DNA from: a virus
Reading direction: 5' to 3' (one strand)
IMG/VR virus record: IMGVR_UViG_3300037485_000920
Location: 1 to 33,198 of that record
Length of the DNA: 33,198 nt
Part shown: positions 1 through 33,198 of the stretch, one piece after another
Layout of the letters: each line of letters opens with the position of its first letter
Position numbering within the stretch: position 1 is the stretch's first letter
The notes under the pieces: model-generated
What the model saw: the letters and a program-made list of their open reading frames with translations, nothing else
Databases searched by the model: none
Told to the model about the DNA's origin: nothing
Position numbers and translations under genes: made by a program

Positions 1-148
1 TTTTTTATTTAACCTCTCTATGGCTTTTTCTGCTGTCATCCTTAACGTGTATTCAGCATTGTAAATAGTTATCAATTTAGCAAAATTAAACCCTCTGTAT
101 TCGTGAGGCTTTATCTGTCTAATCTCCGTAACTGGAAAAACAATCTCT
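1..148. repeat. Left copy of terminal direct repeat
   Basis: These 148 bases recur at 33051-33198 with a single difference, G at 22 against T at 33072. The difference falls in the third position of an alanine codon (GCC against GCA), so it is silent. The repeat shows that the sequence closes into a circle of about 33,050 bp, or that the packaged DNA is circularly permuted or terminally redundant. I cannot tell an assembly overlap from a true physical repeat; the mismatch near the contig edge could be an end-of-assembly error or a population variant. Confidence 0.95.
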
Positions 149-198
149 TCAAAGTCTATCATATCAGGAGACTTAGCAACAAATTTTACTCTACTCAT
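1..198 (-). CDS. Small tail-region protein, 3' end cut by the window edge
   Basis: An ATG at 198-196 opens a frame that runs off the left edge after 66 codons. Continued across the circular join it adds Leu-Lys and stops at 33044-33042, giving a 68-residue protein. The start overlaps the stop of the upstream 190-residue gene as ATGA, and the stop directly abuts the GTG start of the next gene (TAA-GTG), so it sits in a tightly coupled tail operon. The protein is mixed charged with no membrane segment. I do not recognise a family. Its place between two tail-completion candidates suggests a head-tail joining or tail assembly role, which is inference from position only. Confidence 0.8.
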   Translation of the reverse strand, partial: MSRVKFVAKSPDMIDFEEIVFPVTEIRQIKPHEYRGFNFAKLITIYNAEYTLRMTAEKAIERLNKK

Positions 199-767
199 AG
201 CAATTCGTAATCGTTAATAGATGGAGGAATATCGTTAAAGTTATTAGGCAAATTAGCAATGTCGACTACATCAATAGGGCAGTCCATTTGATACCATATC
301 GTAAAATCGCATTTCAATAAACACAAACTGTCATTGTGTTGATCACTAATGTAATCCGTTGTTACTGGACCTTGAAAACCTATTTGATAAGGAGCAGTTC
401 TTCCCACTCTGTTAAACTCTGAAAAGACATTGGCTGCTAAGGATTCCAAATCTCTGAACACCTCAATAATACTTCTCTGGTTAATCGTGCCATCATTATT
501 GTAGTATTGCAAATCACTAAACACTATCGTGCATCTCAAAGTATTGGTGAATCTTTTCTCTTTTATCTCAAGTGATCCAGTTGGATATAAGAACTGTATT
601 GATGGATATAACTTACCGACAGTATTCTGTCCAGTCCAGTTGTTTTGGATATTCGTGTTGATATCACTATACCACCCAAAATGATAAAAACCCACTCTAC
701 CAGGAGTAGAGACATTGATGCTCTGACACACTTGGTTGAATAGGTTCGATATTTGTACTATGTTCAT
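195..767 (-). CDS. Putative tail completion/terminator protein (190 aa)
   Basis: A 190-residue protein with many aromatic residues and no membrane segment or signal peptide. It lies directly after the tail chaperone pair and before the 68- and 166-residue genes. In siphoviruses this zone usually encodes neck and tail-terminator proteins, and the size fits. No motif proves this. The ATG at 767 has an A/T-rich leader with no Shine-Dalgarno sequence. The 64 bp gap to the upstream gene holds a weak AT-rich hairpin (AAGTAT/ATACTT on the minus strand followed by Ts, near 810-825) that might attenuate transcription. The stop overlaps the next start by 4 bases. Its exact role is a guess from order. 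Confidence 0.6.
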   Translation of the reverse strand: MNIVQISNLFNQVCQSINVSTPGRVGFYHFGWYSDINTNIQNNWTGQNTVGKLYPSIQFLYPTGSLEIKEKRFTNTLRCTIVFSDLQYYNNDGTINQRSIIEVFRDLESLAANVFSEFNRVGRTAPYQIGFQGPVTTDYISDQHNDSLCLLKCDFTIWYQMDCPIDVVDIANLPNNFNDIPPSINDYELL

Positions 768-831
768 CCTTATAAATTTTCTGTAAATTACAAAACTTTA
801 AGGATAAAAAAGTATGATATACTTAAAAATC

Positions 832-1784
832 TTATTTCTTTTTACTCAATACCTCACTATATCTGTTTTGATAAGCATTTTCTTCTGCTACAGAACTAAG
901 GTATGTAAAGGCTTCCCATAGGTTCGCTTGTTCTGCTGAATGCAAAGGAGTGAGATCTGGTCTGTTAAATATTCCGCTTTCTGCTAATTGCTTAATGGTG
1001 AGGTACCATCCGAATCGCTCTGTAAGGACTCCAACTCCTGCTTTAACTTCGTCAAACGAAGGCTGTTTGTAGAGATTAACGAACTTATTTGCGATTTCTC
1101 GATTTGTTTCAGCAAAAAAAAACATACCCTCCATACATCGAGCATATTCCATTCGAGAAAATCCTTCTCTCTTTTGAGTAATCTTTCGTGGTATTGCTCC
1201 CCTTTCTTTCTCACCAGGACACACATAACTTTAGGCATAGCAAACCAGTTCCCTGCTTCCATACTTTGCATCTGTGCTATGAACTGTGCTGTCTCTGCAA
1301 ACTCAATTACTGTGCTATCCTTCATATATTGAGTAGGCAAGTACCACACTTCATCATTGCGTTCTATGATGTGATCGTATTCCACTTCAGGTAAGTTGTT
1401 GAATATCTTAATGACTGTATTATACAACCATTCTAAGGCCTTTACTTGCATACCTTCGCCACCATCTTTGCCTAAGATATACTCCTCTGTCAATCCTGAA
1501 AAGTAAGATACCACCCTTGCGTAGTATGGATAGATATGTTGTGACTTTACAAGGTCCGTAATGCTATCCAATTTCACTTCCAGTTCTGCCACCTTCTCTT
1601 TGTACTCTTTACTTTCCTTTTTTACTTCATCAATCTGTTGTAATATGACATCAATGTCTTTCAACACTTGTGGTTTGGTAGGATCAATCAAAGAAAGAAA
1701 ATCCAAATACTTTTTAAGCGTTATATCTTTCAGTTCATTAGGATATTCAAATTTATCCTTATTACTCGTTGATAGTGTTATCAT
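832..1784 (-). CDS. Predicted -1 frameshift product of the tail assembly chaperone (about 317 aa)
   Basis: The upstream frame starts at ATG 1784 and would shift by -1 on the nine-T run at 1122-1114 into the frame that ends at 832. About 223 residues come from the first frame and 94 from the second. After the shift the protein reads as an ordinary compact sequence with a GWYLTIKQLAESGIFN segment and a charged end. An extended product made this way is the rule for tail assembly chaperones (lambda gpG/gpGT), which coat the tape measure during tail assembly. No independent start for the second frame looks credible: its open part upstream of the T run is a shadow of the first frame. A homopolymer error joining one 317-residue gene would look the same in the sequence. 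Confidence 0.6.
984..1784 (-). CDS. Tail assembly chaperone-like protein, unshifted product (266 aa)
   Basis: A 266-residue protein with an N-terminal globular part, a coiled-coil stretch at about 45-78 and a helical tryptophan-rich C-terminal half. Its start overlaps the stop of the 103-residue gene by 23 bases. It is the shorter of the two proteins predicted from this locus; beyond the slippery run it continues 43 residues into a Ser/Leu-rich tail before stopping at 984. Identification as a tail chaperone rests on the frameshift architecture and on its place at the start of the tail genes, not on a recognised domain. It is longer than typical lambda-type gpG (about 140 residues). Confidence 0.6.
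   Translation of the reverse strand: MITLSTSNKDKFEYPNELKDITLKKYLDFLSLIDPTKPQVLKDIDVILQQIDEVKKESKEYKEKVAELEVKLDSITDLVKSQHIYPYYARVVSYFSGLTEEYILGKDGGEGMQVKALEWLYNTVIKIFNNLPEVEYDHIIERNDEVWYLPTQYMKDSTVIEFAETAQFIAQMQSMEAGNWFAMPKVMCVLVRKKGEQYHERLLKREKDFLEWNMLDVWRVCFFLLKQIEKSQISSLISTNSLRLTKLKQELESLQSDSDGTSPLSN
1113..1123 (-). promoter_or_regulatory. Slippery run for -1 ribosomal frameshifting
   Basis: On the coding strand the sequence is G-TTTTTTTTT-G. Read in the upstream frame it is TGT TTT TTT TTG, so it contains heptamers of the X XXY YYZ type (T TTT TTT and T TTT TTG). A one-base backward slip puts ribosomes into the frame ending at 832. Nine identical bases are also where sequencing or assembly errors happen, so the call depends on the read evidence. 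Confidence 0.6.
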
Positions 1785-2073
1785 TCTTTCTGCTTTTACG
1801 AACTGTTTTCTCTACTTCTTGTTCAACATGTTCTCTCATTCTTTTGGCATCCATTAAAGAGATTCTATTCTCTTTCTCGATAACATCTTTAGGCTTGTTG
1901 CTACCTTCTAAGATACCTGCATTGTTCATTGTTTGTGGAGCAAATCTGTTACCGTGTTTTCTTGCGTTTAGATACTTCTGTATCTGTGCAGAAAGTGAAC
2001 GTGAATTGTAGTCAGCATACTTTGTAAGCATACCGATTGCATCTGTCAAAATTTTACTGTCCTCTGGATTCAT
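1762..2073 (-). CDS. Small hydrophilic virion-region protein (103 aa)
   Basis: A 103-residue, highly charged, helix-rich protein without a membrane segment. It overlaps its upstream neighbour (stop 2054) by 20 bases and its downstream neighbour by 23 bases, so the genes are translationally coupled. It stands between the two-TM protein and the tail chaperone locus, after the terminase genes. I do not recognise a family; structural or assembly function is likely from position only. Confidence 0.7.
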   Translation of the reverse strand: MNPEDSKILTDAIGMLTKYADYNSRSLSAQIQKYLNARKHGNRFAPQTMNNAGILEGSNKPKDVIEKENRISLMDAKRMREHVEQEVEKTVRKSRKNDNTINE

Positions 2074-2338
2074 CTTCTTGTATTTTATTGTTATTTAATT
2101 CGGCCGTTGTTTTTCTCAATCCTAACAACCCTGCACCGATACCCACAAAGATAATACTTTGTGTGATAATATCAATGTCTTTGTTAATGAATACTTTATC
2201 TAAGCATCCAATGAGAAAGCACAAGGTTCCAATTGTGCAGACCAATACACCCATAGTTCCTGAAGCACTTGTCTTCCCATCACTGTTGGATGTCATCTGT
2301 GCAAAACTAAACTTGTTTAGGTTGAATATTCTCTTCAT
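2054..2338 (-). CDS. Two-TM membrane protein, holin-like (94 aa)
   Basis: The 94-residue protein has two hydrophobic segments, roughly residues 28-48 (GTMGVLVCTIGTLCFLIGCL) and 58-75 (ITQSIIFVGIGAGLLGL), with short polar ends. This is the shape of small phage holins. It has no enzymatic motif. It overlaps the 50-residue gene upstream by 32 bases and the 103-residue gene downstream by 20. It lies just after the terminase, far from the peptidoglycan hydrolases, so a holin role is possible but not shown. It is one of three small membrane proteins in this genome that could fill that role. Confidence 0.7.
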   Translation of the reverse strand: MKRIFNLNKFSFAQMTSNSDGKTSASGTMGVLVCTIGTLCFLIGCLDKVFINKDIDIITQSIIFVGIGAGLLGLRKTTAELNNNKIQEDESRGQ

Positions 2339-2459
2339 AATATTTAAATAATCTTTTAAAGGCTAATGATACCATATGTTTACCTGGTCCTCGTAATGAC
2401 TTACCTTCTTTGTGTTCGTAATATTCTTTTAAAATCTCTATTGCTTTGTGTATGTCCAT
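2307..2459 (-). CDS. Short basic protein after the large terminase (50 aa)
   Basis: An ATG at 2459-2457, ten bases after the terminase stop, opens a 50-codon frame ending TAG at 2309-2307. The protein starts MDIHKAIEILKEYYEHKEGK, is Lys/Tyr/His-rich and contains SLRGPGKHM. It fills the otherwise empty space between the terminase and the two-TM gene, and overlaps the latter by 32 bases in the coupled style used throughout this genome. No family recognised. The compact packing supports its being real. Confidence 0.65.
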   Translation of the reverse strand: MDIHKAIEILKEYYEHKEGKSLRGPGKHMVSLAFKRLFKYYEENIQPKQV

Positions 2460-2468
2460 ATTATTGTA

Positions 2469-3890
2469 TTATCCAAATGCTAAAACACCCTTATCTCCAT
2501 CGACCAAATCTCTCACTATATATCTAAGAGCATCCATACTGTGATCGTCTACCTCTACCACTTCATTGGAGAAGTTCCCATCCTTGTCTTCTTTGTATCT
2601 GTAAGAACCTATCTCTCTAATCACATTGTGTGAATTTCGTGTAATATACAATTCAAATTCTAATATTTTAAGTATTCCATAATAAATAGAATTAGCACCC
2701 TTTGTACTTGGCTTCATATTGAATACCTTTCGCAGTTCCGCTATTATCTCTGGTCGTGCATTATCAGCAATTATACGTGTATTTTTAGAAATGTCTAATC
2801 GTATCATTTCGTTTCTAATCGTTTCACTTGTTAAATTAGACTTATACAACTTCTCGTTAATGTATAATTTCTTATTGGCCTTATCTATTTTAACGTGCAA
2901 TAAGACAGTCGGATCATTATAACCAAAGTCCATTCCGTACCCATCCAATCCTTTCACCTGGTTAAAGTCTTCCAGTGATATGCTGTTCCATTTAGAGAAG
3001 ACCAATCCACCTTCAAATGGTTTTGGATCTTGTTGGTATAGTGCCTGGAAGGCTCTCGGATTTGCTACCTTAATCTCCATCAATCGTTTTAACGAATGCT
3101 TACTCTCCCATAGTGCTTCGCCTGGCTCTCTTACATCGTGTATACTTGTCACTCCTTCATTGATAGCAGGAAGGGATAAGATTGTCCAGGAGTTATCGTG
3201 GTTCATTCGTGATAATATCCGACCGCTTAAGTCATCCAAATTCCACCTGGTCTGTGTTACTATGATTTGACTGTCATTGTGTAACCTTGTCAAAAATACT
3301 TGTGTGAACCAATCCCACACCCTGCTTCTATATGTAATGGATTCTGCTTCGATAGCATCTTTAACTGGATCATCAATGATACCAATGTCGGCAGGAGTAC
3401 CGGTAAGGGAGCCACCAACACCAATAGACTTGTAAAAGCCTCTGTGCTCTACTATCTCAAACATATCAGAGTTACGCAAGTAACTACCTTTTGCTTTCGC
3501 ACCTCCTCCGTTTAAAGTAGTGTCAGGGAAGATTTCACTGTACTTCTGATCATCAATAATCCTTTGTACATCTCGATTGAATGATGTCGCTAAGTCAGAA
3601 GAGTAAGAACATCCAATGATTTTAAGTTTGGGATTGCGGCCCAATAGATAGGCAGGTAAACGCCTGGATGTAAGTTCAGACTTCCCATGCTGTGGTGGCA
3701 TAAACACCATTAACTTCTTTATCTTACCCTCTGCGAATTGCTGAAGATAGTCCATAAGGAGATTCAAATGCCAATTTACCTGGTAATCTTCTTTTGTTAA
3801 TAACACAAAATCTTTAAATGATTTCTGTGCTTTCGCTGCTCGGATTTTTGAGATATCTAAGGGCAATATTTTCAATTTGGTTGAGTTCAT
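2469..3890 (-). CDS. terL: Large terminase subunit (473 aa)
   Basis: This is the packaging motor: an ATPase that drives DNA into the prohead and a nuclease that cuts the concatemer. The Walker A motif PPQHGKSE lies at residues 65-72, Walker B with the catalytic acidic pair at 171-175 (IIDDP), and the RNase H-like nuclease begins with GYGMDFGYNDP, where D321 is the expected first metal ligand. The length of 473 residues is normal for the family. The start overlaps the small subunit gene by 77 bases; there is no nearer internal ATG until residue 46, inside the conserved region, so the overlap is real. The order TerS-TerL is canonical, but portal and capsid genes do not follow; tail genes do. 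Confidence 0.95.
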   Translation of the reverse strand: MNSTKLKILPLDISKIRAAKAQKSFKDFVLLTKEDYQVNWHLNLLMDYLQQFAEGKIKKLMVFMPPQHGKSELTSRRLPAYLLGRNPKLKIIGCSYSSDLATSFNRDVQRIIDDQKYSEIFPDTTLNGGGAKAKGSYLRNSDMFEIVEHRGFYKSIGVGGSLTGTPADIGIIDDPVKDAIEAESITYRSRVWDWFTQVFLTRLHNDSQIIVTQTRWNLDDLSGRILSRMNHDNSWTILSLPAINEGVTSIHDVREPGEALWESKHSLKRLMEIKVANPRAFQALYQQDPKPFEGGLVFSKWNSISLEDFNQVKGLDGYGMDFGYNDPTVLLHVKIDKANKKLYINEKLYKSNLTSETIRNEMIRLDISKNTRIIADNARPEIIAELRKVFNMKPSTKGANSIYYGILKILEFELYITRNSHNVIREIGSYRYKEDKDGNFSNEVVEVDDHSMDALRYIVRDLVDGDKGVLAFG

Positions 3891-4224
3891 CGATTGACAT
3901 CTTTGTATAGTCTATCTCAAGTAAATTATTAGTGGTTAAATCTCCAGTTAATTTGACATTATTATCTATCTTTCCATAACACCCATCCATTAACTCTCTA
4001 TAAGCAGAAACATCTCCTTCTCTGGCTTTTTTTATTAATGCAAGAGTCATTATATCTTGTTGCTCTAATATCTCATCCTTACCAGTAATAGGATTTTTAA
4101 ACTTCTGCTCAACTTGTAACCATTCTCTGATTATAGTGCTTCTATTCCTACTTCCTTTTGGTCTACCGTTTTTCTCTGGTTGATATTCTGAACTAAATTT
4201 TTTTAGATTATCTTCTTTTCCCAT
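3814..4224 (-). CDS. terS: Small terminase subunit (136 aa)
   Basis: The 136-residue protein carries GRPKGSRNRST at 20-30, typical of the DUF5681-type N-terminus of phage small terminases, followed by helices and a C-terminal acidic tail. It should recognise the packaging site and recruit the large subunit. It directly precedes and overlaps terL by 77 bases. Twenty-one bases separate it from the upstream methyltransferase gene. Function is assigned from the motif plus its position next to terL. Confidence 0.85.
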   Translation of the reverse strand: MGKEDNLKKFSSEYQPEKNGRPKGSRNRSTIIREWLQVEQKFKNPITGKDEILEQQDIMTLALIKKAREGDVSAYRELMDGCYGKIDNNVKLTGDLTTNNLLEIDYTKMSIDELNQIENIALRYLKNPSSESTEII

Positions 4225-4245
4225 AATCTCGTTTTTTTCTCGTTA

Positions 4246-5361
4246 TCAAATTACGATACCATTTCTTTTAATAACTAAACTCGGATCAAGTTTTCTCATC
4301 CTGTCCACAATAACTTGGCAATACTTCGGGTCTAATTCCATTCCGTAGCATTTGCGTTTTAGTTGGTGGGAGGCGATCATTGTTGAGCCTGAACCGCAGA
4401 AAATATCTAAAATTGGTTTATCATCTAAATAATTAATGCACCACTCCATTAGTTTTAATGGCTTCATAGTAGGATGTTCTTTTGTTTCTCCTCCCCAGTG
4501 ATGTGATAACATTCTGCAATTCTTTCCTAAATTAGTCCAAGCAAGTTCAAATTCACTAAAACTTAATCCATCATTTTTTTTATGCCAACATAACCAATCG
4601 TTGTTTATTGGAAGTTTATTAGCAAAGTAATTACCTCCCCAAATTATTGCTTTGTTTACTAATTCTAATACATAATAAAAATCAGGTACTTCCACATCCC
4701 AATCATCTCCTCTATGAAACTTTTTCTTTCCTGTTCCTAATGTTTGTTTATTTGCATTGATTCCATAAGGAGGGTCGGTTAATAAATTTACTTCTTGTCC
4801 GTTCATTAGTAGTTCTACCTTATCAATGTCCGTACTATCCCCACAAAGCAATCGGTGCTCACCTATTTCGAATAAATCTCCTAATACAATGTCTGTTTCA
4901 ATTTGTTCTGGTACTTCGTACTCATCCTCTTCTGCTTCTAAAACTTCAGGTTTTTCAAATTCAGGTATCTCCATACCCCAATTCATTAAATCTTCCTGGT
5001 CCCATTCATTAGCAAGAGATTCCCAGTCGTTATCTCCAAATCCGACATTGTCTTTGATTATAAATGCCTTAATGTTATCTATTGATGTATTCTCTTCTAA
5101 CACTTTACAAGGTATTTCTTTAAATCCTAATTCTTTACAAGCCTTATATCTCATATTACCACCTACAATAACAAATTTGTCTTTGAGAGGATAAACTACA
5201 ATTTCTCTTAGATATAAAAACTCTGGATTGTCATTTATTGATGTTTTTAATTTTTCAAATCTATCATCTTTTATAAAACGTGGATTCTTTGGTACTCCTT
5301 CAATTTGTCCTTTGTTTTCTATCAGTTTACTTACCTGAATAATATTAGTGTTTTTGATCAT
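4246..5361 (-). CDS. ParB/Srx-like domain fused to DNA methyltransferase (371 aa)
   Basis: Residues 1-110 form a ParB/sulfiredoxin-like domain with VGGNMRYKA at 66-74. Residues from about 157 form an N6-adenine or N4-cytosine methyltransferase, with DPPYG at 196-200 (catalytic motif IV) before FCGSGST at 321-327 (S-adenosylmethionine motif I), an order of the beta class. The acidic linker at about 137-156 joins them. The protein should methylate phage DNA at a short site. No restriction endonuclease gene adjoins it, so it is an orphan enzyme that may protect the phage from host restriction or mark DNA for packaging. It overlaps the upstream 67-residue gene by 17 bases and precedes TerS, a common place for such enzymes. 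The target site cannot be read from the sequence. Confidence 0.9.
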   Translation of the reverse strand: MIKNTNIIQVSKLIENKGQIEGVPKNPRFIKDDRFEKLKTSINDNPEFLYLREIVVYPLKDKFVIVGGNMRYKACKELGFKEIPCKVLEENTSIDNIKAFIIKDNVGFGDNDWESLANEWDQEDLMNWGMEIPEFEKPEVLEAEEDEYEVPEQIETDIVLGDLFEIGEHRLLCGDSTDIDKVELLMNGQEVNLLTDPPYGINANKQTLGTGKKKFHRGDDWDVEVPDFYYVLELVNKAIIWGGNYFANKLPINNDWLCWHKKNDGLSFSEFELAWTNLGKNCRMLSHHWGGETKEHPTMKPLKLMEWCINYLDDKPILDIFCGSGSTMIASHQLKRKCYGMELDPKYCQVIVDRMRKLDPSLVIKRNGIVI

Positions 5362-5548
5362 TGTCTTTGTTTTTATCAGTGTTCATAATTGATTCGTACC
5401 CATCGAGCATATGATTACTAAATTGTACTTGACAGATAGCCATTCTTTGCTGTACATCTGTGTACTCTGCTGTCATTATTTCATCTGACATACATCTCTC
5501 GATAAAGTCTTTCTTTTTTTCCGTTGGTCTTGGTGTTGGTATAGGCAT
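5345..5548 (-). CDS. Small protein with FIERC/AIC motif (67 aa)
   Basis: The 67-residue protein has FIERCM near 15-20 and QQRMAICQVQF near 33-43. This F-I-x-R-C ... Q-x-x-A-I-C-x-x-x-F pattern occurs in many phages, often at the N-terminus of prohead proteases or portal-linked proteins, or alone; its function is not established. The spacing of the two cysteines could allow a metal or disulfide link. It overlaps the methyltransferase start by 17 bases. Confidence 0.7.
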   Translation of the reverse strand: MPIPTPRPTEKKKDFIERCMSDEIMTAEYTDVQQRMAICQVQFSNHMLDGYESIMNTDKNKDNDQKH

Positions 5549-5551
5549 AGT

Positions 5552-6016
5552 TTATGGATTTAATATTATTAGTATCATTGTTGTTGCTACGGCAGTTGAA
5601 CCGATCCCTAAGAATGCCAATCCCTTCCATAGACTTTTCCTTTTCTTTTCCTTTTCTAAGGATTGTCGCACCTGGTTGTTTATGATTTCTGCCCTTCTGT
5701 ATGAATCAATCAAATGGTTAGTCTCACTCACCTCTATCTCATAGGCTTTTATAGCATCTGTTTGCTTTGTGATTGTCTCATTTAGCAGGATAGTGTGATT
5801 GTTTAGCATACCAATTATCTCTTTACTATCGTCTAATTTACGCTTAACGTATTCAAGGGTATCGAATTTACTCAATACCCATTGTGCATACTGTCGATTC
5901 ATTACAAAGAACGTATCAGTATTTATAATTTGTTGCCTTATCTCTCTATTTTGCCCTAAGAGCATCGAGGATAGATGAAGTGCTACTATCACCCCAGTTA
6001 GAATATATCTTTTCAT
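5552..6016 (-). CDS. Membrane-anchored coiled-coil protein, spanin-like partner (154 aa)
   Basis: The protein has an N-terminal hydrophobic signal (residues 4-21, no lipobox cysteine), a long helical middle section, and a C-terminal hydrophobic segment at about 134-151. Its first 71 bases overlap the end of the 115-residue gene upstream in another frame. An envelope-spanning coiled coil beside an overlapping partner resembles a spanin pair, which fuses inner and outer membranes at lysis in Gram-negative hosts. Against this, there is no lipoprotein signal and both ends look membrane-inserted. I infer an envelope or lysis role with moderate doubt. Confidence 0.6.
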   Translation of the reverse strand: MKRYILTGVIVALHLSSMLLGQNREIRQQIINTDTFFVMNRQYAQWVLSKFDTLEYVKRKLDDSKEIIGMLNNHTILLNETITKQTDAIKAYEIEVSETNHLIDSYRRAEIINNQVRQSLEKEKKRKSLWKGLAFLGIGSTAVATTMILIILNP

Positions 6017-6293
6017 CTTTGTTTAATTTGGTTATTCGTTCTTTAATCTCTTTATCTGTTTTACTTATTTCGGCTTTTAGGTTGTCAATAGACTTTATTA
6101 CCTCTATACGCTCTTTTCTCACATCAATCAATACTTTGTATAGGCTGTCTCTGTATCTATCCTCATAGTCGAAATACTGCTTCATATTATCCTCCTTCCT
6201 GTGCAATGAAGATACAAAAAATAATAGTAGTGAGTTGGCTATTATGATAACTAAAATTATCGTGAATGCTGTTTTGTAATCTGATCTCATCAT
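5946..6293 (-). CDS. N-terminal TM plus coiled coil, Rz-like (115 aa)
   Basis: Residues 9-29 are a strong transmembrane helix (FTIILVIIIANSLLLFFV). The remainder is a charged helix with heptad-like spacing (DNLKAEISKTDKEIKERI), ending in a Ser-rich tail. This topology, one inner-membrane anchor with a periplasmic coiled coil, is that of Rz-type i-spanins. The gene starts in a 4-base overlap with the upstream 79-residue gene and contains the start of the 154-residue gene. Assignment is by topology and gene nesting; sequence alone does not prove it. Confidence 0.55.
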   Translation of the reverse strand: MMRSDYKTAFTIILVIIIANSLLLFFVSSLHRKEDNMKQYFDYEDRYRDSLYKVLIDVRKERIEVIKSIDNLKAEISKTDKEIKERITKLNKDEKIYSNWGDSSTSSILDALRAK

Positions 6294-6529
6294 TTTTCAA
6301 TAGTTATTTCAAGTTCATCAATTTTATCCTTCATTTTTTTAAAGACATATTTGTTTACATCGTTTAGTCTGCAATCGTAAGAGAAGTCAACTGCTATTTT
6401 GCACAATGTTTTTATCAGGTCCTCGTATTGCTTCTCACTATTTACTTCTAAATGTACACCGTTATCCTTATGACTGGCTATTACTTCCAGTGCCAGGTTG
6501 TAAATGTCTTTTCCTATGTCTTGCCTCAT
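6290..6529 (-). CDS. Hydrophilic protein in the membrane-protein cluster (79 aa)
   Basis: I choose the ATG at 6529 because it makes a clean ATGA overlap with the stop of the upstream holin-like gene; a longer frame from 6637 would bury 112 bases in that gene. The 79-residue product is soluble, begins MRQDIGKDIYNLALEV and ends in charged helices. No family recognised. Its position between a holin-like and an Rz-like gene makes a regulatory part in lysis conceivable, without direct evidence. Confidence 0.65.
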   Translation of the reverse strand: MRQDIGKDIYNLALEVIASHKDNGVHLEVNSEKQYEDLIKTLCKIAVDFSYDCRLNDVNKYVFKKMKDKIDELEITIEK

Positions 6530-6786
6530 TGTTTGATTTTTGGATATTCTAAGAATAATGGCCAGAATAATCCTGCTGCAAGACAAGGTAGTAAGGTAAT
6601 CAAAGCATAAGCGAATAAGTGTTTGTTCTTTACCCATCTTCTCCTATTGGCTAAGAATACTTTGATATTGTCTTTGAATACGATCACACCTGCAGCAATG
6701 GAAACGATAAGGTAAGCATACCAAATGGTTAGGATTATTGTCATAATATTAGAATCGATTATTAATTTTAGATATACTTGTTTCAT
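6526..6786 (-). CDS. Two-TM holin-like protein (86 aa)
   Basis: The 86-residue protein has two transmembrane segments, at about 15-38 (IMTIILTIWYAYLIVSIAAG) and 60-79 (YALITLLPCLAAGLFWPLFL), separated by a strongly basic loop with NRRRWVKNK. Size and topology fit a class II holin. It opens the group of overlapping small membrane genes that ends in the spanin-like pair, so it is the best of the holin candidates. No hydrolase lies inside this group; the GH73 and amidase genes are elsewhere. Confidence 0.65.
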   Translation of the reverse strand: MKQVYLKLIIDSNIMTIILTIWYAYLIVSIAAGVIVFKDNIKVFLANRRRWVKNKHLFAYALITLLPCLAAGLFWPLFLEYPKIKQ

Positions 6787-6811
6787 AATTTAAGAATTTA
6801 TTGTATTTTTG
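6781..6811 (+). promoter_or_regulatory. Candidate plus-strand promoter for a small RNA
   Basis: On the plus strand TATTTTTG (6804-6811) matches the Bacteroidota -7 box TAnnTTTG exactly. TTTC (6781-6784) lies 19 bases upstream and differs by one base from the -33 box TTTG. A start near 6816 would be followed about 70 bases later by a plus-strand terminator. In AT-rich DNA such matches arise by chance now and then; its pairing with a terminator raises the odds. Confidence 0.4.
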
Positions 6812-6813
6812 TT

Positions 6814-6891
6814 TCAGAAAAAGTTCTTTTGATAAAATGCAGTCTTATTAATTGATTCACCCCACTTCCATTTGGTTGTGGGGTTTTTCAT
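6814..6891 (-). CDS. Possible 25-residue microprotein
   Basis: An ATG at 6891-6889 overlaps the TAA of the 70-residue gene (TAATG), and the frame runs 25 codons to TGA at 6816-6814, giving a Lys/Trp/Phe-rich peptide starting MKNPTTKWKWG. TAATG coupling is used by true genes here. The frame, however, runs straight through the plus-strand terminator hairpin, so the peptide may be accidental. It is listed with low confidence. Confidence 0.25.
   Translation of the reverse strand: MKNPTTKWKWGESINKTAFYQKNFF
6817..6888 (+). ncRNA. Candidate small RNA on the plus strand
   Basis: The gap between the genes ending at 6891 and starting at 6786 holds, on the plus strand, a promoter-like sequence (6781-6811) and an intrinsic terminator (6859-6888). 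Together they would give an RNA of about 70 bases with an unstructured A/T-rich 5' part and a 3' terminator hairpin. It would be antisense to the leader of the holin-like gene. The plus strand otherwise carries no gene. This is a prediction from signals only. Confidence 0.35.
6859..6888 (+). terminator. Intrinsic terminator oriented to the plus strand
   Basis: ACCCCAC (6859-6865) pairs perfectly with GTGGGGT (6878-6884) around a 12-base loop, and the plus strand continues with a run of five Ts at 6884-6888. The minus strand has As before the stem and no T run after it, so the signal works on the plus strand. All confirmed genes are on the other strand, which makes its presence notable. Confidence 0.6.
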
Positions 6892-7103
6892 TACTTACTC
6901 TCAAGGAGAAATCTTGTACTCCCTTCATCTCTACCAGTTACTCTCACAAAGTCTACCTCTACCTTAGCAGAGTTTACAATCACTTGAGCCACATCGGCAA
7001 TAGTTTTCGCTCTCTCTAATTCCATTGGATGCTCTGGGTCTTGCAGTGCTTCCAGTGTAGCGAATAAGTGATTTCTTAAATCATCAATCTTGTTTCTCGG
7101 CAT
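6891..7103 (-). CDS. Small conserved phage-type protein (70 aa)
   Basis: The 70-residue protein reads DLRNHLFATLEALQDPEHP followed by MELERAKTIADVAQVIVNSA and a short tail. This helical pattern, with a TLEAL segment, E-R-A-K and A-x-V-I-x-N-x-A-K, resembles a widespread family of small phage proteins of unknown function. It overlaps the HNH gene upstream by 20 bases. No DNA-binding or membrane motif is evident. It closes the early gene cluster. Confidence 0.75.
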   Translation of the reverse strand: MPRNKIDDLRNHLFATLEALQDPEHPMELERAKTIADVAQVIVNSAKVEVDFVRVTGRDEGSTRFLLESK

Positions 7104-7701
7104 CTTGGATTCTTTTTTTAAGTTTTTTAATTAATTTATTTACATCTCTTAGTTCAGGATGATTATGCAGTGAGTTCCTTAACATAATATCTTCTTGTGT
7201 TGTAAGAAATAGGTTATCAATATCGCAGTTCAATCTATTTCCATCTTTGAAAGAAACAACGCTTCCTTTAGGAATAGGTCCGTTGTGCTGTTCCCAAATA
7301 TATCTGCTTTTAGAAACCATTGGACCTCGTTCCGATATCTTTATAAAAAGTATTTTATCTACCGGGCAAATCCTTTCATATCCAATAGGCTTTGAATTGT
7401 ATGGAATTTGTCCAGGCTTAAACATCGTATTCTTTACCCTCTCATAAACATCAGGAGACATCTTTTTCCCTTTGTTGTGTGAGATATGACCTTTATTAAA
7501 TTGGCTCTTTTTCTTAATTTCTTCTCTTCTCTGTAATACTTTTTCACCTATTTTAAGATCATATTTTTTGACTATCCTGGATACAGTGCATACATTTATA
7601 TTAAGCATATCGCTAATCTCGATAAACATATAATCATTAAGCAATTCCTTTACTTTAGTGATTAGTTCTATTGTTACCACTACTGGTTTTCTCCTGGTCA
7701 T
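7084..7701 (-). CDS. HNH endonuclease-like protein with N-terminal HTH (205 aa)
   Basis: Residues about 10-50 look like a helix-turn-helix (ISDMLNINVCTVSRIVKK). Residues 93-175 form an HNH-type domain: FKPGQIPYNSKPIG, then RYIWEQHNGPIPKG, FKDGNRLNCDIDNL, and a final RN. The family is common in phages as free-standing homing-type nucleases, or as a packaging-associated nuclease. The histidine usually found before R133 (K-H-R) is serine here (S132), so activity may be reduced or carried by other residues. It lies among recombination genes. Free-standing HNH genes are often mobile, so this one may have inserted on its own. Confidence 0.8.
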   Translation of the reverse strand: MTRRKPVVVTIELITKVKELLNDYMFIEISDMLNINVCTVSRIVKKYDLKIGEKVLQRREEIKKKSQFNKGHISHNKGKKMSPDVYERVKNTMFKPGQIPYNSKPIGYERICPVDKILFIKISERGPMVSKSRYIWEQHNGPIPKGSVVSFKDGNRLNCDIDNLFLTTQEDIMLRNSLHNHPELRDVNKLIKKLKKRIQDAEKQD

Positions 7702-7723
7702 ACTTTTTATAATAGTCCGATTT

Positions 7724-7981
7724 TTAAATCTCTACTTTCCAACAATCTAAAATATTGAAGTACCCAGTCTTCCCCTTATATCCTTTTACGTTGCAGGATG
7801 CTGTTACTTTTAATCCTTCGCTTACTGGATTCTTGTCTACATTATCTTTGTACAATTGTAGTGTGATAAATGTCGGATAGTCTCCCTCTGTTTGGATTGT
7901 GAAGTTTCTCTTTTTGAATGTCTCAAAATGCTCTACTGGTTGTACATCAACGATTGTCCCAGTTACTGTGAATTTACTCAT
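7724..7981 (-). CDS. SSB-like DUF3127 protein (85 aa)
   Basis: The 85-residue protein fits the DUF3127 pattern found mainly in Bacteroidota: an opening TVTGTIVDVQPVE, FKKRNFTIQTEGDYPTFI, and a closing YFNILDCWKVEI. These proteins are predicted OB-fold, SSB-like single-strand binders. In this genome it would coat ssDNA for the ERF protein and YqaJ exonuclease. It starts in a 4-base overlap (ATGA) with the XRE regulator gene. The family link is good; ssDNA binding is inferred. Confidence 0.8.
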   Translation of the reverse strand: MSKFTVTGTIVDVQPVEHFETFKKRNFTIQTEGDYPTFITLQLYKDNVDKNPVSEGLKVTASCNVKGYKGKTGYFNILDCWKVEI

Positions 7982-8271
7982 TGTCTTACTGTTTTTAAAG
8001 TTTTAATAATAGTTACATCCTCTTTCGTTTCAAGGAATATCTTATCTGTGAATCCAAATATAAACGCTGGATCTACATTGTATTTTTTGCAATAATTGTA
8101 AAGGAATGACATAGAAGGAAGATTAGTTCTTGTATACTTCCCAACAATATGAGAGTATGTCCCCAGTTCATTTGCTATTGTCGATTTACTTATCCTTTGG
8201 TTTTTCTTTAGTTCCTGGAATGATAGTGCGAATCTCTCGCAGATTATTGTCTCCTCTTGTTTAGCCTTCAT
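7978..8271 (-). CDS. XRE-family helix-turn-helix regulator (97 aa)
   Basis: Residues about 15-73 form a Cro/CI-type HTH: LKKNQRISKSTIANELGTY, then a recognition-helix region (SHIVGKYTRTNLPSM) and YNYCKKYNVDPAFIFGF. It is short (97 residues) with no peptidase or dimerisation domain, so it looks more like a Cro or host-type XRE protein than a full CI repressor. It is embedded in the recombination cluster and co-oriented, not divergent as in a genetic switch. Its operator is not visible. Confidence 0.8.
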   Translation of the reverse strand: MKAKQEETIICERFALSFQELKKNQRISKSTIANELGTYSHIVGKYTRTNLPSMSFLYNYCKKYNVDPAFIFGFTDKIFLETKEDVTIIKTLKTVRQ

Positions 8272-8536
8272 TGTTGAATAGTTGTTCAGTTAATGTATTA
8301 ATTGTATGTTCGCTCTCTCCGTTTAATTGCTTGGATATTAGTTCCAGTTTGTTTTCGAATTGGTCTTCTGTCTCTGATAAAAATGTACAGATTAAATCTT
8401 CTATGCAAGACAGTAGTGGATCTGTGAATTCTGTCAAGTCTATGCCAGTACCTTTAAGTGTGTTCAGTTTTACTAAGGTTACAGACATCTGTCTAAGTGC
8501 AAATTTTACCGCTTGTTTTTGTGATTGTTTTTCCAT
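8261..8536 (-). CDS. Unknown helical protein in the recombination cluster (91 aa)
   Basis: A 91-residue, acidic, apparently all-helical protein with no membrane segment. It overlaps the XRE regulator by 11 bases and follows the YqaJ exonuclease by 23 bases. I do not recognise it. Its position suggests an accessory to recombination or its regulation, without any motif to support a mechanism. Confidence 0.7.
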   Translation of the reverse strand: MEKQSQKQAVKFALRQMSVTLVKLNTLKGTGIDLTEFTDPLLSCIEDLICTFLSETEDQFENKLELISKQLNGESEHTINTLTEQLFNNEG

Positions 8537-8559
8537 TGGTTTATTGATTGATTTATTGA

Positions 8560-9210
8560 TTAAGCATCTATGTCTTCGGCATATTTACATCCGAATAATA
8601 TTAAAATATGTGACTGTCTTTCTACCAAATATTGATAGAATTCCTTACATCTTTCCGCTAAGAATTCAATGTCTTGCTCGTTTCTTAATACTACCTGCTC
8701 TGTATAGTTTAGTGGCTCTGGGTAACGTGGATCAAAAGATATAAACGTGCATTTCTTGGCTCCAGTAATCCACATATAACCTTGCATCTGCCACCAATAG
8801 TCCTGGATATATTCGTTTGTTGGTTCTGATATTGGATCAAAGGAGAAATCCGTTAAGTTCTTTAAATGGTTTGTCGGATTGTATGGACATTTTACCTCGA
8901 TAATATGTTCATCGTTTACAATGCCATCTGGTCTGCCTTTGATATATGGAATGAGTGCGTGGTGTATACTTCTTTCAGGTGTAAGAACTGTCTCAAAGTT
9001 TTTACATTCAAATTTTTGTATGGCATATGGTTCGTATTCTACTCCGTGTTGAAGTGCCCATACTTTAAGTTGCTCCTTCTCTACTCCTAAACTTCCCATA
9101 ATAATTTCATCAGCATATTCCAATGCAGTTTTGTTGAATGGATGCTGTTTGCCTTTACCTATTATTTTGGCAAAGTTAGAAGGTGTGATGTACATTTGGT
9201 GTAGTTCCAT
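8560..9210 (-). CDS. YqaJ/lambda-exonuclease-like nuclease (216 aa)
   Basis: The protein shows the lambda-exonuclease fold motifs: GVEYEP at 56-61 (E60), KGRPDG at 91-96 (D95), IIEVKCP at 103-109 (E105, K107), and YWWQMQGYMW at 138-147 with Q141. It should degrade one strand of duplex ends 5' to 3', making 3' overhangs for the annealing protein encoded at 13488-14066. Length (216) matches lambda exonuclease (226). The two genes of the pair are separated by about 4.3 kb instead of adjoining. The start codon could also be the Met at residue 6. Confidence 0.92.
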   Translation of the reverse strand: MELHQMYITPSNFAKIIGKGKQHPFNKTALEYADEIIMGSLGVEKEQLKVWALQHGVEYEPYAIQKFECKNFETVLTPERSIHHALIPYIKGRPDGIVNDEHIIEVKCPYNPTNHLKNLTDFSFDPISEPTNEYIQDYWWQMQGYMWITGAKKCTFISFDPRYPEPLNYTEQVVLRNEQDIEFLAERCKEFYQYLVERQSHILILFGCKYAEDIDA

Positions 9211-9222
9211 TGGTTTTGATTT

Positions 9223-9501
9223 TTATACTGGTTGTTTATTATCTCTGAATTTAAGTCCATACATAAGACCTACCATTGACATTTCAGTTTTACATTTGAT
9301 TGCACTAAATTTTAACTTTTTACGGATTAGTTTCTCTCCAAATTCTAACCACTCGTAATACTTCTCCTCTGTTATTGTGTATTGATTATACCAGTCATCC
9401 TTGCGACCAGAAACATCTTCAAAGGTTAAGTCATATCCTGCCAGTTCAAACTGCTTGTTTATTAGTGTGACGACAACATCGTCTATTTTAGATTTTCTCA
9501 T
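9223..9501 (-). CDS. Small Bacteroidota-phage type protein (92 aa)
   Basis: The 92-residue protein has DWYNQYTITEEKYYEWLEFG in the centre and ends MSMVGLMYGLKFRDNKQPV. Proteins with a TxE-E-W block and a terminal YGLK are common as small hypothetical proteins in Bacteroidota phages and mobile elements. Function is unknown. It overlaps the upstream gene by 14 bases and sits just before the exonuclease, so it is probably expressed with the recombination set. Confidence 0.7.
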   Translation of the reverse strand: MRKSKIDDVVVTLINKQFELAGYDLTFEDVSGRKDDWYNQYTITEEKYYEWLEFGEKLIRKKLKFSAIKCKTEMSMVGLMYGLKFRDNKQPV

Positions 9502-9739
9502 TGTGTTTCTTTAGTGAGCCTATTAATGCTATAAATTCCCAAATTTGATATTTTGTAGTGAATTCAATGACTGGATCTGTATTAAATAAAAATACCCTCC
9601 ACCCTTCTTTTTCTGCTTCATCAGAATCATTAGAAATTAATGACAATCCGTTTGCAATATCTAAAGTGTAATAGTAGAAATCGCCATCAATACTGACTTC
9701 CTTTTGGAATAATAAATAGAGTAAATTTGATTCTCTCAT
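9488..9739 (-). CDS. Unknown small acidic protein (83 aa)
   Basis: An 83-residue protein, Tyr/Phe-rich in the first half, with SNDSDEAEKEGW in the middle. No family recognised and no membrane segment. The 51-base gap upstream (9740-9790) is almost pure A/T and carries imperfect -33/-7 promoter-like sequences on the minus strand but no full match, so a second early promoter is possible here but not supported. Confidence 0.65.
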   Translation of the reverse strand: MRESNLLYLLFQKEVSIDGDFYYYTLDIANGLSLISNDSDEAEKEGWRVFLFNTDPVIEFTTKYQIWEFIALIGSLKKHNEKI

Positions 9740-9790
9740 TTTTATAACTTTATGTAAAATTAAACAATATTATTAATATTCAAAACATTT

Positions 9791-10270
9791 TTAAACAAAT
9801 TTTAAATTTAATAAGGCTAATTTAAAAGCATCTCTTTTATCCTGCTCTGTCTTTAGTCCTTTGTAATTAATCACCAGGTACTTTTCCTGGTCCATTATGG
9901 CTTGTGTTGTTTTGTGGTCCCATTTAGTACCTTTTGCCAATGGAGAGACTTCTTTCACTTTGTAGTTTCCTGCAATTAGTGTATCCACTACTATTTGTGA
10001 TACTGCCTGATTCATTCCGACATTGCGTGATTTTCTTGCCACTACTAACTTGGAGCCAGTAGTATCGAATGAGGCTTTTTGTAGATTTGAATTTTCTACA
10101 CAAATAAATAATTCTTGTCTTGAATAAGCGTGATGTAAAAAATTAGCAAAGTTTAAAAAGTCTTTGAAGTCTTTCATTATTTCAAATCTCACTTCTTTTT
10201 TTGTGCATAATATTGTACAAACAGCAAATCCATTTTCCCTGAATGCAGGATCAATTCCGATAAGAATCAT
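9791..10270 (-). CDS. RuvC-like Holliday junction resolvase (159 aa)
   Basis: I place the start at ATG 10270 because the protein then begins MILIGIDPAF, the first beta strand and catalytic aspartate (D7) of the RuvC fold; the longer frame to 10336 would overlap the glucosaminidase by 86 bases. Further ligands are E59 (FICVEN) and the D144/D147 pair in TEQDKRDAFKLAL. It should resolve branched DNA made by recombination-dependent replication before packaging. The length of 159 residues is normal for phage RuvC-type enzymes. It overlaps the upstream gene by 20 bases. Confidence 0.88.
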   Translation of the reverse strand: MILIGIDPAFRENGFAVCTILCTKKEVRFEIMKDFKDFLNFANFLHHAYSRQELFICVENSNLQKASFDTTGSKLVVARKSRNVGMNQAVSQIVVDTLIAGNYKVKEVSPLAKGTKWDHKTTQAIMDQEKYLVINYKGLKTEQDKRDAFKLALLNLKFV

Positions 10271-10709
10271 ATAAGTATAGTTTATGTTTAATGATGTAAT
10301 TGTGTACGTGCTTCCAGTATTCTTTCTTTGAGCCATATCCTTTCAGTTGGTTACAAGTTGTAACCGATTGGTATCTTAGTTGTGGGTAATGGTAAGAGAG
10401 GAAGATAGAATGATCCAGGTAAGAATGCCAAACAGATTGGTAAGACCTCCATTTGATATTGTTTCTGTCTACAAAGTAAGTATTTGTAGTTTTCATTGGA
10501 GCACCTGGATAATATTTAATAGCAAAATGGTTGTTGGAATGTATAGATATTCGACTTTTCCCTCCTCCACTTTCGATTATTGCTTGTGCTAACTGTATGG
10601 AAGCAGGAATGCCAGTAATAGATTCCATTATTTTGGCTTTAAATATATTCTTTTCGATATAATTGTCACTTATAATAGACAAAAGTAACGTAAATAAGAG
10701 TAATTGCAT
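10251..10709 (-). CDS. GH73 glucosaminidase / lysozyme with signal peptide (152 aa)
   Basis: The N-terminus has a hydrophobic signal (MQLLLFTLLLSII). The domain follows with GIPASIQLAQAIIESGGGKS at 33-52, where E46 is the general acid of FlgJ/GH73 beta-N-acetylglucosaminidases, and later DHSIFLSYHYPQ and a KGYGSKKEYWKHVHNYI segment typical of the family. It should cleave glycan strands in the periplasm after Sec export. Its location among replication genes is odd for an endolysin; it may be an early-expressed, secreted lysin whose timing depends on export. A second hydrolase, an amidase, is encoded in the tail region. Confidence 0.88.
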   Translation of the reverse strand: MQLLLFTLLLSIISDNYIEKNIFKAKIMESITGIPASIQLAQAIIESGGGKSRISIHSNNHFAIKYYPGAPMKTTNTYFVDRNNIKWRSYQSVWHSYLDHSIFLSYHYPQLRYQSVTTCNQLKGYGSKKEYWKHVHNYIIKHKLYLYDSYRN

Positions 10710-10723
10710 ATAATATTAATCAT

Positions 10724-11251
10724 TTATAGGGCTAAGGATTCATCTAATCGCAGTAATTCAGACTGTTGTATCTCGTAAAAGTTCTGATTGAATATAAATT
10801 TTTTGTGTTTATCTTTTTTCAGCAGATGCAATGGGATAGAACCTTGAAAAATTACCTTCCAAGCATCCTTATATTTTTCAATTGTTGACAAAATATAGAT
10901 GTCTGATGGGTTTTTTAGACTATGTTCCCTAATCATTAAAGGCTTATCGTGTCCATATGGCCCTTTAATATCAATTCTTTTGCCTTCTAAGACCATATCT
11001 CCCCTATCGGTATATACTGAGTTCACTCGTGTATTTTTAATGTCGCAAACGGCAAATTTAAACATAATCGATGTAGCCATTTCAACTATCACTCCCTGAA
11101 TACTAATTTCTAAAGGATCTCTCTTTGCATAAATCTGTTCTTTGACATTGTTTGCTCTGTTGGTTTCGTACCTTTCTGTTCCTATCCTGGTACATTCCTC
11201 CAGTAGTTTACCTTTGATAATTATAAATTCACCTTTTTCTACTATGTACAT
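10724..11251 (-). CDS. Putative PD-(D/E)XK nuclease (175 aa)
   Basis: Residues line up with the PD-(D/E)XK core: E57 (GVIVEMAT), D85 in DRGDMVLEG and D94-I-K96 in KRIDIKG, followed by strands and IYILSTIEKYKDAWKV. This is the arrangement of many phage and restriction-type endonucleases, with lysine K96 as the catalytic base. It sits between the putative helicase loader and the glucosaminidase genes. A recombination or host-DNA-degrading role would fit. Assignment is by motif only; the fold was not tested. Confidence 0.65.
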   Translation of the reverse strand: MYIVEKGEFIIIKGKLLEECTRIGTERYETNRANNVKEQIYAKRDPLEISIQGVIVEMATSIMFKFAVCDIKNTRVNSVYTDRGDMVLEGKRIDIKGPYGHDKPLMIREHSLKNPSDIYILSTIEKYKDAWKVIFQGSIPLHLLKKDKHKKFIFNQNFYEIQQSELLRLDESLAL

Positions 11252-11255
11252 AAGA

Positions 11256-12092
11256 TTAGTTTACAAATCCAGTGATATAATACCACACAAATAATTTCGC
11301 ATAATTAGATTCTGTCTTCCGTTGGTGATCAGGAGACTCAATACCGGAGAGTATATTTTTAGTTTGCTTCCTGGCGGATTCTGCTGCATAGGCATTAAAA
11401 GAATTCCTACCAGAGGATATGTTACGAAGAGCATCTTTTTTGGCTTTCTCATACATTTGCTTTTTGACTTCTCTCGGAAAGTCTATCTTACCAAATTCTT
11501 TTAGTATCTTCCCAAAGTACATTGGTATTTCCTGGTACTCGGAGTAGACTGCTTCTCCATTCTCTTCCAGTTTATGTTTGGCATCATTCATTACAGCCAT
11601 TGCGTGTATTCGTGCTCTCAAGTTTAGTCTGTCTATCTCTTCATAAGTTTTAGAACTGGTGTTGTCAACTTTGTTAAGTTTTTCCATTAACAAAATGTTT
11701 CTGTACTTGGAATAGGCTGTCAATAGGTCCGCAATAAAAGTGATGGACATTCTCTTATATTTGTATATGTCAAATTCAAATCTTTTCATTGCAGCACACT
11801 CAAAGGCTACTGGTATCTCATTAGGTCCTAATGTCATAAAGTTTCGTTCAATGAAATAGTAGCACTCCTTTAGGATGTTTCTTTCACTGTCAGGACTATA
11901 TCCAAAGTATTGCTCACAAGCATTGATAAGGCTACCGATAATAAAATCCATATTCACCTCTTTGTCTGTGTCTTTGATTTGGTTGTTTGATCCTAAGAAC
12001 ATCTCTTCGAATATTGATTTAATGTCCTTTGATTTCTCGTTTAAGTTTAGCAACGAATTCGCTTGTTGTGAGTTTTGGTTTAGCAGTTCCAT
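11256..12092 (-). CDS. Possible helicase loader, partner of the initiator (278 aa)
   Basis: This 278-residue helical protein begins inside the end of the initiator gene, overlapping it by 74 bases from the ATG at 12092; a longer frame from 12140 and a shorter start at 12002 are also possible. No Walker motif or nuclease motif is visible. In lambda-like replication modules the gene after the O-type initiator encodes a loader (lambda P) that brings host DnaB to the origin; the phage has no helicase gene, so it must recruit one. I infer a loader from this context. The C-terminal third is rich in Lys/Arg/Ala (KQMYEKAKKDALRN). Confidence 0.55.
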   Translation of the reverse strand: MELLNQNSQQANSLLNLNEKSKDIKSIFEEMFLGSNNQIKDTDKEVNMDFIIGSLINACEQYFGYSPDSERNILKECYYFIERNFMTLGPNEIPVAFECAAMKRFEFDIYKYKRMSITFIADLLTAYSKYRNILLMEKLNKVDNTSSKTYEEIDRLNLRARIHAMAVMNDAKHKLEENGEAVYSEYQEIPMYFGKILKEFGKIDFPREVKKQMYEKAKKDALRNISSGRNSFNAYAAESARKQTKNILSGIESPDHQRKTESNYAKLFVWYYITGFVN

Positions 12093-12906
12093 TTTGATTT
12101 GATTTTTTAGGTTCGAAAATACCTTGCCATTGATTGGCAATGCTGTTATTGATTGATTGAATTATTTCGTCTTCTGTGAAATGGGTTAACCAGGAATCTA
12201 AAGTTTTTATTCTCTGGTCTATTGCTTGTTGTGACTTGTATGGTTTTTTAATGTCATTACGATATTTGAAATATTGGTTTAGTGTTTCGATAAGATAGGG
12301 AGAAAATCTTTCAGGATAAAAATATTGAAAAACAATTTTTTCTTTCTTTACTTTTTTATCTTCCTTAACAACCACAGATTTGTCAAAATCGCCTTTACTA
12401 ATATTATCATTTATTATATTATAATTCTTATTATTATTATTATATATATTATTGTTCGGATGTACATCCGTAGGGGTACGGATTTCAATCCGTAGGGGGT
12501 TCGGGTTTTCATCCGTAGGGGGTTCGGATTTATATCCGTAGGGGGTCGGATTTGTATCCGTAGGTTCGGATGTTAATCCGTAGGTTAAAATTGAAAATAT
12601 TTCAGTTATTGCATAGTAAGTAGCACCCATTATTTGATTGTCCTGGTGTGGAGTAATAATTCCCATTTCAGACATTTTTTTTAGTCTTCTATATACAGTA
12701 TCCTTTTTTATATTTAATAATGGCAAATTAGCCATTATTAACTTATAAGATATCCAATAGTAATTGGTATTACCTTGCAACATCTTTTTAACATCACTGC
12801 ATTTTATCCATTGAGAAATAAAAGAAAGGATGTGAGCATCATAGATGTCAATATCTAATTTGCTATCAATTATCGCTTTTTGATTTATAAATAAATTGTA
12901 TCTCAT
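12019..12906 (-). CDS. O-like replication initiator with internal origin (295 aa)
   Basis: Residues 1-110 form a winged-helix DNA-binding domain of phage initiator type (DTVYRRLKKMSEMGIITPHQ). Residues 111-170 are a low-complexity Pro/Thr/Asn linker encoded by six iterons and an AT-rich tract. Residues 185-295 form a charged C-terminal helical domain with KSQQAIDQRIKTLDSWL, likely to contact the helicase loader. This three-part plan, origin repeats within the linker, matches lambda O and similar initiators. The protein would bind the iterons, open the adjacent AT-rich DNA and start theta replication. A strong terminator ends just before its start codon. Confidence 0.85.
   Translation of the reverse strand: MRYNLFINQKAIIDSKLDIDIYDAHILSFISQWIKCSDVKKMLQGNTNYYWISYKLIMANLPLLNIKKDTVYRRLKKMSEMGIITPHQDNQIMGATYYAITEIFSILTYGLTSEPTDTNPTPYGYKSEPPTDENPNPLRIEIRTPTDVHPNNNIYNNNNKNYNIINDNISKGDFDKSVVVKEDKKVKKEKIVFQYFYPERFSPYLIETLNQYFKYRNDIKKPYKSQQAIDQRIKTLDSWLTHFTEDEIIQSINNSIANQWQGIFEPKKSNQNGTAKPKLTTSEFVAKLKREIKGH
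12395..12454. other. AT-rich unwinding element of the origin
   Basis: The 60 bases next to the iterons are almost only A and T, with long TTATTATTATTA-like and ATATATATT stretches. They encode the Asn/Ile/Tyr linker of the initiator. An AT-rich tract beside iterons is where duplex melting starts in iteron-type origins, so I call this the predicted DNA unwinding element. Confidence 0.75.
12455..12586. repeat. Six iterons of the predicted replication origin
   Basis: Six direct repeats with centres 19-23 bases apart begin at about 12455, 12477, 12500, 12523, 12546 and 12565. Each has the form TTCGGAT-N4-ATCCGTAGG(GGG), so every unit also contains the inverted repeat CGGAT/ATCCG. The third unit has CGGGT in one arm. 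These are GC-rich islands within AT-rich DNA and lie inside the initiator gene, as the binding sites of lambda O do. Confidence 0.92.
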
Positions 12907-12965
12907 AAAATTAAAAAAGCCTCCAAAAGTGTGTGTAGTAGGAGATACACAACACCTCGAAGGCT
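12907..12965 (-). terminator. Strong minus-strand terminator before the initiator gene
   Basis: On the minus strand AGCCT (12965-12961) pairs with AGGCT (12922-12918), and between them GTGTTGTGTA-type sequence pairs with TACACACAC, giving a hairpin of about 19 bp with two single-base bulges, some G-U pairs and an 8-base loop. Six Ts follow, then AATTTT, and the initiator ATG comes at 12906. It would end transcripts from the promoter at 14407-14437 before the replication genes unless readthrough occurs. The remaining 62 bases up to the 149-residue gene hold no clear promoter. Confidence 0.8.
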
Positions 12966-13027
12966 CGTAATTGGGTTATATTTCTTTAAACTATAATTTG
13001 ACTCCTACACCAAAATATAATTCTAAC

Positions 13028-13477
13028 TCAAAATAAGAATTTATATTTACTTTTTTCGCCTTTTGTGTAATAATTTATTTTTTCTGATTCTAAATCCATA
13101 GCCTTAAAAAGTATATACTTTAAGTATATCCTTTTGTTTTTCTCTGTGGACATCCATTCCAAAATAGCGTTAAACTTTAATGGTTTTCTCATTTGATATG
13201 GAGCAGGAATCCGATTGATAAAATCATTTGTACTGTCCTTTATGGCAATCTGTATCAATTTACCAGGATTAATATCGTCAGGAACAAAGTATGAACTTGT
13301 GACTAACTTCTCATAATCCTTTGTGGACCATTTACCCTCTACAAAAGTTTCAAAAATAGCAGAAGCCGCTTCCAACTTAGTACAAGAAACCCCATTTCTG
13401 AGGCTCTTGACTAAATATTGAACATTTTCTACAAAATCGTTTCCTTCATTACTGGCTCTGAAATATGTTCTAAACAT
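13028..13477 (-). CDS. Unknown early protein (149 aa)
   Basis: A 149-residue basic protein with no membrane segment, from the third gene after the early promoter. It has helical segments and a Lys/Tyr-rich C-terminus (YYTKGEKSKYKFLF). I recognise no domain. It follows the ERF gene by ten bases and is the last gene before the terminator, so it belongs to the first early unit. A role in recombination or host takeover is plausible; nothing in the sequence decides. Confidence 0.7.
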   Translation of the reverse strand: MFRTYFRASNEGNDFVENVQYLVKSLRNGVSCTKLEAASAIFETFVEGKWSTKDYEKLVTSSYFVPDDINPGKLIQIAIKDSTNDFINRIPAPYQMRKPLKFNAILEWMSTEKNKRIYLKYILFKAMDLESEKINYYTKGEKSKYKFLF

Positions 13478-13487
13478 TGCTAATCGA

Positions 13488-14066
13488 TTAAATAAGGTTA
13501 GACAATTCTTGTTTCTGCTCTGATGTCAACTTATACATCTTCATTGCTTCTGAAATTCGTACCAATGGCTTCTCCTTTACCCAGTTGAATACCTTCTCCC
13601 ATTTGTCTTCTGGTACTTCTTTTTGGTAGGTCAATTGTTCCTTTTGGATTGGAGCACCAATGGCATCCGTATCAGTATCGACATTAATACATAAGATGGC
13701 AGACAAAGAATATCTCTTTGCGTAAGTAATCCCACCTCCCATATCCTGAAGAGCATTGGTTCCCTTGTTGCCTGACATTGGAGAGAAAGGCATCATTGAT
13801 GTTCTAAATTCACCACTTGTGTGATAGATTGTAGTGGATAGGAAGTCCCCAGTCATATCCTGGCAGATCACAAGACCGCATTCGATAAGCATAGGTCTAA
13901 TAGTTACAAGTAAATTGTCTAAGGTTACATACCCATTTTTTAAGTGAGCATTTTTTCCATCTTTTTTAAGACTGGCGTTTTGAAATAACCCTTGAAATTT
14001 TACAAGGGCCTTAACCAGTTCTGTGATTGTTTCACTTTGGATTAGATGTTCATTTACGTTTTTCAT
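13488..14066 (-). CDS. erf: ERF-family single-strand annealing protein (192 aa)
   Basis: The signature MGGGITYAKRYSLSAILCI at 109-127, followed by D130-x-D132-x-D134, is the hallmark of the ERF (P22 essential recombination function) family; the N-terminal part with YVTLDNLLVTIRPML and the middle GEFRTSMMPF also fit. The protein should anneal complementary single strands at the ends made by the YqaJ exonuclease, circularising or concatenating phage DNA. It is the second gene of the early unit. Length (192) is typical of ERF proteins. Confidence 0.93.
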   Translation of the reverse strand: MKNVNEHLIQSETITELVKALVKFQGLFQNASLKKDGKNAHLKNGYVTLDNLLVTIRPMLIECGLVICQDMTGDFLSTTIYHTSGEFRTSMMPFSPMSGNKGTNALQDMGGGITYAKRYSLSAILCINVDTDTDAIGAPIQKEQLTYQKEVPEDKWEKVFNWVKEKPLVRISEAMKMYKLTSEQKQELSNLI

Positions 14067-14085
14067 AATTTGATAATTTTATTGG

Positions 14086-14364
14086 TTATTTAATTTGGAT
14101 AAGAGTGTAAGTATTAGTTGCTTGGTTTATCACTTGAAAAAAGGTTTTGTCATCGTGGTCTTCATTGTCATCAAGGCCTAATTCTAATTTGTCATCGAGA
14201 TCAAGGTCATCTATGTTTAATTCATACATAGTTAATGATTTAACTAATGACAGCATTTGTACATTAGCACCATCGATATGGAAGAACATATCTTTGACAT
14301 ATTCTCCATAAAGTTCAATAAATGCTTTTTGTTTGTACTCTGGTAAGTGATTGAATGGTTGCAT
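14086..14364 (-). CDS. Acidic early protein (92 aa)
   Basis: First gene after the early promoter, 92 residues. The C-terminal half is very acidic (NIDDLDLDDKLELGLDDNED), resembling a DNA-mimic style charge distribution, although length and charge alone do not show that function. The ATG is 43 bases from the -7 box. No family recognised. As the first product made on infection it could act on host defences or transcription, which is only an inference from position. Confidence 0.7.
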   Translation of the reverse strand: MQPFNHLPEYKQKAFIELYGEYVKDMFFHIDGANVQMLSLVKSLTMYELNIDDLDLDDKLELGLDDNEDHDDKTFFQVINQATNTYTLIQIK

Positions 14365-14406
14365 AATAAATTTGATTTGTATTGGTTAAAAATGTAATAA
14401 CGAATA

Positions 14407-14437
14407 CAAATATAAACTTATTTATACATTTATCAAA
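14407..14437 (-). promoter_or_regulatory. Perfect Bacteroidota promoter for the early genes
   Basis: On the minus strand TTTG (14437-14434) is followed after exactly 19 bases by TATATTTG (14414-14407). This matches the -33 TTTG and -7 TAnnTTTG boxes of the Bacteroidota housekeeping sigma factor in every defined position. Transcription would start at about 14402 and lead into the gene at 14364. It is one of only two complete matches I found in the window. The rest of the gap (14438-14466) holds nothing else I can identify. Confidence 0.85.
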
Positions 14438-14466
14438 TCTTTTGAGAAAAAATATTTATTTATTTT

Positions 14467-14793
14467 TTAGTCCTGGTATTGATCTTTAAGAAGTTTAATT
14501 ATTTGCTCCTTATCTCTAATTGTTGTTTCCAACTTTGAGTTATTCTTTTCGAACATTGACCGTATTTCTTCCAGGTGTTTATGATGATCATCACGGATGT
14601 TTTGCTGCTCCTTTAAGAATGTCGCATTTAAGTCTTTCATCTGTTCCTTTGTGTCTCTTAACCAAAAGTATAAAACAGCAGGGACTCCAAAACTACTTAT
14701 AATTTTAATTATTTCTATTTCGCTAATAATGCCTCCAGTGAACAAAAGTAATGCAGCACCTGAAACAACATCGACCATTCCGTGATGACTCAT
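14467..14793 (-). CDS. One-TM coiled-coil protein, BhlA/holin-like (108 aa)
   Basis: An N-terminal hydrophobic region (about 9-45, with VSGAALLLFTGGII and IISSFGVPAVLYFWL) is followed by a charged coiled coil (KEQMKDLNATFLKEQQNIRD onward) to the C-terminus. The topology matches the BhlA-type holin-like proteins and other small phage membrane proteins. It is the last gene of the head/late cluster, where lysis genes often sit. Holin, spanin or superinfection-exclusion roles all fit; I cannot choose. Confidence 0.65.
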   Translation of the reverse strand: MSHHGMVDVVSGAALLLFTGGIISEIEIIKIISSFGVPAVLYFWLRDTKEQMKDLNATFLKEQQNIRDDHHKHLEEIRSMFEKNNSKLETTIRDKEQIIKLLKDQYQD

Positions 14794-14802
14794 ATAAAAA
14801 AT

Positions 14803-15042
14803 TTAGGATAGGTTATCAATAGTTAATCCGAACAAAGATGCTAAAGAGTAGGCATCTGTTGCCATATCTCCATTAACAATAGTATATCCACATTCAAACA
14901 ATGTGATATTGTTATTTTCATCCAATGAAACGTGGATAGAAAAATTGTCTACATATTGGCAGAAATCCATATTTAATGTATGATGTTTTCCATTAATATA
15001 TATCTCATTGCCACTAATAAAAATCTCTTGTAATAATCTCAT
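14803..15042 (-). CDS. Unknown small protein after the fibre-like gene (79 aa)
   Basis: A 79-residue, beta-rich looking protein with no signal or membrane segment (FISGNEIYINGKHHTLN, then ITLFECGYTIVNGDM). It starts two bases after the fibre-like gene and ends ten bases before the membrane gene. No family recognised. A small fibre assembly partner or chaperone would suit its position, but nothing in it shows this. Confidence 0.7.
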   Translation of the reverse strand: MRLLQEIFISGNEIYINGKHHTLNMDFCQYVDNFSIHVSLDENNNITLFECGYTIVNGDMATDAYSLASLFGLTIDNLS

Positions 15043-15044
15043 AC

Positions 15045-16511
15045 TTATACTGTTTTATTTAATATAACATTTACTAATCTTAAACTTGTACTATCTGCTG
15101 CATTTCCCAACTGAATAGCAACAATTATGTATTGATTTACTGTCCAGTCTATACTTACATCACTGAAAGCCACAGTTGACAATGAAGCACTATCTGTTAA
15201 GGCTCCTGAAGTAGCAGCAATAAAGTTTGTTGTTGCCCCATCGACATTGGCAGTTCTTTCCACTAAAAAAAACCTACCATTTAAATTAGTAGTTACATAG
15301 GTTGCTAATAGTGTCGCACCACTTAAACTGGCACTTGTATTAATATAAAGCCTTACCGTTGTGTTTGCTGCTGATCCTGCAGGTTTAGTAAACTTTGTAC
15401 TAAATTGAATAGTGTCTCCAGTTCCAACAACATTGGCATCAATCAACTTGGAATATATCAAAGTATTATTTGTTGTGCCGGTATGCGTTATATTGGGAGA
15501 GGCTGTTGCTAATACTTGAATTTTTGGTACTGTATTCTCCCATTTTAAAGTTGATCCGTTGTATTGTAATATTTCGCCATTTGCAGGTGTAGTGGAAAAA
15601 TTAACATCGTGTAATTCTCCTAATTCATCCAAACCATCTTGTACCTTTACAAATATTTTACCATTGTTTGCGTGAGCATAAGTAACCCATCCTATTTGAA
15701 CTGGATGCGTTGTAGGTTCTATATTTGTTAATCCACCTGCAACAGTATCAGATAACCAAATAACATCACCATCACTCCAAGTTTCTCCTTGTAATGAACC
15801 AGTAGTATTAATATTTCTTATATATCCAAACGTAGTGATAAATCCTTCCTGGTTATTATTTATGTTTTCAATTACTAATCCTAATATCCCACTATGGTTT
15901 GCATTTGTATCTGCTTGTGCTAATTTAACTGCAAGTCTTTGTCCTGCTGCTCCACCTTCTGATTGTGTTCTAATTCTAACTACCTTATACTCACTTTTAA
16001 GCAAATTGGAATTTGTCTTATTTACTATTATAACAACATTCTCTAAACCAACTTGCAAAGTAACATTGCCACCTTTTAAGCCTAAATTTAAAGTGCCATC
16101 AGTATTATTCCATACCAATTCACCAACACCTGCCGTATCTGTTGTGGAAGTATTGAATCCAAGTTTATCTACATCAATAATATCGAGATTACCTGCTGAA
16201 TTACCAACAGTTAAAACTTGTGTAAGATTCTGTGATCCACCACCGCCAGTTACCCTAAAAAAAAAAGAGTCAGATAATAAATCCAACAAATCGTAAGCAT
16301 TACCAGCAAATGGAACTACCGCAGCAGGTTCTATCTGTGTGCCAGTTATTTCAGTAGTCACAAGCGTTGTAATTTTGTCACTATTCGCATAAACATCGAC
16401 AGTAGTATCAGAAGTCCATTGAATAAAAGAATCGCTTACAAGGCGTTTTACTACGTTTCCTGAACCATCCTTTAGGATGACATTTCCATTGGTTAATTTA
16501 ACTATGATCAT
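15045..16511 (-). CDS. Fibre-like virion surface protein (488 aa)
   Basis: A 488-residue beta-rich, Thr/Asn/Gly-rich protein. The centre has GWVTYAHANNGKIFVKVQDG followed by ELHDVNFSTTPANGEILQYN, a segment type seen in phage fibres and appendages (short repeats of the form D-V-x-F-S-T-x-P-x-x-G-x-x-L-x-Y-x), and the last 150 residues look like a separate beta-sandwich ending in ...NVILNKTV. It probably forms a head or tail fibre and may bind the host surface. It lies after the portal and connector genes, not beside the tail-tip genes, so a head- or neck-attached fibre is possible. Confidence 0.65.
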   Translation of the reverse strand: MIIVKLTNGNVILKDGSGNVVKRLVSDSFIQWTSDTTVDVYANSDKITTLVTTEITGTQIEPAAVVPFAGNAYDLLDLLSDSFFFRVTGGGGSQNLTQVLTVGNSAGNLDIIDVDKLGFNTSTTDTAGVGELVWNNTDGTLNLGLKGGNVTLQVGLENVVIIVNKTNSNLLKSEYKVVRIRTQSEGGAAGQRLAVKLAQADTNANHSGILGLVIENINNNQEGFITTFGYIRNINTTGSLQGETWSDGDVIWLSDTVAGGLTNIEPTTHPVQIGWVTYAHANNGKIFVKVQDGLDELGELHDVNFSTTPANGEILQYNGSTLKWENTVPKIQVLATASPNITHTGTTNNTLIYSKLIDANVVGTGDTIQFSTKFTKPAGSAANTTVRLYINTSASLSGATLLATYVTTNLNGRFFLVERTANVDGATTNFIAATSGALTDSASLSTVAFSDVSIDWTVNQYIIVAIQLGNAADSTSLRLVNVILNKTV

Positions 16512-16512
16512 T

Positions 16513-17160
16513 TTAATAGAAGATTATATTTGTTGAATTATTCTTTTGTCTTTTACAAGTTCTGCAGAAGCCATACATGCCATAAGAACCACAATTACAC
16601 CAGTGACTATTGTTACCACATCCACACTCATCCTCACAACTTCCACAACTATTGCAAGGGCAGTGTTTACTGTTGAATAAAGGATAAGAGGCTTTATTTT
16701 GACAAAGATAGTCCTGGATAATATCTTTTAGATTTTCCATTCTTTGCATCATTGTGTCCTGCATAAACTTTAAAGCACTCATACCTCCATTCTGTGCAAA
16801 TTCACTATCGTTTTGGAAGATACCTTTGCTTGTAACATTCATTACAATAAATGGCAAAGCCTCATACCATACGATATAAGAATTAAATCTCAATAGGTAT
16901 AAGGTCCACAATGTTTCATAGTTCGGATCTGATGGAAATTTGTCAACTAAAGCACCTGCATCTGGATTGTAGTTACTTACCAAAGGATTTTGATTAGCGA
17001 CCATATCATTATACAATGCACTCCCTAACAGATGTATCAAATGTCTCTCCTCTGCACTTTGTATGTGAGGAGCAATTTGATTGATGTCAAACCTGGCATT
17101 TACTGGAGCCGCTCTATAAATACCAGTATTTACTACTTCTTGTGGTTTAATTAGTTGCAT
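16513..17160 (-). CDS. Head-tail connector-like protein with Cys-rich tail (215 aa)
   Basis: Residues 1-155 are helical and contain SAEERHLIHLLGSALYNDM and aromatic helices (LWTLYLLRFNSYIVWYEALP), a pattern seen in adaptor proteins that follow the portal in Bacteroidota phages. Residues 167-202 contain ten cysteines, in CPC, CGSC, CGC, CNC and CRTC groups, which could bind two or more zinc ions or form disulfides. The start overlaps the portal gene by 14 bases. Connector function is inferred from order; the Cys-rich extension is unusual. Confidence 0.65.
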   Translation of the reverse strand: MQLIKPQEVVNTGIYRAAPVNARFDINQIAPHIQSAEERHLIHLLGSALYNDMVANQNPLVSNYNPDAGALVDKFPSDPNYETLWTLYLLRFNSYIVWYEALPFIVMNVTSKGIFQNDSEFAQNGGMSALKFMQDTMMQRMENLKDIIQDYLCQNKASYPLFNSKHCPCNSCGSCEDECGCGNNSHWCNCGSYGMYGFCRTCKRQKNNSTNIIFY

Positions 17161-18562
17161 CTTCTATTGTGTTTTGTTCTTGTTGTAATGGTGCAAATCC
17201 TAATTCCGCTCTTTGTTCGTCTTGTGTCAATACCTTATCTATTGTCAAATCTGCCATAAATGATACTGGAGTTGGTTTAGCAATATCCAAAGCAATGTTA
17301 GTCCAATTATTACCCAACCAAATACCTGCATCCTGGATAACAGGATTCAAAAACTTACCCAAAAACATCCTTTGCATTGGTCTGATAACAGTATTGTAAA
17401 CGATTTCAAATTCAGATCGTATCATTTGATTGCTTCCTAAACTACCAGGTTGTCTCAATCCAGTCAAAGCAATAGTCCATCTGTGAGCACTTACTATGGC
17501 TTCTTGTGCCATTTTTTGCAATTGTAAGAATTCGCCCTCGTTTTGATTAGACAATATCTGTACATCTGCCTTATATGTCTCATCTCTCAATGCCTGGATA
17601 AACATCTTACTGTTGTTCCCGGTACCAGTAAAGCAGGATTTCATTGCAGCAACTAATTCTTGCGCCTCTTCCTGATTAGTAGAGCCATAAAGATTAACAA
17701 TAGCGGAAGGAGTGAAACCATTTTCGAACTTGGATTGATTAAATTTAGGGATTCTGTATTCTATTTCTGCCCATATTTTAGCAGCAACCCATTCAGGTAA
17801 CCCCCAATACATCAATGTACTATCATAATTCTTTAGATGGAAGATTGATTTTTCTACACCGTCAATTACTTCGAATTTTGGAAAGATAGGATAGTCGATT
17901 GGTGCTTCAGGGGTTATATACCAGGGCTGTTCAAATTCGCTTGTAACACCTATATGAGTAGGGTTTAACTGATACCTTCCTGCTTTTTTAGGTCTACACC
18001 AGGTGATAGGTAAAAGTCTTAATTGATATTTTCTTGTATTGCCTACTTTTATCTTACAAATCTCGATAAAAGCATTGCCAAAGTTATTGAAATCTGTAAT
18101 AATTTTATTCGTAAGTTCATCAATGTTTTCCCCTTCAGCATTTACTTGTTTTAAGAAGTTATTTAACGTAAGTTCATCAACAATATCTAAATTTTGTTCT
18201 TGGATTTTTTGCTTTCTTATCGATGGGAGAGGATCCATTGTCGCAGCAGCAACAGAAAAATATCCATCACCCATAAAGTAAGATACTTTTTGTTGAATGA
18301 TAGAGGCCGTTGTGCTTGAATTATTACAAATGGCTTGAATTCTATCCAATGCCCATAAGTCATAAGTCTGAAAAGGAATATATTCAATTACAGATTGGTC
18401 TAAAAACCTTTTTGTAGGTTCTGCAAATATGTCATCTGCAAGGAAAGGAGCCAGGCCTAACTGAACAGTTGTATAGGCATTAACATTCGGGACCGAGTTC
18501 TGTGAAATCTGTGTATTTTTGCGTTGTGTCTTGACTCTCTTCTGTTGTCTTGGCGTTGTCAT
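17147..18562 (-). CDS. Portal protein, PBSX/HK97 type (471 aa)
   Basis: The 471-residue protein has the layout of PBSX-type portals: a disordered basic N-terminus, a wing region with YFMGDGYF and NFGNAFIEICK at about 160, a long central helix region (IWAEIEYRIPKFNQSKFENG) and the loop FLQLQKMAQEAIVSAHRW near the end, then a conserved TGL-rich stem part. It would form the dodecameric ring through which DNA enters the head and to which the tail connects. The gene overlaps the 78-residue gene upstream by 83 bases. It follows the capsid gene, instead of preceding it as in most phages. Confidence 0.85.
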   Translation of the reverse strand: MTTPRQQKRVKTQRKNTQISQNSVPNVNAYTTVQLGLAPFLADDIFAEPTKRFLDQSVIEYIPFQTYDLWALDRIQAICNNSSTTASIIQQKVSYFMGDGYFSVAAATMDPLPSIRKQKIQEQNLDIVDELTLNNFLKQVNAEGENIDELTNKIITDFNNFGNAFIEICKIKVGNTRKYQLRLLPITWCRPKKAGRYQLNPTHIGVTSEFEQPWYITPEAPIDYPIFPKFEVIDGVEKSIFHLKNYDSTLMYWGLPEWVAAKIWAEIEYRIPKFNQSKFENGFTPSAIVNLYGSTNQEEAQELVAAMKSCFTGTGNNSKMFIQALRDETYKADVQILSNQNEGEFLQLQKMAQEAIVSAHRWTIALTGLRQPGSLGSNQMIRSEFEIVYNTVIRPMQRMFLGKFLNPVIQDAGIWLGNNWTNIALDIAKPTPVSFMADLTIDKVLTQDEQRAELGFAPLQQEQNTIEDATN

Positions 18563-18716
18563 ACTGCTTGTTTTTTACTTTTTTGGTTGTGGTAATATAA
18601 TCGACTCCTAAGTGATAAAGATGTTCCAATTGTTCTTGTGTTGCATCTTTTAATACTACCTTGAATTTAGCACAATATGCTGTATTATTCAAAAATGACT
18701 CTTTAACTTTAAACAT
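18480..18716 (-). CDS. Small protein overlapping the portal start (78 aa)
   Basis: A 78-residue protein with a folded first half (KFKVVLKDATQEQLEHLYHLG) and a charged, disordered second half that overlaps the portal gene by 83 bases in another frame. The first half has the form of short proteins found near capsid genes in Bacteroidota phages. No family recognised. The C-terminal overlap explains the biased composition there. Confidence 0.65.
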   Translation of the reverse strand: MFKVKESFLNNTAYCAKFKVVLKDATQEQLEHLYHLGVDYITTTKKVKNKQYDNAKTTEESQDTTQKYTDFTELGPEC

Positions 18717-18731
18717 AGTTTTTAAATTTTG

Positions 18732-18767
18732 AAAAGGGATGCCACTATTGCTAATAGCACCCCTTTA
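18732..18767 (-). terminator. Minus-strand hairpin after the tail tube gene
   Basis: On the minus strand AAAGGGGTGC pairs with GCATCCCTTT in a ten-base stem with one G-U pair. On the other strand the same position would be an A-C mismatch, which indicates that the RNA of the minus strand is the functional one. Only a short T run (TTTT) follows. It lies 25 bases after the stop of the 176-residue gene and could be a partial terminator or an RNA stability element that leaves more capsid and tube mRNA than portal mRNA. Confidence 0.55.
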
Positions 18768-18791
18768 ATGTATAGAAATCCAAGAGAAATA

Positions 18792-19322
18792 TTAAGGAAT
18801 TACAGTCGCAGTAGCCAATGGGTAGGCTTGGATTGTAGTTCTTGCTGTAATTGTTACAGTTGCTTGGTTCTGATCATTGATAGCAGTACCAGTTGTAGTC
18901 TCAACATTTGTCAATTGAGCAGGAAAACCAATACCAGCATTAGTTAAAGAATTTGTAGTACCCCAAATCCATCTGCCACCACCATTCTCAACGTGGATAA
19001 CTACAAAACCACAACAACAAGCCTGAAGTTCTGCAATAGCATCTCTCGTATCTTGTGAGTGACAAGGGAAAGTGCCAACTAAAGTTTGATTGATAACTGT
19101 GTTACAGTTTGTTCTCTCTAATGTTTCAGTCCAAGATCCAGTCTCCTGGTATGGAGTGAATTCATAGAAAGAAGCAGCACCCACCATAGTAATGACAGTT
19201 ACTTCCCCACTAACAAAAGTAAGGGAAGCGACATCGTCAATACTTGCCAGGTAGAACTTATCCAAACCACCAGCACAACTTGTGGAGCAGGAAAGTGATA
19301 AACCATTTGTTAAGCAAGACAT
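18792..19322 (-). CDS. Probable major tail tube protein (176 aa)
   Basis: A 176-residue beta-rich protein with GSWTETLERT at about 62-71, a central RWIWGTTNSLTN, and TTTGTAINDQNQATVTITAR at the end. The pattern of a Thr/Gly-rich loop followed by N-Q-x-x-x-T-I-T-A-R resembles tail tube proteins, which form the stacked rings of the tail. It has eight cysteines, including C3, C12, C16 and a CCC at 102-104. It follows the capsid gene by 30 bases and is followed by a hairpin, consistent with high-level expression. A capsid-associated structural protein is the main alternative. Confidence 0.55.
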   Translation of the reverse strand: MSCLTNGLSLSCSTSCAGGLDKFYLASIDDVASLTFVSGEVTVITMVGAASFYEFTPYQETGSWTETLERTNCNTVINQTLVGTFPCHSQDTRDAIAELQACCCGFVVIHVENGGGRWIWGTTNSLTNAGIGFPAQLTNVETTTGTAINDQNQATVTITARTTIQAYPLATATVIP

Positions 19323-19352
19323 ATTATATGTTTTTTATTTTGTGAAAAAATT

Positions 19353-20342
19353 TTAGTACGCAACAGCCATCAATTCATTGAACTTGTAGTTGAAACCAAG
19401 ATAGAATTTGATTTTTGCTTTCAATTTATCTTCAGTTTTGTCAAACCAAGCATCGAATTGATTTTGGAAGTTGTTGATGTCAGTTCCTAACACCAAGTTC
19501 TTTCTTTCTGTGTAAAGAACATAGTTAGCATCAGAGATACCTTGATATGCCTGAGCATAACCTTGCCAATCGTACATAGGCTTCACTTCAATACCATTGA
19601 ATGATAAAGCAGAAGCACCATTTATTTGTAGTTCTAAGTGCATATTTGAAGATACACCTGCATTTTGTAGGTCTTTCAAATATTGTCTGTAAACATTAGC
19701 AGAAACTAAGAATACTTTTGATCCTTCAGGAGTTGCTTGAAGTACGTTAGAAGCGTTTTCGTAAACAGCGTTCAATAAATCAATACCATCACCTGCAGTC
19801 AAAGGTGTACCAGAGTTAGAGTTGATGTAAGGAATCATATTAGCAGAAACTAATTGAGGAATGTATACAGACCACATACCGTCTACAAAGTTTACATCTG
19901 TGTTATTGGAAGCCTTGTCACCAAAGAATGCACCCAAAAGAACATCTTTCTTAACACCTTGAACCATTCTTTCAAGTAATAAATCCATAAAGATAGTACC
20001 GGCAAGGTCATCCATAGCAGTACCTTTCTTCATCAATTGCTTGTAAACAGTGTCAGCAAATTCATCATAGCAAAGTTCAACATTAGCCTTTACTAATTCA
20101 GTCTCGATACATCTGTCAAAGATTGCAAAGTTACCTTTTGGAGTCCATCCACAAGTGTTTGTGTTTTGAAGTAAGTTAACCATAGTGTCAGCATAAGCAA
20201 GATTTTGCTTCTTGTTTACTAATACCATAGTGTCAAAGATTTCTTCAACATTAGCGTCAAAGAATATCGGTTTAAGCAATAGTTCTTGTGCTTGTGAACC
20301 GATTAAGTTTATTGCGAATTGTCCGCTTTCTACAGTTGCCAT
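19353..20342 (-). CDS. Major capsid protein (329 aa)
   Basis: A 329-residue protein between the protease/scaffold and decoration genes upstream and the tail tube downstream, where the major head protein belongs. It has the size of an HK97-fold subunit, a helical N-terminus, a long middle part with EGSKVFLVSANVYRQYLKDL (spine-helix-like) and a beta-rich end (DKLKAKIKFYLGFNYKFNEL). The identity rests on position, length and composition. The leader is A-rich without a Shine-Dalgarno sequence. No N-terminal delta domain cleavage site is obvious, since a separate scaffold is encoded upstream. Confidence 0.8.
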   Translation of the reverse strand: MATVESGQFAINLIGSQAQELLLKPIFFDANVEEIFDTMVLVNKKQNLAYADTMVNLLQNTNTCGWTPKGNFAIFDRCIETELVKANVELCYDEFADTVYKQLMKKGTAMDDLAGTIFMDLLLERMVQGVKKDVLLGAFFGDKASNNTDVNFVDGMWSVYIPQLVSANMIPYINSNSGTPLTAGDGIDLLNAVYENASNVLQATPEGSKVFLVSANVYRQYLKDLQNAGVSSNMHLELQINGASALSFNGIEVKPMYDWQGYAQAYQGISDANYVLYTERKNLVLGTDINNFQNQFDAWFDKTEDKLKAKIKFYLGFNYKFNELMAVAY

Positions 20343-20378
20343 ATTTTTAATTATGATTTTGTAAGTGATTAAATAAGA

Positions 20379-20843
20379 TTAAAGAGCAGGAGGAGTGAAT
20401 GTAGTGTCGATTTCAGCAATTGAACCATTTGTTCCCAAAATGGTAGTATTTACTGTCATCATACAAGCACAAGTAACAAATATTTCACCGTCTTCTTCAG
20501 CAGTGATAGCCACTTGCCAAGTTCCACCAAATGTTAAGCCTGAAGCATCAACAGTGATAGGGCCAAATGGAGAAGTAGTGTCTACTCTGGAAGCAAAGTT
20601 GCCAAGTCCGTCAGTAACAGTTACTTTGATGTATCTCAATCCAGCAGAAGGAGAAGTGATTGTCGCAACCAAGTCAGTGCCATCAACTTCCAAATCCACA
20701 ACAAATGTGAAAGGAGTTGAGCAACAGTCACCTTGAGTTTTCAAAGTTTCAGCATTACCAGGATTGGCAGTAGGGTTTGTTGGTGCAATGTATATACTTT
20801 CAGTAGCACCATTTACGAAGTTATTATCTAAATTGTAAGGCAT
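20379..20843 (-). CDS. Beta-sandwich decoration protein (154 aa)
   Basis: A 154-residue Thr/Gly/Ala-rich protein with a flexible N-terminus and an Ig-like region from about 45 to 140 (LEVDGTDLVATITSPSAGLR; GGTWQVAITAEEDGEIFV). It stands between the protease/scaffold and major capsid genes, the usual place of capsid decoration or head-stabilising proteins. Cysteines at 40-41 and in TCACM near 125 suggest a disulfide or metal link. Assignment is by fold-like composition and position. Confidence 0.6.
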   Translation of the reverse strand: MPYNLDNNFVNGATESIYIAPTNPTANPGNAETLKTQGDCCSTPFTFVVDLEVDGTDLVATITSPSAGLRYIKVTVTDGLGNFASRVDTTSPFGPITVDASGLTFGGTWQVAITAEEDGEIFVTCACMMTVNTTILGTNGSIAEIDTTFTPPAL

Positions 20844-20869
20844 TTTTTTTAGATTTTAATTGTGAATAA

Positions 20870-22195
20870 TTAGCGTTTAAGAATTTGTTTCATTACGAAT
20901 TGTCCAGCAGCGTGGATTTGTTCGTGTTGAAGTGATTTAACTTTTGGAGCGTTGTTTTCAACTTTACCGCTTACAGTCTTTGCTAAAGCGTTAGCCACAA
21001 CCTCCTCTTTTTCTTTGGTCATACCTTCGATTTGTTCAGTCATAGCACCCATTTTGGTTTCTAATTCTGCTAATCTTTTGGTAAGTTCCTCGATCATTTT
21101 GTCTTTCTCCTCAACGACTTTGTCCATATCGTCAAGTTCTTCGTTTTTCTTCTCCTCTCCTAAAGAAATTTCCTTTTCGATTTCAATCTCTTCTGCTCTT
21201 ACAGAAAGACCTAATGCTAAGGCTATCTTTTCAACGAGTGATTTGTTTTCGTTCATAAGTTTCACTTTTTTTGGAATGTTTTTAAATTTATTAATAGAGT
21301 CAGGTCTTAATGAAGCGAAAGCCAAAGTTTCCAATTTCTTGTCTTTAGGCTGCTCTTCAATATAACCATCAATAAAGCCATAGTTATAAGCCTCTTGTGC
21401 AGTCATCCAGGTTTCTGCTGTCATCATTTCTGCGACCATTTTCTTAGTCTTCTTTATATCCCCATCGACTAACTTACCAGAATTCTTAATTTTAGCGACA
21501 TAGATGTTCAACATCTGCTCATCTACCTTCTCATACAAGTCAATCATTTTCTGCATCTCCTCCTTATTGCCCATAGACATTCCCCAACAGTTGTGGATCA
21601 TAAAGAAACCATTCTTACTCATAAGAGATTTGTCCGCTGCTAACATTACAACAGTAGCAATGGAAGCGACAATGCCAATACCTTTAGCAGTAACTTCACC
21701 AGGATAAGCAGATATAAGGTCCGCCATAGACAAACCTTCGAATACATCGCCACCCTCACTTGAAATATTTAAAACCACTGGTTGTCCTGATGCCTCCAGT
21801 AAAGCACTATTAATAGCATCTCGTGTATTAGCACTTGATGGCTCAATTACTCCTAATATATTTGCTTCAATCATTGCGTTAGGATTTTGATTATCGATTT
21901 GTTTCAACTTTCTTATAGCCCATTCTATTCCTTCAGTACCTCCCCAAGCATCCCAAGCCAAACCACCACACCCTTCGCTATACGGAACATCTTTGTGTTG
22001 CTGATGTCTTTTAAAAGATGCCATCCTGGAGATAGTTTCTCTTGAAATCGGTTCTCTCTTTGCTAATTGATTGGCTCTTTGTTTGCCAGTTGCCTCAAGA
22101 CAAGTCCCCCATCCATTCTCTTCTGCCCAGTTAAGTGCTCTTTGTGCGTTCTCAGATGCTGCTTTAGGATAGTCTGTATAGGATTGTTCTGCCAT
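20870..22195 (-). CDS. Prohead protease (ClpP type) fused to scaffold (441 aa)
   Basis: Three parts are visible. Residues 5-100 form a domain with ALNWAEENGWG, ANQLAKREPISRETISRMAS and GLAWDAWGGTEGIEWA, as found N-terminal to XkdF-like head proteases. Residues 108-280 are a ClpP-type serine protease with SSEGGD at 145-150, the nucleophile S178 in IVASIA and H201 in MIHN. Residues 310-441 form a coiled-coil scaffold. The protease should trim the scaffold and clear the prohead before packaging. It is the first gene of the head cluster, following the terminator at 22262-22292. The whole is one continuous frame with no sign of disruption. Confidence 0.9.
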   Translation of the reverse strand: MAEQSYTDYPKAASENAQRALNWAEENGWGTCLEATGKQRANQLAKREPISRETISRMASFKRHQQHKDVPYSEGCGGLAWDAWGGTEGIEWAIRKLKQIDNQNPNAMIEANILGVIEPSSANTRDAINSALLEASGQPVVLNISSEGGDVFEGLSMADLISAYPGEVTAKGIGIVASIATVVMLAADKSLMSKNGFFMIHNCWGMSMGNKEEMQKMIDLYEKVDEQMLNIYVAKIKNSGKLVDGDIKKTKKMVAEMMTAETWMTAQEAYNYGFIDGYIEEQPKDKKLETLAFASLRPDSINKFKNIPKKVKLMNENKSLVEKIALALGLSVRAEEIEIEKEISLGEEKKNEELDDMDKVVEEKDKMIEELTKRLAELETKMGAMTEQIEGMTKEKEEVVANALAKTVSGKVENNAPKVKSLQHEQIHAAGQFVMKQILKR

Positions 22196-22261
22196 AAGAT
22201 TATTTGGCAGTAAAATTATGTTACAAAATGTTTAAAAAGTTATGATTGTTTTGTATTAGGA

Positions 22262-22292
22262 TAAAACAAAAACCCCTACCGAATGGTAGAGG
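22262..22292 (-). terminator. Intrinsic terminator closing the accessory cassette
   Basis: On the minus strand CCTCTACC (22292-22285) pairs with GGTAGGGG (22280-22273) in eight bases with one G-U, around the loop ATTC, and TTTTTGTTTT follows. It lies after the last accessory gene (stop 22336) and before the head cluster (start 22195). The 66 bases left before the protease gene are AT-rich with no full promoter match, so the head genes depend on readthrough or on a degenerate or phage-specific promoter. Confidence 0.88.
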
Positions 22293-22335
22293 CCCCTAAT
22301 CTAAATTACTAACGTCTAAAAAACTAATGAAAATC

Positions 22336-22551
22336 TTAAATGATAGGTCTTATATCGTCATCAATTTCTAATTTTATGACTCTAAAGTCTTGAATCTTAT
22401 CAAAATATTCGTCAGCAGCATCAATGACAATATCACTGTTTCCTTCTAAAGTTTCAAGTGCTTTTTGATACCCTTCAATGTAGGCTCTAACAACAATAAT
22501 TTTTAAATCATTGTCAAACTTGTCTAAATTCTTAATAACTGTTTTTAACAT
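22336..22551 (-). CDS. Small protein ending the accessory cassette (71 aa)
   Basis: I start at ATG 22551; a longer frame needs a TTG at 22605 and would overlap the upstream gene. The 71-residue product begins MLKTVIKNLDKFDND and contains RAYIEGYQKALETLEG. It has no membrane or catalytic motif. It is the last gene before the strong terminator. No family recognised. Confidence 0.6.
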   Translation of the reverse strand: MLKTVIKNLDKFDNDLKIIVVRAYIEGYQKALETLEGNSDIVIDAADEYFDKIQDFRVIKLEIDDDIRPII

Positions 22552-22594
22552 AATAGTGGTTTTTGGTTTGTGAAATAAAAATAGTAAATATTTG

Positions 22595-22981
22595 TTACAA
22601 TTCAATACTACATAGATTTAATTTTAATAGCCTATGGATTAAACTGGTAGTTAGTTCTGCATAAGTTATCATATCCTCCTCTTTGCTTACATCGTAGTTA
22701 TACTTCCAGAACGCCAAGTGCATTGCCTCGTGAAAGATAAGAGTAATATCCTTGTGTCCGTTTCCAAGTATTTTGGAATTGATAAAGATGTACATTTTAT
22801 TATCACTATTTGGAATCTCGTTGCACATCCCTGCAATGAAAGCACTGTACTTTGTATCTGTTTTCTTTTCGCAATCCTTCCTGTATAGTCCGTGCAATTT
22901 CTTTGCATTGAAGTAATTGAATAAGTCAATGGAATCTTCGCCAAGTAAGAATAAGAAGTCTGTAAACTGATGTGAAATCAT
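22595..22981 (-). CDS. Small HExxH zincin-like metallopeptidase (128 aa)
   Basis: HEAMH at 84-88 within DITLIFHEAMHLAFWKY is the zinc-binding motif of zincins: two histidines bind zinc and E85 is the catalytic base. E109 in TYAEL could be the third ligand. At 128 residues it is a minimal metalloprotease without a signal peptide, so it would act inside the host. It follows the 83-residue gene directly (TAA then ATG). Similar small phage zincins are of unknown target. The motif is clear; catalysis and target are inferred. Confidence 0.7.
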   Translation of the reverse strand: MISHQFTDFLFLLGEDSIDLFNYFNAKKLHGLYRKDCEKKTDTKYSAFIAGMCNEIPNSDNKMYIFINSKILGNGHKDITLIFHEAMHLAFWKYNYDVSKEEDMITYAELTTSLIHRLLKLNLCSIEL

Positions 22982-23233
22982 TTAGAATAGTTTTGATTGA
23001 TTAAAGTTTTTATTGTCACCGGTAAAGCCAAATGTTTCAATGTTAGTTATCATTATATCTTTGTTCTCCGAAAGATAAAACATTCCAATCACAATTTTAT
23101 CACAGTACTTGTCTTCGAGATAGTCCCTGGCGAATTCCCTTGCTTCATCGTAAGAGGCGAATACTTTGCCATCGTGCTCCTTACTTTTAGTGTCCAGGAC
23201 CATCACAATGTATCGTAGTTTATTTGCTTCCAT
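22982..23233 (-). CDS. Small accessory protein (83 aa)
   Basis: I start at the ATG at 23233, which overlaps the upstream gene by 14 bases; a longer frame to 23305 would overlap it by 86. The 83-residue product contains ANKLRYIVMVLDTKSKEHDG, then SYDEAREFARDYLEDKYCDK and a short beta-rich end. It has no membrane segment. No family recognised. It precedes the zincin-like gene without a gap. Confidence 0.65.
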   Translation of the reverse strand: MEANKLRYIVMVLDTKSKEHDGKVFASYDEAREFARDYLEDKYCDKIVIGMFYLSENKDIMITNIETFGFTGDNKNFNQSKLF

Positions 23234-23456
23234 ATGTTTCGTTGTAGTATTTTTCTGCAAATTCTTTAGAGTTTTGTTCTTGCAAACAATCAGTATTATC
23301 GCCATTCCAAAAAGCCTCTATTATCTGCTCCTTCTCCATTTCTTTGGCTTGTTGTACAATATCTCTAATTGAATCCCAATACTTAATAGGAATATAATCA
23401 ATTTTATTATTTATTGTTTCAACTAACCATTCTACTGCTGTGTGTTTTTGTTCCAT
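23220..23456 (-). CDS. Small Bacteroidota-type protein (78 aa)
   Basis: The 78-residue protein opens MEQKHTAVEWLVETINNKI and has QAKEMEKEQIIEAFWNG and FAEKYYNETYG. Proteins of this kind (T-A-V-E-W-L-V near the start, A-K-E-M-E-K-E-Q-I in the middle, Y-Y-N-E-T at the end) occur widely as small hypothetical proteins in Bacteroidota phages and mobile elements. Function is unknown. Its 113-base leader carries hairpins, including a possible pseudoknot. Confidence 0.75.
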   Translation of the reverse strand: MEQKHTAVEWLVETINNKIDYIPIKYWDSIRDIVQQAKEMEKEQIIEAFWNGDNTDCLQEQNSKEFAEKYYNETYGSK

Positions 23457-23500
23457 CTTATTTTAGTTTAATGTCTTTTAAGTAACATATAAAATTTTTA

Positions 23501-23558
23501 GTTTTAGATACCGCAATTAAAACTGCGGATAACAGTCAGTAAGCGAAATAAACTTCGC
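23501..23558 (-). promoter_or_regulatory. Structured leader: candidate pseudoknot plus hairpin
   Basis: The 113-base gap between the genes at 23570 and 23456 holds two structures on the minus strand. AGGCGAA/TTCGCTT (around 23541-23560) is a hairpin. Downstream, CCGCA (23528-23524) pairs with TGCGG (23515-23511), and the intervening GTTTTA (23523-23518) can also pair with TAAAAC (23506-23501), giving an H-type pseudoknot. It lies 45 bases before the 78-residue gene and could control its translation. No ligand or known riboswitch class is recognised. Confidence 0.35.
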
Positions 23559-23569
23559 CTACTTTTGTG

Positions 23570-23770
23570 TTATAGCCTTTCTATTTCTTGTTTTACTTCT
23601 TCCCAATATTCAATTCTTTTTTCAAATAGTTTTTCACTCATATCATATACATCGTCATCTAAAATCTCATCTACTGCTATTAATGCACATTGTTTACCTT
23701 GTATTACTCTACCATCATAAATTCGTAAATACTTATTTACTAATTCTATTGCTTTTTCTTTTGGTGTCAT
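23570..23770 (-). CDS. Small Bacteroidota-type protein (66 aa)
   Basis: The 66-residue protein begins MTPKEKAIELVNKYLRIYDG, has QGKQCALIAVDEIL in the centre and ends YWEEVKQEIERL. This T-P-K-E-K-A ... K-Q-C-A-L-I-A-V-D-E-I-L ... Y-W-x-E-V-K-x-E-I pattern is typical of a small family found in Flavobacteriia/Bacteroidia phages and islands, of unknown function. It follows the secreted SPOR-like gene by 14 bases. Confidence 0.75.
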   Translation of the reverse strand: MTPKEKAIELVNKYLRIYDGRVIQGKQCALIAVDEILDDDVYDMSEKLFEKRIEYWEEVKQEIERL

Positions 23771-23784
23771 TGTTTTATGTTTTA

Positions 23785-24117
23785 TTAGTAAACTATTTTT
23801 CTATCTAACATCTGCCATACAAAAAGACAGTTGTAATCTCTAATCTCCATTAGGCACTTACCATACTTCTTGGAGTAGTAAGTGTGCAACATCCCCTGGT
23901 CTGCCTCGTTGTAAGCAACAACCATCAGTCGATACCAGGTAACATCATTGATGACCTTTCTTTCCAAGTAAACAGTGTCAATGACATCTTTGTCATACTC
24001 GAACATTTGAGGATTTCTCGTGCTCATAATTTGAACACAGTACAATTTTTCGTTAGATTGGCCCATAAGGATAAGTGAGCCTAATACAAGAAGTGCGGTT
24101 AAAATAATTGATCTCAT
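23785..24117 (-). CDS. Secreted SPOR-like protein (110 aa)
   Basis: The start is ATG 24117; the upstream extension to 24252 is a reading frame through the tRNA-like gene and is rejected. Residues 1-20 are a signal peptide (ILTALLVLGSLILMGQS). The mature part has LYCVQIMST, then TWYRLMVVAYNEADQGMLHT and KKYGKCLM, resembling the two halves of a SPOR domain, which binds glycan strands lacking stem peptides in the periplasm. It would place a phage protein on the host peptidoglycan. Assignment to SPOR is by pattern only; secretion is clear. Confidence 0.65.
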   Translation of the reverse strand: MRSIILTALLVLGSLILMGQSNEKLYCVQIMSTRNPQMFEYDKDVIDTVYLERKVINDVTWYRLMVVAYNEADQGMLHTYYSKKYGKCLMEIRDYNCLFVWQMLDRKIVY

Positions 24118-24150
24118 AAAATTGGTTTTTAAATGGTTAAAAAATTTAGA

Positions 24151-24258
24151 TACCAGGATAGGATTCGAACCTATATGAATAATGTTACTTGACTTGGGAT
24201 TGTCCTCCAGTAACTTCTCCTTATCCCTTTTAGCGTCTACCAATTCCGCCACCTGGTA
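24151..24258 (-). tRNA. tRNA-Leu-like gene with aberrant anticodon region
   Basis: On the minus strand the ends and arms are tRNA-like. TACCAGG pairs perfectly with CCTGGTA (acceptor), TG then GCG...CGC with GGTAGA forms the D-arm of a leucine-type tRNA, and ATAGG-TTCGAAT-CCTAT forms the T-arm. Between the D- and T-arms lie 58 bases instead of about 32, and I find no 5-bp stem with a 7-base loop and U33 in them. Instead GGATAA/TTATTC and GTTACT/AGTAAC would form one long rod. The discriminator base reads U, not the A needed by leucyl-tRNA synthetase, and CCA is not encoded. It may be a pseudo-tRNA, a processing signal, or a tRNA mimic. Confidence 0.55.
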
Positions 24259-24265
24259 ATTTTGC

Positions 24266-24496
24266 TTAGTAATAATAGTGTAAGTAATATCTTATAGTCT
24301 CCTCAATCTTATCCATAAATTCCTTGAATTCTGCATTGCTAAAATTAGCATCGAAATTGGAAGCATCGTTGCCGTTAGCATCAGTTATGGTAAGATCGTC
24401 AGATAGGTAACATTCTTTTAAGCCAGTTTGAGAACAGTTAGGCTGATAGAAAAAAGAATTGATTTTGATGTTGTGGTTTTTGAAAGTGAATTCCAT
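24266..24496 (-). CDS. First gene of the accessory cassette (76 aa)
   Basis: A 76-residue acidic protein with NDASNFDANFSNAEF in the centre and a tyrosine-rich C-terminus (ETIRYYLHYYY). It is the first gene after the perfect promoter at 24547-24577 and ends eight bases before the tRNA-like gene. No signal, membrane segment or known domain. Function unknown. Confidence 0.7.
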   Translation of the reverse strand: MEFTFKNHNIKINSFFYQPNCSQTGLKECYLSDDLTITDANGNDASNFDANFSNAEFKEFMDKIEETIRYYLHYYY

Positions 24497-24546
24497 AATA
24501 CTTGGTTTTTGGTTATGATAAAATATCTGATCGTCATTGATAGTAT

Positions 24547-24577
24547 CAAAGATAAAACCCTTTTTGTATTTCTCAAA
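24547..24577 (-). promoter_or_regulatory. Perfect Bacteroidota promoter of the accessory cassette
   Basis: On the minus strand TTTG (24577-24574), 19 bases, then TATCTTTG (24554-24547) matches TTTG-N19-TAnnTTTG in all fixed positions. The start would be near 24542, about 45 bases before the ATG at 24496. The gap it occupies (24497-24606) is otherwise A/T-rich with long T and A runs. With the terminator at 22262-22292 it frames a separate transcription unit. Confidence 0.87.
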
Positions 24578-24606
24578 ACTTTTTAAAACTTTTTTTTATA
24601 TTTTTT

Positions 24607-24933
24607 TTACGGAAACTTCATTTTGTTTTTAGTGAAGTAGAAATAGTGATTAGCCAAAATAGAATAGACTCCGTTTTCGTGAATGGGTAAGGTCCTCGAT
24701 AATTCCTTAACTGCTCTCATTTTACTGCCGTATTCCTCCAGGTATTCAGGGTACAATTTAATGACCATATAACGATTAATCATTGACTGCCTAATCACAT
24801 TGTGAGTAACTAAGTATTCAATTAATGTCTCTGGTGTGACTTCCCTTTTACTCACATCACAATATTCTTTGACATTTTCATTGAGAAGATTACAGAATTC
24901 TTTATTTACTTTCGACTGGTTGATCATTGCCAT
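24607..24933 (-). CDS. Unknown helical protein after the tape measure (108 aa)
   Basis: A 108-residue basic helical protein containing TPETLIEYLVTHNVIRQSMI and GVYSILANHYFYFTKNKM, which might include an HTH-like unit. It overlaps the 82-residue gene by ten bases; an ATG two codons in (24927) is an alternative start. No known family. It ends before the accessory promoter, so it belongs to the tail-end transcript. Confidence 0.65.
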   Translation of the reverse strand: MAMINQSKVNKEFCNLLNENVKEYCDVSKREVTPETLIEYLVTHNVIRQSMINRYMVIKLYPEYLEEYGSKMRAVKELSRTLPIHENGVYSILANHYFYFTKNKMKFP

Positions 24934-25172
24934 TCTTTAACTTTCGCAACAAAATATGATTGCACTCTACCGACACACTTTCCACATTGCATCTCTAACA
25001 TTACAGTCTGTCTTAAATCTTTGTTGGCTCTAAGATTACCGATATACCGATAGTAGAAAGTAAATAGTTTAACCAGGTCTAAATGTCCAAATCTAATAAC
25101 TGATCCTTTGTTACGATTGACAATTTCAATAATTTCTGCTCTGTGTTCTTCAGGAATTTCTCTTATATACAT
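24924..25172 (-). CDS. Small protein with a CGKC motif (82 aa)
   Basis: An 82-residue basic protein with helices (IREIPEEHRAEIIEIVNRNK) and a single C-x-x-C (CGKC) near residue 63-66 that may bind metal with other residues. It is the first gene after the tape measure, in the same direction. No family recognised; no membrane segment. Confidence 0.65.
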   Translation of the reverse strand: MYIREIPEEHRAEIIEIVNRNKGSVIRFGHLDLVKLFTFYYRYIGNLRANKDLRQTVMLEMQCGKCVGRVQSYFVAKVKEWQ

Positions 25173-25237
25173 AAATTTATTTTGGATATTTTATTTTTTT
25201 AGTATATTTATCGCTCATAATTTGGTTTTATTGGTTA

Positions 25238-25274
25238 GGGGTAAGGGAGTGGTTTCCTTTACCCCATTTTTATT
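25238..25274 (+). terminator. Plus-strand intrinsic terminator after the tape measure gene
   Basis: GGGGTAAGGGAG (25238-25249) pairs with TTTCCTTTACCCC (25253-25265) on the plus strand, with G-U pairs where the minus-strand RNA would have A-C mismatches, and ATTTTTATTT follows. Both facts show it works on plus-strand RNA. It would stop antisense transcripts before they enter the tape measure gene. A weak promoter-like TTTG-N18-TATATTTA lies at 25181-25210, so a second small plus-strand RNA is possible. The same gap (25173-25273) has no gene on either strand. Confidence 0.55.
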
Positions 25275-28135
25275 TAGAATGTCGCATTCGTAATAATACT
25301 CTCTCTGTCGCTTCTGCCTTGTCTCACATCGTAATCAGTAGAGGATGTATAAACCACTTGTAACCTATCTATTCTATTGTTCGCACTCATTACAGCATCT
25401 TGCAACATCTGTGTCTGCATCATTCCCTCACTAATCATAGCATTGGAAGATTGTATCAAAGTAGTGGGAGCACCTACCATACCACCATTGGCAAAGCCTG
25501 GTATTCTCGCTTTCTTTAATGTCTGATAACCTATCCTATTTTGCTGCTGTTGATTCAATACCACTTCTCCAGTCTTTAATGTAGCAAGTACATTGTCTCC
25601 GTTGGATAATGGCTTTATATTCCCCCTGCTCGTTACCTTTCCACCACCTGCGAATTGTACTATATCTGTGCCAGGCTTTCCTACCACACCACCAGTTGCC
25701 AAAGGTTGGGCCGCAATCATTGCCGTTTGTATGGCTCCAGCAATACCTGCCGCAATCATAGCAGGAACATTGGCAGGAGGAGGCAAAGTATTGGCAGATG
25801 AAATCGCAAGGGCAGTATTGATAATTGAATCAATAATCGCAAGTGCTTTCTTTTGAACTTTTGCCTCTTTTTCTAACTTCTCTTTCTCCTTTGCCAATTT
25901 CTTTTGTGATGCCAATTCCTGATCAATCTGTTGTTGGATATATTGTGCTTGTAATCCAGTAGAGTTTTGTAGTTCCTCTTCCAACATTGACTGTCTCTCT
26001 GTTGACTTTTGTAAGTCCTCATCGAACTTTTGCATCTGTGCCTGGTTAGCACTGTCTATAAACGAACCAATGGCTTCAAGTCCCATCTTTGTATAGGATC
26101 CGACTTGTTGTATCGTTTTGTTTAGTGCTTCCGCTTGTTTTTGAGCATCGATAATCACCTGGTCAGTTGTGGCCTTGGAAGCATCCCTCTTTTTCTGTTC
26201 CGCATTCGCAAAGTTAGTGGCCTCTTCTGTCTTTAGTGCCACCAATCTGTTCTTTAGGACTTCCTGCTCTTGTTGTGTGAGTTGTGTATTGTTCTTTAGT
26301 TGGTTTTCAATGAGTTCTTGTTCATCTTTCAACCTATTTTGTGTGATGTAATACTGCTCTTGTGCTAATTTCTTGTCCAGTTCCAATATTTTAGCAGCAT
26401 CTTCCTTCTTATTTGCATCGAGTAAGGCTCTTTCCTGCTGATATTGTAGTTGTTTTTGCATAAGTAGAGCATCCGCTGTTGCTTTCTCCAATGACATTTG
26501 GTCTTCAAAGGCCTTAATTTGCATCTCCTTTTCCTTTTGGAGTTGGTCTTTCTTGATTTGCTCCAATTCTTTAGCCGTTTGTTTGGCTCTCTCTGTCTTA
26601 TAAGCCTCAATTTGGTCAGCAGTTTGCTTCTCTTCTGCCTCTGTTTTGGTTCTTACCTTTTCTACTTCTTTGGATGTCGCTCCGTATAGTTTTATTGCCT
26701 CTTTAATTCGCTCCTGGTTAACTTTCTTTTGTTCTGCTAACCCATCATTCAATGCCTTAACATCTGCCTCCTCTGCCTTCTGTGCAATTACTCTCCTTTT
26801 TTCGTATTCATTGGCAATAAGGTCCGTTGTAATCTTATTTGTCTGTTGAATAATGTCAGCATTTTTCTTAATGGCTTCTTGTTGGAACTTAGCCTCATCT
26901 TCCTGGAACTTCTTTCGCTCTTTTTGTATCTCTTGAAATCTCTTTCTTGCCTCCTCCTCTTTTGCTTTTTGTTCCGATTCGATTTCATTCAAGGCAGAAA
27001 CCCTACCTTGTTGCAATCTCTTTGTACCTTCAAAGTATGCCGTTTGTTGTCTTATAAGTTCTGCCTCCAGTTCTGCCTCTCTTTGCTTCTGCTCTTCTGT
27101 TCTTTGTCCTAAAGCGTTCTGTGCTTTCTCTATACTTAATTTCTCTTTTGCAATCTTTGTATTTTCAGCAAGAATATCCTTTTCTAATTGAATGGCTTTG
27201 TCTAATGCTGCCAATCTTTCTTGAGCACTAAACTTATCCTTTTGTGCCGCCTTATCTTTGGCTTCTGCTATCTCTTTTTCTCTTTTAGCATTTGCGACTA
27301 AATTCTTTCTTTGTCTCGCTTCCAGTTCATCCACTCTATTTGCTAAATCGAGAGCCTTATTGGCATTTTTAACCAAAGTATTGTCAGCCAATCCGACAGC
27401 AGTTAAGACATTATTTATACCTGATCCAATGGCTTCAATCGTTTTGATAATTGCCCCACCTATCACACCAACAGTGTCTTGTATTGTTTTGAATACAGCA
27501 TTAAATACAGCACCAAATCTTGCTAAACTGTCTTGTCCCTCCTCACTCGATTTAAAGAATGCCTGGACAGAACCAACAATAGCACCAATGGCAGCAATCA
27601 CTAAACCTACTGGACCTAATAAAAACTTAAATGCTACACCCAAACCTTGAACTAATCCAATGGCTTTACCTGCCGCTTGTCCAAATGGCCCAAGTGCTCC
27701 TGCTGCTTCTTGTATCTTATTGGAATAATTACCAACTTCCCTTTGATATTGACCGACTGAAGCATCGATACCTTTCAATTGTTTATCCAGGTCTTGAATC
27801 TGTGCCAATAGTTTTTTACTCTCTTCTGTATTCCCCTGGTTACTTACTGCCAAGTCCTTGTAATCCTTTCTTAACTTGTTCAACTTGGCACTCAAAGCAT
27901 CATAAGGCCTAATGGCTCCAGTTGTCTCTAAAAAGGATTTGTTTATGTCATCCTGTGCTTTCTTAACTGCTTTCTGTTCCGCTACTAACTTACCTAACTT
28001 CTCACTTATTTCTAATCGTTCCGCAGCGGTTTCTGCTTCTTCAAAGGATTTCTTTGTCTCTTTGATCTCTGCGTTTAGTTGAGATATAGATTTAATCCCC
28101 TCAATGTTGATACTAAAACCTATTACTTGTGCCAT
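25274..28135 (-). CDS. Tape measure protein (953 aa)
   Basis: The 953-residue protein is mostly charged coiled coil with repeated Lys/Glu/Gln blocks between about 250 and 760. Hydrophobic helical regions lie near 150-200 (GVAFKFLLGPVGLVIAAIGA) and near 770-810 (PAMIAAGIAGAIQTAMIAAQ). This is the composition of tail tape measure proteins, which set tail length and may insert into the host envelope; 953 residues would correspond to a tail of roughly 140 nm by the usual 1.5 angstrom per residue rule. It starts with a one-base overlap to the gene upstream (TAATG). No peptidase or lysozyme domain was seen. Confidence 0.92.
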   Translation of the reverse strand: MAQVIGFSINIEGIKSISQLNAEIKETKKSFEEAETAAERLEISEKLGKLVAEQKAVKKAQDDINKSFLETTGAIRPYDALSAKLNKLRKDYKDLAVSNQGNTEESKKLLAQIQDLDKQLKGIDASVGQYQREVGNYSNKIQEAAGALGPFGQAAGKAIGLVQGLGVAFKFLLGPVGLVIAAIGAIVGSVQAFFKSSEEGQDSLARFGAVFNAVFKTIQDTVGVIGGAIIKTIEAIGSGINNVLTAVGLADNTLVKNANKALDLANRVDELEARQRKNLVANAKREKEIAEAKDKAAQKDKFSAQERLAALDKAIQLEKDILAENTKIAKEKLSIEKAQNALGQRTEEQKQREAELEAELIRQQTAYFEGTKRLQQGRVSALNEIESEQKAKEEEARKRFQEIQKERKKFQEDEAKFQQEAIKKNADIIQQTNKITTDLIANEYEKRRVIAQKAEEADVKALNDGLAEQKKVNQERIKEAIKLYGATSKEVEKVRTKTEAEEKQTADQIEAYKTERAKQTAKELEQIKKDQLQKEKEMQIKAFEDQMSLEKATADALLMQKQLQYQQERALLDANKKEDAAKILELDKKLAQEQYYITQNRLKDEQELIENQLKNNTQLTQQEQEVLKNRLVALKTEEATNFANAEQKKRDASKATTDQVIIDAQKQAEALNKTIQQVGSYTKMGLEAIGSFIDSANQAQMQKFDEDLQKSTERQSMLEEELQNSTGLQAQYIQQQIDQELASQKKLAKEKEKLEKEAKVQKKALAIIDSIINTALAISSANTLPPPANVPAMIAAGIAGAIQTAMIAAQPLATGGVVGKPGTDIVQFAGGGKVTSRGNIKPLSNGDNVLATLKTGEVVLNQQQQNRIGYQTLKKARIPGFANGGMVGAPTTLIQSSNAMISEGMMQTQMLQDAVMSANNRIDRLQVVYTSSTDYDVRQGRSDRESIITNATF

Positions 28136-30306
28136 TATGGTATGTATTTTGTTAAAATTGCTGTGTTCTCAATATTGTTTACTTCTGTTCCATCGCCTTT
28201 CGCATCGTATGTGAGATAGGTCTTTGTGCTTCTCTGATTTACTACGCTGAAGGAGTTTATCTCGTTTAGGATGTAATTGTCTCCGTGTATCTGTACAGTG
28301 TTTCTAAAGGTCAAATTGTTAAGCATAAGGACATCCCAAAACATATAGACCTCCATTTGCTTACCATACATTCTCCTTATCATTTCTGCCAAGTAAAATC
28401 TCTCCAACAATCCTTTGACATAAACACCATTGATTGTTTCGCTACCAAACACAAGGGATTGATATACGCCTGGTGTGTTGTAATTTTGCATAAACACTTC
28501 CACAGCATTGACTACCAATGTACCGCCACCAAATGGATTTTTAATGATTATTTGTGGGGCTTGTGGAGTTGGAGATAAAAACCCATTGTGATATAATATT
28601 CTTGGCTCAATATCATAATTGCCTTGTGTTGCTATTGGATTTTCAGCATAATTCTCTGGCCAAGCAAAAGGCACATAAAATTGTGTTGAACTTGTAACAT
28701 CAGTTACATCAGGACTATAAAATAATAATGTCGGAGCAAAGAAAGGATTTTCTATGTCTGTAATCCCATCTTTTAACCTGGTTACTGGAAAGTTAAATTG
28801 TGCTCCTGCCATAGGGACATTTTGTCCCTGGTTAAGTGCTTCAACTGTTGCATCTGAACTATCCTCTTTGTATATAAACTGAATGCTTCTTTCAAAGTCA
28901 TCAATGTTGAATAATTCGCCTTTAACATTCAAATCCACCTTTCTTGTAAGGTCACTAAATGTCTTATTATAGAACCCTTGTTCAATAGTATTAGCACTTG
29001 GATAAGTATATAAGTAATTGTCAGCAGGTTCAATAGTAACTGTTCTTAATCCAACATTTGTCTCAAAGGTAAGATTGAATAAGTGAGCAATACCTTTGAT
29101 TAAATCTAATTGCCTCCATTTCTGGTCAATTAAATATTTAAAATCTATTGTTGTGGGATCTGATATAACAAAATCACCTATTATATTCCATCCATATTCC
29201 CAAGTTATACCAGTTGCCAATGTAACATTGTACATATTAAAAAACAATTGTTGACCAGCATTATAAAATTGAACATTTGATGTAAAATTAGCATCAACAT
29301 CTCCATTATAATACCCAAATATAGTACCATAATTAAAATTAGTCCCAGTTACCCAAGTTCCACCACTATCTGCAATACCTCCATATGTCCAATGGCCTTC
29401 TGTGCCAGTAGGTGTTACAACTTTTATATATAAAGAAACAATATAATAGCCATCTTGAGGAACTGTATAAATATAAGTAGCAGGATTAAATGGTGTTGCT
29501 AATACTGGATTGGTATAAATTGTTATTGGATTAGCAGTATATGGCCCACCCATATAAGGATTTTGAGTTAAAGTAGGTGGTTCGCTTCCAGTAAAATTTA
29601 AGTAATTGTTTGACAATTCAGCATTTGAAATACCTCTTGTTATATCAAAAGGAATAGGTAGTATCAGTCCTTTAAACCATTGAGTATTTAAAAAATTTGA
29701 TTGAACTGTATATCCTATTGCACTAAATGCTTTATCTACTATTCCCTTAATGAATAAAGCAGGGAAAAATTCTTTGTACGGATCTATTTGTCCTGGAACA
29801 TCCCAATCTTTGAACTTCATTGGTAGTGTGCAAAAAGTAGAAGCAGGATAACTATTCAAATAATTTAAGTAGTTAGCAGTTGTTCCAAGTGTTATATTCC
29901 CAAAGTCAAGTTCATAGATATACTTATTTTTCAAATCTGCTACCCAATCCACATTATTGCCATAGAAAGACACCTTGTAAGATAATCCCTTCCAGTAGAA
30001 CCTATCCTGCTGTGTTGTTACACTTCTCACTTGTGCCCTTCCTTCAAAGAATGGTAAGCCATCGACAATAATAATAGCAGGGAGTAAATCCTGCTTACTA
30101 AATGTGACCTCCCCAACATCGTGAAACCTCGAAAAGATATAGTCATTTTGCTTTGTCGCAGGTAAGTCAAAACTATACTCACTCCTGCTCCCACTATTGA
30201 TCGCAATACCATTTCTATCCTTTAACGCAAAGGTCAAATTCAAGTTCAAATCCTTTTCAGGCAAATCCGCTTTTATCCCATCAATGTATATTTCTATTCG
30301 TGCCAT
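28135..30306 (-). CDS. Large tail-tip/baseplate protein (723 aa)
   Basis: A 723-residue protein with a beta-rich N-terminal part (MARIEIYIDGIKADLPEKDL; SEYSFDLPATKQNDYIFSR), a Thr/Tyr/Asn-rich central domain around 250-370 that resembles a carbohydrate-binding or Ig-like insertion, and a conserved C-terminal part with YGKQMEVYMFWDVLM. Its place directly before the tape measure in the transcript and its size fit a distal tail or baseplate hub protein as found in Bacteroidota siphoviruses. Both borders are one-base overlaps. No enzymatic motif. The exact subunit identity is uncertain. Confidence 0.65.
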   Translation of the reverse strand: MARIEIYIDGIKADLPEKDLNLNLTFALKDRNGIAINSGSRSEYSFDLPATKQNDYIFSRFHDVGEVTFSKQDLLPAIIIVDGLPFFEGRAQVRSVTTQQDRFYWKGLSYKVSFYGNNVDWVADLKNKYIYELDFGNITLGTTANYLNYLNSYPASTFCTLPMKFKDWDVPGQIDPYKEFFPALFIKGIVDKAFSAIGYTVQSNFLNTQWFKGLILPIPFDITRGISNAELSNNYLNFTGSEPPTLTQNPYMGGPYTANPITIYTNPVLATPFNPATYIYTVPQDGYYIVSLYIKVVTPTGTEGHWTYGGIADSGGTWVTGTNFNYGTIFGYYNGDVDANFTSNVQFYNAGQQLFFNMYNVTLATGITWEYGWNIIGDFVISDPTTIDFKYLIDQKWRQLDLIKGIAHLFNLTFETNVGLRTVTIEPADNYLYTYPSANTIEQGFYNKTFSDLTRKVDLNVKGELFNIDDFERSIQFIYKEDSSDATVEALNQGQNVPMAGAQFNFPVTRLKDGITDIENPFFAPTLLFYSPDVTDVTSSTQFYVPFAWPENYAENPIATQGNYDIEPRILYHNGFLSPTPQAPQIIIKNPFGGGTLVVNAVEVFMQNYNTPGVYQSLVFGSETINGVYVKGLLERFYLAEMIRRMYGKQMEVYMFWDVLMLNNLTFRNTVQIHGDNYILNEINSFSVVNQRSTKTYLTYDAKGDGTEVNNIENTAILTKYIP

Positions 30307-31592
30307 TAGTTCTGTTGTAAATTGACATAATTACTCATTCTAAAAGTTACTCTCACATTTACAAGTTCATTGGTCTGACTCCATATTAATTCAGCATCAT
30401 CCACAATGACTGCCACAAATCCGCTCTCAATGTTGAAATTAAAATACTGCTTCATTGGATCGTGCCACTCCATATAAACTTCAGGACTGGATAATAATTC
30501 CATTAACCAATAACCCACCTCTGGAAGATAGTATTCGCTTTCTACTTCAAACACCTTTTCCGCATTTGAATTAATCTTAAACCTACCTTTGTCAAAGGAA
30601 CGAATGGGAGCCAAATAAGGACCTAAAGAAAAAGACGCATCCCATCTCGCAGGTATCTGTCCAGTTTCGCTCTTTGCCACCTCCTTGAATATGTTTGTCA
30701 CTTTGAATGTGAATGCCTCACTACCTCCCAATCTATTCATCCATAGCAATCTCAAGTTTTTAGTACAACATTCTTTGATGTCAAAAACATACAATTTACT
30801 TGAGGCCTGGTACCCAAACATTGAATTATTACCCATAGAAACAGTGTAGTATTTCACACCACTAAAGGTAGTAATCCCACCACTATCCCAAGTAACACCA
30901 GTAAGATTTGGTACACCAACACCAATCGTATAAGGGATAAAAGTATTGTTACCACTAAACTTCTTTACTGCTGTCTGTAATAAGTTGCCACCACTATCAA
31001 AGGTAAGTACCTGGAAAGCATTTAAGTTGGCATCCTTTGGCAAGAAGGTCATATACTCATTCTCTGTATCGCAGATAGGCTTATAATAACTTAATCCAAA
31101 TGGATGAGTAACCAAAGCAGGTTGATTCCCAGCATAAGTGATACAATAGGTATTGAAACCTTGATTTTCATTGAATGGCTGTGGAGCACCACTCAAAGCA
31201 TAATTAATTGTCAATATATCTGTGCCAGGAGCAATAACCAAAAGGCCAGTGACTGGATCAACATTGTAATATTTAACCAATCCTAAAAAATCCCCTTGTA
31301 TGTCAGGATTTGCAGTCAAATAAGGTTGTCCAAAGTTGGCTCCAAAGATACTCGTTTGTGCTTGTGGCTTCGGTTGGCTCTGTGTTTGTAATATTCTGCT
31401 AAAGTCAAATTCAAAGTAGTAATCATTTGACACCACTTTGAAAGGAGATTTGTCTATTGTTGTGAATGTCCCATCAACAACAGCACTCAATGAGGCTTTG
31501 ACAATGGGAGTAGAACTTGTTATTCTTGTCACCCATAGACAAGGAGCATACATAGATTGTGTTAAATATACTGGGCCGTAAATTATTGCCAT
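30306..31592 (-). CDS. Tail structural protein, possibly distal tail (428 aa)
   Basis: The 428-residue protein is beta-rich with no signal or TM segment. It starts MAIIYGPVYLTQSMYAPCLW, has a Gly/Thr/Asn-rich centre and a C-terminal part with MEWHDPMKQYFNFNIES and RVTFRMSNYV. It overlaps both neighbours by one base (TAATG), so it is translated together with the amidase and the 723-residue protein. Position suggests a distal tail or tail-tip component. I recognise no domain. Confidence 0.6.
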   Translation of the reverse strand: MAIIYGPVYLTQSMYAPCLWVTRITSSTPIVKASLSAVVDGTFTTIDKSPFKVVSNDYYFEFDFSRILQTQSQPKPQAQTSIFGANFGQPYLTANPDIQGDFLGLVKYYNVDPVTGLLVIAPGTDILTINYALSGAPQPFNENQGFNTYCITYAGNQPALVTHPFGLSYYKPICDTENEYMTFLPKDANLNAFQVLTFDSGGNLLQTAVKKFSGNNTFIPYTIGVGVPNLTGVTWDSGGITTFSGVKYYTVSMGNNSMFGYQASSKLYVFDIKECCTKNLRLLWMNRLGGSEAFTFKVTNIFKEVAKSETGQIPARWDASFSLGPYLAPIRSFDKGRFKINSNAEKVFEVESEYYLPEVGYWLMELLSSPEVYMEWHDPMKQYFNFNIESGFVAVIVDDAELIWSQTNELVNVRVTFRMSNYVNLQQN

Positions 31593-32221
31593 TATAGATT
31601 GTTTAAAATGTCAACTAATTTTGGATGTGGGTAAACATCGCTTTTATCTTTTCTTACACTGTTATGGGTATATATACCAGGACATCCAAATACAGCAGAA
31701 GCATCAATGTCAAAACTATTAGTGAATGTTTCATCAATGCCGTACTTATCACATAAAAAGGTAAGCAATTGTCTGATACTTTTTAACTGTGCATCTGTAT
31801 AAGAATGCCAATACTTAAATCCTTTGAATGGCTTATCCAATTCTGTCACCTCATTGTCATTGATACGCTTTCCGACATAGTTATAAAAGCCATCTTTCTT
31901 TTTTGTCAAATAACCCCAGTTACAAACTTCTATACCTATACTGATTTTGTCTAACCAATAGAATGGAGCATCAAACATTTTAAACACTTCAGGTTTTAAC
32001 CCTAAATGATACGCCCAATACTTGTCATCAAAGGCTTGTAAGATAGTTCCGTCAGCATCGATAACGTAAGCCGTTGCAATTCTGTCTACATTGCTATTCC
32101 ACCAGTCAATGGTATTCTTTGCAGAACCATTCCCGGCAGTATGATGCAAATAGATTTGTTTCTTTTCGTGCTTCTCCTGGATGTATTGGTTCTTTGAAAG
32201 TTCGTATTTGATTATATCCAT
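31592..32221 (-). CDS. N-acetylmuramoyl-L-alanine amidase (209 aa)
   Basis: The Amidase_2/PGRP fold is clear: IYLHHTAGNGSA at 23-34 with zinc ligand H26 or H27, IGIEVCNWG near 95-103, WHSYTDAQLKSIRQLL at 138-153, and THNSVRKDKSDVYP at 185-198, which supplies H186 and D195. It should cut the bond between muramic acid and the stem peptide. It has no signal peptide and lies among tail genes, so it is either the endolysin (released by a holin) or a tail-borne enzyme that opens the wall on entry. The start ATG at 32221 is preceded by the 104-residue gene at two bases. Confidence 0.93.
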   Translation of the reverse strand: MDIIKYELSKNQYIQEKHEKKQIYLHHTAGNGSAKNTIDWWNSNVDRIATAYVIDADGTILQAFDDKYWAYHLGLKPEVFKMFDAPFYWLDKISIGIEVCNWGYLTKKKDGFYNYVGKRINDNEVTELDKPFKGFKYWHSYTDAQLKSIRQLLTFLCDKYGIDETFTNSFDIDASAVFGCPGIYTHNSVRKDKSDVYPHPKLVDILNNL

Positions 32222-32223
32222 TG

Positions 32224-32538
32224 TTATCCGTTTAGATAGTTGTTTAATTCCTCATCACTGGCAGTTAAGGTATCGAATAAGGTAACCCACTCATCGTAAG
32301 AACTACCAGAAGCAATATTATAAGATGTTTGAGCAGATACTCTTTGAAACGCTAACTTTACGCTATCGTCTGCATCAACAAATTGAGTTTCATATACCGT
32401 TGGGTACATCACAATATCCCAATTCTTTACCCAGTTTAAAGGCCAAAAGGCAAAGATACCATACTTTACTGTCTCTGTATTGTCTCCCAATGCCTCGTTT
32501 GCTATTGCTTCTTGTTCTTGTGCTTGTTCGTATGTCAT
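32224..32538 (-). CDS. Unknown small tail-region protein (104 aa)
   Basis: A 104-residue acidic protein with FAFWPLNWVKNWDIVMYPTV in the centre and a DEELNNYLNG end. Signal and TM segments are absent. It starts two bases after the 166-residue gene and ends two bases before the amidase. No family recognised. Position suggests a tail assembly or neck component. Confidence 0.7.
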   Translation of the reverse strand: MTYEQAQEQEAIANEALGDNTETVKYGIFAFWPLNWVKNWDIVMYPTVYETQFVDADDSVKLAFQRVSAQTSYNIASGSSYDEWVTLFDTLTASDEELNNYLNG

Positions 32539-32540
32539 AT

Positions 32541-33041
32541 TTATGATACTTTTTGTAGTGTATTTGAAATCATTGTTGTAATATATATATCCATTGCTTT
32601 TTCTATAAGTTCTGCCACCTCTTTTTCTGTATCTTTTATCGCATCGTTAATGGCTCCAGTCTTCTTACCCATAGATCTGCTGTTATTTGTCGGCATTCCC
32701 TCTATACTATGTTTCTTTGCTATGGCAAATGCTACACTTAACGCTTCTTTGTCATTAGAAATACCCAATTTTAACTTAGCAAATCTCTGTAACCCTTCTA
32801 TTCTTGGCCTTGCAAATGGTTTCTTTATCTCTGAGGCCTTTACTCCATAGTTTTGATACATTCCATAGTCATTTAAGTAAAAATCTATCCTGCCTCCTAT
32901 ATCTGTCTGCTCTATTTTGTAGTTGATTGTTTCAATTAAATCTCCAGTCATAACGTGCCCTTGTATTCTAAAATTTAGAATAACGGCTTTCTTTACAAGT
33001 TCGCCAATCTGTACATACAAATTATTGAGATCCTGATCCAC
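32541..33041 (-). CDS. Neck/tail-completion protein, HK97 gp10-like candidate (166 aa)
   Basis: The start is GTG at 33041, directly after the TAA of the 68-residue gene. The 166-residue protein has HVMTGDLIETINYKIEQTD, then DFYLNDYGMYQNYGVKASEI and RPRIEGLQRFAKLKLG. A central G-x-Y followed by R-P-x-x near a lysine-rich helix is how HK97 gp10-type head-tail joining proteins often look, and the length fits. It belongs to the tail-gene run through the circular join. The assignment is tentative. Confidence 0.55.
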   Translation of the reverse strand: MDQDLNNLYVQIGELVKKAVILNFRIQGHVMTGDLIETINYKIEQTDIGGRIDFYLNDYGMYQNYGVKASEIKKPFARPRIEGLQRFAKLKLGISNDKEALSVAFAIAKKHSIEGMPTNNSRSMGKKTGAINDAIKDTEKEVAELIEKAMDIYITTMISNTLQKVS

Positions 33042-33198
33042 TTACTTTAGTTTTTTATTTAACCTCTCTATTGCTTTTTCTGCTGTCATCCTTAACGTGT
33101 ATTCAGCATTGTAAATAGTTATCAATTTAGCAAAATTAAACCCTCTGTATTCGTGAGGCTTTATCTGTCTAATCTCCGTAACTGGAAAAACAATCTCT
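33042..33198 (-). CDS. Second, 5'-truncated copy of the 68-residue gene
   Basis: This is the same gene as at 1-198, seen at the right edge because of the terminal repeat. It enters the window at about codon 17 and is complete at its C-terminus, ending TAA at 33044-33042. The stop is followed immediately by the GTG start codon of the 166-residue gene at 33041. It should be counted once in the genome. Confidence 0.85.
   Translation of the reverse strand, partial: EIVFPVTEIRQIKPHEYRGFNFAKLITIYNAEYTLRMTAEKAIERLNKKLK
33051..33198. repeat. Right copy of terminal direct repeat
   Basis: This is the second copy of the 148-base sequence at the left edge, with one silent mismatch at 33072. Joining 33050 to position 1 restores the reading frame of the small gene that crosses the edge, which supports circular closure. 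Confidence 0.95.

Follow-up and report, generated by a model that had tools for sequence, protein, structure and literature searches.

Does an array of palindromic repeats that lies inside a gene for an O-like protein mark the site at which this virus begins to replicate its DNA? An origin inside an O-like gene is of a known kind, and an initial annotation, made from the sequence alone, had proposed one here. We examined the array, its gene and their relatives in the window, which is the whole 33,198-nucleotide stretch of IMG/VR record IMGVR_UViG_3300037485_000920; positions without a contig name refer to it.

A palindromic iteron array within an O-like initiator gene

The gene is on the minus strand (12019..12906) and encodes a protein of 295 aa, of which residues 33-275 match PHROG_678, 'replication initiation O-like' (E 7e-18), relating it to the lambda-type O family of initiators. 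The N-terminal ~110-115 residues are predicted to form a winged helix; the AlphaFold2 model of this putative origin-binding domain (residues 1-110; 12577..12906, minus strand) has a pLDDT of 81, and the fold in silico agrees with the one first proposed from the sequence. The recognition-helix motif DTVYR corresponds to residues 69-73. The C-terminal domain (type A, residues 173-295; 12019..12390, minus strand), a candidate for recruiting a helicase loader, is conserved at 93-98% identity in seven related contigs (L003-L009), six of which (L003-L008) extend through the gene. Its residues 207-267 are 50% identical to replication protein O of Klebsiella phage ST11-VIM1phi8.2, in which the gene after O encodes an AAA ATPase. 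The gene for this lambdoid O protein has palindromic repeats of its own, different from those of the window.

Between the two domains, and entirely within the 295-codon minus-strand reading frame as the initial annotation had it, are six copies of CCTACGGAT-N4-ATCCG (12454..12584, minus strand). Their palindromic cores are located at 12457-12470, 12479-12492, 12502-12515 (one mismatch), 12525-12538, 12547-12560 and 12567-12580, with start-to-start spacings of 22, 23, 23, 22 and 20 bp (range 20-23 bp). CGGATNNNNATCCG is present in five exact copies and in one with a single mismatch (12502, CGGGT...ATCCG), and there is no copy of the palindrome outside the array anywhere in the window. The six repeats are therefore as first described, but TAGGGG, said to follow each of them, follows only four of the six and was an overstated detail; TAGG follows all six. 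When the codons of the gene were shuffled, 0/100 shuffles reached the observed number of identical palindromes. This exact-palindrome statistic is conservative, as lambda O itself scores only 18/100, though a repeat search recovers its annotated iterons.

Towards the C-terminal domain the iterons border a tract (12394..12453) that is 95% A/T, the highest 60-bp value in the window and a candidate DNA-unwinding element; the initial annotation had seen it as some 60 bases of nearly pure A/T beside the repeats. In the direction of the gene the order of parts is thus binding domain, iterons, AT tract and C-terminal domain, the same as we found for the annotated iterons of lambda O.

Conservation of the iteron arms at the DNA level

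The repeats encode a linker rich in Pro, Thr and Asn, in favour of a repeat kept for the protein linker, with no function as DNA. However, their spacings are not multiples of three, so the copies are read in mixed frames (2, 1, 2, 1, 0 and 1, covering all three) and yield no repeated peptide. Comparison of the window with L011, a contig that carries the same type of array, showed differences at 3/78 positions in the iteron arms and at 7/24 in the spacers. At third codon positions, 2/28 differed in the arms compared with 40/107 in the binding domain (Fisher p 0.0013), showing that the arms resist even synonymous change. Reading in all frames together with this synonymous conservation indicates selection on the DNA palindromes. 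The interpretation as a linker repeat is already contradicted by the frame data, and we regard it as next to impossible.

Exchange of binding domain and iterons among close relatives

Between ~12901 and ~12395 the identity of the window to L003-L008 is only 0.3-0.65, compared with 0.9-1.0 beyond these points; the two flanks align at 88-98%. The segment that differs has the form of an exchangeable specificity cassette (12396..12903, minus strand) containing the start codon, the binding domain, the iterons and most or all of the AT tract, the blastn alignment bridging part of this low-complexity tract at the cassette edge. In these six contigs the cassette encodes an unrelated helix-turn-helix N-terminal domain, whose model (pLDDT 58) was too uncertain for structure search, followed by six GCACGAATATGTGC palindromes spaced 21-27 bp apart and then an AT tract.

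A second cluster of contigs (L011 and L020) is ~80% identical to the first and has a C-terminal domain from another family, PHROG_428. L011 joins this different C-terminal domain to the window's binding domain (80% aa identity), iteron motif and spacings (20, 22, 23, 23, 22). L020 matches L011 at 98.3-98.5% on either flank but has the other domain together with its iterons. Both cassette alleles, the CGGAT-N4-ATCCG type (DBD1) and the GCACGAATATGTGC type (DBD2), are therefore present in each of the two clusters, from which it follows that the C-terminal type goes with the genome while the cassette of domain plus iterons is exchanged. Between clusters, DBD1 alleles are 85% identical at the nucleotide level against 78-83% for their flanks, and DBD2 alleles 83% against 77-84%. 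Allele divergence similar to flank divergence is expected if the alleles predate the split, and these figures, from one to six contigs per class, suggest that both alleles are older than the clusters. The swaps in the two clusters indicate that binding domain and iterons are inherited together as one exchangeable unit of ~0.5 kb. The exchange modules of PLE satellites show a similar pattern, a conserved C-terminal domain joined to a binding domain and iterons that vary together.

The close relatives are all metagenome contigs, each DBD1 combination is represented by a single contig, and the cassette is bordered by sequence common to both alleles, at which an assembly might pass from one strain to another. 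The swap might therefore be an assembly chimera between strains that share the leader and the AT tract, which would remove the exchange but leave the origin. We consider this very unlikely, since both alleles occur in both clusters and in several metagenomes, DBD1 and DBD2 alleles have diverged between clusters as their flanks have, and six contigs, each with its own metagenome identifier, combine DBD2 with the type A C-terminal domain. Natural exchange remains our interpretation, and the comparison supports the portable module of the initial annotation, although its unit is the 5' half of the gene rather than the whole gene plus origin. The variation in repeat number among relatives that was also suggested there is seen in distant members of the family (3-8 copies), but the closest relatives of both types have a constant six.

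Correspondence of recognition motif and iteron core in distant phages

Searching by tblastn with the domain and its relatives identified homologs in phages of Psychrobacter, Pseudoalteromonas, Mannheimia, Pseudomonas, Flavobacterium and Parabacteroides. Ten members with the motif D[TS]xYR (the window, L011, L051, the Psychrobacter, Pseudoalteromonas and Mannheimia phages, phiAH14a, FCL-2, F116 and Medea1) carry, inside the gene and immediately behind the domain, 3-8 CGGA-N6-TCCG sites (0/100 codon shuffles for each). These members span phages of Bacteroidota and Pseudomonadota and one MAG; their sites are ~22 bp apart in most and fall in more than one reading frame. An exception is L046 (DTFYR), with only one full site. 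Two sites each were found in the Parabacteroides phages L057 and L058 (DTMQR), and CGGA-N6-TCCG sites were absent from TJE1 (L059; DSVSR). Where the motif is QSIKK, QGIIK or RQIKN, the repeats are of other kinds (GGTAAA-type in Campylobacter DA10, CTAAAC-type in Elizabethkingia and TGAA-type in L012), and overall these members are no further from the window than the D[TS]xYR members are. Across the family the iteron core goes with the recognition-helix motif and not with overall similarity. Co-inheritance and this motif correlation point to an N-terminal domain specific for its own iterons.

The initiators of Pseudomonas F116, Flavobacterium FCL-2, Mannheimia 587AP2, Psychrobacter pOW20-A and Pseudoalteromonas Y7 belong to the window's binding-domain family and share its D[TS]xYR motif and in-gene CGGA-N6-TCCG arrays, but their domains are only 23-25% identical to that of the window and their C-terminal parts differ. 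Most are annotated as 'hypothetical', and the arrays are unannotated in the records viewed. We found no papers on the origins of F116 or of Flavobacterium phages in a search of mostly open-access literature.

When 84,980 genomes were searched for a tandem pair of window-type iterons at the DNA level alone, blind to protein, four contigs matched. One of them, L051, from a Pseudomonadota MAG, encodes a homolog of the binding domain (35% identical) with five such sites directly after it. The other three were rejected as minisatellites of one Tannerellaceae MAG (L049 2724-3097, L050 5655-5776 and L048 2338-2375); their 21-bp unit contains CGGATTACAATCCG, with the same palindrome core as the iterons. 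A protein-pattern search of the genome contigs found no relative.

Scanning viral contigs for CTACGGAT arrays returned, besides the contig of L011, mostly coding microrepeats in Thr-rich proteins, which were set aside. The same scan turned up an O-like gene with a different palindrome (L035, 11585-12397, minus strand of a 72-kb contig), in which a different binding domain is accompanied by three 24-bp linker repeats containing CCTAC-N8-GTAGG; by its sequence this appears to be another iteron type. A match to the second iteron in a 55-kb contig (L036) was not taken as an initiator.

Evidence for a replication origin and alternative roles of the array

Four observations lead to the origin interpretation: the PHROG match, the conserved arms, the inheritance of domain and iterons as a unit, and the recurrence of this pairing in distant phages. 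We estimate a probability of roughly 0.88 that the array in the O-like gene is the theta replication origin of this phage, of the oriLambda kind, and comparison thus gives strong support to the origin first proposed from the repeats. The sequence itself supports the anatomy, the co-inheritance, the constraint at the DNA level and the link between motif and iteron core. A change in skew around 12.5 kb, which the initial annotation had offered as a check, did not appear, as raw GC skew has no inflection there. A/T skew at four-fold-degenerate sites had its best change-point at the initiator gene (8/1000 gene-order shuffles), which is weak evidence because capsid genes contribute strongly and the right side is also uneven.

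In lambda, O binds its iterons via its N-terminal part and strains the AT-rich region, and P and DnaB follow (PMC7466680, PMC6022878, PMC4488673). By analogy, the N-terminal winged helix would bind the six palindromic iterons within its own gene, probably as one dimer per palindrome. The resulting multi-protein complex would strain and open the adjacent AT-rich tract, and the C-terminal domain would recruit the replicative helicase through a loader.

Palindromic sites for winged-helix proteins are typical operators, and the solved folds nearest to the N-terminal model, all weak matches, are Fur/MarR-type winged helices of transcription regulators. The palindromes might accordingly repress their own gene, via its protein or another regulator, with the origin elsewhere. 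We judge this quite improbable. A row of 3-8 sites past the start codon, at intervals of ~22 bp or two helical turns, is how the lambda O complex is laid out, and here the row also borders the 60 bp of the window richest in A/T. Annotations of the gene family name a replication initiator, and in lambda the same layout has a mapped function (PMC7466680).

The array could also act as a control element, through initiator titration, handcuffing or incompatibility, while initiation takes place at another site. Plasmid iteron arrays also serve copy control, which is in favour of such a role. So is the finding that ectopic lambda origins block lambda replication (PMC4488673). However, the window has no second copy of the palindrome, and its most AT-rich tract adjoins the array; initiation elsewhere is in our view highly improbable, and we retain the array as the likely origin.

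Neighboring genes and probable host

The gene after the initiator (11256..12092, minus strand; 278 aa) overlaps it by 74 nt and occupies the position of lambda P. It matched no PHROG and had no phage match by tblastn, and we identified no recognizable helicase loader; by position only, this gene is a candidate for one. Its first ~24 residues, which overlap the initiator, differ with the C-terminal type, and the rest is ~80% conserved.

The best match of the terminase is Flavobacterium phage 1/32 (46%), which makes the Bacteroidota phage of the initial annotation likely, though not proven. Elsewhere in the window, positions 4246-5361 encode a predicted N6/N4 DNA methyltransferase with an N-terminal ParB-like domain. 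L004, otherwise 96-98% identical to the window, does not align at 13646-14061, over most of an Erf-like annealing gene (13488-14066); this is another exchanged segment near the replication genes.

A leader with complementary hairpin loops upstream of the initiator

The initiator gene is preceded by a predicted leader RNA of 121 nt (12907..13027, minus strand; fold z -3.5) with two hairpins, both on the minus strand. Hairpin 1 (12988-13023) has the loop UGUAGGAG at 13002-13009. Hairpin 2 (12917-12966) is terminator-like, with the 8-nt loop UCUCCUAC at 12938-12945 and then U6, and its U run ends just before the initiator ATG; GGAGG precedes the start codon. The two loops are complementary over 7-8 nt (7 nt in the window), and the pairing is kept via compensatory change (GUAGGAG/CUCCUAC, GUAGCAG/CUGCUAC and GUAGAGAA/UUCUCUAC), while hairpin 1 is almost wholly different among the window's cluster, L011 and L020. 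The swapped cassette does not include the leader, and no part of the window gave an Rfam match.

Leaders unrelated in sequence but also with paired loops precede the initiators of Flavobacterium FCL-2 (L054) and Parabacteroides PD691P4 (L057) (0/100 shuffles each), and 16 other initiator upstream regions lacked such a leader. In the window and in PD691P4, a genome-wide hairpin scan located the element nowhere but before the initiator; it missed the FCL-2 leader because it required a 5-bp closing stem. PD691P3 has complementary loop sequences, but its minimum-energy fold has no loop pair. One match of the leader scan, L045, was discarded as due to chance.

The paired-loop leader is a candidate for RNA control of phage replication, which might work through termination, by covering the GGAGG ahead of the start codon, or in trans. 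With complementary loops of 7-8 nt and a terminator hairpin before the start codon, it might be a copy-number sensor, a tentative idea that we think unlikely to be correct. As phage genomes accumulated, the leader RNA made from them would then increase termination and limit the initiator, much as in plasmids under antisense-RNA control.

Relation to known systems and implications

Like lambda O and oriLambda, and those of P22, phi80, 82 and Stx phages, the window has a putative N-terminal DNA-binding domain, iterons in mid-gene, an AT-rich tract 3' of them and a C-terminal domain that would bind a partner. Palindromic iterons spaced 20-24 bp are shared with lambda-type origins, and the number of six with Stx phages (PMC7466680). 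In contrast to lambda, the window has a different iteron sequence, recognition motif and set of C-terminal types, lacks a recognizable P, probably belongs to a Bacteroidota phage, and takes part in a natural exchange between close relatives that is confined to the gene's 5' half. From lambda-phi80 and lambda-82 hybrids, the N-terminus of O reportedly sets origin specificity. Iteron plasmid replicons share the initiator, the iterons and the AT-rich element, but their iterons normally lie outside the rep gene and those of the window lie inside it.

In the PLE satellite of the Vibrio cholerae and ICP1 system, the RepA binding domain and the origin have been exchanged repeatedly, which was proposed to evade an origin-directed nuclease (PMC8263062). 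PLE, a satellite, has an intergenic origin that is distinct from repA, whereas here domain and iterons are contiguous in a single phage gene. Plasmid-borne lambda origins block phages of the same type, and a hybrid with the replication genes of P22 escapes (PMC3349717, PMC4488673). The likeliest reason that two alleles have been kept would be escape from interference by an element with the same origin type.

What is new here is the initiator family, the iteron rule, the natural exchange of alleles and the leader. For a group of uncultured phages, the likely origin is placed to ~100 bp, and the rule from motif to iteron gives likely origins in cultured phages, among them F116, FCL-2, Mannheimia 587AP2 and Psychrobacter pOW20-A. 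If the leader were indeed a sensor, its loop types and the two cassette alleles would form two layers of replication compatibility in Bacteroidota phages. Since natural recombinants exchange origin specificity as one block, selection for origin diversity in phages becomes testable.
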